Shown: one piece after another, positions 1-64,000 of the stretch
Layout: each line of letters begins with the position of its first letter
How positions within the stretch are numbered: position 1 is the stretch's first letter
Origin: Chitiniphilus shinanonensis DSM 23277
GTDB lineage: Bacteria; Pseudomonadota; Gammaproteobacteria; Burkholderiales; Chitinibacteraceae
Direction of reading: 5' to 3'
Assembly (NCBI RefSeq): GCF_000374805.1
Contig: NZ_KB895334.1
Span: forward strand, 194,685-258,684
DNA: 64,000 bases
Notes under the pieces: model-generated
What the model was told of the DNA's origin: nothing
Database searches by the model: none
What the model saw: only the letters and a program-made list of their open reading frames with translations
Program-made: the position numbers and the translations under genes

Positions 1-60
1 CCCGATTGTCCGGCGCGAGGGAACCCCGAAGGGGCGCGTATGCGGGGCGGCCTTTTCTTT

Positions 61-96
61 GGTTCGTTTCTTTTGGCCGTGCAAAAGAAATGAACC
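61..96. repeat. Intergenic inverted repeat (hairpin)
   Basis: Two 15-base arms (61-75 and 82-96) flank a 6-base loop and differ at one position; the core is TTTCTTTTG / CAAAAGAAA. It lies in the gene-free left edge of the window, downstream of the SDR gene that ends at 206. Hairpins with this TTTCTTTTGG..CAAAAGAAA core recur between genes in many proteobacterial genomes and are often mistranslated as small proteins. It could act as a transcript end for the SDR gene; no T tract is obvious. Confidence 0.55.
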
Positions 97-205
97 GGCC
101 CGCCCGGCCGCTGAGGGCGTCAAGTCATCCGCGCCGCAGGCGCTCAGCGTTTAAAGCCTTTGCAGTTCCAGCAGCGGCAGCAACAGCATCGCTGCCGCCC
201 CCTCC

Positions 206-805
206 TCAATGCACCCGATAAACCCGCCCAGTCTGAGCCCCCTCCACACTCCGCACATACGCCTGCGCCACCCGCGCCGCCGGCACGGCCTCGAAGCCGG
301 AGAAGAACGGTCCGTAGGCGGGCAGCGATTCCACCAGCACATTGGGGCTGACCACGTTGATGCGCAGGCCGCGCGGCAGTTCGATGGCGGCGGCGCGGGC
401 GTAGCCTTCCAGCGCGCTGTTGACCATGCTGGCGCTGCTGCCGTTGCGGATCGGCTCGTCGGTGAGGATGCCGCTGGTGAGGGTGAAGCTGCCGCCGTCG
501 CGCAACACGTGCTGGCCGGCCAGTACCAGGTGCACCTGGCCCATCAGCTTGTCGGCCAGGCCGATGCCATATTGCGCGGGGGTGAAGTCGGCCAGGGGGG
601 CGAAGTGCAGGTTGCCGGCGGCGGCGATCACCGCGTCCAGCGGGCCGGCGTCGCGCAGCGCCTGCTGCACGCTGGCGAAGTCGGTGAGGTCGATGCGCAG
701 GTCGCCGCTGTGGCGGCCGGCGGTGATCAGTTCGTGGCGCGGGGCGAGTTGTTCGGCGACGGCGCGGCCGATGGTGCCGTGTGCACCGACAAGCAGGATA
801 CGCAT
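206..805 (-). CDS. Short-chain dehydrogenase-like protein lacking the YxxxK site
   Basis: A 199-residue Rossmann-fold protein, a little shorter than classical SDRs (about 250). The N-terminus carries a nucleotide-binding GAHGTIG motif at residues 7-13, followed by an acidic strand and an AAAGN motif typical of SDR strand 4. The serine region (LTSGI) is present, but where the catalytic Tyr-x-x-x-Lys should follow the sequence reads SASMVNSALEG, with no Tyr or Lys. This matches the Lin1944-like SDR subgroup, known for lacking the usual active-site residues. It is divergent from a LysR regulator (907-1851), separated by about 100 bp, so that regulator probably controls it. The start has a GGAGTAAG-type ribosome site. 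Substrate unknown; an NAD(P)-binding or regulatory role is possible. Confidence 0.8.
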   Translation of the reverse strand: MRILLVGAHGTIGRAVAEQLAPRHELITAGRHSGDLRIDLTDFASVQQALRDAGPLDAVIAAAGNLHFAPLADFTPAQYGIGLADKLMGQVHLVLAGQHVLRDGGSFTLTSGILTDEPIRNGSSASMVNSALEGYARAAAIELPRGLRINVVSPNVLVESLPAYGPFFSGFEAVPAARVAQAYVRSVEGAQTGRVYRVH

Positions 806-906
806 GGGCTTACTCCTTGAAAGATGGATCGGGTTGCGACGATTGATATGCTAAAGCAATGCAAAGCGACGATAATCGGCTGTATATCGTCTTGACTGTC
901 AAACAT

Positions 907-1851
907 ATGGAAACAATTGCGCTGGATCACCTGGAGCAGCAACTGCAATGGGCCGTCACCTTCGCCGCCGTGGTGGCGCAGGGCAGCTTCACCCGCGCGG
1001 CGGAGGCGCTGGGCTGCACCAAGGCGGCGGCCAGCAAGCGCGTCAGCCAGTTGGAGGCGGCGCTCGGCACGCAACTGCTGTACCGCACCACGCGCCGGCT
1101 GGCGCTGACCGAGGCGGGACGGGTGTACCTGGCGCATTGCGGCGACTGGCCGGAACGGGTGGCTGCGGCGCAGCGCGCGGTGGCCGAGGTCGGCGGCAAG
1201 GTGGCCGGCACGGTGCGCCTCAGCGTGCCGACCAGCTTCGGCGGGGTGTTCATGGCGCGGGCGCTGCTGGCGTTCCGCGAGTGCCATCCCGAGGTGGCGG
1301 TGGAGCTGGATTTGTCGGCGATCCCGCGCGATCTGGAGGCCGAGGGCTACGATCTGGCGATCCGCCTCAACCTGGCACCGCCGGAGCGGCAGGTGTCGCG
1401 GCCGTTGGCGGTGGTGCGCGATTGGGTGGTCGCCAGCCCGGCCGCGGTGGCGCGGCATGGGCTGCCGCCGCAGCCGTCGGCGCTGGCCGACTGGCCTTGT
1501 CTGGTGAACCACCATTTCCGCGAGCCGGCGCATTGGGCGTTCGAGCGCGACGGCGCGCTGCTGACGGTGACGGTGGATGGCCCGTGGCGCGCCAACGATT
1601 TCAGTCTGCTGCGCAACCTCGCGCTGGCCGATGCCGGCGCGGCGCGCGTGCCCAGCTACCTGGTGGCGGCCGATGTGGCGGCGGGGGCGCTGGTGCGGCT
1701 GCTGCCGGAGTTCGAATTGCCGGCGCTGCCGATGTACTTCGTCTACCCGCGCCGGCTACCGCAGCCGGCCAAGGTGCGGGCGCTGATCGACTTCCTGGCG
1801 GACTGGTTCGCCCAGCCGGCGCAACAGGCGCTGCTGGGTTTGCGCGGCTGA
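907..1851 (+). CDS. LysR-family transcriptional regulator
   Basis: A 314-residue LysR-type DNA-binding regulator. Residues about 10-70 form the winged helix-turn-helix (GSFTRAAEALGCTKAAASKRVSQLE is the recognisable core, split here by its conserved Ala and Ser positions); the rest is the periplasmic-binding-like effector domain. The frame opens 48 bases earlier at 859, but the ATG at 907 gives the usual LysR N-terminal length and is preferred; this is not proven. It is transcribed away from the SDR gene at 206-805. The 100-bp spacer holds two direct copies of GCGACGAT (836-843 and 866-873) that could be part of its binding region. Effector unknown. Confidence 0.87.
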   Translation: METIALDHLEQQLQWAVTFAAVVAQGSFTRAAEALGCTKAAASKRVSQLEAALGTQLLYRTTRRLALTEAGRVYLAHCGDWPERVAAAQRAVAEVGGKVAGTVRLSVPTSFGGVFMARALLAFRECHPEVAVELDLSAIPRDLEAEGYDLAIRLNLAPPERQVSRPLAVVRDWVVASPAAVARHGLPPQPSALADWPCLVNHHFREPAHWAFERDGALLTVTVDGPWRANDFSLLRNLALADAGAARVPSYLVAADVAAGALVRLLPEFELPALPMYFVYPRRLPQPAKVRALIDFLADWFAQPAQQALLGLRG

Positions 1852-1891
1852 GCGCCGGTTCAAGACCTTTTCGCGGCAGCGCCGGGCCGGA

Positions 1892-1911
1892 AAAGGTCGA
1901 TTCGCCCTAGG
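1892..1911 (+). repeat. Copy 1 of dispersed GATTCGCCCTA motif
   Basis: AAGG-T-CGATTCGCCCTAGG at the 3' end of the YgiQ gene, supplying its TAG stop (1907-1909 on the minus strand). Related copies are at 23334-23353, 45740-45759 (minus) and 56570-56584. Confidence 0.5.
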
Positions 1912-4087
1912 CTCCGCGACGGCCCTTGCCCGGTGCCTGCTTGCCCTTCCCCTTGCTTTGGCCGGGCCGTTGCGGCGGGCGCGGCTGGCTCGGGCGCTGG
2001 CCGGGCCGGCTGTCGGGGCGCGGGCCGGCCACGCGCTTTTCGCCGGGCTGCTGCGGCGGCACCAGGTGGTTGGGGCTGTTGCCGATCAGGTCGGCGCGGC
2101 CCATCGCGATCAGGCCCTCGCGCAGGGTCGGCCAGTTGTCCGGGTCGTGATAGCGCAGGAATGCCTTGTGCAGCTTGCGCTGCTTGGCGTCCTTCACGAT
2201 GCGGACCTTCTCCGAGGTGCGCGCCAGCTTCTTCAGCGGGTTGCGCCCGGTGTGCCACATGGTGGTGGCCAGCGCCATCGGCGTGGGGGTGAACGCCTGG
2301 ACCTGGTCGGGCTTGAAGTTGTTCTTCTTCAGCCACAGCGCCAGGTTGAGCATGTCCTCGTCGCGGGTGCCGGGGTGCGCGGCGATGAAGTAGGGGATCA
2401 GGTACTGCTGCTTGCCGGCCTGCTTGCTGTAGTGCTCGAACATGGCCTTGAAGCGCTCGAAGCTGCCGATGCCCGGCTTCATCATCTTGGAGAGCGGGCC
2501 TTCCTCGGTGTGCTCGGGGGCGATCTTCAGGTAGCCGCTCACATGGTGGGTGACCAGTTCCTTGATGTACTCGGGCGATTCCACCGCCAGGTCGTAGCGC
2601 AGGCCGGAGCCGATGGTGATCTTCTTGACGCCCGGAATGGCGCGCGCCTTGCGGTAGAGCTGGATCAGGTGCGAATGGTCGGTGTTCAGGTTCTCGCAGA
2701 TGCCAGGGTAGACGCACGACAACCGGCGACAGGATTGCTCAATCTGCGGGTCCTTGCACGCCAGGCGGTACATGTTGGCGGTGGGGCCGCCCAGGTCGCT
2801 GATGTGGCCCTTGAAGTCGGCGGTCTTGTCGCGGATGTCCTCGATCTCCTTGAGGATCGATTGCTCCGAGCGGCTCTGGATGATGCGGCCCTCGTGCTCG
2901 GTGATCGAGCAGAAGGTACAGCCGCCGAAGCAGCCGCGCATGATGTTGATCGAGAAGCGGATCATCTCCCACGCCGGGATGTGCGCCTTGCCGTAGCCGG
3001 GGTGCGGGTTGCGGGCGTAGGACAGGCCGTAGACGTAGTCCATCTCGGCCGTGGTCAGCGGGATCGGCGGCGGGTTGAGCCACACGTCGCGTTCGCCGTG
3101 CTGCTGCACCATCGCCCGCGCGTTGCCGGGGTTGGATTCCAGGTGCAGCGTGCGGCTGGCGTGCGCGTACAGCACCGGGTCGTAGGCCACCGCCTCGTAG
3201 GCGGGGATGCGCACCACGGTGCGCTGGCGCTCGGCCTGTCGCGCCGCGATGCGTTCGGCCTTGCTCTGGATGCGGATCGGCTGCGGCGCGGCCGGGTCGC
3301 TACAGGCGGCCGCCTGCTTGTCGCTTTCCATGGCATAGGGATCGGGGTGCGGTTCGACGCGCCCGGGAGTGTCGACGGTGCTGGAGTCGAGCACCGCCCA
3401 GTCGCGCGCCGGCATCCAGCCGTGTGGCGTCATGAAGGCGGTGCCGCGCACGTCGCGGATCTCGCGCAGCTTCTCGCCGGCGGCGGCGCGGTGAGCCACT
3501 TCCACCAGCGCGCGTTCGGCGTTGCCGAACAGCAGGATGTCGGCCTTGGCATAGACGATGGCCGATTGCCGCACCTTGTCGCTCCAGTAGTCGTACTGGG
3601 CGATGCGGCGCAGGCTGCCTTCGATGCCGCCGATCATCAGCTGCACGCCCGGATACGCTTCGCGGCAGCGCTGCGAGTAGATCGTCACCGCGCGATCCGG
3701 CCGCCGCCCGGCCACGCCGTCGGGGGTATAGGCGTCGTCCGAGCGCGGTTTGCGGTCGGCGGTGTAGCGGTTGATCATCGAATCCATGTTGCCGGCGGTC
3801 ACGCCGAAGAACAGCCGCGGCCGGCCCAGCGCCTTGAACGGCTCGGCGCTGTCCCATTCCGGCTGGGTCAGGATGCCGACGCGGAAGCCCTGCGCCTCCA
3901 GCAGCCGCCCCACCAGCGCCATGCCGAAGCTGGGATGGTCGATGTAGCAGTCGCCGGTCACCAGCACGATGTCGCATTCGTCCCAGCCCAGCGCGGCCAT
4001 CTCGGCGCGGGTCGTCGGCAGGAACGGCGCGGGCTTGGCGCGACGCGGCGGGGCGTAATCGTAGATCGGGGTGGCGACGGCGGACAT
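1907..4087 (-). CDS. YgiQ family radical SAM protein (UPF0313)
   Basis: A 726-residue radical SAM enzyme of the YgiQ family, usual family length about 700-740. The N-terminal half resembles a B12-binding fold ([17 protein letters not shown]). The iron-sulfur cluster motif CFGGCTFC places cysteines at about residues 386, 390 and 393, which would bind the [4Fe-4S] cluster that cleaves S-adenosylmethionine. The C-terminus is a Pro/Arg/Gly-rich basic tail of about 60 residues. The family's reaction is not established. The frame extends upstream to 4225 through an intergenic repeat; the ATG at 4087 matches the family start ([14 protein letters not shown]) and is chosen for that reason. It stands alone between a LysR gene and the DUF1700-PadR pair. 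Confidence 0.92.
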
Positions 4088-4183
4088 GAAAAACCAGGGA
4101 GGCGAACGGATCAGGCCGGCATTGTCGCAGATTTGGCCGGCCCTGGCTGAAAACCCTTGTTTTTCATTGGGATAGAAGGTTGA

Positions 4184-4347
4184 GGCAAACCCCACATCTT
4201 GAACCACAGAGAACACGAAGAGCACAGAGGGTCGCAGAGAAAGACCAATCGAAGCGCTGCCGCGCCCCGTTCCTGCTCAGGATTCGGTTTTCTCCGTGAA
4301 ACTCCGTGTTCTCTGTGCCCTCTGTGGTTCAAGATGTGGGGTTTGCC
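4184..4347. repeat. CACAGAG-type inverted-repeat element, copy 1
   Basis: A 164-bp element with perfect 28-base terminal arms starting GGCAAACCCCACATC at the left end and the reverse complement at the right. Further in, the arms are degenerate runs of ACACAGAG/ACACGGAG units. The central 45 bases are unrelated to other copies. It lies between two minus-strand genes (YgiQ and DUF1700). It has no coding capacity of its own, although frames run through it on both strands. Four relatives occur at 50169, 53902, 58964 and 60056. Confidence 0.85.
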
Positions 4348-4364
4348 TTTCCATCACCTTCAAC

Positions 4365-5177
4365 TCAAGCCGGCACATGATCCTGCGGCGGCGCGCTGGC
4401 GCTGGCGCTGGCGGCGTCGCCCAGTTGCGTCATCAGCGCGCGGGCGCTCTGGCGCAGCAGGCGGATGCCCAGCCACAGGCCGCCGATGCCCAGCACCAGC
4501 GCAAAGCCGCCGACGAACAGCAGCGGGTACGGCGTCAGCCGCAGGCCCTGCACCCGCACGTTGCCGTGGCCGTCGGTGACGGTCAGGTCGCGCGCGCCGC
4601 TGGCGGCGCCGGCTTCCAGCCGCACTTCGCCCTCGTGCGAGCGGATCAGCACGTTGGCGCGCCCGTCCGGGCCGGGCTGCACCGACACCGTGCCGCCCTC
4701 GCCGTCGTCCAGGTGGACCACGCCGCGATGGCCACCGCCGTCGGCCCAGCGGGCGATCAGCGATTCGGTGTCGTAGCCGCCGAAGGTGGCGATGCCGCCC
4801 AACAGCAGCAACGCCACCCCGGCCAGCGTCAGGCCGGCGGCCAGCGCGGTGAGGTAGGCCAGGATCGCCAGCCACGCCACCCGCACCAGCGCCAGCAGCA
4901 CGTTGAGCCGGCCCAGGCCCGAGGCATCGACGAAGGCGCGCCAGGCGGTCCTGAACGAGCGCTGGGCCTGCCAATCCTTGACGCTGCGGCGGGCGCGCAG
5001 CTCGCGCGCCAGTTGTTCGGGTTCGCCCAGCGCGGCGGCGGTGTCGGCCTCGCTGCGGCCGGCGGCCAGCGCGTCCTGGAAATACTCGCGGTAGTCGCTG
5101 AGGATGTCCTCGATCTCGGCGGCGGGCAGGCCGCGCAGGCCGGCCTGCAATCGTTGGAGAAATTCGCTCTGGTTCAT
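4365..5177 (-). CDS. DUF1700 / HAAS domain membrane protein
   Basis: A 270-residue protein. Residues 1-70 form the HAAS-type helical domain seen in DUF1700 proteins (MNQSEFLQRLQAGL, then a DILSDYREYFQDAL segment, then LGEPEQLARELRA). Two or three hydrophobic segments follow at about residues 95-150 and one near 215-240, with a Gly/Asp-rich probably extracytoplasmic section between them. Proteins of this type are commonly encoded next to PadR regulators and are thought to sense or transmit envelope signals. Its start ATG overlaps the stop of the PadR gene (ATGA), so the two are translationally coupled in one operon. The exact role is unknown. Confidence 0.85.
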   Translation of the reverse strand: MNQSEFLQRLQAGLRGLPAAEIEDILSDYREYFQDALAAGRSEADTAAALGEPEQLARELRARRSVKDWQAQRSFRTAWRAFVDASGLGRLNVLLALVRVAWLAILAYLTALAAGLTLAGVALLLLGGIATFGGYDTESLIARWADGGGHRGVVHLDDGEGGTVSVQPGPDGRANVLIRSHEGEVRLEAGAASGARDLTVTDGHGNVRVQGLRLTPYPLLFVGGFALVLGIGGLWLGIRLLRQSARALMTQLGDAASASASAPPQDHVPA

Positions 5178-5509
5178 GACAACGCTTCCTCGGTCTGCGG
5201 TGCGGGGGAGAGCACCAGGTCCACTTCGCTGACGAAATCGCGCCATTCGCGGCGCATGGCGTCCAGCTCGGCGCGGCCGGCGGCGGTGAGCCGGTAGTAC
5301 TTGCGCGAGGGTCCGGCGGACGATTCCACCAGGTAGGTCTCGACCCAGGCTTCGGCCTGGAGCCGGCGCATCAGCGGGTAGATGGTGCCCTCGCTGATCT
5401 GCATGCCTTGCGCCAACTGGTTGACCAGCTCGTACGCATAGCTGTCGCCCCGGTCCAGCACCGCCAGCACGCAAAGGTCGAGCACGCCCTTCTTCAATTG
5501 TGTCTTCAT
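5174..5509 (-). CDS. PadR-family transcriptional regulator
   Basis: A 111-residue PadR-type repressor, typical length for the short PadR subfamily. The N-terminal winged helix contains the hallmark GVLDLCVLAVLDRGDSYAYE segment and the wing (ISEGTIYPLMRRLQ), followed by SGPSRKYYRLTAAGR, a strong PadR signature. The C-terminus is a short dimerisation helix. It overlaps the DUF1700 gene by four bases. A perfect 21-bp palindrome lies 41 bp upstream of its start, which fits autoregulation. The ligand is unknown. Confidence 0.92.
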   Translation of the reverse strand: MKTQLKKGVLDLCVLAVLDRGDSYAYELVNQLAQGMQISEGTIYPLMRRLQAEAWVETYLVESSAGPSRKYYRLTAAGRAELDAMRREWRDFVSEVDLVLSPAPQTEEALS

Positions 5510-5549
5510 GGCGATTCATCGAAATCCGACGATCCATCATAGCGCCGCC

Positions 5550-5570
5550 ATACCTTGCAATGCAAGGTAT
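5550..5570. promoter_or_regulatory. Perfect palindrome, probable PadR operator
   Basis: Arms ATACCTTGCA and TGCAAGGTAT around one central A form a perfect 21-bp inverted repeat. It lies 41 bp upstream of the PadR start and 61 bp upstream of the divergent cupin gene. PadR sites are commonly long palindromes ending ATAC/GTAT. It could control both directions. Confidence 0.7.
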
Positions 5571-5630
5571 CGTGCTTTGGATAGTAGGTGGCAGCCGCTA
5601 TGCTGGAGCCACACCACGAGGAGATGGACG

Positions 5631-5966
5631 ATGGACAATCTGTTTACGGCGATCCCGCCGGGGTTGGATCGGGAGTGGTTTCAGACGCTGGCCGCCGGCC
5701 CTGGAGTGCGGGTGGAGCGCATCGTCTCGACCGGCCAGGCGTCGCCCGATGGCTTCTGGTACGACCAGCAGGAAACCGAATGGGTGGTGGTGCTGGAAGG
5801 CGAGGCGCGGGTGCGCTTCGCCGATATGGCGGAGGACCTGACGCTACGGGTGGGCGACCACCTGTTGATCGCGCCGGGGCGGCGCCATCGCGTCACCTAC
5901 ACCGCCGCGCGCACGGTGTGGCTGGCGGTGTGGTGGGAGGGCACGCACTGGAAGGAAGGCGCCTGA
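5631..5966 (+). CDS. Cupin-domain protein
   Basis: A 111-residue single-domain cupin. The metal-binding motif 1 region reads PDGFWYDQQETEWVVVLEGE, with His replaced by Tyr or Gln at the first ligand position but Glu conserved. Motif 2 reads GDHLLIAPGRRHRVTY and keeps the final His. The frame opens at 5508, but the ATG at 5631 follows a clear CACGAGGAGATG ribosome site and matches the usual cupin start. It is divergent from the PadR gene and may share its operator. The small-molecule function is unknown. Confidence 0.85.
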   Translation: MDNLFTAIPPGLDREWFQTLAAGPGVRVERIVSTGQASPDGFWYDQQETEWVVVLEGEARVRFADMAEDLTLRVGDHLLIAPGRRHRVTYTAARTVWLAVWWEGTHWKEGA

Positions 5967-5979
5967 GCGGCGCACCGAC

Positions 5980-6003
5980 GCGGCCCATGTCTGGATGGGC
6001 CGC
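5980..6003. terminator. Hairpin between convergent cupin and dadA genes
   Basis: GCGGCCCAT and ATGGGCCGC are perfect 9-base arms around a 6-base loop. There is no T tract, so termination is only likely; the position between two convergent genes fits. Confidence 0.5.
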
Positions 6004-6025
6004 GCGGCGGCGAAGCGGATGGCGC

Positions 6026-7330
6026 TCAGGCCACCGCGGCTTCGTCGGTGACGTGGTCGGCGTTCTGCGCGCGCCGGCCGTAGCGGGTGAGCGCCAGCCC
6101 GGACGCATCGACCTCGGGCGCCCGGCCCAGGATCAGGTCGGTCAGCACCTTGGCCGAGCCGCAGGCCATGGTCCAGCCCAGCGTGCCATGGCCGGTGTTC
6201 AGATACAGGTTGCCGATCCCGGTGCCGCACACCAGCGGCGTGCCATCCGGCGTCATCGGGCGCAGGCCGCTCCACGGCTTGCCGGCCTCCACGTCGCCGG
6301 CCAGCGGGAACAGGTCGCTGGCGACCATCTTCAGCGTCTCGACGCGGCGCGGGTCCAGCGAGTGGTCGTAGCCCATCAGCTCGGCCATGCCGCCGACGCG
6401 CAGGCGGTCGTCGAAGCGGGTCAGCGCCACCTTGTAGGTTTCGTCCAGCACCGTCGAGCGCGGCGCGGCGTCGGGGTTGGTGAGCGGAATCGTCAGCGAG
6501 TAGCCCTTCACCGGATACACCGGCAGCGACAGCCCCAGCGGCAGCGCCAGGTGCCGGCTGAAACTGCCGCAGGCCAGCACCACTACGTCCGGATGCAGCG
6601 CCTCGCCGTCGTCCAGCTCGACGAAATCGATGCGGCCATTGCGCTTGCCCAGGCGGGTGACTTCGACCAGGTAGCGGAACTCCACCCCGGCCTCGCGCGC
6701 CAGTTGCTCCAGGCGCCGGGTGAACAGGTGGCAGTCGCCGGTCTCGTCGTTGGGCAGGCGCAGCCCGCCCACCAGCTTGTGCGCCACCGGCTCCAGCGCC
6801 GGTTCCACGGTTTCCAGTTCGTCCATGTCCAGCACTTCGTGCGGCACGCCCAGATCGGCCAGGATCGCGGCGTCGCGCCGCGCGGCGGCCATCTGCGCCT
6901 CGGTGCGCAGCAGTTGCAGCGTGCCGAGGCTACGCTCCTGGTAGTGCAGATCGACGCTGGTGCGCAGCGTGCGCAACTGGTCGCGACTGTACTCGGCCAG
7001 CGCCACCATGCGCCCCTTGTTGCGGGCATACGCCTCGGGCACGCAGTTGGCCAGCATCGCGGCGATCCAGCGCAACTGGAAGCCGCTGCCGTCGGGCTGG
7101 ATATGCAGCGGCGCGTGCGGCGTGGCCAGCCATTTCAGCGCCTTGAGCGGTACGCCGGGTGCAGCCCAGGGCGCGGCGTAGCCCGGAGACACCTGGCCGG
7201 CGTTGGCGAAGCTGGTTTCCTCCGCCGCCGTGGCATGACGTTCCAGGACGGTGACTTCGCAGCCGGCCTGGCGCAGATACCAGGCGGTAGTCACCCCGAT
7301 GACCCCTGCCCCGATCACAACGACTTTCAT
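6026..7330 (-). CDS. dadA: D-amino acid dehydrogenase small subunit
   Basis: A 434-residue FAD-dependent oxidoreductase of the DadA family, at the usual length. It oxidatively deaminates D-amino acids (D-alanine in particular) to keto acids and passes electrons to the respiratory chain at the inner membrane. The N-terminal VVVIGAGVIGVTTAWYL motif is the FAD-binding Rossmann loop. The C-terminal GLRPMTPDGTPLVCGT and NTGHGTLGWTMACGS segments are DAO-fold signatures. No alanine racemase gene follows. An Lrp/AsnC regulator is divergently encoded 98 bp away, the same arrangement as Lrp control of dad genes in other proteobacteria. Confidence 0.94.
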   Translation of the reverse strand: MKVVVIGAGVIGVTTAWYLRQAGCEVTVLERHATAAEETSFANAGQVSPGYAAPWAAPGVPLKALKWLATPHAPLHIQPDGSGFQLRWIAAMLANCVPEAYARNKGRMVALAEYSRDQLRTLRTSVDLHYQERSLGTLQLLRTEAQMAAARRDAAILADLGVPHEVLDMDELETVEPALEPVAHKLVGGLRLPNDETGDCHLFTRRLEQLAREAGVEFRYLVEVTRLGKRNGRIDFVELDDGEALHPDVVVLACGSFSRHLALPLGLSLPVYPVKGYSLTIPLTNPDAAPRSTVLDETYKVALTRFDDRLRVGGMAELMGYDHSLDPRRVETLKMVASDLFPLAGDVEAGKPWSGLRPMTPDGTPLVCGTGIGNLYLNTGHGTLGWTMACGSAKVLTDLILGRAPEVDASGLALTRYGRRAQNADHVTDEAAVA

Positions 7331-7428
7331 GGCGCACCTCGCGCATGGAATATTAGCGATTGCTGTGAGTATATTGAGAGATAGCCAGGGGTTTTCCCTG
7401 TAGATCGCGGCGTTTTTGGAGGCTCCGT

Positions 7429-7917
7429 ATGCGCACGCAATACCGGGTGGGACGCGAACTGGATCGCATCGACTACAAGATCCTGCGCGCGCTGCAAGGC
7501 AACGCGCGCCTGTCGATCACCGAACTGGCCGAGCGGGTGGAGCTGACCGCCACCCCCTGCGCCGAACGGGTGAAGCGGCTGGAAGAATCGGGCGTGATCC
7601 TGGGCTACCATGCGCGGCTGAATCCGCAGAAGCTGGAAGCGCCGCTGCTGGTGTTCGTCGAGCTGAAGCTGTCGCAGAAATCGGCGCAGATCTTCGACGA
7701 CTTCCGCCGCACCGTCGCCACCATCGGCGAGGTGCTGGAATGCCACCTGATCGCCGGCGACTTCGATTACCTGCTCAAGGCGCGCCTGCCGGACATGACC
7801 CACTATCGCCGCCTGCTGGGCGACATCCTGCTGCGCCTGCCCGGCGCCGCCGAATCGCGCAGCTACATCGTGATGGAAGAGGTCAAGGAGACACTGAACC
7901 TGCCGCTGCCGGATTGA
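7429..7917 (+). CDS. Lrp/AsnC-family regulator
   Basis: A 162-residue Lrp-type regulator. The N-terminal helix-turn-helix reads LDRIDYKILRALQGNARLSI followed by TELAERVELTATPCAERVKR; the C-terminal half is the RAM/AsnC ligand-binding domain with the conserved GEVLECHLIAGDFDYLLKA segment. It is divergent from dadA and is the likely regulator of that gene in response to an amino acid. The ATG at 7429 has a GGAGG ribosome site seven bases upstream. The spacer at 7331-7428 is AT-richer than its surroundings and should hold both promoters. Confidence 0.92.
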   Translation: MRTQYRVGRELDRIDYKILRALQGNARLSITELAERVELTATPCAERVKRLEESGVILGYHARLNPQKLEAPLLVFVELKLSQKSAQIFDDFRRTVATIGEVLECHLIAGDFDYLLKARLPDMTHYRRLLGDILLRLPGAAESRSYIVMEEVKETLNLPLPD

Positions 7918-7959
7918 TCCCAACCGCAGCGACCGCCACCCATATCGAGGAGTTTTCCC

Positions 7960-8514
7960 ATGGCCCTGACCGCTTCCAACATGCTGGCGCTGGGCAGCGC
8001 CCTGCCGCGCTTCGCCCTGCCCGATGGCCACGGTGTGTTCCATGCCGACAGCGAACTGGCCGGCCCCAAGGGGCTGCTGGTGATCTTCATCTGCAACCAC
8101 TGCCCCTACGTCAAGCACATCAACGCCGCGCTGGCGCCGATGGGCGAGGAGTTCGCCGCGCTGGGCGTCGGCATGGTGGCGATCAGCGCCAACGACATCG
8201 CCCAGTACCCGGACGACGCGCCCGAGCATATGGTCGAGGTGGCGCGCGCCGAGGGCTACACCTTCCCCTACCTGTACGACGAAACCCAGGCGGTGGCCCG
8301 CGAATTCGGCGCCGCGTGCACCCCCGACCTGTTCCTGTTCGACATGCACGGCCGGCTGGTCTATCGCGGCCAGTTCGACGACACCCGCCCCGGCGGCGCG
8401 CCGGCCACCGGCGAGGACATCCGCCACGCGGTACACGCGCTGTCGAGCGGCCACCCGGTGGTGGCGGACCAGCGGCCCAGCATCGGCTGCGGCATCAAGT
8501 GGAAGCAGGCATGA
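7960..8514 (+). CDS. Thioredoxin-like / AhpC-TSA family protein
   Basis: A 184-residue peroxiredoxin-like protein with no signal peptide. The active-site segment is ICNHCPYVKHI, with cysteines at residues 45 and 48 (C-N-H-C), characteristic of a thioredoxin family widespread in proteobacteria. The rest (GVGMVAISANDIAQYPDD, TPDLFLFD) is the thioredoxin fold. It starts 42 bp after the Lrp gene behind a GAGGAG site and may be cotranscribed. It is probably a cytoplasmic thiol-disulfide reductase or peroxidase; the substrate is not known. Confidence 0.87.
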   Translation: MALTASNMLALGSALPRFALPDGHGVFHADSELAGPKGLLVIFICNHCPYVKHINAALAPMGEEFAALGVGMVAISANDIAQYPDDAPEHMVEVARAEGYTFPYLYDETQAVAREFGAACTPDLFLFDMHGRLVYRGQFDDTRPGGAPATGEDIRHAVHALSSGHPVVADQRPSIGCGIKWKQA

Positions 8515-8694
8515 GCCGGCGCGACTGAGGCGCGGGCGATCTGCTGCGAAGCCCGCAACGCGCTGGCGACGGTGCTGGATTCGCAACAGCGCCACGCTGC
8601 CGCGCCAGGGCCGGCGCGGCCTGGCGGATGGCACGCTTCCTGCAAGACATCGGGCTTCGCGCGCCAGCCGGGCGCGCCCGACCGGATGCCTGCC

Positions 8695-10071
8695 ATGAGC
8701 CAACGACAATTCAGCCTCAATGCCTTCATTCCCGCCACCGGCCATCACGTGGCGGCGTGGCGTCACCCCGACGCCGCGGCCGACGGCGGCCACGACCTGC
8801 AACACTACGTGCGCGTGGCGCAGGCGGCCGAGGCCGCCAAGTTCGACGGCGTGTTCCTCGCCGACAGCGCGGCGGTGTGGGGCGGCGCCGGGGTCGGCGG
8901 CACCGACCGCCAGGGGCTGGAGGCCCTGTCGCGCAGCGCGCGTGGCGCGCATTTCGAGCCGATCACGCTGCTGTCGGCGCTGGCGGCGGTCACCGAGCGC
9001 ATCGGCCTGATCGCCACCGTGACCACCACCTACAACGAACCGTTCCACCTCGCGCGCAAGTTCGCGTCGCTCGACTGGCTGTCGAACGGCCGCGCCGGCT
9101 GGAACCTGGTCACCTCGGCCAACCAGCACGAGGCGCCCAACTTCGGCCTGGACGCGCACGTCGAACACGCCGACCGCTATCAGCGCGCCGAGGAATTCAT
9201 CGACGTGGTGAAGGGCCTGTGGGACAGCTGGGAGGACGACGCCTTCCAGCGCGACAAGGACAGCGGCGTGTACTTCGACCCGGACAAGCTGCACACGCTT
9301 CACCACCGTGGCGCGCACTTCAAGGTGCGCGGGCCGCTGAACGTGGCGCGGCCGCCGCAGGGCTACCCGGTGCTGGTGCAGGCCGGCTCCAGCGAGCCGG
9401 GCAAGGAGCTGGCGGCGCGCACCGCCGAGGTGATCTTCACCGCGCAGCAGACGCTGGCCGATGCCCAGGCGTTCTACGCCGACGTGAAAGGCCGGCTGGC
9501 GCGTTACGGCCGCAGCCCCGATTCGTTGAAGATCCTGCCCGGCGTGTTCCCGGTGGTGGGGCGCACCGAGGCCGAGGCGCGGGAGAAGTTCGAGGCATTG
9601 CAGAACCTGATCGACCCCAAGGTCGGGCTGGCGCTGCTGTCCGGCATGATCGGCGGCTTCGACCTGTCGGCGTACCCGGTGGACGGCCCGTTGCCCGAGC
9701 TGCCGGCGTCCAACGGCGGCAAGAGCCGCCAGGCGCTGCTGATCGACAAGGCGCGGCGCGAAGGGCTGACCATCCGCCAGTTGTACCTGTCGATCGCCGG
9801 CGCGCGCGGCCATTGGCAAGTGGTCGGCTCGGCCGAACAGGTCGCGGACCAGTTGCAGGCGTGGTTCGAACAGGGCGCGGCCGACGGTTTCAACCTGATG
9901 CCGCCGGTGCTGCCCACCGGGCTGGACGACTTCATCGAGCTGGTGCTGCCGATCCTGCGCGAGCGGGGCCTGTTCCGCAGCGAATACCAGGGCCGTACGC
10001 TGCGCGAGCACCTGGGTCTGGGCCGGCCGGACAACCATCACGCCGCTCGGCGCAACCGGGCCGCGGCCTGA
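8695..10071 (+). CDS. NtaA/SnaA-type FMN-dependent monooxygenase
   Basis: A 458-residue luciferase-like flavin monooxygenase of the NtaA/SnaA/DmoA group, normal length about 440-460. It would use FMNH2 from a separate reductase to oxidise organic sulfur or nitrogen compounds. Visible family features are the N-terminal LNAFIPATGHHVAAWRHPDA, the NEPFHLARKFASLDWLS and AGWNLVTSAN segments, and the C-terminal FVELVLP-like segment (DDFIELVLPILRERG). The frame opens at 8572, but the stretch before 8695 does not match the family, so the ATG at 8695 is chosen. No reductase or transporter gene is adjacent, so the substrate cannot be inferred. Confidence 0.9.
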   Translation: MSQRQFSLNAFIPATGHHVAAWRHPDAAADGGHDLQHYVRVAQAAEAAKFDGVFLADSAAVWGGAGVGGTDRQGLEALSRSARGAHFEPITLLSALAAVTERIGLIATVTTTYNEPFHLARKFASLDWLSNGRAGWNLVTSANQHEAPNFGLDAHVEHADRYQRAEEFIDVVKGLWDSWEDDAFQRDKDSGVYFDPDKLHTLHHRGAHFKVRGPLNVARPPQGYPVLVQAGSSEPGKELAARTAEVIFTAQQTLADAQAFYADVKGRLARYGRSPDSLKILPGVFPVVGRTEAEAREKFEALQNLIDPKVGLALLSGMIGGFDLSAYPVDGPLPELPASNGGKSRQALLIDKARREGLTIRQLYLSIAGARGHWQVVGSAEQVADQLQAWFEQGAADGFNLMPPVLPTGLDDFIELVLPILRERGLFRSEYQGRTLREHLGLGRPDNHHAARRNRAAA

Positions 10072-10100
10072 GCGCGGCAGGCACTTTCTTCCACTACCTT

Positions 10101-10146
10101 GTCGGAAAGGCTCGCGCCGCCGGGCGCGGCCCTCCGGCTTTCCGAC
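10101..10146. terminator. Hairpin after the monooxygenase gene
   Basis: Arms GTCGGAAAG (10101-10109) and CTTTCCGAC (10138-10146) enclose a GC-rich inner hairpin. It lies between two plus-strand genes. No T tract follows, so it may be a processing or attenuating structure. Confidence 0.4.
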
Positions 10147-10180
10147 GCCCACGCCATCCAGACCCTTTCACGGACACGCC

Positions 10181-10969
10181 ATGACCCAAGCCCCCACGCC
10201 CGCTGGCTTTGCCCACGCCACGCCTCCTGTCACGGCCACCTTGATCGTCACCGATGACGCCGGGCTGGAGACCGGCGACATCCGCCTGGGCGAGATCGAC
10301 GCCTACTTCGCCCGGCCGCAGGGCGCGGGCCCGTTCCCGGTGGTGCTGGTGGTGCACGAGATCTTCGGCGTGCACGAGCATATCCGCGACGTGGTGCGGC
10401 GCTTCGCCAAGGCGGGCTACCTGGCGGTGGCGCCGGAGCTGTTCCAGCGCCAGGGCGACGTGCGCCAGTTGGGGGAGTTCGACCAGATCCGGCCGGTGGT
10501 GGCGCGGGTGGCGGACGAACAGATATTCGCCGACCTGGACGCGGCGCTGGATTGGGCCGTCGCACACGGCGGCGACGCGGCGCGGGTGGCGCTGAACGGC
10601 TTCTGCTGGGGCGGGCGCATCGCCTGGCTCTACGCCGCGCGCCAGCCACGGTTGCGTGCCGCCGTGGCCTGGTACGGCCGGCTGGTGGGCGAGGCCACCG
10701 CCAACCAGCCGCGTTTTCCGGCCGACGTCGCGGCCGAACTGCAAGTGCCGGTGCTGGGCCTGTACGGCGGGCGCGACAGCGGCATCCCGCTCGATACCGT
10801 CGCCGCGTTCCAGGCAGCGTTGCGGGCGGCCGGCGATCCGTCGGAGATCCATGTCTACCCGGAGGCCGGTCATGCCTTCTACGCCGACTACCGCCCCAAC
10901 TATCACGCCGCGTCGGCACAGGACGGCTGGCAGCGCACGCTGGCGTGGTTCCGCCGGCATGGGGTGTAG
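10181..10969 (+). CDS. Dienelactone hydrolase family protein
   Basis: A 262-residue alpha/beta hydrolase of the dienelactone hydrolase family, typical length. The nucleophile elbow GFCWGGR places the catalytic Cys at residue 142. The Asp lies in YGGRDSGIP and the His in EAGHAFYAD. The N-terminal part (PFPVVLVVHEIFGVHEHIRDV) is the family oxyanion region. It is probably a cytoplasmic hydrolase of lactones or esters; the natural substrate is not evident from the neighbours. The ATG at 10181 gives the expected N-terminus. It converges on hemB, separated by a strong hairpin. Confidence 0.92.
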   Translation: MTQAPTPAGFAHATPPVTATLIVTDDAGLETGDIRLGEIDAYFARPQGAGPFPVVLVVHEIFGVHEHIRDVVRRFAKAGYLAVAPELFQRQGDVRQLGEFDQIRPVVARVADEQIFADLDAALDWAVAHGGDAARVALNGFCWGGRIAWLYAARQPRLRAAVAWYGRLVGEATANQPRFPADVAAELQVPVLGLYGGRDSGIPLDTVAAFQAALRAAGDPSEIHVYPEAGHAFYADYRPNYHAASAQDGWQRTLAWFRRHGV

Positions 10970-10995
10970 CCGGTAGCCCGGATCGCGGACATGAA

Positions 10996-11021
10996 AAACG
11001 GCACCCCGCGGGGTGCCGTTT
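10996..11021. terminator. Bidirectional terminator
   Basis: Perfect 13-base arms, AAACGGCACCCCG and its complement, with A and T runs at the two ends. It sits between convergent genes (dienelactone hydrolase and hemB) and should end transcription in both directions. Confidence 0.85.
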
Positions 11022-11036
11022 GCAAGGTCGGTGCGC

Positions 11037-13006
<1,970 letters not shown>

Positions 13007-13143
13007 GCGTGTGCCGACGGCCCTTCCGGCAAGGGGCGATGTCGGGCTCCGCGAGCACGCTCCGCGCTGCGCCCACAGCGTGGTCGGATATTGAGTCAAC
13101 CTGCTTGCCTTTCATCGGCGAGGGTTTGCACCTCGCCGCTTTT

Positions 13144-13160
13144 ATGTTGCGATGCAACAT
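13144..13160. promoter_or_regulatory. Small palindrome upstream of DUF3422 gene
   Basis: ATGTTGC and GCAACAT are perfect 7-base arms around GAT, 74 bp upstream of the next start. It could be an operator or a weak hairpin; nothing else supports a role. Confidence 0.35.
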
Positions 13161-13233
13161 GCGATGACCGCCGATGGCGGCCGCCTGTCCTCCGCCATCT
13201 TTCGACGATGGCGAACCTTTCGAGGAGCCTCGC

Positions 13234-14535
13234 ATGAACGCACCCGCCGTCTGCTCACCGTTATCCGATCACCCGCTGCGCCGCGAACTGAACGACGAGG
13301 CCCACGCCCGGCCGTTCGAGCCGCTGGCCACCCCGGCGCGGCTCAGCTTCGTCGCCTATCTTCACCGCAACGCCAGCGCCGAGCAGGAGCAATGGCTGGT
13401 CGGGGAGCTGTGCGCCTGGGCGGATGTACCACCGCCGCAGCCGGGTTGCGTGCATTTCTCCACCCGGCTCGGCGCGCTGCGCTTCAAATGGGCGCGCCAC
13501 GCCGAGTATTCGTCGATGACGGTGATCGCCGACGGCGGTGTGGCCGAGTCGTTCGCCGTCACCGCGCTGGCCGAGCTGCCGGCCGACTGGCTGGCGCAGT
13601 TGCCTGGCAACGTACTGCACGCCGCGCACGCGCTGCTGCTGTCGGACGACGCCCTGCCCACCGGCATCGAGGAGATCTCGGCGCGCTATTTCGGTGGCAA
13701 CGACCTGATCGGTGCCGGCCTGGGCGATGGCGCCGGGCGCGCGTTCACCGACTTTCGCATCGGCCCCGACGGCTTCAGCCGCTATGTGGTGGGCAATGGC
13801 ACCATGGGCCGGCGGCAGGCCGGGCGGATGTTGCAGCGGCTGTTCGAGATCGACAGCTACCGCATGCTGGCGCTGCTGGCCTTGCCGGTGGCCAAGAGCA
13901 TCTCGCCCGAATTGGCGGATGCGGATCGGGAGCTGGCCGAGCTGACCAGCGCGATGTCGGCGGCGCGGCAGGACGACGAACCGCTGTTGCTGGATCGGCT
14001 GACCCAATTGGCGGCGCGCATCGAGAGCGCACTGTCGCGCACCGACTTCCGCTTTTCCGCCGCCCACGCCTACCACGAGATCGTGCGGCGCCGCGTGGCC
14101 GAGCTGCGCGAAACGCGCGTCCAGGGCGTACAGCCGTTCACCGAGTTCGTCGAGCGCCGCCTGAGCCCGGCGATGGACACCTGCGAATCGGTGGCGCGGC
14201 GCCAGCGGGTGCTGGCCGCCCGGGTGGCGCGCGCCTCGTCGCTGTTGCGCACCCGGGTGGAGATCACCCACGAGCGGCAGAACCAGCAGTTGCTGGCGTC
14301 GATGGATCGGCGGGCGCATTTGCAGCTGCGCTTGCAGGAAACGGTGGAAGGGCTTTCAGTGGCTGCCATCACCTATTACACCGTTGGTTTGGTGGGCTAT
14401 CTGGGCAAGGGCGTGAAGGCGGTCGGCGTGCCGGTCGATGCGGAGCTTCTGACCGCCATCGCCATTCCGGTGGTGGCGCTGACCGTGGCGTGGGGCCTGC
14501 GCCGCTTCCGTCGCTCGCTTGTTGCGCAAGCGTAG
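13234..14535 (+). CDS. DUF3422 family membrane protein
   Basis: A 433-residue protein of the DUF3422 family, found mainly in alpha- and betaproteobacteria. The diagnostic N-terminus reads LRRELNDEAHARPFEPL. The central region is helical and charged, with likely coiled-coil segments (LTSAMSAARQDDEPLLLDRL, then LRTRVEITHERQNQQLL). Two hydrophobic segments near residues 372-395 and 407-425 would anchor it in the membrane, leaving a large soluble N-terminal domain. The ATG at 13234 follows a CGAGGAG ribosome site; the frame itself opens at 13174. Function unknown. It appears to be a single-gene unit. Confidence 0.88.
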   Translation: MNAPAVCSPLSDHPLRRELNDEAHARPFEPLATPARLSFVAYLHRNASAEQEQWLVGELCAWADVPPPQPGCVHFSTRLGALRFKWARHAEYSSMTVIADGGVAESFAVTALAELPADWLAQLPGNVLHAAHALLLSDDALPTGIEEISARYFGGNDLIGAGLGDGAGRAFTDFRIGPDGFSRYVVGNGTMGRRQAGRMLQRLFEIDSYRMLALLALPVAKSISPELADADRELAELTSAMSAARQDDEPLLLDRLTQLAARIESALSRTDFRFSAAHAYHEIVRRRVAELRETRVQGVQPFTEFVERRLSPAMDTCESVARRQRVLAARVARASSLLRTRVEITHERQNQQLLASMDRRAHLQLRLQETVEGLSVAAITYYTVGLVGYLGKGVKAVGVPVDAELLTAIAIPVVALTVAWGLRRFRRSLVAQA

Positions 14536-14739
14536 CAATTTTCGATGTAAGACAAAGAGTTAGCCGGGTTTGAGTGCGGGCCGTACTTCCGTACGGGGGC
14601 GCGCAGTCAGGCTAGAGTGAAAACTTCAAGGTGTCCTGCCGACATACCCTGACTGTCGCTAACACGGCTGTCAGCTTCCCCGGGGGAAATTGGCAATCAG
14701 GTAAAACCCGATTGCACGGCGGTGCGTTCCATCCAATGA

Positions 14740-14777
14740 TCCTGGAATAAGACCAAAAAACTGGTCCTATTCCAGGA
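14740..14777. promoter_or_regulatory. 16-bp-arm inverted repeat upstream of degV
   Basis: Arms TCCTGGAATAAGACCA and TGGTCCTATTCCAGGA pair with one mismatch around a 6-base A-rich loop. The right arm overlaps an alternative palindrome, CTGGTCC..GGACCAG (14761-14781). It lies 60 bp upstream of the DegV start and could be an operator (GntR/HutC sites often contain TGGTC..GACCA) or a leader hairpin. Confidence 0.5.
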
Positions 14778-14798
14778 CCAGGATAATACCAATCGTGG
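14778..14798 (+). promoter_or_regulatory. Site shared with chitinase promoter (copy near degV)
   Basis: GGATAATACCAATCGTGG at 14781-14798 is identical over 18 bases to the opposite strand of 30395-30412 upstream of the first chitinase. Together with CCA before it, it makes the imperfect palindrome CCAGGATAATACCAA. A shared regulator is possible. Confidence 0.4.
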
Positions 14799-14836
14799 CT
14801 GCTTATGCATGTTTGGGAAACTTCTGGAGAGAAGCT

Positions 14837-15778
14837 GTGCGCATTGGCATCGTTACCGATTCCTGCTGTGATTTGCCGCGTTCGTTTATCGACGAAAACG
14901 GCATCGTGATCCTGCCGATCACCATTTCCTCGGCGTCGCAACAATTCGTCGATACCCGCAATCCCAGCGCCACGCTGGAGTTCTATTGGCGGATTCGGCA
15001 GGGGGAAAACAGCTTCGAATCCGCCCCGCTTTCCGTCGAGCAAATCCGTGCACTGTTCCTGGAGCGGCTGGTCGTCGAATACGACTACATCTTCTGCCTG
15101 ACCGTGATGTCCAGCCGCAGCCGCATCCACGAATACGCCACCCAGGCGTCGTTCGGCATCCTCAACAGCTACAAGCCGGTGCGCGAGGCCGCCGGGGTGT
15201 CCGGGCCGTTTTCGCTGCGGGTGTTCGATACGGGCACGCTGTTCCCGGGGCAGGGCCTGATCGTGGCCGAGGTGGCGCGGCTGGTGCGCGAGGAACGCTC
15301 CACGCTGGAGATCATTCGCCACATCGAGCGGTTGCAGCAGCTGACCCAGGCGTTCCTGATCCCGGAGAACCTGGACCAGTTGCGCCGTCAGGCGCGCAGC
15401 AAGGGCGACAAGAGCGTCGGGCTGGCGTCGTACGTGCTGGGTAGCGCGCTCGACATCAAGCCGATCATCCGTGGGTTCCAGGGCCAGACCGAGCCGGTGG
15501 GCCGGGTGCGTGGCTTCGAGGCCGGAGTCGAGCGCCTGTTCGCCGCAGCCTGCCAACAGATCGAGAACGGGCTGACGGCGCCGACCATCTGCGTCAGCTA
15601 CGGTGGCGAGGTGGACCGTGTGACCACGCTGCCGGGCTGGACGGAACTGGTGCGGGTGGCCAGGCAGCACCGCGTGACGCTGCACGTGGCCGAGATGAGC
15701 GCCACCGCCGCGGTCAATATCGGGGTCGAGGGCCTGGCGCTGGCCTTCGCCAGCCCCCGCGAGACCCGTTTCGATTGA
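14837..15778 (+). CDS. DegV family fatty-acid-binding protein
   Basis: A 313-residue DegV-family protein. DegV proteins bind a fatty acid and in Gram-positive bacteria deliver it to fatty acid kinase; no kinase gene is nearby. Family features are the N-terminal RIGIVTDSCCDLPRSFI, the IFCLTVMSSRSRIHEYA strand-helix, and a late GGEVDRV segment. The frame opens at 14795, but GTG at 14837 follows a CTGGAGAGA site by the right distance and gives the expected family N-terminus, so GTG is chosen. Genes of this family are less common in proteobacteria. A terminator follows directly. Confidence 0.85.
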   Translation: MRIGIVTDSCCDLPRSFIDENGIVILPITISSASQQFVDTRNPSATLEFYWRIRQGENSFESAPLSVEQIRALFLERLVVEYDYIFCLTVMSSRSRIHEYATQASFGILNSYKPVREAAGVSGPFSLRVFDTGTLFPGQGLIVAEVARLVREERSTLEIIRHIERLQQLTQAFLIPENLDQLRRQARSKGDKSVGLASYVLGSALDIKPIIRGFQGQTEPVGRVRGFEAGVERLFAAACQQIENGLTAPTICVSYGGEVDRVTTLPGWTELVRVARQHRVTLHVAEMSATAAVNIGVEGLALAFASPRETRFD

Positions 15779-15786
15779 CAAAAAAA

Positions 15787-15806
15787 GTGCCGGTTTGCAC
15801 CGGCAC
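15787..15806. terminator. Hairpin after degV
   Basis: GTGCCGGT and ACCGGCAC pair around TTGC, preceded by a run of A on the plus strand. It lies between convergent degV and the chemoreceptor gene; the A run makes it a better terminator for the minus strand. Confidence 0.6.
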
Positions 15807-15978
15807 CAAGCTGTCGCGAATCGTTGCAATCGCTATCGCGCCTTATGAGCGCTATCCCTGAGCATTGATATGTCGTTGGTGGGTTCGCGACGGATGGAGA
15901 AGGTGGGCCATCGCGATGTCGTTCGGTTCGGGTACGGGGGATACCTTCGCCTCGCGGCCGGATGGCCCATGGAAGTCG

Positions 15979-17673
15979 TCAACCGGGCTGGAGCGAAGCC
16001 GCCCCGATCTTGAACTGGGCGATCTGCTCGCTGGTGCGTTCGGCGGCCACCGCCATCGACTGCGCGTTCTCCGAGGTGAGTTGCGACGCGGCGTGACCTT
16101 CCTCGGTCATCTGGGCCACGGTTTCCACATGGCGCGCGATGTCCTGGCTGGCCGCGCTCTGTTCGCGCAGCGCACCGGAGATATCGCCGATCGAATCGGA
16201 TACGCGCGAGGCCAGCGCCTCGATGCGGCCGATGCATTCGCCGACCTGTTCGGCCAGTTGCTGGCCGTCGTTGGCCTCCTTCGCCACCTGCTGCATTTCC
16301 TGCACCGCGCCGCTGCTGCTTTGCTGGATGCGGGTGACCATGCTGGAAATTTCCAGCGAGGAATTGGCGGTGCGTTCGGCCAGTTTGCGGATTTCGTCCG
16401 CCACCACCGCGAAGCCGCGCCCCTGCTCGCCGGCCCGCGCCGCTTCGATGGCGGCGTTCAGCGCCAGCAGGTTGGTCTGCTCGGCCACTTCCTTGATGGT
16501 GGCGACGATGGACGAGATCTTCTGCGATTCCTCGCCCAACTGGCCGATGGTGGCCGCCGCGGTGTTCACGGTGGCGGCGATCTGGCGCATGCGCACGACC
16601 GAATCGTTGATGATCCCGGCGCTGGAGATCGATTCGTCGCGCGCCGAGTTGGCGACGGTCAGCGCGTCGGATGCGCTCTGGTTGATGTGCGACACGCTGA
16701 CGGTGAGCTGTTCCACGGCCGCGGCCATGGCCGATGCCGACTGGCTTTGCTTGGCCGAGCTGACCGCCACCTGTTCCGACGCGGTGGCCACGGTGCGGAT
16801 GGCGTCGCGCGATTCGTCGGTGCCGCTGCGGATCACCTGCAACGCCTGCTGGATGCGGCCGAGCAGCCTGTTGAACGCGGTGACCGTCTCGGCGATCTCG
16901 TCGCGCCCATTCACCGGCGCCCGTTGCGTGAAATCGTTGCTGCGTTCCACCAGCAGCGCCACCGAGCGCACGCTGTTCACGCCCTGCATGATGGTGCGGT
17001 AGGTGAGGAAGCCGAATAGGCACAAACCAGCCAGCAATACTGTCCCAACGGTAATCAACGAGATGGTCATTTTCCGTTGCGACGATAATGCCTGTTCAAC
17101 GGTTTGTTCGGAATCCTTGGCGTTGAATTCGACCATGCCATCAACGATCGGGCGCAATTTCTGATATATGGCATTTTGTTGTGGTGCTGTGGATTCGTAT
17201 TCAGCATATAGCTGGACGATGTCGGGCCGATCGTAATTCTCCTTCAACTTGTCGAGCAAAGGCAGATTACGCTGGCGATATAGCGCCACCCATTCATCCC
17301 ATATCTGCTTCAATTCGTTGAAGTTCCTGACATCGTCCACTTCCTCCGGCAGCAGCAGCGATTCGTAGACCTTGAGGTTTTCGGTCGTTTTGCGCATCGC
17401 CCGCTCGATCAGGGCCTCTGTGTCGGCCACCGCCTTGCGGCGCTGTTCCGGCGTCATATGCAATATCAGACTGATGTCCAGGTCCGCGCGCATGAGGTTG
17501 GTGCGTCCTTGATCCACCTGCAGGATGGCCGAAGTGGCTGGCAACTTGTTTTCGCCAACTTCACGCATTGCTTGCTCGGACTGATAGCCGGAGAGCAGCA
17601 GACTGCCAATCGAAAGTGCGAACAGGACGGCAAAAGCCGTGATTAATAGTGTAAGACGATGGCTGATTTTCAC
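15979..17673 (-). CDS. Methyl-accepting chemotaxis protein
   Basis: A 564-residue transmembrane chemoreceptor. Membrane segment 1 is at about residues 8-30 and segment 2 at about 200-225. Between them is a periplasmic four-helix-bundle sensor (4HB_MCP type) of about 170 residues. A HAMP domain follows (about 225-280), then the long cytoplasmic signalling domain with the hairpin tip [18 protein letters not shown]. No CheR-docking pentapeptide is visible at the C-terminus (ends ASLQPG). It relays ligand binding to CheA/CheW at the cell pole. No chemotaxis genes are adjacent. A divergent LysR gene starts 158 bp upstream of it, so co-regulation is plausible. Ligand unknown. Confidence 0.93.
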
Positions 17674-17775
17674 GATTCCTCTCTTGAGTCGGATGACTAC
17701 GCATTTGAGGCAATGAACGTTCGCCTTTAGGATATGTCGAGGTAGTAATTAAAAAAAAGCAATCCAAAGGTGGTC

Positions 17776-17796
17776 GTGACAACTTACGGTTGTCAC
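17776..17796. promoter_or_regulatory. Perfect palindrome between chemoreceptor and LysR genes
   Basis: GTGACAAC and GTTGTCAC are perfect 8-base arms around TTACG, 35 bp upstream of the LysR start and 102 bp upstream of the chemoreceptor start. A LysR-type operator serving both genes is the simplest reading. Confidence 0.55.
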
Positions 17797-17831
17797 CCTA
17801 TTTGCAGTCAGAGTTGAATTGAGAGAGTGTC

Positions 17832-18725
17832 ATGAAAATCCATCAATTAGTTGCGCTTTCAACCATATCGAAAGTGAGCAGCATCCGGGCGGCGGCGCGG
17901 ACACTGGGGTTATCGCAACCTGCGGTGACCAAGGCGGTACGCGAGCTGGAATCGTCGCTGGGGCATTCGCTGCTGGAGCGCAGCCACCGGGGGTCGCAAT
18001 TGACCGAGGCCGGCAAGCTCGTCGCCCAGCGTGCCGGCTACATCGTGGCCGAGCTGCAATCGCTGGAGGACGAGGTCGCACAGTTGTATGCCGGCAGCCT
18101 GCCGCGCGTGGCCATCGGCATGGCGCCCTATGTCACGCGGGGCGTGTTCCCACAGGTGGTGGAGCGGCTGCATGCGCGTTACCCGGATGCGTCGATCATC
18201 GCCAACGAGGGCCTGTTGCACGACAGCCTGCGCCAACTGCGGGAAGGCGAAATCGACTTCTGCATCAATGGCTTGGTGCATAGCGAGCAGGGTGGGGAAT
18301 TCGATATCGAACCGCTGTTCCAGATCCCGTGGCAGGTGGTGGCACGGTATGACCATCCCGCCATGCGCGAGACCTCGCTCGACGGCATGCTCCAGTACAA
18401 CTGGACCACGGTCGGCGGCTGTGCGGATTCGAGCGCATTGTTGGAAACCGCCTTCGCCAGCACCGGCAAGGAGCCACCCGAGCACGTGGTGAACTGTGTC
18501 AGCTACGGCGCCGGCAAGGGCCTGATTCTGCACGCGAACTACCTGTGCCTGCTGCCCTGCCGCGGCAATGCCGACCTGCATCCCGAGATGCGCGTCATCT
18601 CGGTGATCGAGCCGCTGCCCAAGCTCCAGTTCGCGATGATCACGCTGCACGGCCGGCCGCGCACCCCGTTCATGGTCGAAGCGATGGACGAGTTCAGGAT
18701 CGAATGCAAAAGGCATTTAGGATGA
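17832..18725 (+). CDS. LysR-family transcriptional regulator
   Basis: A 297-residue LysR-type regulator. The N-terminal helix-turn-helix spans residues 3-62 (SSIRAAARTLGLSQPAVTKA, then VRELESSLG). The C-terminal two-lobed effector domain carries RVAIGMAPYVTRGVFPQVVE and the usual DFCINGL segment. It resembles regulators of the CysB/GltC type, but no specific effector is apparent. It is divergent from a chemoreceptor gene across a perfect 21-bp palindrome, so it may control that receptor and itself. Confidence 0.9.
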   Translation: MKIHQLVALSTISKVSSIRAAARTLGLSQPAVTKAVRELESSLGHSLLERSHRGSQLTEAGKLVAQRAGYIVAELQSLEDEVAQLYAGSLPRVAIGMAPYVTRGVFPQVVERLHARYPDASIIANEGLLHDSLRQLREGEIDFCINGLVHSEQGGEFDIEPLFQIPWQVVARYDHPAMRETSLDGMLQYNWTTVGGCADSSALLETAFASTGKEPPEHVVNCVSYGAGKGLILHANYLCLLPCRGNADLHPEMRVISVIEPLPKLQFAMITLHGRPRTPFMVEAMDEFRIECKRHLG

Positions 18726-19130
18726 GTTACCGCGTCGACAAGGCTGCGTTCCGGTGGTTGGCCGCCGCTGCCAAACCCCCGCCGGGTTTTGCCCGATTCC
18801 ATCCCGCCTGAGGCCGTTCCGACCGCTGGCTCCGCATACAGGATGCGGGCCTTGTTTTTTGCTTTTTCCCGCCTTTCCTTCCCTCTCGGTGAGCCTTTCT
18901 CGCAAACCGATATTTATCACTCCGTTCCCTCATCCATCGCTTGCCGCTTATATTTTGAGCAAATCGGCCGCAGTACGACCCTGCATTTCCGGTGCTTTGG
19001 CCAGGGCTGTGACATTTTCCAGCCGCAAAAGCGAGTGATTTACGCCATGCTTGGAGCGATTCCGGTCCTTCATCAGTAGGGCCATCCCTCAGGCTCCGGG
19101 GACACCTCTTTCCGACACTGGAGCAACACC
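18726..19130. other. 405-bp intergenic region before ndh
   Basis: It holds a weak hairpin just after the LysR gene (AAACCC..GGGTTT at 18773-18789). From 18850 to 19010 a pyrimidine-rich, locally AT-richer stretch probably contains the ndh promoter. No conserved protein or RNA was recognised. Confidence 0.4.
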
Positions 19131-20447
19131 ATGACTGCAAGCAACGCAGCGAATCCGCATCGCATCGTGATCGTCGGGGGGGGCGCCGGCGGGATCGAAC
19201 TCGCCACCGGTCTGGGCCGTTCGCTCGGCCGCGCGCAACGGGCGGAAGTCATCCTGGTCGATGGCGCATCCACTCACATCTGGAAGCCGTTGCTGCACGA
19301 GGTGGCGACCGGCGCGCTCAATACCGGCGAGGACGAGGTCAATTACTTTGCCCACGCGTGGCGCAACGGCTACCGCTTCGAATACGGCTGGATGACGGGT
19401 CTGGACCGCGACAGCAAGGAAATCGTGCTGGCCGAGGTGCGCGACGAGGATGGCGTGGTGATGGCCGAACCGCGTCGCCTGCGTTACGACACGCTGGTGA
19501 TCGCGGTGGGCGCCATTGCCAACGACTTCGGCACGCCGGGCGCCGCCGAGCACTGCATGTTCCTGAACACCCCGGAGGACGCCGAGCGCCTGCGCAAGCG
19601 CATCCTGGCGCTGACCTTCGCCGCCAGCGCGAACGCGCATCCGGGCACGCCGCTGCGCATCGCCATCATCGGTGCCGGCCCCACCGGCGTGGAGCTGGCG
19701 GCGGAGATCCACCACACCATCTGCGAGCTGCATCACTACGGCTCGAATTTCACCCCGGCGCAGCTGGAGATCACGTTGATCGAAGCCGGCGACCGCATTC
19801 TCGCCGCGGCGCCGCCCGCGCTGGCCGACTATGCGCGGGCCGAGCTGGAAAAGCGCCGCATCCAGTTGTTTACCCACCGCCGCGTGGCCGAGGTGCAGCC
19901 GGGCAATGTGGTGCTGGCCGATGGCACGGTGCTGGCGGTGGACGTGGCGGTGTGGGCGGCGGGGGTGAAGGCGTCGCCGTGGCTGGCCGAACTGGGCCTG
20001 GCGGTCAACCGGCAGAACCAGATCGAGGTGACCACCACCTTGCAGACAGTGACCGACCCCGCCATCTTCGCCATCGGCGATTGTTCCAGTGCGCCGGACG
20101 GCGAAGGCGGCAAGCCGCTGTCGGCGACTGCGCAGGTGGCGCACCAGGAGGCGGAATGGCTGGTGAAGGCCCTGGGCGACCGCCTGGCGGGGCGTCCGGT
20201 CAAGCCGTTCGTGTTCAAGCCGCAGGGCATCATGGTGTCGCTGGGCAAGCACACCGCCGTGGGCAGCCTGGCGGCCATCGTCGGCCCCAAGCGCAACTAT
20301 TACGTGGAAGGACGCGGCGCCAAGCTGATCTATGCCTCGCTCTATCGCATCCACCAGGCGGCGGTGCACGGCTGGGTGCTGACCGCGCTGCTGTGGATGG
20401 GGGACAAGCTACGCCGCGTGGCGCGGCCGGCCATCAAGCTACATTGA
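19131..20447 (+). CDS. ndh: Type II NADH:quinone oxidoreductase
   Basis: A 438-residue NDH-2 flavoprotein, the usual length. It passes electrons from NADH to quinone at the inner membrane without pumping protons. The FAD-binding motif is IVGGGAGGIELATGLG near residue 12, and the NADH-binding motif is AIIGAGPTGVELAAEI near residue 180. VFAIGDCS-type FAD closure is present as AIFAIGDCSSAPDG. The C-terminal amphipathic segment (RIHQAAVHGWVLTALLWMG) is the membrane-association helix of this family. It is transcribed alone and followed by a strong hairpin. Confidence 0.93.
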   Translation: MTASNAANPHRIVIVGGGAGGIELATGLGRSLGRAQRAEVILVDGASTHIWKPLLHEVATGALNTGEDEVNYFAHAWRNGYRFEYGWMTGLDRDSKEIVLAEVRDEDGVVMAEPRRLRYDTLVIAVGAIANDFGTPGAAEHCMFLNTPEDAERLRKRILALTFAASANAHPGTPLRIAIIGAGPTGVELAAEIHHTICELHHYGSNFTPAQLEITLIEAGDRILAAAPPALADYARAELEKRRIQLFTHRRVAEVQPGNVVLADGTVLAVDVAVWAAGVKASPWLAELGLAVNRQNQIEVTTTLQTVTDPAIFAIGDCSSAPDGEGGKPLSATAQVAHQEAEWLVKALGDRLAGRPVKPFVFKPQGIMVSLGKHTAVGSLAAIVGPKRNYYVEGRGAKLIYASLYRIHQAAVHGWVLTALLWMGDKLRRVARPAIKLH

Positions 20448-20494
20448 GTCGGGTTTTTGGGTTTGCTTGAGTTGGAACGGTGAGCGTGGTGCGG

Positions 20495-20515
20495 GCGCCC
20501 GGCTGAGCCGGGCGC
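20495..20515. terminator. Hairpin after ndh
   Basis: GCGCCCGGC and GCCGGGCGC are perfect 9-base arms around TGA. No T tract follows, but the stem is strong. Confidence 0.55.
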
Positions 20516-20561
20516 TCGGCGTTGATGGCCTGCCCGCACCGACTCAATCCTGATTGTTCCT

Positions 20562-20853
20562 ACTCCCCCCGCCCTCGCCGCCGCGCCTTGGTTTCTCTTC
20601 CGGCATCGCCCCGCAGCCAGCGTCTGCAAACTCCCGGCCAAGCCGGGAGCACGTCTTGCTTGGTTTGCCAGCAACGGCGCTTCTTGATTGATTCCACTCC
20701 CCCCGCCCTCGCCACCGCGCCTTGGTTTCTCTTCCGGCATCGCCCCGTAGCCAGCGTCTGCAAACTCCCGGCCAAGCCGGGAGCGCATCCTGCTTGGTTT
20801 GCCAGTAACGGCGCTTCTTGATTGATTCCACTCCCCCCGCCCTCGCCGCCGCG
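20562..20853. repeat. 134-bp tandem repeat, 2.2 copies
   Basis: Unit 1 runs 20562-20695, unit 2 runs 20696-20829, and a third partial copy runs 20830-20853. The two full units differ at only a handful of positions. Each contains a hairpin, CTCCCGGC-CAA-GCCGGGAG (20631-20649 and 20765-20783). The unit length is not a multiple of three and no frame is favoured, so it is not coding. It lies between convergent ndh and the FemAB-like gene. Confidence 0.9.
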
Positions 20854-21015
20854 AGGGAGCCTCGCTGCGCTCGTGTCGGTGGATACTTTTGTCTGGGATT
20901 GGGTAATGCGCAAACCTTGAAGATCGTGGCGTGGCGTGGCGGGCGAGGTGGCGAGTCTCGGCTTTGCTGTGGCGATGGATAGGTGACCTTGGCGGTTGTG
21001 GCGTGGCTTATGCCT

Positions 21016-22158
21016 TTACGTCCCGTCCTGTTCCACGCGGAACGGCAGGTGGGCGTTGAGTTCGTCGTGGTAGGCGCCGACCAGGCGGCGTTCGCGGTCG
21101 AGGAAGCGTTCCACGGCGTCGGCGAAGGCGGGGTGGGCCAGCCAGTGGGCGGAATGGGTCATCACCGGGGAAAAGCCGCGCGCCAGTTTGTGTTCGCCCT
21201 GAGCGCCGCCTTCCACGGTATCCAGGCCGTTGGCCAGTGCGTGCTCGATGCCCTGGTAGTAGCACAGCTCGAAGTGCAGGCCGGGCACCCAGCCGCCGGC
21301 GTCCCACTGGGCGCCCCAGTAGCGGCCGTACAAGCGGGTCGGGCCGGCGAGGTTGAGCGCGGCGGCGATGGGCGCGTCGTCGCGGTAGGCCAGCGCCATC
21401 ACCCAGGCGTCGGGCTGCGCGGCGTGGGCGCGCAGGAAGAAATCCAGGTTCAGGTAGGGCGTCGAGCGGTGCTCGCGGTAGGTGCTGTCGTAGCAGCGCA
21501 TGAAGAACGCCCAGTCGTCCGCGCCGATCTGCCGGCCCAGCTTGCGGCGCACCCGCACGCCGGCCTCGGTCACCTTGCGGCGCTCCTGGCGGATCTTGCG
21601 GCGCTTGTCGCGCGACAGGCTGTCGAGGAAATCATCGAAATCGTGCCAGCCGGGCTGGCGTTGCCAGTGGAACTGCACCTGCTCGCGCCGCGTCATCCCG
21701 GCGGCGTCGCAGGCGGCGAGGTCGGCGTCGTCGCCGAACAGCAGGTGCAGCGACGACATCCCGCCCTGGTCGGCCAGCTCCAGCGCGCCGCGGATCAGCG
21801 CCAGCCGGTCGGCGTCGTCGCGGGCCAGCAAGCGCGGGCCGGGCAAGGGGGTGAACGGTACGGCGCCCACCAGCTTGGGATAGTAGGACAGGCCGTGCTC
21901 GGTGTAGGCGCGCGCCCACGCCCAGTCAAACACGTATTCGCCGTAGGAGTGCTGCTTGATATAGAGCGGCATCGCGGCGCGCAGCGTGCCGTCGCGCCAT
22001 AGCGCCAGGTGGCTGGGCTGCCAGCCGCTGTCGCCGCCGACGCAGCCGCTCTGCTCCAGCGCGTCGAGAAAGGCGTGACGCAGCATGGGCGCATCGCCGG
22101 CCAGGGCATCCCAGTCGGCGGCGGGTAGTTCGGCGATGGTGGCGTGCGGACGGATCAT
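21016..22158 (-). CDS. FemAB-like / GNAT acyltransferase family protein
   Basis: A 380-residue protein of the FemAB-like family formerly called DUF482 (COG3146). The signature segments are AMPLYIKQHSYGEYVFDWAW, the LLHLLF-like MSSLHLLFGDDAD, FDDFLDSLSRDKRRKIRQER, and YGRYWGAQWD. The fold is two GNAT-like acyltransferase domains. The family is annotated as possibly acting in peptidoglycan or N-acyl transfer, but no reaction is established. It is divergent from a Gfo/Idh/MocA gene across about 100 bp. A normal-length, intact member. Confidence 0.9.
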   Translation of the reverse strand: MIRPHATIAELPAADWDALAGDAPMLRHAFLDALEQSGCVGGDSGWQPSHLALWRDGTLRAAMPLYIKQHSYGEYVFDWAWARAYTEHGLSYYPKLVGAVPFTPLPGPRLLARDDADRLALIRGALELADQGGMSSLHLLFGDDADLAACDAAGMTRREQVQFHWQRQPGWHDFDDFLDSLSRDKRRKIRQERRKVTEAGVRVRRKLGRQIGADDWAFFMRCYDSTYREHRSTPYLNLDFFLRAHAAQPDAWVMALAYRDDAPIAAALNLAGPTRLYGRYWGAQWDAGGWVPGLHFELCYYQGIEHALANGLDTVEGGAQGEHKLARGFSPVMTHSAHWLAHPAFADAVERFLDRERRLVGAYHDELNAHLPFRVEQDGT

Positions 22159-22261
22159 GGCGGCGGTGGAAGGTAAAGCGGATCGGCTTGGTGATATGCC
22201 CTAGCGACGCATATCGGCCATGGTTATAACATCTGCCCGTTCTGTCTGGAGACTGCGCAGC

Positions 22262-23299
22262 ATGTCCAAGCCTTTGCGGGTGGGTCTGATCGGTTACGGT
22301 TATGCCGGCAAGACGTTCCACGCCCCGCTGATCCATGCCACGCCCGCTTTGTCGCTGGTCGCCGTGGCCAGTTCCCGTCCGGCGGATGTCATCGCCGACT
22401 GGCCGGACGTGGCGGTGAAGACCGATCCGGCCGCGCTCATCACCCGGCCCGATATCGATCTGGTGGTGATCGCCACCCCCAATGACACCCACGCACCGCT
22501 GGCGCGGGCGGCACTGGCGGCCGGCAAGCACGTGGTGGTCGACAAGCCGTTCACCCTGGACGTGGCCGAGGCCGAAGCGCTGGTGGACGCCGCGCGCGAG
22601 GCGGGGCGCCAGCTTTCGGTGTTCCACAACCGCCGCTGGGACGCCGATTTCCTGGCATTGCGCCGCCTGCTCGCCGACGGCGTGCTGGGGCGGGTGACCG
22701 AGTTCCAGAGCCGCTTCGACCGTTACCGCCCCACCGTGCGGCAGCGCTGGCGCGAGGGCGCCGGCCCGGGCGCGGGGCTGTGGTTCGACCTGGGGCCGCA
22801 CCTGGTGGACCAGGCGGTGGCGTTGTTCGGCGTGCCCCAGGCGGTCAGCGCCAACCTGGCGATCCGCCGCGACGGCGGGAAGGCGGTGGACGACGCGTTG
22901 GTGGTGCTGCACTACCCGACGCTGCGCGCGGTGCTCGGCGCCAGCATGCTGGTATCCGGCGGTACGCCGCGTTTCCTGGTCCACGGCACGCTGGCCAGCT
23001 TCGAGAAGCACGGCCTGGACGAGCAGGAGAACCAGCTCAAGGCGGGCCTGACTCCGGCACACGCCGACTGGGGCGTGGATCCGATTCCCGGGCGGCTGCA
23101 TCGCTGGGTGGACGACCATCCGCAATCCGAGGCGGTACCGATGCCGCGCGGCGACTATCCGGCGTTCTATGCCGCGGTGGCCGAAGCGATCCACGGCCGG
23201 GCGCCGAATCCCGTCCCGGCCGAGGACGCGGTGGCGGTGATGCTGGTGCTGGAGGCCGCCATCCGCGCCTCGGACACCAACAGCCTGGTGCGGCTCTGA
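22262..23299 (+). CDS. Gfo/Idh/MocA family oxidoreductase
   Basis: A 345-residue NAD(P)-dependent oxidoreductase, typical length. The N-terminal Rossmann motif is VGLIGYGYAGKTFHAPLI. The conserved Lys-Pro of the active site is in VVVDKPFTLDVAEA, and the C-terminal half has the GPGAGLWFDLGPHLVDQAV segment of this superfamily. It resembles YvaA/scyllo-inositol dehydrogenase-like members, but the substrate cannot be assigned from sequence alone. The frame opens at 22220; ATG 22262 gives the family N-terminus and is preferred. Confidence 0.92.
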   Translation: MSKPLRVGLIGYGYAGKTFHAPLIHATPALSLVAVASSRPADVIADWPDVAVKTDPAALITRPDIDLVVIATPNDTHAPLARAALAAGKHVVVDKPFTLDVAEAEALVDAAREAGRQLSVFHNRRWDADFLALRRLLADGVLGRVTEFQSRFDRYRPTVRQRWREGAGPGAGLWFDLGPHLVDQAVALFGVPQAVSANLAIRRDGGKAVDDALVVLHYPTLRAVLGASMLVSGGTPRFLVHGTLASFEKHGLDEQENQLKAGLTPAHADWGVDPIPGRLHRWVDDHPQSEAVPMPRGDYPAFYAAVAEAIHGRAPNPVPAEDAVAVMLVLEAAIRASDTNSLVRL

Positions 23300-23963
23300 G
23301 CGGAAACGGCCTTCATCCTCCGCCCCCGCGTGTGAAGGCCGATTCGCCCTCGGGCCGCGTCGCCGACGCTGCAACGCGACGACGCCCGGATCCTGCCCCG
23401 CCGACTTGGCCGATCACCCCGCGCTCGACCGCTTCTTCGCCCGCCAGCAGGCGCTGAGCCGGTTGCTGCGCGCGCCGGCATTCGGGCGGCGCCGACGCTG
23501 AAGGCGCTGGCCGGCACCGGGCGCGGTACCTCGCTCAGCACCTGCCTGTTGCAGAGCCCGATGGTCAACCTGACGGTGGGCGTGGGTGGCGACACCACGC
23601 TGGCGGGCGGCGGCCTGCTGTGCCTGCCGACCAGCGTCAGCGCGGTGTGGGATGTCCGGACGACTGCATCATCCCGGTGTCGGGTCGCGACGAGATCGTG
23701 TTCGACGCCCCGCGCACCGGCGTGCTGCAACCCGCGGGCAGTTTTTTGTGCCGGACCACGTCGCGGTGGCCCCGGCCGCTTTTCCGGTCGTCGCTTTCGG
23801 ATTCGTCCCATTCGCCGGGCACCGCGGCGCCAGGCATGTCCTTGGCGTCATTCCCGAGGGTGGGCCCCCCGGTTGGCCCACCGGCCGGGTGGGGAACGGC
23901 TGCATGTGCGCGCGCATAGTGATTTGTACCCGCCGGTACACCGGCATTGCTCCGGGCATCGCC
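23300..23963. other. 664-bp region with no supported gene
   Basis: Several short frames run through it, some with protein-like composition (for example LADHPALDRFFARQQALSRL at 23406-23465 and MVNLTVGVGGDTTLAGGG at 23561-23614), but they are in different frames and no family was recognised. It may hold a decayed gene. The right end should carry the promoter of the sensor gene at 23964. Confidence 0.35.
23334..23353 (+). repeat. Copy 2 of dispersed GATTCGCCCTA motif
   Basis: GAAGGCCGATTCGCCCTCGG lies 35 bp after the oxidoreductase stop. The preceding bases (CCCCGCGTGTGAAGG) also match the copy at 45740, so the similarity there extends to about 30 bp. Confidence 0.5.
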
Positions 23964-26111
23964 ATGCGTCGCTTCGTCCAGCACCTGTTCAGCAACCGCG
24001 CCGCCGTGCTTGTCGCCGTGCTGTGCGTCGGCCTGCTGTGCACCGGGCTGATGCACCTGTGGATGTATCGCATGCAGACCCGGCTGGTGCAGCAGCGGCT
24101 CGACCAGCAGGCCACGCTGGCCGCGGTGCGTATCGAGGCGCGCATGGACCGGCTGAGCGAGATGGCGCGCGGCCTGCGCGGCGCCTTCCTGGTCAACCCC
24201 GGCCTGGATCGCCGCACCTTCATCCAGCTGCTGCGCCAGCAGCGACTGTCCCCCGAACTGGGCGACTACCTGATGGCGGCGTACATCCGCGAGGTGCCCG
24301 CTGCCCAGGTGGATGCCTTCCTGGCCCGGCAGCAGCAGCCGGCGCTGGGCAGCGCCGGTCAGGTCACCCTGCGTAATTTCGGCAGCCGCGGCAGCTACTA
24401 CCTGATCGACTATCTCTACCCCGACAACAATGTCACGCACGCCTACATGGGTTTCGACATCGGTGGCCTGCCCACTCGCCTGAAGGCGCTCGAATCCATC
24501 CGCGACCGCAACCAGCCGGTGCTCAGCCCGCCGATCCCTTTGCTGGCGCTGAGAAAGCATCCGCCGGTCTTCGCTCTGCGCTATCCGCTGTACCGACCCG
24601 ATCTGCCGCTCGATACCGCGGCGCAACGTCGCGCCGCGTTCCATGGCTTCCTGTCGATCACCGTGTTACTGAGCGACGTGGAGCGCTGGGTCAAGCTGGC
24701 GCTGCCTCCCGGGATGCATTACTCGTTGTGGCAAAGCTGGCAGGACCCGGCCTGGGGGCCCACCGACCACGCCCGGCGCATGCTGGAGGGCGGGCCGGCG
24801 GCGGTGTCCCGTGGGCTGAACAGCGAGGTGCTGATCAACCTGCAAGGCGCGCAATGGCGGCTGGTGCTGGAGGAAACCCCGGCCTCCCGGTCGGATCTGT
24901 TCTGGCTGTGGCCGGCGGGATTCAGCCTGAGCCTGTTGCTGGCGATGGCCTTTGGCTGGCAGGGCATGCCGCAGCGCAAGCAGGAACCCGCGATGTTGCG
25001 CGGCGTCGATCGCATCCTGACGTTGGTCGAGCACCTGCCGGCCATGGTGGTGCTGCGCGATGCGGCCAACGTGGTGGTGTACGGCAACCGGGCGGCGCAG
25101 TGCTGGCTGGGCGAGGAGGAACCGCTGCTGGGGCGCAGCGAGCAGATCTGGAGCGCCGCCGAGCTGTCGTCGCACGAGGAGCACAACGCGCTGCACCTGG
25201 TGCTGCCGGACCGCAACGGCGAGGAACGGCACCTGGCGCTGACCATCCTGCCGCTGTCCGGCTATCCGGGGCACCGCGCCACCATCGTGCGCGACGTGAC
25301 CGAGGAGCAGCGGCGCGAGGTCGAACTGACCATGCGGCGGCAGCGCATGTCCGAGTTGCTGGAGATCGTGTGCGACTGGTACTGGGAGCTGGATACCGAG
25401 CACCGCATCACCTATGTGTCGAGCAGTCAGTTCGCCCGGGTGGGCTTCAACCTCAGCGTGCTGCTGGGCAAGCGCAGCTGGGAGATCGCCGACGGCGCGC
25501 TGACCCAGCAGGAATGGGAGGCCCACCGGCAGCGGCTGGACCGGCGCCAGCCCTACCGCGACTTCATCCTGCGGGTGCCGATGGAGGGCAGGTTCTACGT
25601 GGTCAGCCTGAGCGGCCGGCCGCACTACGACACCGCCGGGCGGTTCCAGGGCTATCGCGGCGTGGCGCGCGACATCACCGAGGCGGTCACCCTGCAGGAA
25701 CACACCCAGGCGCAGGCGGTGCGCCACGAGCGCATCCTGGAAGCGCTCGGCGAAGGGCTGATCGCCCTCGACGCGGCCGGGCGGGTGCAGTACCTCAACT
25801 CGGCGGCGATGGCGCTGACCGGCTATTCCGCCGAAGAGGCGACGGGCCTGCCGGTCGAACGCGTGCTGGTGATGGTGGACGACGTGCACAGCGTGCCGCT
25901 GCCCAACCTGTGCGGGCCGCTGCTGGTCGGGCAGGCGCAGACGGTGCGACCGCGTCGTTGCGTGCTGCTCAACAAGTACAGCCTGCGCATCGCCGTGGAG
26001 GAAAGCGCGGTGGCGATGCGCGAGGCCAACGGCCGGTTGGCGGGGGTGGTGATCGCCTTCCGCGACGAAGGCGTGCCATTGAGGCCGCCGGAGCCCGAAG
26101 CGGAGCGGTGA
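23964..26111 (+). CDS. CHASE-PAS-PAS-PAS membrane sensor without output domain
   Basis: A 715-residue protein. Membrane segment 1 is at about residues 10-32. An extracytoplasmic CHASE domain follows at about 40-230 (ARGLRGAFLVNPGLDRRTF, then YLMAAYIREVPAAQVDAF), then membrane segment 2 at about 311-332. Three PAS domains follow at about 348-450, 456-575 and 589-705, the second with a DWYWELDTEHRITYVS core. The protein ends 25 residues after PAS 3. No histidine kinase, GGDEF, EAL, chemotaxis or HTH domain follows in any frame before cysK. Such sensors normally end in an output domain, so this one is either truncated or acts by protein contact. The frame opens far upstream; ATG 23964 directly precedes segment 1. 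Confidence 0.88.
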   Translation: MRRFVQHLFSNRAAVLVAVLCVGLLCTGLMHLWMYRMQTRLVQQRLDQQATLAAVRIEARMDRLSEMARGLRGAFLVNPGLDRRTFIQLLRQQRLSPELGDYLMAAYIREVPAAQVDAFLARQQQPALGSAGQVTLRNFGSRGSYYLIDYLYPDNNVTHAYMGFDIGGLPTRLKALESIRDRNQPVLSPPIPLLALRKHPPVFALRYPLYRPDLPLDTAAQRRAAFHGFLSITVLLSDVERWVKLALPPGMHYSLWQSWQDPAWGPTDHARRMLEGGPAAVSRGLNSEVLINLQGAQWRLVLEETPASRSDLFWLWPAGFSLSLLLAMAFGWQGMPQRKQEPAMLRGVDRILTLVEHLPAMVVLRDAANVVVYGNRAAQCWLGEEEPLLGRSEQIWSAAELSSHEEHNALHLVLPDRNGEERHLALTILPLSGYPGHRATIVRDVTEEQRREVELTMRRQRMSELLEIVCDWYWELDTEHRITYVSSSQFARVGFNLSVLLGKRSWEIADGALTQQEWEAHRQRLDRRQPYRDFILRVPMEGRFYVVSLSGRPHYDTAGRFQGYRGVARDITEAVTLQEHTQAQAVRHERILEALGEGLIALDAAGRVQYLNSAAMALTGYSAEEATGLPVERVLVMVDDVHSVPLPNLCGPLLVGQAQTVRPRRCVLLNKYSLRIAVEESAVAMREANGRLAGVVIAFRDEGVPLRPPEPEAER

Positions 26112-26112
26112 G

Positions 26113-26140
26113 AACGGCCGGCCAGGGGAGGGCGGCCGTT
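26113..26140. terminator. Hairpin after sensor gene
   Basis: AACGGCCG and CGGCCGTT are perfect arms around 12 bases, starting two bases after the stop codon. No T tract. Confidence 0.5.
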
Positions 26141-26307
26141 GCGGGGCGGGCCGACCCCGGCGCGCGATGGGTGCGCCGGCAGGTCGGCCGCCCGGGGCGG
26201 TGAGCGCCACCGACCCGGTGCAGCGAACCCGGCGGACAACGCAAGCCACACGGCCGGCAAGGCTCGGCGCTCCGCGCGATCCCGCCAGGAGGGCCTGTCG
26301 GTGGCGC

Positions 26308-27240
26308 TTACTCCACCAGGCCTTCGAACAGCTTGGTCGACAGATAGCGTTCGCCGAACGACGGAATGATCACCGCAATCAGCTTGCCGGCGTTTTCCGG
26401 GCGGCGCGCCACCTGTAACGCGGCCCAGGTGGCGGCACCCGCGGAGATCCCGCACAGGATGCCTTCCCGCGTCGCCATCGCGCGGGCCACGGCGAAGGCG
26501 TCGTCGTTGGCCACGCGGATCACTTCGTCGTAGGCGGTGGTGTTGAGCACGGCCGGCACGAAGCCCGCGCCGATGCCCTGGATCGGGTGCGGTCCCTTGG
26601 CGCCGCCGGACAGTACCGGGCTGGCGTCCGGTTCCACCGCGATCGCCTGGAACGACGGCTTGCGCGCCTTGATCACCTCGGCCACGCCGGTGATGGTGCC
26701 GCCGGTGCCCACGCCGGAGATCAGGATGTCGATCTGGCCGTCGGTATCGTTCCACAGCTCCTCGGCGGTGGTGCGGCGGTGGATTTCCGGGTTGGCGGGG
26801 TTCTCGAACTGCTGCGGCATGAAGTAATTGGGGTGCTCGTCGCACAGCGCCTTGGCACGGCCGATGGCGCCGCCCATGCCTTCCGGCCCCGGCGTCAGCA
26901 CCAGCTCGGCGCCGTAGCCGCGCAGCAGCGCGCGCCGTTCGCGCGACATGGTCTCGGGCATGGTCAGCACCAGTTTGTAGCCGCGCGCCGCGCACACCAT
27001 CGCCAGGCCGATGCCGGTATTGCCCGAGGTCGGTTCGACGATCACGGTATCCGGGCCGATCAGGCCGGCGGCCTCGGCGGCGTCGATCATGCTGACGGCG
27101 ATGCGGTCCTTCACCGAATGCGAGGGATTCATGTACTCCAGCTTGGCCACCACCGTGGCGACGCATCCTTCGGTCAAACGGTTGAGCTTGACGAGGGGGG
27201 TGTTGCCGATCAGCTGGGTGACATCGTTGGCGATACGCAT
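26308..27240 (-). CDS. cysK: Cysteine synthase A (O-acetylserine sulfhydrylase)
   Basis: A 310-residue PLP enzyme that makes cysteine from O-acetylserine and sulfide. The PLP lysine is K44 in [14 protein letters not shown]. The phosphate-binding and substrate loops are [13 protein letters not shown] and [15 protein letters not shown]. The C-terminal [11 protein letters not shown] segment is also family-typical. Length is normal. A GGAGTCC-type ribosome site precedes ATG 27240. It is flanked by a sensor gene (convergent) and a MITE (27408). Confidence 0.95.
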
Positions 27241-27714
27241 GGCGGACTCCTGGTGAGTGGGTGCGCCCCTGGGCGGGACGCACTGGATTCGGGGGCGGCT
27301 GCTTGCCGGGGCCGGGCGGGTCGCGTGGGGCGACGCTTCGCGATTCTGGCCGATTTCCCAGGAGCTGGCATGTTGGCGACGCGCGTGGGAGGGATGGCGA
27401 TAGCCTAGGGCGTGTCATCAATGGTTTCGCGGCAGCGTTCGGTGCAGTTCGGGATGCCGCGCCAGGAGCTGGTTGCGCCGCGGTATGGATACCGCAAGCG
27501 GCCAGCGACACCGCGTGGCGCCCGAAATGCGCCGAACCCGCAGGGCTGGGTCGAAAAAACACCATCCACGGCGTTTCACGCCTTGCCAATAACCGGTTAT
27601 TGGCTGTGTCGTGCGCCTTGTGGCTGGCGCTTTTTCGATCCAGCGCTGTCGCGAAACCATTGATGACACGCCCTGGTTTGCAGTGTACGCCGCGATGGCT
27701 ATCACTGGCAGCGC
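27241..27714. other. 474-bp intergenic region carrying a MITE
   Basis: It holds the cysK promoter region (27241-27407), the 267-bp MITE (27408-27674) and the 3' side of the ZIP transporter gene. Frames through it are not supported as genes. Confidence 0.7.
27408..27674. mobile_element. MITE 1, full-length copy (267 bp)
   Basis: Perfect 24-base terminal inverted repeats start AGGGCGTGTCATCAATGG at the left and end in the complement at the right; matching continues inward to about 31 bases with one mismatch. The left flank reads CTAG and the right CTGG, consistent with a 4-base CTAG-type target. Inside is a perfect 18-base palindrome, CCAATAACCGGTTATTGG (27586-27603). There is no transposase, so it is non-autonomous; an IS5-like parent is a guess. 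A deleted relative lies at 45684-45742. Confidence 0.88.
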
Positions 27715-28602
27715 TCAGCCCAGTGCGGTGTCCAGCACCATCATGATGACGAAGCCCACCATCAGTCCGCCGGTGGCGTAGACCTCGTGCCCCTTGCGAT
27801 GCGACTCGGGAATGATCTCGTGGCTGATGACGAACAGCATCGCGCCCGCCGCGAACCCCAGTCCCCAGGGCAGCAGCGCGGCCGAGTGGCTGACCACCGC
27901 GGCGCCGAACACCGCGCCCACCGGCTCCACCAGCCCCGACGCCATGCCCAGCCCGACCGAGAGCAGGCGCGAATAGCCCACCGCCAACAGCGCGGCGGCC
28001 ACCACCAGTCCTTCCGGCAGATCCTGGATGGCGATGCCGGTGGCCAGCGCGCCGGCACTGGTCGGATCGGTGCCGGCGAAGGCGACGCCGATCGCCAGCC
28101 CCTCGGGCAGGTTGTGCAGCGCGATGGCGAACACGAACAGCCAGGCGCGGCGTAGCGCCAGCGCCTGCGGCCCTTCCACGCCCTTGATGAAATGCTCGTG
28201 CGGCAACACGCGGTCGAGCAGCAGCAACAGCGCGGCGCCGAGCAGGATGCTGGCGCCGACGGTCATCCCGGCCTGCCACGGGCCGGCGCCCTGGCTCTGG
28301 GCGGCCGCGATGCCGGGCACCACCAGCGAGAACGCGCTGGCTGCCAGCATCACCCCGGCGCCGAAGCCGAACAGGGTGTCCTGGGTACGTTCGGACAACC
28401 GCTGCGACAGCAGCACCGGGATGGTGCCCAGCGCGGTGGCGGCGGCGGCCACCAGACCGCCGGCCAGCGCGCCGTTCACCGCGGGGCCGCCGAGGCCGAC
28501 GCGTTGCCACAACAGCTGGATGACGAGCGCAATCGCGGCCAGCACGATGCCGAAGCCCAGCATCTTCCGCAGCAGATAGGCGCGGGAAAGCAGGGTGCTC
28601 AT
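27715..28602 (-). CDS. ZIP family metal transporter
   Basis: A 295-residue inner-membrane ZIP transporter of the GufA/ZupT-like branch, probably importing Zn, Fe or Mn. Eight hydrophobic segments are visible. The metal-site motifs are HNLPEGLAIGVAF (segment 4) and QDLPEGLVVAAAL (segment 5), plus SHEIIPESHRKGHE in the last cytoplasmic-facing part. A Fur-box-like sequence lies about 140 bp upstream (28740-28758). The stop is 40 bp from the right end of the MITE at 27674. Confidence 0.92.
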   Translation of the reverse strand: MSTLLSRAYLLRKMLGFGIVLAAIALVIQLLWQRVGLGGPAVNGALAGGLVAAAATALGTIPVLLSQRLSERTQDTLFGFGAGVMLAASAFSLVVPGIAAAQSQGAGPWQAGMTVGASILLGAALLLLLDRVLPHEHFIKGVEGPQALALRRAWLFVFAIALHNLPEGLAIGVAFAGTDPTSAGALATGIAIQDLPEGLVVAAALLAVGYSRLLSVGLGMASGLVEPVGAVFGAAVVSHSAALLPWGLGFAAGAMLFVISHEIIPESHRKGHEVYATGGLMVGFVIMMVLDTALG

Positions 28603-28974
28603 GAGCGTTCTCCAGACGGCGCGTCGCGACGATGGGCCGTGTCATGCCGCATCCGGGTGAATGCGGCGCAAAGCGGACAGATGGCCGCGGCGGTGAATCA
28701 TTCGGCGTGCCGGACAATTTCGGCACCCATCTGATTTATCTTAATGAAAACCATTCTCAACAACAAACAGATTCAAGGCGGGCGCTCCGATAAGGGGGCG
28801 AACCCGGAGCACGGCTGCATCCGTTTCGATGGCGCGGTCGCAAGCTTCCGCCCCTTGCCGCCAGGCCGCGCGGCCGGCGAACGCCAGGTCGCCATGGCGA
28901 CGGCCGCGCATGGCTCGCCTGAGCGCGCCGATTCCCCCTAAGATCGGGGCGGCACGACGACAACGGAACACGCA
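28603..28974. other. 372-bp divergent region between ZIP and cca genes
   Basis: It contains a Fur-box-like site at 28740-28758. A 65-codon frame at 28744-28941 has no family resemblance and is not annotated. Both promoters should lie here. Confidence 0.5.
28740..28758. promoter_or_regulatory. Fur-box-like site
   Basis: CTTAATGAAAACCATTCTC matches the 19-base Fur consensus at 14 positions. It lies in the AT-rich centre of the divergent ZIP/cca spacer, 138 bp from the ZIP start. A Fur-controlled metal transporter is plausible; the distance is long, so an unseen transcription start would have to lie close to it. Confidence 0.4.
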
Positions 28975-30114
28975 ATGAAGATCTACAAGGTGGGCGGCGC
29001 GGTACGTGATCGGCTGCTGGGGCTGCCGGTCAAGGATGTCGACTGGGTGGTGGTCGGCGCCGATGCCGCGCAGATGGAGGCGCAGGGGTTTCGCCCCGTC
29101 GGCAAGGATTTTCCGGTGTTCCTGCATCCGCGCACCCAGGAGGAGTACGCGCTGGCCCGCACCGAGCGCAAGAGCGGTCGGGGCTACAAGGGCTTTACCG
29201 TATTCGCCGACCCCAGCGTCACCCTGGCGGAGGACCTGGCGCGGCGCGACCTGACGATCAACGCCATGGCCGAAGACGAGCAGGGCAACGTGATCGACCC
29301 GTTCGGCGGCCGCGACGACCTGCGCGACCGGCTGTTGCGCCATGTATCGCCCGCCTTTGCCGAAGACCCGGTCCGCATCCTGCGGCTGGCGCGCTTCGCC
29401 GCGCGCTTCGGCTTTGCCGTGGCGCCGGAGACGCTGGCGCTGATGCAAGGCATGGTGACCGACGGCGAAGCCGACCATCTGGTGGCGGAGCGGGTCTGGC
29501 AGGAGCTGGCGCGCGGCCTGATGGAAGCGCGCCCGAGCGCCATGTTCGACGTGCTGCGCCGTTGTGGCGCGCTGGCCCGGGTGGCGCCCGAACTGGACGC
29601 ACTGTGGCATGCGCCCGAGGTCGGCGAGCGCGTGATGCGCGTGCTCGATTACACCGCCGCGCAAGAGCAGTCGCTGGCGATCCGCTACGCCTCGTTGTGC
29701 GCCCGGCTGGGCGATGGCGAAGCGGCGCAGGGTGAAACCGTCCTTGTCGAGGCGTTGAGCAAACGCTTGCGTGCGCCCTCCGAATGTCGGGATCTGGCGC
29801 TGATGGCCCGGCGGGAGCGCCAGACCATCCACCATGCGCCGACGCTGGACGCCGATGCGCTGCTCGCCCTGTTCGGCCGCACCGACGCGCTGCGCAAGCC
29901 GGAGCGCTTCGCCCAGCTGCTCGATGTCTGCGCCGCCGATCTGCGGGCGGACGACGCAACGCTGGCCTATCTCCAGGCCGCCCATCTGCTCCGGCTGCTG
30001 GACGCCGCGCGCGGCGTGGATGCCGGCGCGGTGGCCAAGGCGTGTCCCGACCCCTCGCAGATTCCTGCACGGGTGGCGCAGGCGCGTCGGGCCGCCATCC
30101 TTGCCGCGCTGTAA
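28975..30114 (+). CDS. cca: CCA-adding enzyme with degenerate HD region
   Basis: A 379-residue tRNA nucleotidyltransferase that builds or repairs the 3' CCA end of tRNA. The head domain is intact: KIYKVGGAVRDRLLG (phosphate-binding), KDVDWVVVG (catalytic Asp pair) and the LARRDLTINAMA and EDPVRILRLARFAARF motifs of class II enzymes. In E. coli-type Cca the C-terminal HD domain adds phosphatase and phosphodiesterase activity through a HD pair in LCHDLGKG. Here the equivalent reads LCARLGDG, and the upstream His and the HHGHG segment are also absent, so those activities are probably lost. The protein is shorter than E. coli Cca (412). A terminator follows. Confidence 0.92.
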   Translation: MKIYKVGGAVRDRLLGLPVKDVDWVVVGADAAQMEAQGFRPVGKDFPVFLHPRTQEEYALARTERKSGRGYKGFTVFADPSVTLAEDLARRDLTINAMAEDEQGNVIDPFGGRDDLRDRLLRHVSPAFAEDPVRILRLARFAARFGFAVAPETLALMQGMVTDGEADHLVAERVWQELARGLMEARPSAMFDVLRRCGALARVAPELDALWHAPEVGERVMRVLDYTAAQEQSLAIRYASLCARLGDGEAAQGETVLVEALSKRLRAPSECRDLALMARRERQTIHHAPTLDADALLALFGRTDALRKPERFAQLLDVCAADLRADDATLAYLQAAHLLRLLDAARGVDAGAVAKACPDPSQIPARVAQARRAAILAAL

Positions 30115-30117
30115 GTC

Positions 30118-30140
30118 CGCCCCGTCAAGCGGGGCGTTCT
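30118..30140. terminator. Terminator after cca
   Basis: CGCCCCG and CGGGGCG pair around TCAAG, followed by TTCTT, four bases after the cca stop. Confidence 0.75.
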
Positions 30141-30260
30141 TGGGCAAACCGGGCTAATACCACCACTTGTTTTGTCAGCATGGCCGTTTATGGCGAAGTT
30201 GCTTCCGTTTGTCGCCAGCTGGACGGCATCACAACGCCGTGCCCCTGAAAATCATAACCA

Positions 30261-30283
30261 ACTGATTATTAACAATAATTAGT
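30261..30283. promoter_or_regulatory. AT-rich inverted repeat upstream of chitinase 1
   Basis: ACTGATTATT and AATAATTAGT pair with one mismatch around AAC. It is followed by TGCTTACTT (30288-30296), also present inside the palindrome upstream of chitinase 2. Regulator binding is possible. Confidence 0.4.
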
Positions 30284-30394
30284 GAATGCTTACTTGGTTG
30301 ACACTGACAACCCGGATGAATCACCATGCGACCTGCATGCCATGGCGGCATGGTTGCGATACGTCGATGCATCTTTCGCAGGCCGTGCCAGATT

Positions 30395-30415
30395 CCACGA
30401 TTGGTATTATCCCAA
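30395..30415 (-). promoter_or_regulatory. Site shared with degV upstream region (chitinase copy)
   Basis: 30395-30412 is the exact reverse complement of 14781-14798. Here it forms the near-palindrome TTGGTATTATCCCAA, 55 bp upstream of the chitinase start. That is a good position for an operator, perhaps for a chitin or N-acetylglucosamine-responsive repressor. Confidence 0.45.
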
Positions 30416-30469
30416 AGACATAGCGGCGGGCGGCATGCCCTGAGCCGATAAGGATGGAGAATTTTGTTC

Positions 30470-32536
30470 ATGTCGCAATTCACGCGCTTCACCCTCGCGG
30501 TGATCCCGGCGGCGCTCGCAGCCGCTCAGGCATTTGCCGCCTACCCCGCATGGCAGGAAGGCAATACCTACACCGCCGGTACCTTTGTTTCGTACAACGG
30601 CCATGACTACCAGGCCCTGGTCACCCATACCGCCTATGTCGGCGCCAACTGGAACCCGGCCGCGTCGCTCACGCTGTGGAAGGATCTGGGCGTTTCGTCC
30701 GGCACCGCCACGCCGACGCCCACGCCGGTAGTGACCCCGACCCCGACCGCCGTCGTTACCCCCACCCCGACCCCGGTCGTGACCCCGACCCCGACCGGCA
30801 CCCCCGGCGCGTCCTGCTACGTGGCCTGGACTGCCAGCGGCGTCTACACCGGCGGCACCAAGGTGACCTACAACGGCCGCAACTACGAAGCCAAGTGGTG
30901 GACGCAAGGCGACAACCCCGCGCAATCCGGTGACTGGGGCGTGTGGAAGGATCTGGGCGCCTGCTCCAGCCAGCCCACCCCGACCCCGACGCCGGTGGTG
31001 ACCCCGACGCCGACTCCGGTCGTGACGCCGACTCCGACCCCCGTCGTGACCCCGACGCCGACCCCGGTGGTGACGCCCACTCCGACCCCGGTCGTGACGC
31101 CGACCCCGACCCCCGTCGTGACCCCGACGCCGACTCCGGTGGTGACGCCCACCCCGACGCCGGTCGTGACCCCGACCCCGACGCCGATCACCGGCGCGCA
31201 AGTGGGTGCCTATTTCACCCAGTGGGGTGTGTACGCCCGCAACTACCAGGTGAAGCACATCGACACCAGCGGTGCCGCGGCCAAGCTCACCTTCGTCAAC
31301 TACGCCTTCGGCAACCTGTATCAGAAGAACGGCGGCTACGAGTGCGGCATCGTCAACAAGCTGGAACCGGGTTCGACCAACCCGAACGCTGCGGACGCCG
31401 GCACCGGTGGTGACGCCTGGTCCGACTACCAGCGCGGCATCGGCGGTGGCGATTCGATCGACGGCGTGGGCGACATCTGGGGCTGGCCGCAGTGGGACGA
31501 CCCGCGCAACGGCAAGTCCGGTCCGCTCAAGGGCAACTTCAATCAGCTGAAGAAGCTGAAGGCCAAGTACCCGAACCTGAAGGTCTATATCTCGCTGGGC
31601 GGCTGGACCTGGTCCAAGTGGTTCTCCGCTGCGGCCAAGACCGATGCCCTGCGCAAGCAGCTGGTCCGTTCCTGCATCGACGTGTACATCAAGGGTAACG
31701 TGCCGTTCGACGCTGGCTCCAACGCGGGCGGCGAAGGCACTGCGGCCGGCGTGTTCGACGGTATCGACATCGACTGGGAATTCCCGGGCGTGATCGGCCA
31801 GCCGTACAACACCGTGGCGCCGGAAGACAAGCAGAACTTCACGCTGCTGCTGAAGGAGTTCCGCGAACAGCTCGACGCCATCGGCGCCACCAACAACGCC
31901 CGTTACGGCCTGACCGTCGCCATCGGCGCCGGCAAGGACAAGATCGAGATGACCGAACCGGCCGAGTACACCAAGTACCTCGACTGGGTGAACGTCATGA
32001 ACTACGACTACAACGGCGCGTGGGCGGCTCAGGGCCCGACCGACTTCCAGTCGCACCTGTACAAGGATCCGAGCAACCCCAACTACATCGACAGCAAGAC
32101 CGGTCAGCGTAGCCTGGTGTCGTACTACAACACCGACGAAGCGATCCAGTTGCTGGTTGCCAAGGGCGCACCGCGCAACAAGCTGCTGGTCGGCCTGCCG
32201 TTCTACGGCCGTGGCTGGACCGGCGTGCAAGCCGGCCCGAACGGCGATGGTCTGTACCAGGCCGCCACCGCCGGCGCCAAGGGTACCTACGAGACCGGCA
32301 TCGAGGACTACAAGGTGCTGAAGAACGCCGCCGGTACGCTGCGCTATCACCCGACCACCAAGCAATCGTGGAAGTTCGACGGCAGCAACTGGTGGAGCTA
32401 CGACACCCCGCAGGACATCGCGCTCAAGGTGAACTACGTCAAGAGCAACAGCCTGGGTGGCGTGTTCAGCTGGTCGCTCGACGGTGATACCGCCGACGCC
32501 GAACTCACCAAGGAAATGGCCAAGGTCCGTCAATAA
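30470..32536 (+). CDS. Secreted modular GH18 chitinase 1
   Basis: A 688-residue exported chitinase that cuts beta-1,4 links in chitin outside the cell. A signal peptide covers residues 1-24 (cleavage likely after AFA). Two chitin-binding CBM5/12-like modules follow: about 25-75 (YPAWQEGNTYTAG..NWNP) and about 113-165 (CYVAWTASGVYTGGTKVTY, then AKWWTQGD). A Thr-Pro-Val linker follows each, the second with about ten VTPTPTP repeats (30974-31188). The GH18 domain covers about 243-688 with the DGIDIDWEF motif; the catalytic acid is Glu437. The ATG at 30470 has an AAGGATGGAGA site nine bases upstream and is preferred to TTG 30464. It is a tandem paralogue of chitinase 2, and a strong terminator follows. 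Confidence 0.95.
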   Translation: MSQFTRFTLAVIPAALAAAQAFAAYPAWQEGNTYTAGTFVSYNGHDYQALVTHTAYVGANWNPAASLTLWKDLGVSSGTATPTPTPVVTPTPTAVVTPTPTPVVTPTPTGTPGASCYVAWTASGVYTGGTKVTYNGRNYEAKWWTQGDNPAQSGDWGVWKDLGACSSQPTPTPTPVVTPTPTPVVTPTPTPVVTPTPTPVVTPTPTPVVTPTPTPVVTPTPTPVVTPTPTPVVTPTPTPITGAQVGAYFTQWGVYARNYQVKHIDTSGAAAKLTFVNYAFGNLYQKNGGYECGIVNKLEPGSTNPNAADAGTGGDAWSDYQRGIGGGDSIDGVGDIWGWPQWDDPRNGKSGPLKGNFNQLKKLKAKYPNLKVYISLGGWTWSKWFSAAAKTDALRKQLVRSCIDVYIKGNVPFDAGSNAGGEGTAAGVFDGIDIDWEFPGVIGQPYNTVAPEDKQNFTLLLKEFREQLDAIGATNNARYGLTVAIGAGKDKIEMTEPAEYTKYLDWVNVMNYDYNGAWAAQGPTDFQSHLYKDPSNPNYIDSKTGQRSLVSYYNTDEAIQLLVAKGAPRNKLLVGLPFYGRGWTGVQAGPNGDGLYQAATAGAKGTYETGIEDYKVLKNAAGTLRYHPTTKQSWKFDGSNWWSYDTPQDIALKVNYVKSNSLGGVFSWSLDGDTADAELTKEMAKVRQ
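30974..31188 (+). repeat. 21-bp coding repeat, chitinase 1 linker
   Basis: About ten copies of a 21-base unit encoding VTPTPTP, with synonymous variation between copies. It is a flexible linker between the second chitin-binding module and the GH18 domain. Confidence 0.9.
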
Positions 32537-32590
32537 CAGCGGATCCAACCAAACAGATTTTGCGCATCCACACTCTCCGCGCAAACACTC

Positions 32591-32619
32591 GCCCCTGTCG
32601 CTGACAGGGGCTTTTTTTT
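32591..32619 (+). terminator. Strong intrinsic terminator after chitinase 1
   Basis: GCCCCTGTC and GACAGGGGC pair around GCT and are followed by eight T. Confidence 0.93.
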
Positions 32620-33018
32620 GCCTGCTTCGCCCGGCGCCACCGCGCCGTGCTTCCCGCTGCGTTGGCGGTGCGTCCGTCGCGCACCGGCTGCTGCGCCCTA
32701 TCCCTGCTGCTGACGGTTGCGCCGACGGGGCACCGCCTGGCGCGGACGCCGGCCACGCTTGCAGGATCGCGCCCGGCGCGGACGGTGGCCCGCCTTCTCG
32801 GGCCGCCATGCCTGGCTGCCAACCCGATCCTGCCCCGATGGACCTTACTGTTTGCCATGCCTCCAGCGCAGGCGCGTTGACCTTTGGGACAGTCGCCACA
32901 GGCGGGGAGCTTTCTCCGCGAGGAGGTGGCGTCTGCTCGTCCGCTGAGGGGGTCGGTTGCTCGGATTCAGCCGATCCGTTTGTAAGAAATGTAAGTAAAA
33001 TCCAAGATGAATTTGATT

Positions 33019-33041
33019 GATAAGTAAATTGCTTACTTATC
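33019..33041. promoter_or_regulatory. Palindrome upstream of chitinase 2
   Basis: GATAAGTAA and TTACTTATC are perfect 9-base arms around ATTGC. It lies about 200 bp before the probable -35 and is AT-rich in a GC-rich genome. It shares TGCTTACTT with the chitinase 1 upstream region. A transcription factor site is likely. Confidence 0.5.
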
Positions 33042-33216
33042 GGAAAACCCGTTCCATGGGGGTGCGTAGTTATAAATGCCTCATTCCCACGTGAAAACCC
33101 GTGTGTTTCATGGCACGACATTATTCCGTTCGTCGACGTATGAGCGGCAATATCAGAAAAAACAAATCATCAATTAACTATTTGAATTTAAATAAAAAAA
33201 TACGATTTTTCTTTTT

Positions 33217-33246
33217 TTGACAGATCGTGTGTAGTTTCGCGAATAT
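33217..33246 (+). promoter_or_regulatory. Probable sigma-70 promoter of chitinase 2
   Basis: TTGACA at 33217-33222 and GAATAT at 33241-33246 are separated by 18 bases, in an AT-rich stretch. Transcription would begin near 33253, giving a leader of about 150 bases. Confidence 0.5.
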
Positions 33247-33402
33247 GTCCTACACGCTCTGCCAAAACACGTCACAACACGGCCTCGCTCCCACGCCTCA
33301 CGCAACATGCAACGCAACCGGGGTCGGAACACGGTGGATGCAAAAAATGCTTGCTGCATTTGCAAGCAAATTCAGAGAAACCTGAGCAAGGAGGATGTTT
33401 AG

Positions 33403-35508
33403 ATGACGCGATTCCATCGCATGACGCTGCTGGCCCTGCCGGCGGCACTGGCAGCGGCGTATGCCTTTGCCGCTTACCCGGCATGGCAGGAAGGCAACAC
33501 CTACGCGGCCGGTACGCTGGTCAGCTACAACGGTGCCGACTATCGCGCGCTGGTCACTCATACCGCCCACGTCGGTACCAACTGGAACCCGGCTCAATCG
33601 CCCACGCTGTGGACCAAGGTGGGTGATTCCGTCGTGACCCCGACCCCGGTCGTCACCCCGACGCCGGTTGTCACGCCCACCCCGACCCCGGTGGTGACGC
33701 CGACCCCGACGCCCGTCGTGACCCCGACCCCCGCTGCCGGCTGCTATCAGGCCTGGAGCGCCGGCGCGGTCTACAACGGCGGTTCGCAGGTGACCTACAA
33801 CGGCCGTAACTACAAGGCCAAGTGGTGGACCCAGGGCGACGATCCCAGCAAGAGCGGTGCCTGGGGCGTCTGGGAAGATCTCGGCGTCTGCTCCGGCGGC
33901 GACGTGACCCCCACGCCGACCCCGGTCGTGACCCCGACCCCGACGCCGGTTGTCACCCCCACCCCGACCCCGGTGGTAACGCCCACGCCGACCCCGGTGG
34001 TAACGCCCACTCCGACGCCGGTTGTGACGCCCACCCCGACCCCGGTGGTGACGCCGACTCCGACGCCGGTCGTGACCCCGACGCCGACCCCGGTCGTGAC
34101 GCCGACCCCGACGCCTGTCGTCACCCCGACTCCGACGCCGGTTGGCCCGACGCCGACCCCGATCGCCGGCGCACAAGTGGGTGCCTACTTCTCGCAATGG
34201 GGCATCTACGGTCGCAACTACCAGGTCAAGCACATCGACACCAGCGGTTCCGCTGCCAAGCTCACCTTCATCAACTACGCCTTCGGCAACATCTACGAGA
34301 AGAACGGCGGCTACGAGTGCGGCATGGTCAACAAGCTGGAACCGGGCGCGACCGATCCGAACGCGCCGGGTGCCGGTACCGGTGGCGATTCCTGGGCCGA
34401 CTACCAGAAGGGCATGGATGGCAGCACCGCCATCGACGGCGTGGCCGATCCCTACGGCTTTGCCTGGGATGATCCGCGCACCGGCAAGGCGGGTCCGCTG
34501 AAGGGCAACTTCAACCAGCTGAAGAAGCTGAAGGCCAAGTACCCGAACATCAAGGTGTTCATCTCGCTGGGTGGCTGGACCTGGTCCAAGTGGTTCTCCA
34601 AGGCATCGGCCACCGACGCGCTGCGCAAGCAACTGGTGAGCAGCTGTATCGACCTCTACATCAAGGGCAACCTGCCGTTCGATTCGGGCAGCAACGCCGG
34701 TGGTGAAGGTTCGGGTGTCGGCGTGTTCGACGGTATCGACATCGATTGGGAATTCCCGGGCGTGGTCGGCCAGCCGTACAACACCGTCAGTCCGGCCGAC
34801 AAGCAGAACTTCACGCTGTTGCTGAAGGAGTTCCGCGAGCAGCTCAACGCCATCGGTGCCAACGATGGCAAGCACTATGCCCTGACCGTCGCCATCGGCG
34901 CCGGTAAGGACAAGATCGACATGACCGAACCGGGCGAGTACAGCAAGCACCTCGACTGGATCAACATCATGTCGTACGACTACAACGGCACCTGGTCGGC
35001 GCAAGGCCCGACCGACTTCCAGTCGCACCTGTACCCCGATCCGACCAACCCCAACGCCATCGACAGCAAGACCGGCCAACCCAGCCTGGCGACTCACTAC
35101 AACACCGATTCCGCGGTGAAGTCGCTGCTGGCCAAGGGTGTGCCGGGCAAGAAGCTGCTGGTCGGTATCCCGTTCTATGGTCGCGGCTGGACCGGCGTGC
35201 AGCCGGGCCCGAACGGCGACGGTCTGTACCAGGCCGCCACTGGCGCCGCCAAGGGTACCTACGAGGCCGGCAACGAGGACTACAAGGTGCTGAAGAACGC
35301 CGCCGGTACCGTCCGCTACCACCCGGTGACCAAGCAATCGTGGAAGTACGACGGCAGCAACTGGTGGAGCTACGACACCCCGCAGGACATCGCGGTCAAG
35401 GTCGACTACATCAAGTCCAACGGTCTGGGCGGCACCTTCGCCTGGGCGCTGGATGGCGACACCGCCGACGGCGAACTGGTGAAGGAAATCGCCAAGGTCC
35501 GCCAATAA
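33403..35508 (+). CDS. Secreted modular GH18 chitinase 2
   Basis: A 701-residue exported chitinase with the same layout as its upstream neighbour. The parts are a signal peptide (about residues 1-24), CBM5/12-like module 1 (about 25-75), a short Thr-Pro linker, module 2 (about 113-165, with AKWWTQGDDPSKSG), and a linker of about eleven VTPTPTP repeats (33904-34140). The GH18 catalytic domain with DGIDIDWEF follows; the acid is Glu450. The catalytic domains of the two are very similar along their whole length, pointing to tandem duplication. Differences cluster in loops (for example DGSTAIDGVADPYGFAWDD against GGDSIDGVGDIWGWPQWDD), which could shift substrate preference. An AAGGAGG site lies eight bases before the ATG. 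A terminator follows. Confidence 0.95.
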   Translation: MTRFHRMTLLALPAALAAAYAFAAYPAWQEGNTYAAGTLVSYNGADYRALVTHTAHVGTNWNPAQSPTLWTKVGDSVVTPTPVVTPTPVVTPTPTPVVTPTPTPVVTPTPAAGCYQAWSAGAVYNGGSQVTYNGRNYKAKWWTQGDDPSKSGAWGVWEDLGVCSGGDVTPTPTPVVTPTPTPVVTPTPTPVVTPTPTPVVTPTPTPVVTPTPTPVVTPTPTPVVTPTPTPVVTPTPTPVVTPTPTPVGPTPTPIAGAQVGAYFSQWGIYGRNYQVKHIDTSGSAAKLTFINYAFGNIYEKNGGYECGMVNKLEPGATDPNAPGAGTGGDSWADYQKGMDGSTAIDGVADPYGFAWDDPRTGKAGPLKGNFNQLKKLKAKYPNIKVFISLGGWTWSKWFSKASATDALRKQLVSSCIDLYIKGNLPFDSGSNAGGEGSGVGVFDGIDIDWEFPGVVGQPYNTVSPADKQNFTLLLKEFREQLNAIGANDGKHYALTVAIGAGKDKIDMTEPGEYSKHLDWINIMSYDYNGTWSAQGPTDFQSHLYPDPTNPNAIDSKTGQPSLATHYNTDSAVKSLLAKGVPGKKLLVGIPFYGRGWTGVQPGPNGDGLYQAATGAAKGTYEAGNEDYKVLKNAAGTVRYHPVTKQSWKYDGSNWWSYDTPQDIAVKVDYIKSNGLGGTFAWALDGDTADGELVKEIAKVRQ
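33904..34140 (+). repeat. 21-bp coding repeat, chitinase 2 linker
   Basis: About eleven copies of the 21-base VTPTPTP-encoding unit, one more than in chitinase 1, ending in VGPTPTPIAG before the catalytic domain. Copy-number change by slippage or unequal exchange is expected. Confidence 0.9.
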
Positions 35509-35537
35509 GCTGGTCCTGTCCTCTGGATCCACGACTG

Positions 35538-35565
35538 AACCCCGCCCTCTGGGCGGGGTTTTTTT
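35538..35565 (+). terminator. Strong intrinsic terminator after chitinase 2
   Basis: AACCCCGCCC and GGGCGGGGTT pair around TCT and run into a T tract. Confidence 0.92.
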
Positions 35566-35639
35566 ATGGCCACGGGTACGGGAACGCTGGATAGGAAAAA
35601 CGGCCCTGTCGGGCCGTTGTCGTCGGGCGGATGGGCGCT

Positions 35640-36698
35640 TCAGCCCTGGCGGCGGTTTTCCACGATGCGCATGCGTTCGGCCAGCGCCTTGCTGCGCAGC
35701 TTGGCCACATGCGGCTGGGCGCCGGCTTCGGCCAGTTGCTCGGCCAGCGCGAAGTGCTTCTGCCAGTGCACGAACTCGCGGTCGGTACGACCGACGGCGG
35801 CGCTCACCCGCGCCAGCACGCCATGGATCTGCATCTGCAGATACAGCATCGGTACTTCCTCGACGCTGTTCAGGTAGTACTGCGCCGCGTGCAGCTGGCC
35901 CAGGTCCAGACAGGTTTCGCCCAGCTCGATCAGGTTGACGGTGCGCCCCCATTGGTTGCTGGTGCCGGCGTTCAGCACCAGCGAGCGCTCCAGTTGCCGC
36001 AGCGCGGCCTGCAACTTGCCCTGGCGGCGATAGATGTGGCCGCGGTAGTAGTACAGCTCGTGTTCGTACTGGCAGTAGCCCATGTCGTCGAGCAGGGCTT
36101 CGGCGGCGGCCAGCTCCACCAGTGCGGCGGCGAAATCGCCGCGGTGACAGGCGTCGGCCGCCAAGTTGATGTAGAGGCAGAACGCCACGTCGTTGCGGCT
36201 GATCTGCGGCAGGTATTCGCGGGCCTTCTCCAGCATGGCGGTGGTGGTGACCGGATCGCCATAGATGAAGAACGCCTTGCCCAGGCCCAGGTAGCCCCGC
36301 AGGATGGCCAGCGGGTCGTTGCGGTCGAAACCGCGCTCCAGCTGCTTGAGCCAGTTGTCCACCGCCACGTCGTATTGTTCGAGGTCGTAGGAGATGCCGG
36401 AGGCCAGGTCCAGCGTATCGAACCACAGCGACCACAACGCGTGGGTCTCGGCCATCTCCAGCGCGCGGCGGGCCGCCTGGTCCGCCTCGTTCAGCACGTT
36501 GCGCGCGCTGTGCGCGGCGGCCTGGGTATACAGCGCCAGCGCCTGGCCGGGGTGGTATTCGATGGATTCGGCCAGCATCTGCGCCTGGCCGGCCAGTTGC
36601 AGGGCCTGATTGGGTGAAACATTGGCCAGGGTGCCGGCCACGGCCAGAGTCTGGTCGATCTCGGAGCGCAGATCGTGGGCGCGCGGCACCATGCTCAT
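35640..36698 (-). CDS. TPR-like helical repeat protein
   Basis: A 352-residue soluble protein made almost wholly of helix-turn-helix repeats of tetratricopeptide type (for example GYLGLGKAFFIYGDPVTTTA, LYYYRGHIYRRQGKLQAALR, TVNLIELGETCLDLGQLHAA). There is no signal peptide, membrane segment or enzymatic motif. TPR proteins bind partner proteins; the partner here is unknown. It starts four bases after the ferredoxin gene, so the two are cotranscribed. It resembles the N-terminal sensor half of some TPR-GGDEF proteins, but it has no output domain and its stop is clean. Confidence 0.8.
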   Translation of the reverse strand: MSMVPRAHDLRSEIDQTLAVAGTLANVSPNQALQLAGQAQMLAESIEYHPGQALALYTQAAAHSARNVLNEADQAARRALEMAETHALWSLWFDTLDLASGISYDLEQYDVAVDNWLKQLERGFDRNDPLAILRGYLGLGKAFFIYGDPVTTTAMLEKAREYLPQISRNDVAFCLYINLAADACHRGDFAAALVELAAAEALLDDMGYCQYEHELYYYRGHIYRRQGKLQAALRQLERSLVLNAGTSNQWGRTVNLIELGETCLDLGQLHAAQYYLNSVEEVPMLYLQMQIHGVLARVSAAVGRTDREFVHWQKHFALAEQLAEAGAQPHVAKLRSKALAERMRIVENRRQG

Positions 36699-36702
36699 CG
36701 CG

Positions 36703-36954
<252 letters not shown>

Positions 36955-37170
36955 TTACTTCCTCGGTAAAGCGGATAAAAAAACCAGTAAAAACATGGGA
37001 CTAGCCTAGATCGCGCGATTGTCCCACTTTCGGGGCCGGCAAACAATGACAAGGGGAAGGCGGCTGCGTTTTCTTTGCCGCATTGCAAAGCCGGCCGGGC
37101 CGCCGCGACGGGGCGACGGGAAAAATGCCGGGGTGCGGCAGGTCGGCGGGCTGGAAAAGGGCGCGGTCGC

Positions 37171-37716
37171 TCAGGCCGCGCGGCGCAGCAGCGCGTAGTG
37201 CACGGTGCCGGCCTTGCCCTCGCGCACGATGTCCCAGTCGGCGAGCTCGGGCCAGTGCGCGCATTCGGCATAGACCAGCGCGTCGTCGGCCAGCCGTTCG
37301 GGCAACAGCGCCAGCACCTTGCCCAGCAGATCGGACGCGAATGGCGGGTCGAGGAACACCACGTCGAAGCGCTCGCCGGTGCGGGCCAGCCAGGCCAGTG
37401 CGTCGCCGTGCACCAGCTCGATATGGCTGGCGTTCAGCAACTGGCGGTTGGCGGCCAGCGCCGCGTGCACCGGCCTGGCTTTCTCCACCATCACCACGCG
37501 CCTGGCGTTGCGGCTGGCGGCCTCGAAGCCCAGCGCGCCGCTGCCGGCGAACAGGTCCAGGCAGGTCTTGCCGGTCAGATCCTGGCCCAGCCAGTTGAAC
37601 AGCGTTTCGCGCACGCGGTCGGGCGTGGGGCGCAGCCCCTCGGCGTCGGGAAACCGCAGCACGCGCCGCCGGTATTCGCCGCCGACGATGCGCAACTGGT
37701 TGCGCGCCTGGCTCAT
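37171..37716 (-). CDS. rsmD: 16S rRNA (guanine(966)-N2)-methyltransferase
   Basis: A 181-residue RsmD methyltransferase that modifies G966 of 16S rRNA in the 30S subunit using S-adenosylmethionine. The start RIVGGEYRRRVLRFPDAEGLRPT is family-typical. The SAM-binding loop is CLDLFAGSGALGFEAASR, and the catalytic (N/D)PPF motif is FLDPPF. Its ATG overlaps the stop of the preceding M16 peptidase gene by four bases, so the three genes form a coupled operon. Confidence 0.95.
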   Translation of the reverse strand: MSQARNQLRIVGGEYRRRVLRFPDAEGLRPTPDRVRETLFNWLGQDLTGKTCLDLFAGSGALGFEAASRNARRVVMVEKARPVHAALAANRQLLNASHIELVHGDALAWLARTGERFDVVFLDPPFASDLLGKVLALLPERLADDALVYAECAHWPELADWDIVREGKAGTVHYALLRRAA

Positions 37717-39068
37717 GGCGCCGAGGCCTGCGCGGCGGCGGGGGCCTCGGTCTTGGCCGGCTCGGGGCCTTCGATCGCGACCAGGAAGCGCGCCGGATCG
37801 ACGTGGCGCTGCCAGGCCGTCTTGATGTCGGCGGCGGTCAGCGCCGCGATGCGCTCGGACAGCCGATCGTAGTAATCGAGCGGCAGACCGTAATAGCCCA
37901 GGTTGGCCACCAGCCCGATCAGCGATTCGTTGGTGCTGCCCCAGAAGCTCATGCTGCGCAGGTAGCGATCCTTGGCCTCGGACAGTTCGGCGTCGCTCGG
38001 CCCTTCGCGGGTGAAGCGCGCGACTTCGTCGCGCAGCAGTTGCAGCGCCTGCTGCTCCTGCTCGCTGCGGGTGCTGATCTCGATGTCGAGCATGCTGTGG
38101 CCGCGCAAAATGCCCAGCGAGCTGTTCACGTTGTAGGTCAGGCCGCGTTTCTCGCGCAGTTCGCGCATCAGCCGCGACTGGAAGCCGGAGCTGCCCAGCA
38201 TGTAGTTGCCCAGCATGATGGCGGGCATGTCCGGCGACTGGCGGTCGATGTCCAGCAACTGCGCCATTTCGATGGTGCTCTGGTTCTTCTGCCGCACCAG
38301 ACGGATCGGCGCGGTGTCCGCGGGGCCGGGCGGGATCGCCAGCGCGGGCAGCGGTGCGGCGGCTTCGCCCTTGGGCAGGTGCGCGGTCAGCAGCTCGGCC
38401 ATCTTTTCCGCGTCCGCGCGGCTGACGTCGCCGACCAGGGTGATGATCAGGTTGCCGGGCACGTAGTAGCGCCGCTGGAAGCCGCGCGTGTCCGAATTGC
38501 CCACTTTCTTGACCGTGGCCGGGGTGCGGCGGTCCAGGTTACCCAGCGGATGCTTGCCGTACAGCGCCATCGTCAGCGCGTCCTCGGCGGATGCCTTGGC
38601 CGGGTCGTCGGTCAATTGCCCGATCACCGCGTCGCGCCGGTACTTGAACGATTCGAATGGATATTTGGCGTCGGCCAGTTGCTTGGCCACGGTGCTGACC
38701 ATGGTCATCGGGCTGCGGGTGCTGACCACGCGCAGGTTGATGGTGGCGCGGTCACGGCGGATGTCCGCCCAGTACTGGTTGCCGGTGTCGGTCAGGATCT
38801 CCAGCGGCGAGCGCAGCTCGTTGCCGTCGTATTCCTTGTCCATCAGGCCATAGGCCGTCATCGACGCCACCCCGGGCTCGTCGAGCGGGGAGCGGCTTTC
38901 GCCCGCGTCCACGTCGAGGCGCAGGTCGATCACCGGCAGGCCGTGCCGTTCCACCAGGTAGACCGGCACGCCGTTGGCGGTCTGCCAGTGCTGGATGGTC
39001 GGAAACGCGGCCGCGCCGGCGGCCCACAAGGCGGCGACGCCGGCCACCATCCACTGCTTAACGGTCAT
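37713..39068 (-). CDS. M16 family peptidase, inactive-type subunit
   Basis: A 451-residue exported M16 (pitrilysin-family) protein. An N-terminal hydrophobic segment (WMVAGVAALWAAGAAAF) is a likely signal peptide. The M16 fold is recognisable (MRELREKRGLTYNVNSSLG, YYVPGNLIITLVGDVSRADA), but the zinc motif HxxEH is absent; the equivalent region reads GVASMTAYGLMDKEY. Such subunits pair with an active partner, here the gene directly upstream, whose 3' end overlaps this start by 11 bp. The Ala/Pro-rich C-terminus is low complexity. Periplasmic peptide degradation is the probable role. Confidence 0.92.
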   Translation of the reverse strand: MTVKQWMVAGVAALWAAGAAAFPTIQHWQTANGVPVYLVERHGLPVIDLRLDVDAGESRSPLDEPGVASMTAYGLMDKEYDGNELRSPLEILTDTGNQYWADIRRDRATINLRVVSTRSPMTMVSTVAKQLADAKYPFESFKYRRDAVIGQLTDDPAKASAEDALTMALYGKHPLGNLDRRTPATVKKVGNSDTRGFQRRYYVPGNLIITLVGDVSRADAEKMAELLTAHLPKGEAAAPLPALAIPPGPADTAPIRLVRQKNQSTIEMAQLLDIDRQSPDMPAIMLGNYMLGSSGFQSRLMRELREKRGLTYNVNSSLGILRGHSMLDIEISTRSEQEQQALQLLRDEVARFTREGPSDAELSEAKDRYLRSMSFWGSTNESLIGLVANLGYYGLPLDYYDRLSERIAALTAADIKTAWQRHVDPARFLVAIEGPEPAKTEAPAAAQASAP

Positions 39069-40467
39069 GCTTGATTTCCTGGGTGGCGACGATCTTGTCG
39101 ATCGGCTGGGCTTCCAGCACACCGACCACGCGGTGCTCGTCCTTGAGATAGGTGTCGGCCACCCGTTCCAGATCCTTCAGAGTCACCTGTTGCAGCAGGT
39201 TCAGGTGCGCGACGTACTGCTCGGGGGTGAAGCCGTACAACGTCAGCATGCCCAGCTCGCTGGCGCGGTTGGACAACTCGTCGTAGGAGAAATAGCTGCG
39301 GGCCTGTAGACGCTGCTGCGCCCGTTCCAGCATCTGGCCGTACAGGCCGGCGCCGCGCAGCAAAGCCACCTGCTTCTGCATTGCCGATTCCAGCTCGCCC
39401 AGCGACGCGTCCTTGGACGGCGTGGCGTTGAACACGAACAGCGGTTCGCCCCGGGTGGGATAGTCGAAGTTGGCGTAGAGGCTGTCGCTGGCCAGCGCCA
39501 GGCGGCGATCCTGGTAATCGTGCGACAGCATCTCGGCCAGCACGTCCAGCGCGGCCAGATCGCGCGGCGGGGCATCGGCGGGGATGCGCCACTGGAAGCT
39601 GACCAGGCTGGAGCGCGAGGGCTTCTTCAGCACCACGCGCTTGCCGGCCTGCTGCACCGGTTCCTGCGGCGCTGCGCGGGCGGGCAGGGCGCGGCTCGGG
39701 ATCGCGCCGAAGTAGCGTTGCAGCAGCGGCAGCGTCCGGGCGGGGTCGAAGTCGCCGGCCAGCACCACGATGGCGTTGTTCGGCGCATACCACTTGCCGT
39801 ACCAGTCGCGCAGGCTCGATACCTGCATCTTGTTCAGGTCGTCCATGTGCCCGATCACCGGGTTGCGCATCGGCGATTCGGGATAGACCACGCCCTGCAT
39901 GCTTTCGCCGAAGGCGCGGAATGCGTTGTTCTCGGTGTTGAGCCGGCGCTCTTCCTTGACCACCTCGATCTCGGTCTTGAACAGCGGCTCGGCCAGCGCC
40001 AGGTGCTGCATGCGATCCGCTTCCAGGTCGAACGCGGTTTCCAGGTCGGAGGCGGGCAGGGTCAGGTAGTAATAGGTGTAGTCGCGGGTGGTGAACGCGT
40101 TGTTCTCGCCACCCAGGCGCGCGACACGGCTGTGGTATTCGCCGGTGGGCACCTTGGCGGTGCCGCGGAACATCATGTGCTCCAGCGCGTGCGAAATGCC
40201 GGTCAGGCCCGCCGGCTCGTCGATGGCGCCGATGCGGTACCACACCTGCAACTCCACCACCGGCGCGCGGTGATCCTCGTGCAGCACCACCGTCATGCCG
40301 TTGTCCAGGTGCTCGACGCGGGTGGCCAGCAACGGGTGCACCAGCGTCGGCTCCACCACCGGATTGCTCGGCTTGAGCCCCCCTACCGTCTTCGCGGCCC
40401 AGGCGGGGGTGAACATGGCCAGCAGCAGGCTGGCGCAACAACAGGCAAACGCGGCATGACGTGACAT
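39058..40467 (-). CDS. M16 family zinc peptidase, active subunit
   Basis: A 469-residue exported zinc peptidase. A signal peptide covers about residues 1-25 (AFACCCASLLLAMFTPAWA); cysteines in it could also suit lipoprotein processing, but no clean lipobox is seen. The inverted zinc motif is H93-A-L-E96-H97 in GISHALEHMMFRGT, with a further Glu about 75 residues later (LFKTEIEVVKEERR). It would degrade peptides in the periplasm together with the inactive-type subunit encoded just downstream. The gene is divergent from ftsY. Confidence 0.93.
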   Translation of the reverse strand: MSRHAAFACCCASLLLAMFTPAWAAKTVGGLKPSNPVVEPTLVHPLLATRVEHLDNGMTVVLHEDHRAPVVELQVWYRIGAIDEPAGLTGISHALEHMMFRGTAKVPTGEYHSRVARLGGENNAFTTRDYTYYYLTLPASDLETAFDLEADRMQHLALAEPLFKTEIEVVKEERRLNTENNAFRAFGESMQGVVYPESPMRNPVIGHMDDLNKMQVSSLRDWYGKWYAPNNAIVVLAGDFDPARTLPLLQRYFGAIPSRALPARAAPQEPVQQAGKRVVLKKPSRSSLVSFQWRIPADAPPRDLAALDVLAEMLSHDYQDRRLALASDSLYANFDYPTRGEPLFVFNATPSKDASLGELESAMQKQVALLRGAGLYGQMLERAQQRLQARSYFSYDELSNRASELGMLTLYGFTPEQYVAHLNLLQQVTLKDLERVADTYLKDEHRVVGVLEAQPIDKIVATQEIKHDR

Positions 40468-40572
40468 CGATGTGGCCTTCAGGTGGGCGGGGAGGGCAAC
40501 GGAGGATAGAATTCTACCAACTTGTCAGCATGGGCTTGCCATGCTGGATGCCGAAAGGAAGCAACCCCTTCT

Positions 40573-41667
40573 ATGTTCAGTTTTTTCAAACAAAAGCTTG
40601 GTAAGCAGGAGACACCGGAAACCCCGCCGCAACCAGCGGAGGAATCCCAAGCTGTCGAAGTGTCCGCCACCCCGGCGCCATTGGAAAGCCCGGAGCCGGC
40701 CCCGGCGCCGGTCGAGCCGTCCGCGCCGCTCCAGGTCGCCCAGCCGCAGGATAAACCACGTCTTTCCTGGGCGGAACGACTGAAGGCCGGCTTGGCCAAG
40801 ACGCGCAACGCGCTCGGCAAGAACCTGGCCGGCCTGTTCGGCGGTGGGCAGATCGACGAAGACCTCTACGAAGAGCTGGAAACCGTATTGCTGACGGCGG
40901 ACATGGGCGTCGATGCCACAGGCCATCTGCTCAAGAACGTGCGGGATCGCGTTTCGCTGAAAGGCTTGAAGGACAGTCAGGAACTGAAGGGCGCGCTGAA
41001 AGAATCGTTGAACGAGCTGATCGGCCCGCTGGAAGTGCCGTTGTCGCTGGGCGAACACAAGCCGTTCGTCCTGATGGTGGCCGGCGTGAACGGCGCCGGC
41101 AAGACCACCAGCATCGGCAAGCTGGCCAAGTACTTCCAGTCGCAGGGCAAGAGCGTGTTGCTGGCCGCCGGCGACACCTTCCGCGCCGCCGCGCGCGAGC
41201 AATTGGTGGTGTGGGGCGAGCGCAACGGCGTGCAGGTGATCGCGCAGGACAGCGGCGACGCCGCGGCGGTGGCGTTCGACGCGGTGAACGCCGCGCGCGC
41301 GCGCGGGGTGGACGTGGTGATCGTCGATACCGCCGGCCGCCTGCCGACCCAGCTGCACCTGATGGAGGAAATCAAGAAGGTGAAGCGCGTGGTGCAGAAG
41401 GCCGATCCCACCGGCCCGCACGAAGTGATGCTGGTGCTCGACGCCAACACCGGCCAGAACGCGGTCAACCAGGTGAAGGCGTTCGACGACGCGCTGGGCC
41501 TGACCGGCCTGGTGCTGACCAAGCTGGACGGCACCGCCAAGGGCGGGGTGATCGCCGCCATCGCCAAGCAGCGCGCCGTTCCCGTGCGTTTCGTCGGTGT
41601 GGGCGAGGGCATCGACGATTTGCGCCCCTTCGTCGCCGCCGACTATGTTGATGCGCTGTTCGACTGA
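40573..41667 (+). CDS. ftsY: Signal recognition particle receptor FtsY
   Basis: A 364-residue SRP receptor GTPase that docks ribosome-SRP complexes at the inner membrane. The N-terminal A region (about residues 1-70) is acidic and Pro/Glu-rich. The N and G domains follow, with the P-loop [24 protein letters not shown] and [10 protein letters not shown]. The frame opens at 40522, but ATG 40573 gives the usual [10 protein letters not shown] start and has a GAAAGGAAG site. It begins the ftsY / acetyltransferase / ftsE / ftsX / rpoH run conserved in betaproteobacteria, with the acetyltransferase as an insertion. Confidence 0.96.
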
Positions 41668-41782
41668 CCGCGCCGCCTCGGCCCGACCACCGAGCGTGGC
41701 CGGGGTCGCGGCCGGCGTACCCGTCCCGGATCGCGCCCGCCGCGATCTGTCCGTCACCCTGCAAGGAAGCTGAACAGGCACC

Positions 41783-42394
41783 ATGTACCTGCCCGTGCTG
41801 GAAACCCCTCGCCTGCTGCTGCGTGCCCCGCGTGCCGAGGACGTGGCGGGGCTGGTCCACCATGCCAACGATTGGGAAGTGGCGCGCATGACGCGCCGCA
41901 TGCCGTATCCCTACGTGGCGGACAGCGCGGTGCGCTGGATCGACGCGCAGTCCGATCTGGCCGCCGCCGAGATCGAATACAACTTCGTGCTGCTGCGCGA
42001 CGGCCTGCCCATCGGCGCGATGGGCCTGATGCGGCGCAGCGGCGTCGAGGCCGAACTGGGCTACTGGCTGGGGCGCACGTTCTGGCGCCAGGGGCTGGCG
42101 GGCGAGGCGGCGCAGGCCGTGGTGCGCTTCGGCTTCGCGGCACTGCAACTGGACACGCTGTACGCCGATTGCCTGGCCGAGAACGTGGCATCGGCCGCGT
42201 TGCTGCGGCGGCTGGGCATGACCCAGTACGACGAGGTCCATGAGCAATGTCGACCGGATCGGGAGCCGGTCTCCATCCTGCGGTTTTGCCTGAATGCACA
42301 GCAATGGCAAGATGCGCAGGATGCCCTGCTGGCGCGGGGCGCGGCGCCAAGCCGTCCTTCCGAATCCGAGTCGTCGGGAATCGAGACTTCATGA
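41783..42394 (+). CDS. RimJ/RimL-type GNAT acetyltransferase
   Basis: A 203-residue GNAT-family acetyltransferase. The start LETPRLLLRAPRAEDVAGL is typical of the RimJ/RimL branch. The acetyl-CoA loop is WRQGLAGEAAQAVVRF, and the late ENVASAALLRRLGM helix is also diagnostic. It would acetylate a protein N-terminus or a small amine. Its stop overlaps the ftsE start (ATGA), so it is translationally coupled with the division genes, although no known function links them. The C-terminal 30 residues are Ser/Glu-rich and atypical. Confidence 0.9.
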   Translation: MYLPVLETPRLLLRAPRAEDVAGLVHHANDWEVARMTRRMPYPYVADSAVRWIDAQSDLAAAEIEYNFVLLRDGLPIGAMGLMRRSGVEAELGYWLGRTFWRQGLAGEAAQAVVRFGFAALQLDTLYADCLAENVASAALLRRLGMTQYDEVHEQCRPDREPVSILRFCLNAQQWQDAQDALLARGAAPSRPSESESSGIETS

Positions 42395-43044
42395 TCCAGT
42401 TTCAACAAGTCAGCAAACGCTACCCCGGTGGCATCGATGCGGTGAAGCAGCTCAGCTTCGAGATCCGCAGCGGCGAGCTGGTGTTCCTGGCCGGGCATTC
42501 CGGCGCGGGCAAATCCACCCTGCTTAAGCTGATTGCCGGCATCGAACGCCCCACCTCCGGCGCGGTGCTGGTCAACCACCAGAACGTGTCTCGGCTGAGC
42601 CGCAAGGCGCTGCCCTACGTGCGCCGCCACATCGGGCTGATCTTCCAGGACCACAAGATCCTGTTCGACCGCAGCGTGTTCGACAACGTGCGGCTACCGC
42701 TGGACATCATCGGCTTCAGCGGCCCCGAGGTGCGTCGCCGCGTGCTGGCCGCACTGGACAAGGTGGGCCTGGCCGGCAAGGAATCGCTCAACCCGATCGC
42801 ACTGTCCGGCGGCGAGCAGCAGCGGCTGTGCATCGCGCGCGCCGTGGTGCATCGCCCCGCCATCCTGCTGGCCGACGAGCCCACCGCCAACCTCGACCGC
42901 GACTACGCGCACGATATCCTCGAATTGTTCAAGTCGTTCCACCAGGTGGGCGTCACCCTGGTGATCGCCGCCCACGACGAATCGCTGATGGCCGACTACG
43001 GCCGCCGCATCCTGCGGCTCAAGCATGGCGAGTTCACCGCATGA
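42391..43044 (+). CDS. ftsE: Cell division ATP-binding protein FtsE
   Basis: A 217-residue ABC ATPase that with FtsX regulates septal peptidoglycan hydrolases. Walker A is GHSGAGKSTLLKLIAG, the signature is LSGGEQQRLCIARA and Walker B is ILLADEPTANLD. The frame opens at 42247, but ATG 42391 matches family starts (MIQFQQVSKRYPGG) and overlaps the upstream stop. A 26-codon frame joins its stop to the start of ftsX. Confidence 0.96.
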   Translation: MIQFQQVSKRYPGGIDAVKQLSFEIRSGELVFLAGHSGAGKSTLLKLIAGIERPTSGAVLVNHQNVSRLSRKALPYVRRHIGLIFQDHKILFDRSVFDNVRLPLDIIGFSGPEVRRRVLAALDKVGLAGKESLNPIALSGGEQQRLCIARAVVHRPAILLADEPTANLDRDYAHDILELFKSFHQVGVTLVIAAHDESLMADYGRRILRLKHGEFTA

Positions 43045-43121
43045 ACGCGCGCCGCCCCAGCCGATCCTCGCGCCAGGCCCCGGCGTGGCGTTCCTTCCGT
43101 TGCGATAGGTCCCCGACATGA
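43041..43121 (+). CDS. 26-residue frame bridging ftsE and ftsX
   Basis: This short frame begins with an ATG that overlaps the ftsE stop (ATGA at 43041) and ends with a TGA that overlaps the ftsX start (ATGA at 43118). Translation re-initiating after ftsE could pass through it into ftsX. The product would be 26 residues, rich in Arg and Ser (MNARRPSRSSRQ at its start), with no known family. It may be only a coupling device or chance; no separate ribosome site is visible. Confidence 0.35.
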   Translation: MNARRPSRSSRQAPAWRSFRCDRSPT

Positions 43122-44023
43122 AACACTGGCTGCGCCTGAATCGCCTGGCCCTGGTCCGCACCCTCGGCAGCATGGTCCGCACGCCGGTCAACACTCTGCT
43201 CAACCTGCTGGTGATCGCCATCGCGGCGTCGTTCCCGTTCGGCTTCTACCTGCTGCTGAGCAGCGTCGCCGCCGTCACCGGCAAGGTGCCGGTCGAGCCG
43301 CAGTTGTCGATCTTCCTGCGCAACGCCGCCACGCCGGCCGAGATCGGCAAGCTCAAGGAGCAACTGGCCACCGACGGGCGCGTGGCGCAGGTGCGGTTCG
43401 TGCCGCGTGACGAAGCGCTCAAGCAGTTGCAGGAGCGTGTGGGCAGTGCCGATCTGATGGCCGGACTGACCGAGAATCCCCTGCCGGACGCCTTCATCGT
43501 CACCGCGCGCCTGGGTGCGTCGTCGGCGGAGCTGGAGCAATTGCGCGACACGCTGGCCCGCCACGCCGGGGTGGAGGAAGTACAGCTCGATTCGGCCTGG
43601 GCGCAACGGCTGGAGCGCCTGATCGCCCTGGGCGAAGTGCTGTTGCAGGTGGTGGTGGCCCTGCTGGCGGCGGCGCTGGCGCTGATCACCGGCAACGCCA
43701 TCCGCATGCAGATCCTGACCCGGCGCGAGGAGATCGAAGTGGCCAAGCTGATCGGCGCCACCGACATCTTCATCCGCCGGCCGTTCCTGTACATGGCCGC
43801 CTTGCAGGGGCTGCTGGGCGGGCTGGCGGCCTGCGGCATCGTCGCCGCCGCGCTGTCGTGGCTGAACCCCGCCGTGCGCGACCTGGCCGCCACCTACGGC
43901 GAAACCTTCCTGCTGCGCCTGCCCAACCCGGCCGAGGTGGCCGTGGTGTGCGCGATCACCGTGTTGCTCAGTCTGGCGGGCGCCTGGGTCGCCGTCTGGC
44001 GCCACCTGCGGCGGCATCACTAG
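43118..44023 (+). CDS. ftsX: Cell division protein FtsX
   Basis: A 301-residue inner-membrane permease-like partner of FtsE. It has an N-terminal cytoplasmic segment, membrane segment 1 at about residues 25-47, a periplasmic domain (about 50-165) that would contact amidase activators, and three further membrane segments in the C-terminal half. The EEIEVAKLIGATDIFIRRPF cytoplasmic loop is the family hallmark. It starts 73 bp after the ftsE stop, bridged by a short overlapping frame. A terminator follows before rpoH. Confidence 0.95.
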   Translation: MKHWLRLNRLALVRTLGSMVRTPVNTLLNLLVIAIAASFPFGFYLLLSSVAAVTGKVPVEPQLSIFLRNAATPAEIGKLKEQLATDGRVAQVRFVPRDEALKQLQERVGSADLMAGLTENPLPDAFIVTARLGASSAELEQLRDTLARHAGVEEVQLDSAWAQRLERLIALGEVLLQVVVALLAAALALITGNAIRMQILTRREEIEVAKLIGATDIFIRRPFLYMAALQGLLGGLAACGIVAAALSWLNPAVRDLAATYGETFLLRLPNPAEVAVVCAITVLLSLAGAWVAVWRHLRRHH

Positions 44024-44085
44024 GGCGCCTGGCGGGCGAACCTCGCGCCGTACGTGCGCCGGCGCGCCCGCCTTCGCCCTGTAAG

Positions 44086-44107
44086 CCCTTCTCGGAGAAG
44101 GGTTTTT
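44086..44107 (+). terminator. Intrinsic terminator after ftsX
   Basis: CCCTTCTC and GAGAAGGG pair around one G and run into five T. It separates ftsX from the independently regulated rpoH. Confidence 0.8.
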
Positions 44108-44248
44108 CTCCGCGACGTATAGTGAAAAGCTATCCGCGCCATGAGAATTTTTGACGTGCACCCCCACTGCCGCCTGTGCTTGAATCGGAAGCCTCCGATG
44201 GCATTGCGCCGCGTGGTGCCCAGCGGCGGAATGAACTTTCCCGACGGC

Positions 44249-44275
44249 TTAGCACTCCTACGGTTCGAGTGCTAA
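44249..44275. promoter_or_regulatory. CIRCE element (HrcA operator)
   Basis: TTAGCACTC-N9-GAGTGCTAA matches the CIRCE consensus exactly in both arms and spacer length. It lies 51 bp upstream of rpoH, so HrcA should repress rpoH in unstressed cells. CIRCE before rpoH is known from other betaproteobacteria. Confidence 0.95.
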
Positions 44276-44326
44276 CATAAACGCCGGGGTGAATCAGCCC
44301 CGGCTTCTGTTTGATAGGAGATTCGC

Positions 44327-45178
<852 letters not shown>

Positions 45179-45195
45179 CCGGACTGCCTCTGATG

Positions 45196-45223
45196 AAAAA
45201 GCCCGCTGTATGCGGGCTTTTTT
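45196..45223 (+). terminator. Intrinsic terminator after rpoH
   Basis: AAGCCCGC and GCGGGCTT pair around TGTAT with A and T runs on either side. Confidence 0.9.
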
Positions 45224-45391
45224 CTTGGGCGCGGGCCGGGTGGAAGCCCCACGTTGGCAGCGCTTTCTTGCAAAGAAACGCGAATGTTTCCCGTTTGTGC
45301 GGGCAAAACGACCGCTGGTCCCATCCATCGTCAAGCAAGCTGACAACCTCCCGATATATCGCTCAAAGCCATTGATTCGGAAGGAATTATC

Positions 45392-45685
45392 ATGCGTCTA
45401 TTCAACCAGCAGCTGATCGAGCCGGTGCTGGCCTTCATCGGCGCCGACACCGCCGGGCCGCCGCCGCAGCAGGCCGGCCCCAAGCCGACCCCCGCCGACG
45501 CCTCGCAAGCGCGTGCCGAAACAGTGTGGGACGGCGTGGAACGTCGCAGCGGCGAGGATCGCCGCCAGGCCCAGCGTCGTCACGACAAGGTCGATACCCC
45601 CCTGGATACCCGTGCCAGCCAGGACCGGCGCCAGCATGGCCGGCGCGCCACCGATCACGTCACCTCGATCTCGCTCAAGGTCTAG
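45392..45685 (+). CDS. Small Arg-rich hypothetical protein
   Basis: A 97-residue protein of no recognised family. The first 20 residues are mildly hydrophobic (RLFNQQLIEPVLAFIGAD). A Pro-rich stretch follows, and then a strongly basic region with repeats of the type ERRSGEDRRQAQRR and SQDRRQHGRR. A GGAAGGA site lies seven bases before the ATG, supporting translation. Its TAG stop is made by the left end of a 59-bp MITE relative, so the original C-terminus may have been cut or changed by the insertion. It follows rpoH after a terminator. Function unknown; nucleic acid binding is only a guess from composition. Confidence 0.6.
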   Translation: MRLFNQQLIEPVLAFIGADTAGPPPQQAGPKPTPADASQARAETVWDGVERRSGEDRRQAQRRHDKVDTPLDTRASQDRRQHGRRATDHVTSISLKV

Positions 45686-45742
45686 GGCGTGTCATCAATG
45701 GTTTCGCGGCAGCGTTCGGTGCAGTTCGGGATGACACGCCCT
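45684..45742. mobile_element. MITE 1, internally deleted copy (59 bp)
   Basis: 12-base perfect terminal repeats, AGGGCGTGTCAT and complement, with the first 48 bases identical to the left end of the 27408 copy. CTAG is present on both sides (45682-45685 and 45741-45744), as expected for a CTAG target duplication. No coding capacity. Confidence 0.85.
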
Positions 45743-45759
45743 AGGGCGAATCGCCCTTC
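45740..45759 (-). repeat. Copy 3 of dispersed GATTCGCCCTA motif
   Basis: On the minus strand GAAGGGCGATTCGCCCTAGG. It abuts the right end of the small MITE and forms a 7-base-arm hairpin (AGGGCGA/TCGCCCT). Confidence 0.5.
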
Positions 45760-45852
45760 AAACGCGGGTGCGAAGACGATTCGCACCAGGCGCCCGCCGG
45801 CACGCGGCAAGACAGAGCACGCATTGCGGCCACGCGTACCGCGAGCGCCGTC

Positions 45853-46986
45853 TCAGCGCAGCGTATCCAGCACCGACAGCAGCGGCAGCAGCACCGACGC
45901 GCCGAACTGCCGGCTGCGTTCCCCGTTCCATCCCACCGCCGGCAGCGGCCGGTCGGCCGTGTCCTTGAACGGCATCTCGATGGTGAAGGCCAGGCAGTCG
46001 AAACGGTCGCCCACCCAGTTGGTCGCCAGCGTCATCTGTTCCGGGCCGAACTGCCGTTCCTCGTAGCCGTGCTTCACCTGGAAATCCGGGCTGGCCGCCA
46101 GCCACGCCGCCTTGAACGCCTGCTGCAACCGGCCCTGCCGCGCCGAGAACGACGGATTGCCCTCGCAGCCGGCGACGAAGTTGTGGGGGATGGCCTCGTC
46201 GCCGTGCACGTCGAGGAAGGCGTCCACCCCGATCTCCAGCATCTTGTGCCGTACCAGCGCCACTTCGGGGCTGCGTTCCATCGTCGGCTCGGCCCATTCG
46301 CGGTTGAGGTTGGCGCCGGCCGCGTTGGTGCGCAGGTTGCCGCGCACGCTGCCGTCCGGATTCATGTTGGGCACCACGTACAGCACCGCGCGTTCCAGCA
46401 GCGCGCGCGCCGGGGCGTGTTCGCCGTCGAGCAGCGCTTCGATCAGCCCTTCGGCGAACCATTCGGCCATGCTCTCGCCGGGATGCTGGCGTGCGATCAC
46501 CCAGATATTGCGCTTGCCGGGCGCCGGCTCGCCGATGCGCAGCAGGTCCAGCTCGCGCCCGTCCAGCGTCAGGCCCAGCCGCTCCACCGCACACCACGGC
46601 GCGGCGGTCTGGGCGCCGGCCACCAGGTCGAGGTGGCGTTCCCACGAATACGGTTCGAAGTAGGCGTAGTGGACGGTGTCGTACTCGGGGGTGTGCTCGA
46701 ACTGCAACTGGCCGTCGCGGTAGCGGCTGGGCACGCAGAACCAATGCTGCCGGTCGTACGAGGCGCGCACCGCGTAGCCGTCCCAGCCGTCGGGATAGGC
46801 CGAGTCGGCGGCGTCGGTCAGGGTGTAGCCGCAGGCCACGCCGCGCACGCCGCTGGCGCGGAAGTGGAACCATTGCTTGAAGTCGGCGGCGTTGTCGGGG
46901 CGCAGCGCCAGGCGGATGTCGGCCGGATCGGCGCTCGACAGCACGGAGACGGCGCCAGAATCGAAGGCGGTGGAAAGATGGATCAT
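45853..46986 (-). CDS. M14 family zinc carboxypeptidase with CCP-type N-domain
   Basis: A 377-residue protein. Residues 1-120 form a beta-rich domain like the N-terminal domain of cytosolic carboxypeptidases (FHFRASGVRGVACGYTL, AYFEPYSWERHL). The M14 catalytic domain follows, with zinc ligands H168 and E171 in QHPGESMAEW and H261 in FLDVHGDE. The general base is E337 in FTIEMPFKD. Related eukaryotic enzymes remove glutamates from protein tails; the bacterial substrate is unknown. No signal peptide, so it is probably cytoplasmic. A TTG five codons upstream is the longer alternative; ATG 46986 is preferred. Confidence 0.92.
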   Translation of the reverse strand: MIHLSTAFDSGAVSVLSSADPADIRLALRPDNAADFKQWFHFRASGVRGVACGYTLTDAADSAYPDGWDGYAVRASYDRQHWFCVPSRYRDGQLQFEHTPEYDTVHYAYFEPYSWERHLDLVAGAQTAAPWCAVERLGLTLDGRELDLLRIGEPAPGKRNIWVIARQHPGESMAEWFAEGLIEALLDGEHAPARALLERAVLYVVPNMNPDGSVRGNLRTNAAGANLNREWAEPTMERSPEVALVRHKMLEIGVDAFLDVHGDEAIPHNFVAGCEGNPSFSARQGRLQQAFKAAWLAASPDFQVKHGYEERQFGPEQMTLATNWVGDRFDCLAFTIEMPFKDTADRPLPAVGWNGERSRQFGASVLLPLLSVLDTLR

Positions 46987-47017
46987 GCGTTGGCTCGCCA
47001 AAGCGGGCGGGGCGCGG

Positions 47018-48478
47018 TCAATCCTCGGCCTGCAGCACCTTGCCCGGGTTCATCAGATTGCGCGGGTCGAGCGCGCGCTTCACGGCGTGCATCAGCGCCA
47101 GCTCCAGCGGGTCGCGGTAGTGCGCCAGCTCGTCGCGCTTGAGCACGCCGATGCCGTGTTCGGCCGACAAGGTGCCATGCAGATCCGCCACCAGCCGGTA
47201 GATCACCTGGTTGATCGCCGGCTCGTGGGCATAGACCGCGTTGGTCTTGTCGTCCAGGAACACGTTGTAGTGCAGATTGCCGTCGCCCACATGGCCGAAA
47301 GCCACGATGTCGGCGGCGGGAAATTCAGCCTTCAATGCCGCCTGGGCCTCGACCAGGAAGGTGGGGATGGCCGAGATCGGCACCGCCACGTCGTGCTTGA
47401 TCGATACGCCGCGCCGCCGTTGCGCCTCGGGGATCGATTCGCGCAGCGTCCAGAAGGCCGCGGCGTCCTGCGACGACTGCGCCACCAGCGCGTCCTCGAA
47501 GCCCAGCGCCAGCAGCGCCTCGGCGAAGCGTTCCAGCAGCGACTCGCTGTCGCCGGCGTCGGACACCTCCACCAGCACGCACCAGTCCGGCGGCGTGGCA
47601 TGCGGGTGCGGCAGCTCGGGGCAGTGCTCGGCCAGCAGCGCCCAGCAACGGCGCGAGATCAGCTCGAACGAGGTGACGCGGTCGCCGATCGCCGCCTGCA
47701 AGCCGCGCAGCAGCGTCACCGCGGCGGCGGGATCGGCCACCGTGACCAGCGCGGTGGCGTGCGCCGACAGCACCGGGTACAGCCGCAACACCGCCCGGGT
47801 GATGAGCCCCAGCGTGCCTTCGGCGCCGATGAACAGATGCTTGAGATCGTAGCCGGTGTTGTCCTTGCGCAGCCCGCGCAGGCCGTTCCATACGCTGCCG
47901 TCGGCCAGTACCACCTCCAGCCCCAGCGTCAGCTCGCGCATGTTGCCGTAGTGCAGCACATTGACGCCGCCGGCGTTGGTGCCGAGCGCGCCGCCGACCC
48001 GCGCCGACGCCGACGCCGCCCATTCGGCCGGGAACAGCCGGTTGGCCGAGCGCGCCGCCGCCTGCACCTCGGCGATGGTGGCGCCGGCCTCCACCGTGAT
48101 GGTGTCGTTGGCCGCGTCCACTTCGACGATGCGGCCCATCCGCTCGAACGACACCACCAGTTGCCGCCCGCTGGCGTCGGGCGTGGCCGCGCCGCACAGA
48201 CTGGTGTTGCCGCCCTGCGGCACGAGGCTGACACCGTGCGCTGCGCACAGCTTCACCAGCGCCGCGACTTCGGCGGTGTCGCGCGGGCGGGCCACCGCCA
48301 GCGCCGCGCCCTGCCAGCGCCGCCGCTGGTCCAGCAGGTAGCCGTGGGTGGCGCTGCCGACCAGCACGCCGCCGTCGCCGAGCAGGGTTGCGAGGGAGGA
48401 AAGGAATTCGTTCACGAGGTGGCCTATCGGGCGGAGCGCAGCGGGCCGGTTGCCGGGTGATGGCGCCGGGCCGGACAT
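47018..48478 (-). CDS. FAD-binding oxidase of the GlcD / D-2-hydroxyacid dehydrogenase type
   Basis: A 486-residue flavoprotein of the FAD-linked oxidase family (GlcD, D-lactate or D-2-hydroxyglutarate dehydrogenase). The FAD-binding PCMH domain is in the first half (VSLVPQGGNTSLCGAATPDA, ALGTNAGGVNVLHYGN, KHLFIGAEGTLGLIT). The C-terminal half carries the substrate cap and the metal-associated FGHVGDGNLHYNV and SAEHGIGVLKRDELA motifs. It oxidises a D-2-hydroxyacid to a keto acid. The N-terminal 21 residues are atypical, and GTG at 48415 is an equally likely start. No GlcE/GlcF subunits are adjacent. Confidence 0.9.
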   Translation of the reverse strand: MSGPAPSPGNRPAALRPIGHLVNEFLSSLATLLGDGGVLVGSATHGYLLDQRRRWQGAALAVARPRDTAEVAALVKLCAAHGVSLVPQGGNTSLCGAATPDASGRQLVVSFERMGRIVEVDAANDTITVEAGATIAEVQAAARSANRLFPAEWAASASARVGGALGTNAGGVNVLHYGNMRELTLGLEVVLADGSVWNGLRGLRKDNTGYDLKHLFIGAEGTLGLITRAVLRLYPVLSAHATALVTVADPAAAVTLLRGLQAAIGDRVTSFELISRRCWALLAEHCPELPHPHATPPDWCVLVEVSDAGDSESLLERFAEALLALGFEDALVAQSSQDAAAFWTLRESIPEAQRRRGVSIKHDVAVPISAIPTFLVEAQAALKAEFPAADIVAFGHVGDGNLHYNVFLDDKTNAVYAHEPAINQVIYRLVADLHGTLSAEHGIGVLKRDELAHYRDPLELALMHAVKRALDPRNLMNPGKVLQAED

Positions 48479-48576
48479 GCCTGTTCAGATGGGGTCGCGG
48501 GGCGATGGTTGCAAGCTGGCGCCGCCGCTTGCGATGCCTTCATCCGGCGTGGCGCCGCCCGCATCCCGCTCTTCGG

Positions 48577-49515
48577 TCACAGCCAGAAATCGTGCCGCGC
48601 CACGTGTTGCGACAGCACGCGGTGGAAATGGCCCGGATCCTTGGCGAAGGTCATCTCGCCGGCCGCCGGCTTGTGGAAATCGAGCAGGCGCGAGGTCCAG
48701 AAGCGGATCGCCGCGCCGCGCAGCATCAGCGGCCACGCCGCGATCTCGGCGTCGTTCAAGGGTCGCACGCCCTGATAGCCGGCCAGGAAGGCGCGGGCGC
48801 GCGCCGGGTCGATGTCGCCGTCGGCGGTCACGCACCAGTCGTTGAGGGTGATCGCCACGTCGTACAGCAGCACGTCGTTGCAGGCGTAGTAGAAGTCGAT
48901 GAAGCCGCCCACCTGATCGCCGTCCATCAGCACGTTGTCGCGGAACAGGTCGGCGTGCACCACGCCGCGTGGCAGGTGCGAGAAGTCGGCCTGCGCCTGC
49001 GTCGCCAGCTCGCGGCGCAGGAAGTCGGCCTCGGCGGGCGGCATGAAGGCATAGACCGATTCGGCGGTGGCCTGCCACCACGCCAGCCCGCGCGGATTGT
49101 CCATGTGGCCGGCGTAGTGCGCGGCCGCGCGGTGCATCTGCGCCAGCATCTCGCCCACCTGCGCGCATTGCGCCGGAGACGGGCTGTCGATCACCTGGCC
49201 GGGCACGCAGGTCACCAGCAGCGTCGGGCGGCCGTTCAGCGTGTCGGTATAGGCGTCGTCCAGGTTGGCGATCGGCGCCGCCACCGCGATGCCGTGTTGC
49301 GCCAGGTGCGCCATCAGGTTGACGTAGTACGGCAGCTCGTCGGCGCGCAGCGTCTCGAACAGCGTCAGCACGTAGCGGCCGTGGGTGGTGGTGACGAAGT
49401 AGTTGGTGTTGGTGACGCCGGCGGCGATGCCCTTGAGATCGACCAGCGTCCCGATGGCGTAGCGCTTCAGGAACGGTTGCAGGTCGTCGGCGGTGACGGT
49501 GGTGAAGACGGACAT
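48577..49515 (-). CDS. thrB: Homoserine kinase (choline-kinase-like type)
   Basis: A 312-residue homoserine kinase of the aminoglycoside/choline-kinase fold, the form used in many pseudomonads and betaproteobacteria. It phosphorylates homoserine in threonine synthesis. The start MSVFTTVTADDLQPFLKRYA and the GVTNTNYFVTT loop are family-typical. The catalytic segment VVHADLFRDNVLMDG and the metal-binding GFIDFYYACNDVLLYD are intact. In related genomes it sits near DUF2782 and polA, as here, with a GNAT gene between. A hairpin-poor 60-bp gap precedes the oxidase gene. Confidence 0.94.
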   Translation of the reverse strand: MSVFTTVTADDLQPFLKRYAIGTLVDLKGIAAGVTNTNYFVTTTHGRYVLTLFETLRADELPYYVNLMAHLAQHGIAVAAPIANLDDAYTDTLNGRPTLLVTCVPGQVIDSPSPAQCAQVGEMLAQMHRAAAHYAGHMDNPRGLAWWQATAESVYAFMPPAEADFLRRELATQAQADFSHLPRGVVHADLFRDNVLMDGDQVGGFIDFYYACNDVLLYDVAITLNDWCVTADGDIDPARARAFLAGYQGVRPLNDAEIAAWPLMLRGAAIRFWTSRLLDFHKPAAGEMTFAKDPGHFHRVLSQHVARHDFWL

Positions 49516-49616
49516 GTTGCGCTCGGAATCAGGGGCCGCGAAAAGCCCGCAGTTTACGCAAGCCGGTGCCGGATGACGATGGCCGGCGCGCGTTCAGGGC
49601 CAGTCCACGACAGCGC

Positions 49617-50123
49617 TCACACCTTGCGGCCGACGATCACCAGGTCGCGCGCCACGCCGTCGAGGATCGCCACCTCGGGCAGGTGGCCCCAGCGCGCGAA
49701 GCCGTGCGCCTCGAACAGCGCCAGGCTGGGCGCGTTGTGACCGAAGATCAGCCCGACCAGCGTATGGAAACCCAATGCCGGCGCCTGCGCCATGGCGTCG
49801 CGCAGCATTTGCCGCCCCAGACCATGGCCGCGCTCGGCCTCGTCTACGTAGATGCCCAGCTCGGCGGTGCCGTCGTAGGCCGAGCGGCTGTGGAACGCCG
49901 AAAAGCTCAACCAGCCGACCACCCGCCCGTCGCGCTCGGCCACCCACAGCGGATGGCGCTCCGGCGGATGGGCGGCGAACCACGGCTCGCGGCTGGCGAC
50001 GCTGACCGGCGCCAGATCGGCCGTCACCTGGCGCGACGGGATGGTGGCGTTGTAGATCTCGATGATGCGCGGCAGGTCGGCGCGGTTGGCGATGCGATGG
50101 GTATAGCGGGAATCGGTCGGCAT
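49617..50123 (-). CDS. GNAT N-acetyltransferase (phosphinothricin-type)
   Basis: A 168-residue GNAT acetyltransferase of the Pat/MnaT type, normal length. The N-terminal HRIANRADLPRIIEIYNATI and VGWLSFSAFHSRSAYDGTAE segments, and the acetyl-CoA loop ERGHGLGRQMLRDAM, are characteristic. It acetylates a small molecule, perhaps an amino-acid analogue or methionine sulfoximine. The frame opens at 50228 inside an inverted-repeat element; ATG 50123 is chosen because family homology begins there. Confidence 0.9.
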   Translation of the reverse strand: MPTDSRYTHRIANRADLPRIIEIYNATIPSRQVTADLAPVSVASREPWFAAHPPERHPLWVAERDGRVVGWLSFSAFHSRSAYDGTAELGIYVDEAERGHGLGRQMLRDAMAQAPALGFHTLVGLIFGHNAPSLALFEAHGFARWGHLPEVAILDGVARDLVIVGRKV

Positions 50124-50168
50124 GGGGGGGCGGGGTGGGCGGGGTGGGCGGGGAGAGGGGGAAAAAAC

Positions 50169-50323
50169 CTGTGGACACAGAGTGCACGGAGAACACAGAG
50201 GACACAGAGAAAACCTGGAGAGAGGCACACCCAGTTGTCAGCGGATGACGCCTGGGTTTTCGCTCCATACGGTTTTGATCTTCTCCGTGCCCTCTGTGTT
50301 CTCCGTGATCTCTGTGTTCACAG
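50169..50323. repeat. CACAGAG-type inverted-repeat element, copy 2
   Basis: About 155 bp. The arms run CTGTGGACACAGAG then GCACGGAGAACACAGAGG, matched with a few changes by the complement at 50280-50323. The loop of about 65 bp is unrelated to other copies. It lies between two minus-strand genes and, unlike copies 1 and 3-5, lacks the outer CTTGAACCAC segment. Confidence 0.82.
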
Positions 50324-50345
50324 ATTTGCTGTTACCAACCAGCAC

Positions 50346-50669
50346 TCACCATTCGAACAGCACCCAGCGCGGCACCGAGAGATTCGGGCCGCCGATGTCC
50401 TCGCGGTCGAAGCGGCCGTTGCCTTCGCGGTCGATCAGGTAGTAGGGCTTACCGACCCTGGGCGTCACCCGCATCATGTAGAGCTTGCCCTGGATGCGGT
50501 ACTCGGCGACGGTGGCGTCGTCCTTCTCGATGATGCGCACTTCCGGCTCTTCGACGGTGGCGGCGTCCGCGCCTTCGTCGGGCATCGGCGGCGGGGTGTC
50601 GTCGGCGGCCACCGCGAAGGCGGCCAGCAGACTGAACAGGCAAGCGAGATAGCGCGGGCTGACGGGCAT
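50346..50669 (-). CDS. DUF2782 family exported protein
   Basis: A 107-residue small protein of the DUF2782 family. A signal peptide covers about residues 1-21 (YLACLFSLLAAFAVAADD). An acidic Pro-rich stretch follows, then the conserved globular part with VRIIEKDDATVAEYRIQGK, YMMRVTPRVGKPYYLID and the aromatic C-terminus PRWVLFEW. The family is found in beta- and gammaproteobacteria, usually beside thrB and polA, but has no known function. Probably periplasmic. Confidence 0.87.
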   Translation of the reverse strand: MPVSPRYLACLFSLLAAFAVAADDTPPPMPDEGADAATVEEPEVRIIEKDDATVAEYRIQGKLYMMRVTPRVGKPYYLIDREGNGRFDREDIGGPNLSVPRWVLFEW

Positions 50670-50827
50670 GGGGTTCTCCGGTTACGGGTTTCCGGGCGGC
50701 GCGGCGAGGTCGTCCGGCGCCTGTCCTGGTGCCTGCGTCGCGGCCTGCGCGCGGGCTGAAAAAGCCGGGAAGGATACGTGGTCCGGCCGGGCGGTCTGCT
50801 GCGGTCGGTCAAGCCGCGCAGTGCCTG

Positions 50828-50940
50828 GAGCGGTGAACAGAACCCTGCTGGCGGCGCCGTGCTCACTTGCCGTACGCCTTGCATTGTCTTGGTAGCGCAC
50901 GTCTTGCCAGAACCGCTTCGCTGGGTTTTGTCGACCGCTC
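50828..50940. mobile_element. MITE 2, copy B (113 bp)
   Basis: Imperfect terminal inverted repeats of about 18 bases (GAGCGGTGAACAGAACCC at the left; complement of GAGCGGTCGACAAAACCC at the right). Its reverse complement aligns along the whole length with 57396-57509, roughly 80 percent identical by eye. No coding sequence is supported. Confidence 0.82.
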
Positions 50941-50943
50941 TTT

Positions 50944-50949
50944 TATAAT
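50944..50949 (+). promoter_or_regulatory. Consensus -10 hexamer before polA
   Basis: A perfect TATAAT lies three bases outside the MITE 2 end. The -35 region (about 50921-50926, CTGGGT/TGGGTT) would be inside the element and is poor. It may be the main polA promoter. Confidence 0.45.
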
Positions 50950-51068
50950 GGCCGGGTTCCGCCCCTGTCGCTGCTGCACGGCCGTGAAATCACGACACGG
51001 GGCCTTCCCATTTCTTACAACGAGTATAGCAGGCGGTAAGCACGCCTCGCTGCCCAGGTTATCGCCCC

Positions 51069-53858
51069 ATGCCCACGCTGCTGCTGATCGACGGTTCGTC
51101 CTACCTCTACCGCGCCTTCCACGCGATCCGCGAGCTGTCCGCGCCCGACGGCACGCCCACCAACGCGTTGTATGGCTTCGTCAACATGCTCAAGCGGCTG
51201 CGCAAGGGCACGCCCGCCGACTACATCGCCTGCGTGTTCGACGCCAAGGGCAAGACCTTCCGCGACGATATCTACGCCGACTACAAGGCCAACCGGCCGC
51301 CGATGCCCGACGAACTGCGGGTGCAGGTGGAGCCGATCCACGCCGCGGTGAAGGCGTTCGGCATTCCGCTGCTGTGCGTGAGCGGGGTGGAGGCCGACGA
51401 CGTGATCGGCACCCTGGCGTTGCAGGCCACGCAGCTGGGCATCGAGACCATCATCTCCACCGGCGACAAGGACATGGCGCAGCTGGTGAACCAGCACGTG
51501 CGCATCGAGAACTCGATGACCGAAGAGGTGCTGGACGAAGCCGGTGTGTTCGCCAAGTTCGCCGTGCGCCCCGACCAGATCGTCGACTACCTCTCCCTGG
51601 TGGGCGACGCGGTGGACAACGTGCCCGGCGTGCCCAAGTGCGGCCCCAAGACCGCCGCCAAATGGCTGGCCGAGTACCAGACGCTGGACCAGCTGATCCT
51701 GCACGCCAACGCCATCAAGGGCGTGGTCGGCGACAACCTGCGCGACACGCTGTCCTGGCTGCCCACCGCGCGGGCGCTGGTCACCATCAAGTGCGACGTG
51801 CCGCTGGCCGACGAACTGCCGCACGGCCTGCCCGACCTGGCCCCCGTCGCCGAGGACTGGGCCACCCTGCTGGCGATGTTCCGCCGCTACCATTTCCGCA
51901 CCTGGACCACCGAGGCCGAGGCCAGGCTGGCCACGCCCGCGGCCTTCCCCAGCGCCGAGCCGACGGCCGGCGCCAGCGGCGCGCTGGATTTCGGCGACGC
52001 CCCCGCCCCGGCCCCCGCGCCCACCATCGAGATCGACCAGCCGGCCACCGTCGAGCGGCACTACGAAGCCATCACCACCGAGGCGCAACTCGACGACTGG
52101 CTGGCGCGCATCATGGCCGCGCCGGTGGTGTCGATCGACACCGAGACCACCAGCCTGGACCCGATGCAGGCGCGCATCGTCGGCATCTCGCTGGCGCTGG
52201 AGGCGGGCCGCGCGGCCTATCTGCCGCTGGCGCACCGCGGCCCGGACATGCCGCAGCAACTGCCGCTGGAGCCCACGCTGGCGCGACTCCGGCCGTGGCT
52301 GGAGTCCACCGCGCATCTCAAGCTGGGACAGAACCTCAAGTACGACCAGCACGTGTTCGCCAACCACGGCATCGCCCTGCGCGGCGTCGCCGACGACACC
52401 CTGCTGATGAGCTACGTGCTGGCCAGCCACGAGCGCCACAACCTGGACGATCAGGCCGCGCGCGAATTGGGTGAGACCACCATCCTGTATGAAGAAGTGT
52501 GCGGCAAGGGCGCCAAGCAGATCGGCTTCGACGAAGTGCCGGTGGACACCGCCACCGCCTACGCCGCCGAGGACGCCGACATCGCGCTGCGCCTGGCCGG
52601 CCGCCTGACCGCGCGCCTGGCCGAACTGCCGCAACTGATGGCGCTGTACCGCGACATCGAGCTGCCGGTGCGCGAAGTGCTGTTCAAGATGGAACGCACC
52701 GGCGTGCTGATCGACGCCAAAAAGCTGGCGCAGCAGAGCCACGAGATCGGCCACAAGCTGCTGGCGCTGGAATCCCAGGCGTACGAGCTGGCCGGGCAGC
52801 CGTTCAACCTGGGCTCGCCCAAGCAGATCGGCGAAATCTTCTTCGACCGCCTCAAGCTGCCGGTGGTGAAGAAGACCCCCAAGGGCGCGCCGTCCACCGA
52901 CGAGGACGTGCTCACCGAACTGGCCAAGGATTTCCCGCTGCCCAAGGTGCTGCTGGAACACCGCTCGCTGTCCAAGCTGAAATCCACCTACACCGACAAG
53001 CTGTCGTCGATGGTGAACCCCGCCACCGGTCGGGTGCACACCAGCTTCAACCAGACCGTCGCCGTCACCGGGCGGCTGTCGTCCACCGACCCCAACCTGC
53101 AGAACATCCCGATCCGCACCGCCGAGGGCCGGCGCATCCGCGAAGCGTTCATCGCCCCGCCGGGCAGCCGCATCGTCTCGGCCGACTATTCGCAGATCGA
53201 GCTGCGCATCATGGCGCACCTGTCGGGCGACGCCGCCTTGCTCAAGGCGTTCGCCGAAGGCGTGGACATCCACCGCGCCACCGCCGCCGAAGTGTTCGGC
53301 GTGGCGCGCGACGAGGTCAGCAGCGAACAGCGCCGCTACGCCAAGACCATCAACTTCGGCCTGATCTACGGCATGAGCGCCTTCGGCCTGGCGGCGCAGC
53401 TGGAGATCGAACGCAGCGCGGCGCAGAACTACATCTCGCGCTACTTCGGCCGCTTCCCCGGCGTGGCCGAGTACATGGAGCGCACCCGCGGCGAGGCCCG
53501 CGACCGCGGCTACGTGGAAACCGTGTTCGGCCGCCGGCTATGGCTGCCCGAGATCAAGTCCGCCAACCCCGCCCGCCGCGCCGGCGCCGAGCGCGCCGCG
53601 ATCAACGCCCCGATGCAGGGCACCGCCGCCGACCTGATCAAGCTGGCGATGCTGGCGGTGGATCGCTGGCTGGACGAAGCCGGCCTTGCCAGCCGCGTGA
53701 TCCTGCAAGTGCACGACGAACTGGTGCTGGAAGTGCCCGAAGCCGAACTGGCGCTGGTCAGCGCCGAACTGCCGCGCCAGATGGCCGGCGTCGCCACCCT
53801 GTCGGTGCCGCTGGTGGCCGAAGTGGGCGTCGGCGACAACTGGGAACAGGCGCACTAA
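51069..53858 (+). CDS. polA: DNA polymerase I
   Basis: A 929-residue DNA polymerase I that removes RNA primers and fills gaps. Residues 1-290 form the 5' nuclease domain (LLLIDGSSYLYRAFHA, CVFDAKGKTFRD). About 330-510 form the 3'-5' exonuclease with intact D357 and E359 in IDTETTSLDP, so proofreading is likely retained. About 520-929 form the polymerase, with motif A DYSQIELRIMAH (D706), motif B YAKTINFGLIYG and motif C VHDELVLEVP (D883). All catalytic residues are present. The promoter region abuts a MITE. Confidence 0.98.
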   Translation: MPTLLLIDGSSYLYRAFHAIRELSAPDGTPTNALYGFVNMLKRLRKGTPADYIACVFDAKGKTFRDDIYADYKANRPPMPDELRVQVEPIHAAVKAFGIPLLCVSGVEADDVIGTLALQATQLGIETIISTGDKDMAQLVNQHVRIENSMTEEVLDEAGVFAKFAVRPDQIVDYLSLVGDAVDNVPGVPKCGPKTAAKWLAEYQTLDQLILHANAIKGVVGDNLRDTLSWLPTARALVTIKCDVPLADELPHGLPDLAPVAEDWATLLAMFRRYHFRTWTTEAEARLATPAAFPSAEPTAGASGALDFGDAPAPAPAPTIEIDQPATVERHYEAITTEAQLDDWLARIMAAPVVSIDTETTSLDPMQARIVGISLALEAGRAAYLPLAHRGPDMPQQLPLEPTLARLRPWLESTAHLKLGQNLKYDQHVFANHGIALRGVADDTLLMSYVLASHERHNLDDQAARELGETTILYEEVCGKGAKQIGFDEVPVDTATAYAAEDADIALRLAGRLTARLAELPQLMALYRDIELPVREVLFKMERTGVLIDAKKLAQQSHEIGHKLLALESQAYELAGQPFNLGSPKQIGEIFFDRLKLPVVKKTPKGAPSTDEDVLTELAKDFPLPKVLLEHRSLSKLKSTYTDKLSSMVNPATGRVHTSFNQTVAVTGRLSSTDPNLQNIPIRTAEGRRIREAFIAPPGSRIVSADYSQIELRIMAHLSGDAALLKAFAEGVDIHRATAAEVFGVARDEVSSEQRRYAKTINFGLIYGMSAFGLAAQLEIERSAAQNYISRYFGRFPGVAEYMERTRGEARDRGYVETVFGRRLWLPEIKSANPARRAGAERAAINAPMQGTAADLIKLAMLAVDRWLDEAGLASRVILQVHDELVLEVPEAELALVSAELPRQMAGVATLSVPLVAEVGVGDNWEQAH

Positions 53859-53901
53859 GGCTGGGAAGAGAGAAGGGGGAAGGGCAACGGCGTAAACCCG
53901 G

Positions 53902-54140
53902 AACCCCAGGTCTTGAAACACAGAGGACACGGAGAGCACGGAGTTTCACGGAGGAAATCGGCGGGAAAGGAGGGAAATCGGAACTTTCACTCTTGTTCCT
54001 TTCTCCTTCCCGGTTGCCCTGGGAAGAGGGAAGGGCAATAGCAACGACCGCGTCACGCGCCGTTTGGCCCCTCTCCCTCTCTGGTTTCCTCTGTGAAACT
54101 CCGTGCTCTCCGTGTGCTCTGTGTTTCAAGATTTGGGGTT
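53902..54140. repeat. CACAGAG-type inverted-repeat element, copy 3
   Basis: About 239 bp. The arms begin AACCCCAGGTCTTGAAACAC (left) and pair with the complement of AACCCCAAATCTTGAAACAC (right), then continue through GACACGGAGAGCACGGAG units into TTTCAC. The central loop contains a GGGAAGAGGGAAGGG purine tract. It lies between convergent polA and yaeQ. Confidence 0.85.
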
Positions 54141-54153
54141 GGTTTTTCGGGCC

Positions 54154-54693
54154 TCACCCCAGCAATGCCCGCAGCGTGATCGCCACGTTGTCGTCGCCGT
54201 TGGACAGCGAAATCTCGCCTTCCTGGATCGTCACGTGCAGCGTCATGCCGCGTTCGGCCAGCGTGCCCAGCGCGGCCATGGCGTCGCCGTCCAGCGCCAT
54301 CACGTGCAGGTTGTCGTAACGCCCGGCCTGGCCCGACACGCCCTGCCACCACACGTCGGCATTGCGCGGGCCGTAGGCGTAGACCCAGGCTTCGGCGGCG
54401 CGGGTGGCCGCCTTCTTCAGGCGGCGCTCGTCGGGCTGGCCCAGGTCGATCCACAGCTCGATCTCGTCGACCAGGTTGCGGCGCCACAGCGCCGGCTCGT
54501 CCTCGTCGCTGATGCCCCGGCCGAACTCCAGTCCCTCGCTCGCGTGCAGCGCGAACGCCAGCACCCGCAGCATCATACGTTCGTCCGTCTCCGACGGATG
54601 ACGGGCGATGGTCAGCCCGTGGCTGCCGTAGTAACCGCGATCCAGGTCCGCCACGTTCAGCTCGACCTTGTAGATGGTTGATTTGAGCGCCAT
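54154..54693 (-). CDS. yaeQ: YaeQ family protein
   Basis: A 179-residue YaeQ family protein, the standard length. YaeQ proteins have a nuclease-like (PD-(D/E)XK-related) fold; the E. coli member was first described as a suppressor affecting the regulator RfaH, but its reaction is unknown. Recognisable segments are the start ALKSTIYKVELNVADLDRGY, HPSETDERMMLRVLAFALHA, and WIDLGQPDERRLKKAATRA. It is convergent with polA across an inverted-repeat element. Confidence 0.93.
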   Translation of the reverse strand: MALKSTIYKVELNVADLDRGYYGSHGLTIARHPSETDERMMLRVLAFALHASEGLEFGRGISDEDEPALWRRNLVDEIELWIDLGQPDERRLKKAATRAAEAWVYAYGPRNADVWWQGVSGQAGRYDNLHVMALDGDAMAALGTLAERGMTLHVTIQEGEISLSNGDDNVAITLRALLG

Positions 54694-54722
54694 CGCCCCT
54701 CCCTGTGAAAGGCGGCAAGTAT

Positions 54723-54843
54723 GGGATGGGAAGAGGGAAGGGAGAAGAGGGAAGGGTGAAAATCCAAAGCCGCGCTGTTCCTGCCTTTGCTTTTGACTTG
54801 ACCCTTCCCCCTTCCCAAAGGGCGCAGCCCTTCTCCCTTCCCA
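54723..54843. repeat. Purine-rich inverted repeat
   Basis: GGGAAGAGGGAAGGG-type tracts (54728-54757) face pyrimidine tracts (CCCTTCCCCCTTCCC at 54802-54816 and CCCTTCTCCCTTCCC at 54828-54842). Similar tracts occur at 53863-53882 and inside element copy 3 (54020-54034). It lies between yaeQ and the AraC gene. Possibly a degenerate relative of the neighbouring repeat family. Confidence 0.5.
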
Positions 54844-54888
54844 GGGGCGTTGCCCCTATCATGAGGCGATTACCAGGAGTGATCCCCG

Positions 54889-55764
54889 ATGCACGCCACC
54901 ATCCTGCAACACCTGTTGCGCATCGACCGCCACGGCGAGCGCATGCAGCTCGGCCGGGCCGGGCTGTTCCAGTTCCGCCGCGAAACCCGCGTGCTGCGCG
55001 CGCCATTCTTCTCGCCGTGCCTGATCGCCGTGCTGGCGGGCGAGAAGCGCATCCACCGCGGCGACGAGGTCGTGCTGTGCCGGCCTGGCCAGTGGATCGG
55101 CGTCGGCGCCGGGCAGGAGGTCAGCTTCACCAACCTGCCGGACCCGCGGCTGGGCTACTTCGCCGGGCTGACCATCGTCGGCGACACCGGCTGGATGAAG
55201 CGCTTCGCCGACCAGTACGCCGGCGAGCTGCCGCCCACGCTCGACGACGAACTGGTGTTCACCCCCGACGCCGTGTGCTGGAAGACGCTGTCCGATTACG
55301 TGGAGCAGGTGCTGCTGCCGCAGCGCACGCCGCTGGACGCCGCGCTGGTCGAGCACCGCTGGCAGGCGTTGTGGCTGGCGCTGGCGCGGCAGGGCGTCGC
55401 GCGCGACCTGGTGCTGGCGCAGCCGGGCAGCTGGCGCGAGCGCGTGGCACGGCTGATCGACTACGACCCCGCCGAGGACTGGCGCATGGCCGAGGTCGCG
55501 CGGCGACTGGCGGTGAGCGAGGCCACGCTGCGCCGCCGCCTGGCCGACGAGGACACCAGCTTCGCCGCGTTGCTGGCCGACGTGCGCATGGGCCGCGCGC
55601 TGGGGCTGGTGATGCAGACCCAGCAATCGATCCAGCGTGTCGCCCTGGCCTGCGGCTACACCTCGCCGTCGCGCTTCACCGACGCCTTCCGCGCCCGCTT
55701 CGGCCTCACCCCCACCGCCCTGCGCGAAGCGCACGAACAGGAACGCGAAGCCGTGGCGGGCTGA
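54889..55764 (+). CDS. AraC-family transcriptional regulator
   Basis: A 291-residue AraC-type regulator. Residues about 1-180 form a cupin-like sensor domain (FFSPCLIAVLAGEKRIHRGDE, GQWIGVGAGQEVSFT). The C-terminal double helix-turn-helix spans about 190-285 (WRMAEVARRLAVSEATLRRR, then IQRVALACGYTSPSRFTDAF). This type often regulates a nearby gene, here possibly the PEBP protein gene 206 bp downstream. The ATG at 54889 is preferred; a longer frame upstream lies in repeat DNA. Effector unknown. Confidence 0.92.
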   Translation: MHATILQHLLRIDRHGERMQLGRAGLFQFRRETRVLRAPFFSPCLIAVLAGEKRIHRGDEVVLCRPGQWIGVGAGQEVSFTNLPDPRLGYFAGLTIVGDTGWMKRFADQYAGELPPTLDDELVFTPDAVCWKTLSDYVEQVLLPQRTPLDAALVEHRWQALWLALARQGVARDLVLAQPGSWRERVARLIDYDPAEDWRMAEVARRLAVSEATLRRRLADEDTSFAALLADVRMGRALGLVMQTQQSIQRVALACGYTSPSRFTDAFRARFGLTPTALREAHEQEREAVAG

Positions 55765-55970
55765 GTCCGGGGGGAGTGGAGTCGAGCAGGGGGGGCGCCA
55801 TTGCCGGCACGCCACGGGAACCGAGCCGGAGGCTTGCTAGTGCTTCCGTTACCGCACCGGCGTGCCCGCCGGGCCGCTGAGCGCCACGGGCGATAACCTG
55901 CACGTTTCAGGCGAGACGATGCGAGAAGGGCGCCGTATCGTGGGGACGTCACCTACCGGAGATTCCCCCG

Positions 55971-56510
55971 ATGAAGCGCTATCTCGCCATGCTCGCCTTC
56001 CTTCCCGCCCTGGCCTGGGCCGACTTCACCCTCACCAGCAGCGACGCGCCGGCCGAGAGCACGCTGTCCGACAAGCAGGTGTACATCGGCTACGGCTGCA
56101 ACGGCGGCAACACCTCGCCCGCGCTGAAGTGGCAGGGCGCGCCCGCCGGCACCCAGAGCTACGCGCTGGTGCTGCACGATCCCGACGCGCCGGTCGCGGG
56201 CGGCTGGTATCACTGGATCGTCTACAACATCCCGGCCGGCGTCACCGCGCTGCCCACCGGCGCCGGCGTCAGCACCGGCGCCAAGGTGCCCAAGGGGGCG
56301 GTGCAGGGGCTGACCAGCTTCGGCGGCAACGGCTTCGGCGGCGCCTGCCCGCCGATCGGCCATGGCCGCCACCGCTACAACTTCGTGGTCTACGCGTTGA
56401 AGGTGAAGCAGCTCAAGCTGGCCGAGGACGCCAGCCCGGCCGAGCAGGAAAAGGCCATCCAGGGCGCCAGCCTGGGTCAGGCCGGGTTCACCGCCTACTA
56501 CCAGCGCTGA
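55971..56510 (+). CDS. YbhB/YbcL-type PEBP family protein
   Basis: A 179-residue exported member of the phosphatidylethanolamine-binding / Raf kinase inhibitor-like family. A signal peptide covers about residues 1-15 (YLAMLAFLPALAWA). The family motifs are GCNGGNTSPALKW, VLHDPDAPVAGGWYHWIVYN and the ligand-site segment YGGACPP-like FGGACPPIGHGRHRYNF. It would bind a small anionic ligand in the periplasm. A GGAGATT site precedes the ATG. Physiological role unknown. Confidence 0.93.
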   Translation: MKRYLAMLAFLPALAWADFTLTSSDAPAESTLSDKQVYIGYGCNGGNTSPALKWQGAPAGTQSYALVLHDPDAPVAGGWYHWIVYNIPAGVTALPTGAGVSTGAKVPKGAVQGLTSFGGNGFGGACPPIGHGRHRYNFVVYALKVKQLKLAEDASPAEQEKAIQGASLGQAGFTAYYQR

Positions 56511-56569
56511 CGTTCGCCGCGCGCCTTCCCGTGCCCCGGCGGGAAGGCGCGGCGTGCTGTTCGGCCCTA

Positions 56570-56584
56570 GGCCGATTCGCCCTA
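56570..56584 (+). repeat. Copy 4 of dispersed GATTCGCCCTA motif
   Basis: GGCCGATTCGCCCTA, 29 bp upstream of the ArsC-like gene, with CCTAG just before it. Of the four copies this one is the only one placed as a promoter element would be (a CCCTACACT segment follows). Confidence 0.45.
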
Positions 56585-56612
56585 CACTGGCGCTTTTCGC
56601 CGGAGCGCCGCC

Positions 56613-56966
56613 ATGCAGGTCACCATCTACCACAACCCCCGTTGCAGCAAATCGCGCGACACCCTGGCGCTGCTGGAGGCGCGCGGCATTGCTCCCGAGG
56701 TGGTGCGCTACCTGGATACGCCACCGGACGCGGCCACCCTGCGTCATCTGCTGAAGTTGCTGGGCAAGTCGCCGCGCCAGTTGCTGCGCACCGGCGAGGA
56801 CGAATACGCCGCGCTGGGGCTGGCCGATCCCGCGCTGGGCGACGAACAGCTGATCGCCGCCATGGTCGCGCATCCGCGCCTGATCGAGCGGCCCATCGTG
56901 GTGGTGGACCAGGCCCGCGCCGCGCTGGGCCGCCCGCCCGAGCAGGTGCTGGCGCTGTTCGACTGA
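56613..56966 (+). CDS. ArsC/YfgD-type glutaredoxin-dependent reductase
   Basis: A 117-residue ArsC-family protein. The start VTIYHNPRCSKSRDTLALLE places the catalytic cysteine at residue 11. The later IVVVDQARAALGRPPEQVLALF is a YfgD/ArsC signature, and RPIVV keeps the anion-binding arginine. Such proteins reduce arsenate using glutaredoxin, or act as related thiol reductases; with no ars operon nearby, an arsenate role is not certain. A hairpin follows at 57142. Confidence 0.9.
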   Translation: MQVTIYHNPRCSKSRDTLALLEARGIAPEVVRYLDTPPDAATLRHLLKLLGKSPRQLLRTGEDEYAALGLADPALGDEQLIAAMVAHPRLIERPIVVVDQARAALGRPPEQVLALFD

Positions 56967-57141
56967 GCGCGGCCACGGTCCGACCCCGGCCCCGCGTCGC
57001 GCTGATTGCCCCTCGTCCGGCGTGCGTTGCGCATGCCTGGTCGCGATCTCGACGACAGGTGTCGGTTGACGCACCAGTACCGTTCGCCCGCCCGCCACGA
57101 CGACCGGCCGAACTTCCCCGGCGACCACCGGCCCGAGCATG

Positions 57142-57170
57142 AACCCGGCCGCACCGCGCACCGGGTTTTT
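57142..57170 (+). terminator. Intrinsic terminator downstream of ArsC-like gene
   Basis: AACCCGG and CCGGGTT pair around 12 bases, followed by T residues; it lies 175 bp past the stop. Confidence 0.6.
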
Positions 57171-57395
57171 CCATCGCCGGATCGCCAGTGTCGCTGGCGG
57201 GGTGGGCCGGAACCGACCGACCGCCTGCTCCCGGCCCTGGCAATGCCGCGGCGCCGATCGGCGCCAGCCCTCGCGGGTCGCGTGCCCCAAAACGGGGATC
57301 GACCCGACGGACGTCCCGAAACGACAGGACATCCGCAACGTAAGCGCAATGTTCACGGACTATGCTGGGAGGCCCGATGTCGCCAGCATGCCCAA

Positions 57396-57509
57396 GAGCG
57401 GCTAACAAAATCCAGCGTAGCTGGTTCTGGCAAGACGCCCGAAACGCAGGCAGTACAAGGCGTACGGCAAGTAAGCGCGGCGCCGCCAGAAAGGTTTTGT
57501 TTGCCGCTC
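57396..57509. mobile_element. MITE 2, copy A (114 bp)
   Basis: Terminal inverted repeats GAGCGGCTAACAAAATCC and the complement of GAGCGGCAAACAAAACC. The whole length aligns with the reverse complement of 50828-50940. CAA directly flanks both sides (57393-57395 and 57510-57512), a possible 3-bp target duplication. It lies 25 bp before the Rof start. Confidence 0.85.
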
Positions 57510-57534
57510 CAAACCTCTAGCGACGAGGACGACG

Positions 57535-57795
57535 ATGACCGACTACAGCCCCATCTCGTGCGACCTGCACGACTACCTCGAAATCGCCTGCATGTACCGC
57601 TACCCGCTGCGCGTCGAGCGGCGCGAAGCGCCCGACTGCGAAGGCGTGGCGCTGGACGTGTTCGGCCGCCACGGCGGCGAATACCTGCGGCTTTCCACCC
57701 GCGACGGCGTGCTGGACGTGCGCCTGGACAAACTGGTCGCCATCACCCCGACCGAGGAACGCGCCCGCTTCGGCCGCGTGGTGTACAGCGCCTGA
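57535..57795 (+). CDS. Rho-binding antiterminator (Rof family)
   Basis: An 86-residue Rof-family protein, the same length as E. coli Rof (YaeO). Rof binds the transcription terminator Rho and inhibits it. The N-terminal YSPISCDLHDYLEIACMYRY matches the family signature (YxPIxCxxxDxLExAC), and the C-terminal LRLSTRDGVLDVRLDKLVAI strand pair is also conserved. A CGACGAGGACG site precedes the ATG. The upstream 114 bp are a MITE, so its promoter may have been altered by the insertion. Confidence 0.87.
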   Translation: MTDYSPISCDLHDYLEIACMYRYPLRVERREAPDCEGVALDVFGRHGGEYLRLSTRDGVLDVRLDKLVAITPTEERARFGRVVYSA

Positions 57796-58941
<1,146 letters not shown>

Positions 58942-58963
58942 GGGGGCAATTGAAACCCCCACG

Positions 58964-59138
58964 TCTTGAACCACAGAGGACAGTGAGAACACAGAGGTTT
59001 CACTGAGAACCCCGACCAACTTGCATCGCGATATCCGGCATGGTCGTATGAAGGGCCCGCAGATACTGGCAAGCCTGCTTCTCCATGGGTTTTCCTCTGT
59101 GAAACCTCTGTGTTCTCACTGTCCTCTGTGGTTCAAGA
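58964..59138. repeat. CACAGAG-type inverted-repeat element, copy 4
   Basis: About 175 bp. The arms are the most perfect of the family: 40 identical bases beginning TCTTGAACCACAGAGGAC at the left and its complement at the right. The central loop of about 80 bp is unrelated to the others. It lies between two plus-strand genes, 23 bp after the deaminase stop. Confidence 0.88.
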
Positions 59139-59168
59139 TCTGCTTTTGACTTTCGCCCAGGCCTGCCC

Positions 59169-60047
59169 ATGCCCCTCGCCCGCCGCACTACCGGCATCCT
59201 GCTGATCCTGCTTTCCGCCGTCGCCTTCGGCCTGATGCCGATCTTCGGCACCTGGGCGTTGCGCAGCGGGGTCGATACGCAGGGTCTGTTGATCATCCGC
59301 TTCAGCCTGGCGGCGGTGGTGATGGCCGCGATCATGCTGTGGCGGCGCGCGCGCTGGCCGCGCGGACGGGTGCTGGCGGGGCTGGCCGCGATGGGCGGCA
59401 TCGGCTACGCCGGGCAGGCGTTCAGCTACTTCACCGCGCTGCAATACGCCAGCGCCGCGCTGGCGGCGCTGCTGCTCTACCTCTACCCGGTGATCGTTAC
59501 CCTGCTGTCGGCGTGCTTCCTCGGCGAAAAGCTGCGGCGGCGGGTGTGGGGCGCGCTGGCGCTGGCCTGCGTCGGGCTGGTGCTGACCATCGGCGCCGCG
59601 TTGCACGGCAGCGCGCTGGGCGTGGCCTTCGGCGTGGCGGCGGCGCTGATCTACTCGTGCTACATCCTGGCCGGCGCCCGCCTGACGCCATTGGCCGGCG
59701 CATTGCCGGCCGCCAGCGTGGTGATGCTCGCCGCCGCCGCGGTGATGTGGGGCACCACCGCGCTGCGCCAGCCGCACTGGCCCGGCGACGCCACCGGCTG
59801 GGCGGCGGTGCTGGCCATCGCCGTCGTCTCCACCGTGATCGCCATCTTCGCCTTCCTCGCCGGGCTGGACCGCCTGTCCGCCGCCGAAGCCTCGACCCTG
59901 TCCACGCTGGAGCCGGTGGTCAGCGTACTGCTCGCCGCCTGGCTGCTGACCGAACCGCTGAGCCCGGCGCAATGGCTGGGCGGCGCCGCCATCCTCGCCG
60001 CCGCACTGATCATCTCGCTGGCGCCACCGTTGCCGACGCCGGAGTGA
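59169..60047 (+). CDS. EamA/DMT family transporter
   Basis: A 292-residue inner-membrane transporter of the drug/metabolite (EamA) superfamily, with ten hydrophobic segments in two repeats. The first repeat contains FGLMPIFGTWALRSGVDTQG and RFSLAAVVMAA. The second ends FLAGLDRLSAAEASTLSTLE, LEPVVSVLLAAWLL, then a GAAILAAALI helix. Such proteins export amino acids or other metabolites; no substrate can be assigned. It is flanked on both sides by copies of the inverted-repeat element. Confidence 0.92.
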   Translation: MPLARRTTGILLILLSAVAFGLMPIFGTWALRSGVDTQGLLIIRFSLAAVVMAAIMLWRRARWPRGRVLAGLAAMGGIGYAGQAFSYFTALQYASAALAALLLYLYPVIVTLLSACFLGEKLRRRVWGALALACVGLVLTIGAALHGSALGVAFGVAAALIYSCYILAGARLTPLAGALPAASVVMLAAAAVMWGTTALRQPHWPGDATGWAAVLAIAVVSTVIAIFAFLAGLDRLSAAEASTLSTLEPVVSVLLAAWLLTEPLSPAQWLGGAAILAAALIISLAPPLPTPE

Positions 60048-60055
60048 GGGGGGCG

Positions 60056-60258
60056 GGGGTTGGAACCCCACACCTTGAACCACTGAGGACAGTGAGGACA
60101 CGGAGGTTTCACGGAGGAAGGCCCTCCAAGAGATCAAGTCGCTGCTATGGGTACGCATGGTGCGATGTGGTGCCGCGATTCGTTCCGATCCGGTTTTCTC
60201 AGTGAAACCTCTGTGCTCTCTGTGTCCTCAGTGGTTCAAGGTGTGGGGTTCCAACCCC
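60056..60258. repeat. CACAGAG-type inverted-repeat element, copy 5
   Basis: About 203 bp. Perfect outer arms GGGGTTGGAACCCCACACC then TTGAACCACTGAGGACA, continuing degenerate to TTTCAC. The loop of about 75 bp is unrelated to the others. It lies nine bases after the EamA stop and 22 bp before creB, so it may form part of the cre leader. Confidence 0.88.
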
Positions 60259-60280
60259 GACCAAGCCTAGAATCCCCCCC

Positions 60281-60952
60281 ATGACCCGCATCCTGTTGAT
60301 CGAAGACGAACCCGCCATCGCCGACACCCTGGCGTTCGCGCTGCGCCGCGAGGGCTTCGAGGTGGATTGGCGGCGGCTGGCGCGCGATGGCGAGGCGGCG
60401 TTGCCGGGGGCGGCGCTGGTGATCCTGGATGTCGGCCTGCCGGACGACAGCGGCTTCGAGGTGCTCAAGCGCATCCGCCGCCAGGGCGAGGTGCCGGTGC
60501 TGATGCTGACCGCACGCGCCGACGAGGTGGACCGCATCGTCGGGCTGGAGCTGGGCGCCGACGACTACGTGGTCAAGCCGTTCAGCCCGCGCGAGGTAGT
60601 GGCGCGGGTGCGCGCCATCCTCAAGCGCACCGGCGCCCGCGTCGCCACGACCGCGCCGGCGACCGCGCTGGAGCACGACGCCGCCGCGCGCCGGCTGCGC
60701 TATCGCGGCCACTGGCTGGCGCTGACGCCGTCCGAATACCGCGTGCTGGCGCTGCTGGCCAGCGCGCCGGGGCGGGTGTTCAGCCGCGCGCAGCTGCTCG
60801 ACGCGCTGGGCGAGGCCGCCGAGGACAGCTTCGAACGCGTGATCGACAGCCACGTGAAGAGCGTGCGCGCCAAGCTGCGCGAGATCGCGCCCGACGACGA
60901 CCCCATCGAGACCCACCGCGGCTTCGGCTATTCGCTCAAGGACGGCGGCTGA
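60281..60952 (+). CDS. creB: OmpR-family response regulator CreB
   Basis: A 223-residue response regulator. The receiver domain (1-115) has the acidic pair in LLIEDEPAIAD, the phosphorylated Asp50 in LVILDVGLPDD and the KPFSPREV lysine. The winged-helix DNA-binding domain is C-terminal (LTPSEYRVLALLASAPGRVF, then RVIDSHVKSVRAKLRE). The assignment to CreB rests on the following creC and creD genes. In enterobacteria CreBC responds to carbon and redox state and is active in minimal media. The stop overlaps the creC start (TGATG). Confidence 0.92.
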   Translation: MTRILLIEDEPAIADTLAFALRREGFEVDWRRLARDGEAALPGAALVILDVGLPDDSGFEVLKRIRRQGEVPVLMLTARADEVDRIVGLELGADDYVVKPFSPREVVARVRAILKRTGARVATTAPATALEHDAAARRLRYRGHWLALTPSEYRVLALLASAPGRVFSRAQLLDALGEAAEDSFERVIDSHVKSVRAKLREIAPDDDPIETHRGFGYSLKDGG

Positions 60953-62377
60953 TGCGCTTCAGCCTGCGCATCTTCCTCGGCTACTTCCTGATCGTCGCCG
61001 TGCTCGGCTGGTACGTGGTCGACCTGATCCGCGACGAGATCAAGCCGGCGATGCGCCAGTCCGCCGAGGAGATCATGATCGACACCGCCAACCTGATGGC
61101 CGAGCTGATCCGGCCCGACTTCGTCGCCGGCACCCTGGCCGACGGCGAGTTCGCCCGCGCGGTGGACGACTACGTGCAGCGCTCGCCCAACGCGCGCATC
61201 TGGGGCGTGGCCAAGGGCGCGGTCGACCTGCGCGTCTACGCCACCGACGCGCGCGGCATCGTGGTGTTCGATTCCACCGGCGACGCGCTCGGGCAGGATT
61301 ACTCGCAGTGGCGCGATGTCTACCACCCTGCGCGGCCAGTACGGCGCGCGCACCTCGCGCCACCAGTACGCCGACGACGCCACCACCGTGATGTACGTCG
61401 CCGCGCCGATCCGCGTCGACGGCTGCATCGTCGGCGCGCTCACCGTGGCCAAGCCCAACCACGCCATGCAGCCGTACATCGAGCGCGCCCACGGCAAGCT
61501 GCTGCGCGCGCTGATGCTGATCGTCGGCCTGGGGCTGCTGTTCGGCGCCGGCTTCTCCTGGTGGCTGTCGCGCGCCATCGGCCGCCTCACCGAGTTCGCC
61601 CACGCCGTCAGCGCCGGCCGCCCCGCCCCGGTGCCCGCGCTGCCCGGCAACCGCGAACTGGCGGTGCTGGCGCAGGCGCTGGGCGAGATGCGCGAACGGC
61701 TGGAGGGCAAGGCCTACGTCGAGCACTACGTGCACGGCCTGACCCACGAATTGAAGAGCCCGCTGGCCGGCATCCGCGGCGCCGCCGAATTGCTGGACGA
61801 AGACCTGGCGCCGGCCGAGCGCGCGCGCTTCGTCGGACATATCCGCCGCGAGGCCGAACGGCTGCAAAGCATCGTCGACCGCCTGCTGGAGCTGGCGCGG
61901 CTGGAAACGCGGCAGGCGCCCGCCAACCGCGAGCCGGTATCGCTGACCGCCGTCGCCGAGACCGTCCTCGCCGCGCTGGCGCCCCGGCTGGACACCGGCC
62001 GCATCGGGCTGGAACTGGCCATCCCGGCCGACGCCGGCGTCAGCGGCGAACGCTTCCTGATCGAGCAGGCGCTGCGCAACCTGCTGCAGAACGCCATCGA
62101 CTTCACCCCGCCCGACGGCGTGATCCGCATCGCCGCCGAGCGCGACGGCGCCGGCTGGGCGCTGGCGCTGCACAACGACGGCCCCGCCATCCCCGACTAC
62201 GCCCTGCCGCGCCTGGGCGAGCGCTTCTACTCGCTGCCGCGCCCGGACGGCAGCCAGCGCGGCACCGGCCTGGGCCTGGCGCTGACCCGCACCATCGCCG
62301 AACTGCACGGCGGCACGCTGGCGGTGGACAACCACCCCGCCGGCGGCGTGGTGGCGACGCTGCGGTTGCTGGGGTAG
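60952..62377 (+). pseudogene. creC: creC sensor kinase gene with a frameshift
   Basis: Two adjoining frames together encode a full CreC-type sensor histidine kinase. The first (from ATG 60952) gives membrane segment 1 and most of the periplasmic sensor domain up to DYSQWRDVY. At about 61321 the frame must shift: CreC proteins continue DVxLTLRGQYGAR, and this sequence lacks two bases there (or has one extra). The second frame, readable from 61316, holds TLRGQYGAR, membrane segment 2, the HAMP-like region, the phosphorylated His in LTHELKSPLAGIRG (codon 61745) and the ATPase motifs (NLLQNAIDFT, GTGLGLALTR). All else looks intact. The alternatives are a recent mutation or a base-call error. Confidence 0.85.
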
Positions 62378-62517
62378 GGCGGCTCGCAGGGTGGCCGTCA
62401 TCGGACGACGATGAACCGGCCTCTCCACACAACCTCCACATTCCCTCCATCGTCCCTCGACACCCGCGGCGCACAGTGCCGCCATCCGCGCCCATCGGCG
62501 CGGCGAGGAGACGAGAC

Positions 62518-63951
62518 ATGAACAGATCACTGGCCTGGAAACTGGCCGCCCTGGCTTTCCTGGTGGTGGTGTTGCTGATCCCGCTGAGCATGGTGCGCGG
62601 GCTGGTCGAGGAGCGGCAGCAGCGCGCGCAGCAGGTGGAGCAGGAGATGGCCGCCTACAGCGCCCGGCCGCAGACGCTGGTCGGGCCGCTGGTGGTGCTG
62701 CCGTACCGCAAGACAGTGTGGACGCTGTCGGAAAAGCAGCAGGACGGCCATACGGTGAAGGAATGGCGCGCCGCGTCGGCCGACGAATCGGTGGTGGTGC
62801 TGCAACCCGAGCGCCTCACCCTGAAGGCCGGGCTCGACAGCGAAACCCTGCGGCGCGGCATCTACGAATCGCGGCTGTACCACGCCGACGCGCGGCTGTC
62901 CGGCGGCTTCCGCATCCCGGCGCGCGCCGAGCTGGAGGCGCCGGCCGGGCGCGGCGAGCGCGTCGAGTACGAATGGGGCCGGCCGTTCCTCACCCTGGGC
63001 GTGAGCGACGCGCGCGGCATCGGCGCGCTGGCAGGCCAGCTGGACGAGGCGCCGCTGCAATTCCTGCCGGGTGCCGGCGTCAACTGGCTCAGCGCCGGCC
63101 TGCATGCGCCGCTCGATCTGGCGGTGGGCGGCGACGCGCGCACCAGCACCTTCGCCCTGCAACTCAAGCTGGCCGGCACCGGCGAACTGGCGGTGGCGCC
63201 GGTGGGCAAGGCGGTCAACGTCACCCTCAGCGGCAACTGGCCGCATCCCAGCTTCGACGGCCGCTTCGCCCCGGTGCGCCGCCAAGTGACCGGCCAGGGC
63301 TTCGCCGCCGAGTGGGAGACCAGCTACTGGGCCAGCGGCTTCACCGACGAGGCCGTCGCCGCCTGCGTGAAGCGCGGCGCCGAGTGCGGCCTGTTCGGCG
63401 GCGAGCAGCTGGGCCTGCGGCTGATCGACCCGGTGAACCGCTACCTGCTGGCCGAGCGCACCGTCAAATACGCCGAGCTGTTCCTGCTGCTGATCTTCGG
63501 CGCCGTGCTGGTGGTCGAGGTGGTCAAGCGCGTGGCGGTGCACCCGGTGCAGTACGGCCTGGTCGGGATCGCCCTGGCGTTGTTCTTCCTGCTGACGCTG
63601 TCGCTGGCCGAGCACATCGCCTTCGCCGCCGCCTACTGGATCGCCGCGGGCGCCTCCACCGCGCTGCTGGGCTTCTACGGCAGCCACGTGCTCGGCGGCT
63701 GGCGGCGCGGCGCGGGGTTCGCCGGCCTGCTGGCGGGGTTGTACGGCCTGCTGTTCGGCATCCTGCAATCGGAGGACGTGGCCCTGCTGATGGGCAGCCT
63801 GGCGCTGTTCGCCCTGCTGGCGGTGGTGATGGTGCTGACCCGCGGCGTGGACTGGTACGCGCTGGCCCCGGTGCGGCGCGGCCCGACCGACCTCGGCCCG
63901 ACCGACCCGGTCGTGCCGGATGAAGTACCGCCCGAGCCGAAGCGGGATTGA
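62518..63951 (+). CDS. creD: Inner-membrane protein CreD
   Basis: A 477-residue inner-membrane protein of the CreD family. One N-terminal segment (about residues 8-27) is followed by a large periplasmic beta-rich domain of about 270 residues. Several membrane segments fill the C-terminus (LFLLLIFGAVLVVEVVKRVA, LVGIALALFFLLTLSLAEH, and others). The conserved LIDPVNRYLLAERTVKYAEL segment before them is the family signature. In enterobacteria creD is a CreB target. Here it follows creC by 140 bp containing a GGCGAGGAGACGAG ribosome site, so it may be cotranscribed or have its own promoter. The C-terminal 20 residues are Pro/Asp-rich. Confidence 0.93.
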   Translation: MNRSLAWKLAALAFLVVVLLIPLSMVRGLVEERQQRAQQVEQEMAAYSARPQTLVGPLVVLPYRKTVWTLSEKQQDGHTVKEWRAASADESVVVLQPERLTLKAGLDSETLRRGIYESRLYHADARLSGGFRIPARAELEAPAGRGERVEYEWGRPFLTLGVSDARGIGALAGQLDEAPLQFLPGAGVNWLSAGLHAPLDLAVGGDARTSTFALQLKLAGTGELAVAPVGKAVNVTLSGNWPHPSFDGRFAPVRRQVTGQGFAAEWETSYWASGFTDEAVAACVKRGAECGLFGGEQLGLRLIDPVNRYLLAERTVKYAELFLLLIFGAVLVVEVVKRVAVHPVQYGLVGIALALFFLLTLSLAEHIAFAAAYWIAAGASTALLGFYGSHVLGGWRRGAGFAGLLAGLYGLLFGILQSEDVALLMGSLALFALLAVVMVLTRGVDWYALAPVRRGPTDLGPTDPVVPDEVPPEPKRD

Positions 63952-63970
63952 GCTTTGCCGCCGACAGTCG

Positions 63971-63998
63971 CCGCCCCGCCACCACGGCGGGGCGGTTT
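63971..63998 (+). terminator. Hairpin after creD
   Basis: CCGCCCCGCC and GGCGGGGCGG are perfect 10-base arms around ACCAC, followed by TTT at the window edge. Confidence 0.8.
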
Positions 63999-64000
63999 CG

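Follow-up and report, generated by a model that had tools for sequence, protein, structure and literature searches.

The gene at 23964–26111 (+ strand) of a stretch of Chitiniphilus shinanonensis DSM 23277 DNA encodes a membrane sensor of the form TM-CHASE-TM-PAS-PAS-PAS that has no output domain, and relatives of the same form occur in every genome of six genera of its family. We conclude that this protein is a conserved output-less receptor and that it probably forms part of the c-di-GMP network and acts in trans. Coordinates given without a locus are those of the window, by which we mean the whole stretch of 64,000 nucleotides that was analysed.

Results

The sensor ends just after its third PAS domain

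The gene has an ATG start and a TGA stop and its product is 715 aa long. From its N-terminus the protein, all of whose parts are encoded on the + strand, comprises a first transmembrane (TM) segment (residues ~14–32, 24003–24059; hydropathy), a CHASE domain (residues 81–239, 24204–24680; Pfam, E 2.2e-23), a second transmembrane segment (residues ~312–330, 24897–24953; hydropathy), and the domains PAS1 (residues ~350–447, 25011–25304; from the alignment, with bounds set by eye), PAS2 (residues 476–575, 25389–25688; Pfam), and PAS3 (residues 589–701, 25728–26066; Pfam PAS, E 2.1e-18), with PAS_4 matching three stretches (E 5.6e-21). A search of Pfam to E = 1 returned seven families, all of them CHASE or PAS families, and nothing else. 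Because the two hydrophobic segments flank the CHASE domain, CHASE is predicted to be periplasmic and the PAS domains cytoplasmic. These assignments agree with a preliminary description of this DNA, made from the letters alone, in which the product was read as a CHASE-PAS-PAS-PAS membrane sensor that stops shortly after its third PAS domain; the stop codon indeed lies 14 residues past PAS3, and this short tail (26067–26108, + strand) begins at the place where GGDEF-EAL homologues continue into GGDEF.

In comparisons with known structures, the CHASE part of a profile of the sensor family matches PDB chain 6k62_A, which we take to be PcrK of Xanthomonas, and the AHK4 chain 3t4j_A. PAS3 of the sensor resembles the PAS domain that opens the PA0861 chain (PDB 5xgb; E 1.5e-22), presumably RbdA, a PAS-GGDEF-EAL protein. 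An AlphaFold model of the sensor, built from only two sequences, has a mean pLDDT of 32 and was set aside. Scanning of positions 23300–26400 for promoters and terminators gave one promoter-like site (on the minus strand) and one terminator-like site, both inside the sensor gene, and no site at either end of it.

The preliminary description also held that no output domain follows before cysK, and several observations bear this out. The sensor stop is 196 bp before the end of the convergent cysK gene (26308–27240, minus strand), a gap (26112–26307) with no room for an output domain, and the window's own genome has 34 GGDEF matches, all of them outside the window (contig C1:194685-258684). When three GGDEF-EAL halves were compared by tblastn with the neighbourhoods of 25 orthologues (E up to 10, best 30 rows), no GGDEF-EAL remnant directly behind the sensor was found among the best 30 rows; rows with E < 1e-10 lie at least 2.2 kb past the sensor stop (in G034, G027, G019, and G036), and the other rows listed have E values of at least 0.59. 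The preliminary description had named an overlooked frame with output motifs downstream as a ground for refutation; no such frame or remnant behind the stop was found in the window, in the genome's list of GGDEF matches, or among the best 30 tblastn rows, and we reject this explanation. Pfam likewise detected no GGDEF and/or EAL domain, no HisKA or HATPase_c, and no MCP signalling domain in the window sensor or in any of the 24 aligned members of the sensor family. Nor does the last PAS lead into a helical C-terminal output domain of the type present in RpBphP1, the tail being only 14 residues long in the window and shorter, in fact nearly absent, in the genus we label g7.

The output-less form is kept in six genera

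A first survey of 61 genomes, 37 of the family and 24 others of the order, gave a full-length match in 25, all of them within the family. A profile search of 43 family genomes (E up to 1e-60) found full-length relatives in 31, the window's copy included. The sensor is present in every genome of 6 of the 11 genera (g1, 3 genomes; g5, 6; g6, 3; g7, 9; g9, 3; g11, 7), and the profile search found it in no genome of the other five (g2, 2 genomes; g3, 4; g4, 1; g8, 3; g10, 2), so that 12 of the 43 are without the gene. The orthologue in G001, a genome of the same genus, is 71% identical to the window protein, and that of Chitiniphilus eburneus, the only locus found among the named genomes, is 70% identical; among the 24 aligned members identity falls as low as 26%. 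We read the stop positions in all 31 copies: 30 are intact, with the stop close behind PAS3. The 24 intact copies whose length was read span 713–745 aa with the chosen starts, a few of which are uncertain (G006, G016, and G023). All 24 aligned intact members match CHASE and PAS families in Pfam and none matches a catalytic family; four further families gave weak matches, each in 1 to 4 of the 24. The preliminary description had proposed that relatives be compared for architecture and length, and had reasoned that orthologues all carrying an output domain would mark the gene as a truncation. They do not carry one: all genomes of six genera, 31 of the 43 in the family, have the output-less form, which refutes a truncation private to the window's genome.

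The one remaining copy, in G008 (L056 8379–10145, minus strand), has an in-frame TAA before PAS3 and then a separate open reading frame over PAS3; this copy is either decaying or split, or else reflects a sequencing error.

Nine pairs of sensor genes gave dN of 0.017–0.318 and dS of 0.307–2.165, with several dS values near saturation, and dN/dS of ~0.06–0.27, which shows that the sensor is under purifying selection in these pairs. The intact copies, together with these ratios, indicate that the sensor copies are kept as genes. Between the window and G001 the best conserved part is PAS2 (dN 0.074, dS 0.736) and PAS3 is less constrained (dN 0.206, dS 0.542, dN/dS ~0.38); in a tree of PAS3 only, g1 and g7 have long branches.

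The closest homologues outside the family carry GGDEF and EAL

Homologues outside the family were sought in a sample of 300 genomes of the order (threshold E 1e-40, with three candidates scored in each genome), in five genomes of one outside family, f32, and in a sample of 369 genomes of the class (threshold E 1e-65, with two candidates scored in each). In the class-wide search of 369 genomes the window's own genome alone matched. End-to-end homologues were found only in G153, G111, and G067, three of the five f32 genomes. These proteins resemble the sensor in having CHASE and PAS domains in the same order, and they align with positions 12–731, 115–731, and 101–731, respectively, of the 736-position sensor profile; unlike the sensor they run on into GGDEF and EAL, with PAS3 leading straight into GGDEF, and are 1159, 1133, and 1133 aa long. 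The CHASE-PAS sensory part of the window sensor is thus homologous end to end with that of GGDEF-EAL enzymes. In a tree built from 37 rows over 696 columns, the outgroup of which was ten CHASE rows picked from loci of the order search, the 24 aligned sensors form one clade (support 98/99) and group with the three GGDEF-EAL homologues at 100/100, apart from the outgroup; two outgroup rows in this tree are long-branched, and the letter composition of seven rows is unusual. The ten outgroup proteins have open frames of 853–1617 aa. Because its closest outside homologues carry GGDEF-EAL, the sensor looks by descent like the sensor half of a cyclase/phosphodiesterase, and the simplest reading, which we favour, is a single loss of GGDEF-EAL in this family with the sensory half kept.

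PAS3 of the f32 homologues is ~37–40% identical to that of the sensors and likewise to that of the family's own PAS-GGDEF-EAL proteins, and the PAS3 domains of these latter two groups are 31% identical to one another. When the two groups were made into separate profiles, from both of which the f32 homologues were excluded, the sensor profile gave 113–122 bits for the three f32 homologues and 83 on average for the PAS-GGDEF-EAL proteins, and the profile of the PAS-GGDEF-EAL proteins gave 101–111 bits for the f32 homologues and 75 for the sensors. This identity pattern fits slowly evolving enzymes and faster sensors. The tree of PAS3 only, made from a short alignment, is compatible both with loss in this family and with fusion in f32 (supports 21/79 and 33/96).

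Genes for c-di-GMP enzymes near the sensor and elsewhere

Neighbourhoods were compared for 25 orthologues and six more copies, with cysK, cca, and ilvA named from sequence. No neighbour gene is common to all orthologues in this comparison; convergent cysK is present in 16 and cca in 17 of the 25 neighbourhoods, and both also occur at L124 and L125. A gene for a REC-DUF3369-HD-GYP protein lies within ~9.3 kb of the sensor in 23 of the 31. In g5 (6/6) and g11 (7/7) this gene and ilvA are upstream of the sensor on the same strand, with the HD-GYP gene at most ~2.1 kb away in all 13 (its domains were scanned in one of these, and the others were assigned by similarity). In two of the three g9 genomes, G019 and G027, the HD-GYP gene is directly upstream (93–116 bp), and in the third, G010, it is on another contig. 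A different HD-GYP paralogue, assigned by similarity and 36–41% identical to the first, lies 0.4–9.3 kb downstream of the sensor and convergent with it in eight of the nine g7 genomes; in the ninth, G695, whose contig ends ~9.1 kb behind the sensor, none was found at E up to 1e-40. Against a tie between the two, the first HD-GYP gene is elsewhere in g1 and g6, where the nearest is 12 kb from the sensor (in G007), and is also present in the sensor-less genomes G003, G005, G011, G013, and G020. These 23 linkages probably reflect two evolutionary events rather than 23, so the linkage suggests, rather than shows, a functional tie; it hints at REC-DUF3369-HD-GYP phosphodiesterases as candidate partners. 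Just upstream of the HD-GYP gene in all six g5 genomes is a gene for a PAS histidine kinase (one of the six was scanned).

At L051 and L053 (in G019 and G027), genes for an HD-GYP regulator, the sensor, a substrate-binding protein, a GGDEF protein, and a uvrA-like protein (names by eye) stand in a row on one strand. The GGDEF gene is here the second gene downstream of the sensor, and the membrane and PAS parts of its product were read by eye. The ilvA-linked regulator of the window's genome (L107 3207–4376, minus strand, contig C11; 389 aa if the longest start is used) is followed directly by ilvA and consists of REC-DUF3369 only, which likewise speaks against a tie with the sensor; five g7 genomes also match the REC-DUF3369-HD-GYP regulator over REC-DUF3369 only (open frames of 347–381 aa), and G001 and G002 match it over its full length. 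These REC-DUF3369-only regulators of the window's genome and g7 are a further loss of c-di-GMP output. The only other CHASE match in the window's genome is a 528-aa CHASE-GGDEF protein (L109 893–2479, minus strand). Positions 23495–23787 (+ strand) hold a 3′ remnant, broken by a frameshift, of a gene whose copy upstream of the G001 sensor is intact; identity to that copy is 84% over 56 residues and, after the change of frame, 48% over 44. The longest start gives the intact G001 gene a product of 612 aa, which by eye has Pro/Thr-rich repeats and begins like a lipoprotein.

The GGDEF-EAL half of the G111 protein matches 41 of the 43 family genomes (E up to 1e-80). Its ten closest matches (E < 1e-150), in g2, g3, g4, and g6, have another N-terminus (read by eye in L110, L111, and L115), so this GGDEF-EAL protein is no obligatory partner of the sensor; a weaker match in G012 falls within a 418-aa open frame that contains an in-frame stop. 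We considered and rejected a split of the gene into a sensor and a free output, since we saw no sensor-less GGDEF-EAL partner shared by the sensor genomes. The PAS-GGDEF-EAL protein with the other N-terminus (L110–L117 and L123; 813–948 aa from the first ATG in the nine read) was matched at E < 1e-150 in each of the ten genomes that make up g2, g3, g4, and g6. Only g6 has both this protein and the sensor, a near-complementary distribution by genus among just 11 genera.

Discussion

The explanation we prefer, and hold to be somewhat better than evenly likely, is that the sensor-only protein comes from a CHASE-PAS-PAS-PAS-GGDEF-EAL enzyme whose output was lost once, and that it acts in trans, most likely on c-di-GMP enzymes; it is from the comparisons above that we infer the direction of change, the action in trans, and the kind of partner. 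GGDEF and EAL would have been lost once in the ancestor of the family's copies, with the sensory half retained. The sensor would sit in the inner membrane, where CHASE may read a periplasmic ligand and the PAS domains probably a cytoplasmic cue. With the PAS3-GGDEF link gone PAS3 cannot drive a domain in cis, so the signal would have to exit by contact with another protein. The state of the sensor could be relayed by binding of this separate protein via the TM helices and PAS surfaces, and action through PAS-PAS contacts, as put forward in the preliminary description, is plausible. The most likely partner or partners would be a membrane cyclase or a REC-DUF3369-HD-GYP phosphodiesterase, the activity of which would be raised or lowered. 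We offer more tentatively the idea that in this whole lineage a receptor enzyme of c-di-GMP metabolism has become a free receptor subunit that steers other enzymes, foremost REC-DUF3369-HD-GYP phosphodiesterases.

The preliminary description had offered two readings, truncation of a diguanylate cyclase or kinase and a sensor that genuinely works with a partner, and there is something in each. By descent the protein does resemble the sensory part of a c-di-GMP enzyme, but not a private truncation, as six genera keep the output-less form; that conserved form speaks for a genuine partner sensor, but one that also looks derived from a GGDEF-EAL enzyme. A partner outside c-di-GMP metabolism, such as a histidine kinase or a transcription factor, would fit the clade, the domain content, and the distribution equally well, and could be sought in the PAS histidine kinase gene near the sensor in the six g5 genomes; there is precedent in the phytochrome RpBphP1, which acts on the repressor RpPpsR2 according to the available part of PMC6899989. 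We nevertheless regard such a partner as rather doubtful, given that the nearest homologues are c-di-GMP enzymes, that PAS3 is of a type found in such enzymes, and that the recurrent linkages include HD-GYP genes. It is less probable again that the output-less form is ancestral and that the f32 proteins gained GGDEF-EAL by fusion. The PAS3 tree is compatible with such a fusion, and PAS3 of the f32 proteins is equally close to that of the family's PAS-GGDEF-EAL proteins and to that of the sensors; however, PAS3 of the sensors is of the kind found before GGDEF-EAL, and the frames of the ten CHASE outgroup proteins are by length enough for an output domain. We think it very unlikely that the gene is a non-functional remnant, a truncated cyclase/phosphodiesterase gene on its way out. 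The ancestor probably had GGDEF-EAL, an in-frame stop interrupts one copy in 31 (that of G008), and PAS3 is drifting faster in two genera, yet 30 of the 31 are intact despite identities down to 26% among those aligned, dN/dS is low in all nine pairs, and in the window the gene just upstream has decayed whereas the sensor gene has not.

Output-less sensor proteins are easily dismissed as truncations. With intact relatives in six genera and homologues that still bear the enzyme, the sensor described here makes a clean case in which to ask how a one-component receptor could be cut from its enzyme yet kept. The case also bears on the way in which many c-di-GMP enzymes share sensor input, the window's genome having 34 GGDEF matches, and its candidate partners can be listed.

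The architecture of the sensor is a variant of known CHASE-PAS sensors, and no description of this protein was found in the literature titles and abstract openings searched. CHASE histidine kinases such as AHK4 and the protein of PDB 6k62 share the CHASE domain with it and, unlike it, carry a kinase output. H-NOX proteins are separate sensor proteins that control cyclases and differ from the window sensor in being haem sensors of another fold with known partners (as outlined in the available part of the review PMC8846402). RpBphP1, a type 3 bacteriophytochrome, resembles the sensor in that it is without a kinase output, has a PAS domain on its C-terminal side, and works by binding another protein; unlike the sensor it is a photosensor without CHASE and has a C-terminal two-helix (HOS) domain (PMC6899989, available part). 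The closest precedent in print is IsmP (PA2072) of P. aeruginosa, for which the available part of PMC10904736 reports that residues 1–413, CHASE4-PAS without GGDEF-EAL, bind the cyclase ImcA in a two-hybrid assay and inhibit it in vitro, that the interaction is lost upon a PAS defect or alterations of the TM helix, that binding of iron by CHASE4 lifts the inhibition, and that the complex was modelled with PAS-GGDEF and TM contacts. IsmP has a periplasmic CHASE-type domain, a TM region, and PAS, as does the sensor, and differs from it, as described there, in having CHASE4 rather than CHASE, a single PAS, and, in the natural protein, both an EAL domain and a degenerate GGDEF. By analogy, the window sensor has the layout that an IsmP-like regulator acting in trans would need, and, if the more tentative idea above is true, the free receptor subunit would be a naturally occurring parallel to the artificial CHASE4-PAS fragment of IsmP.
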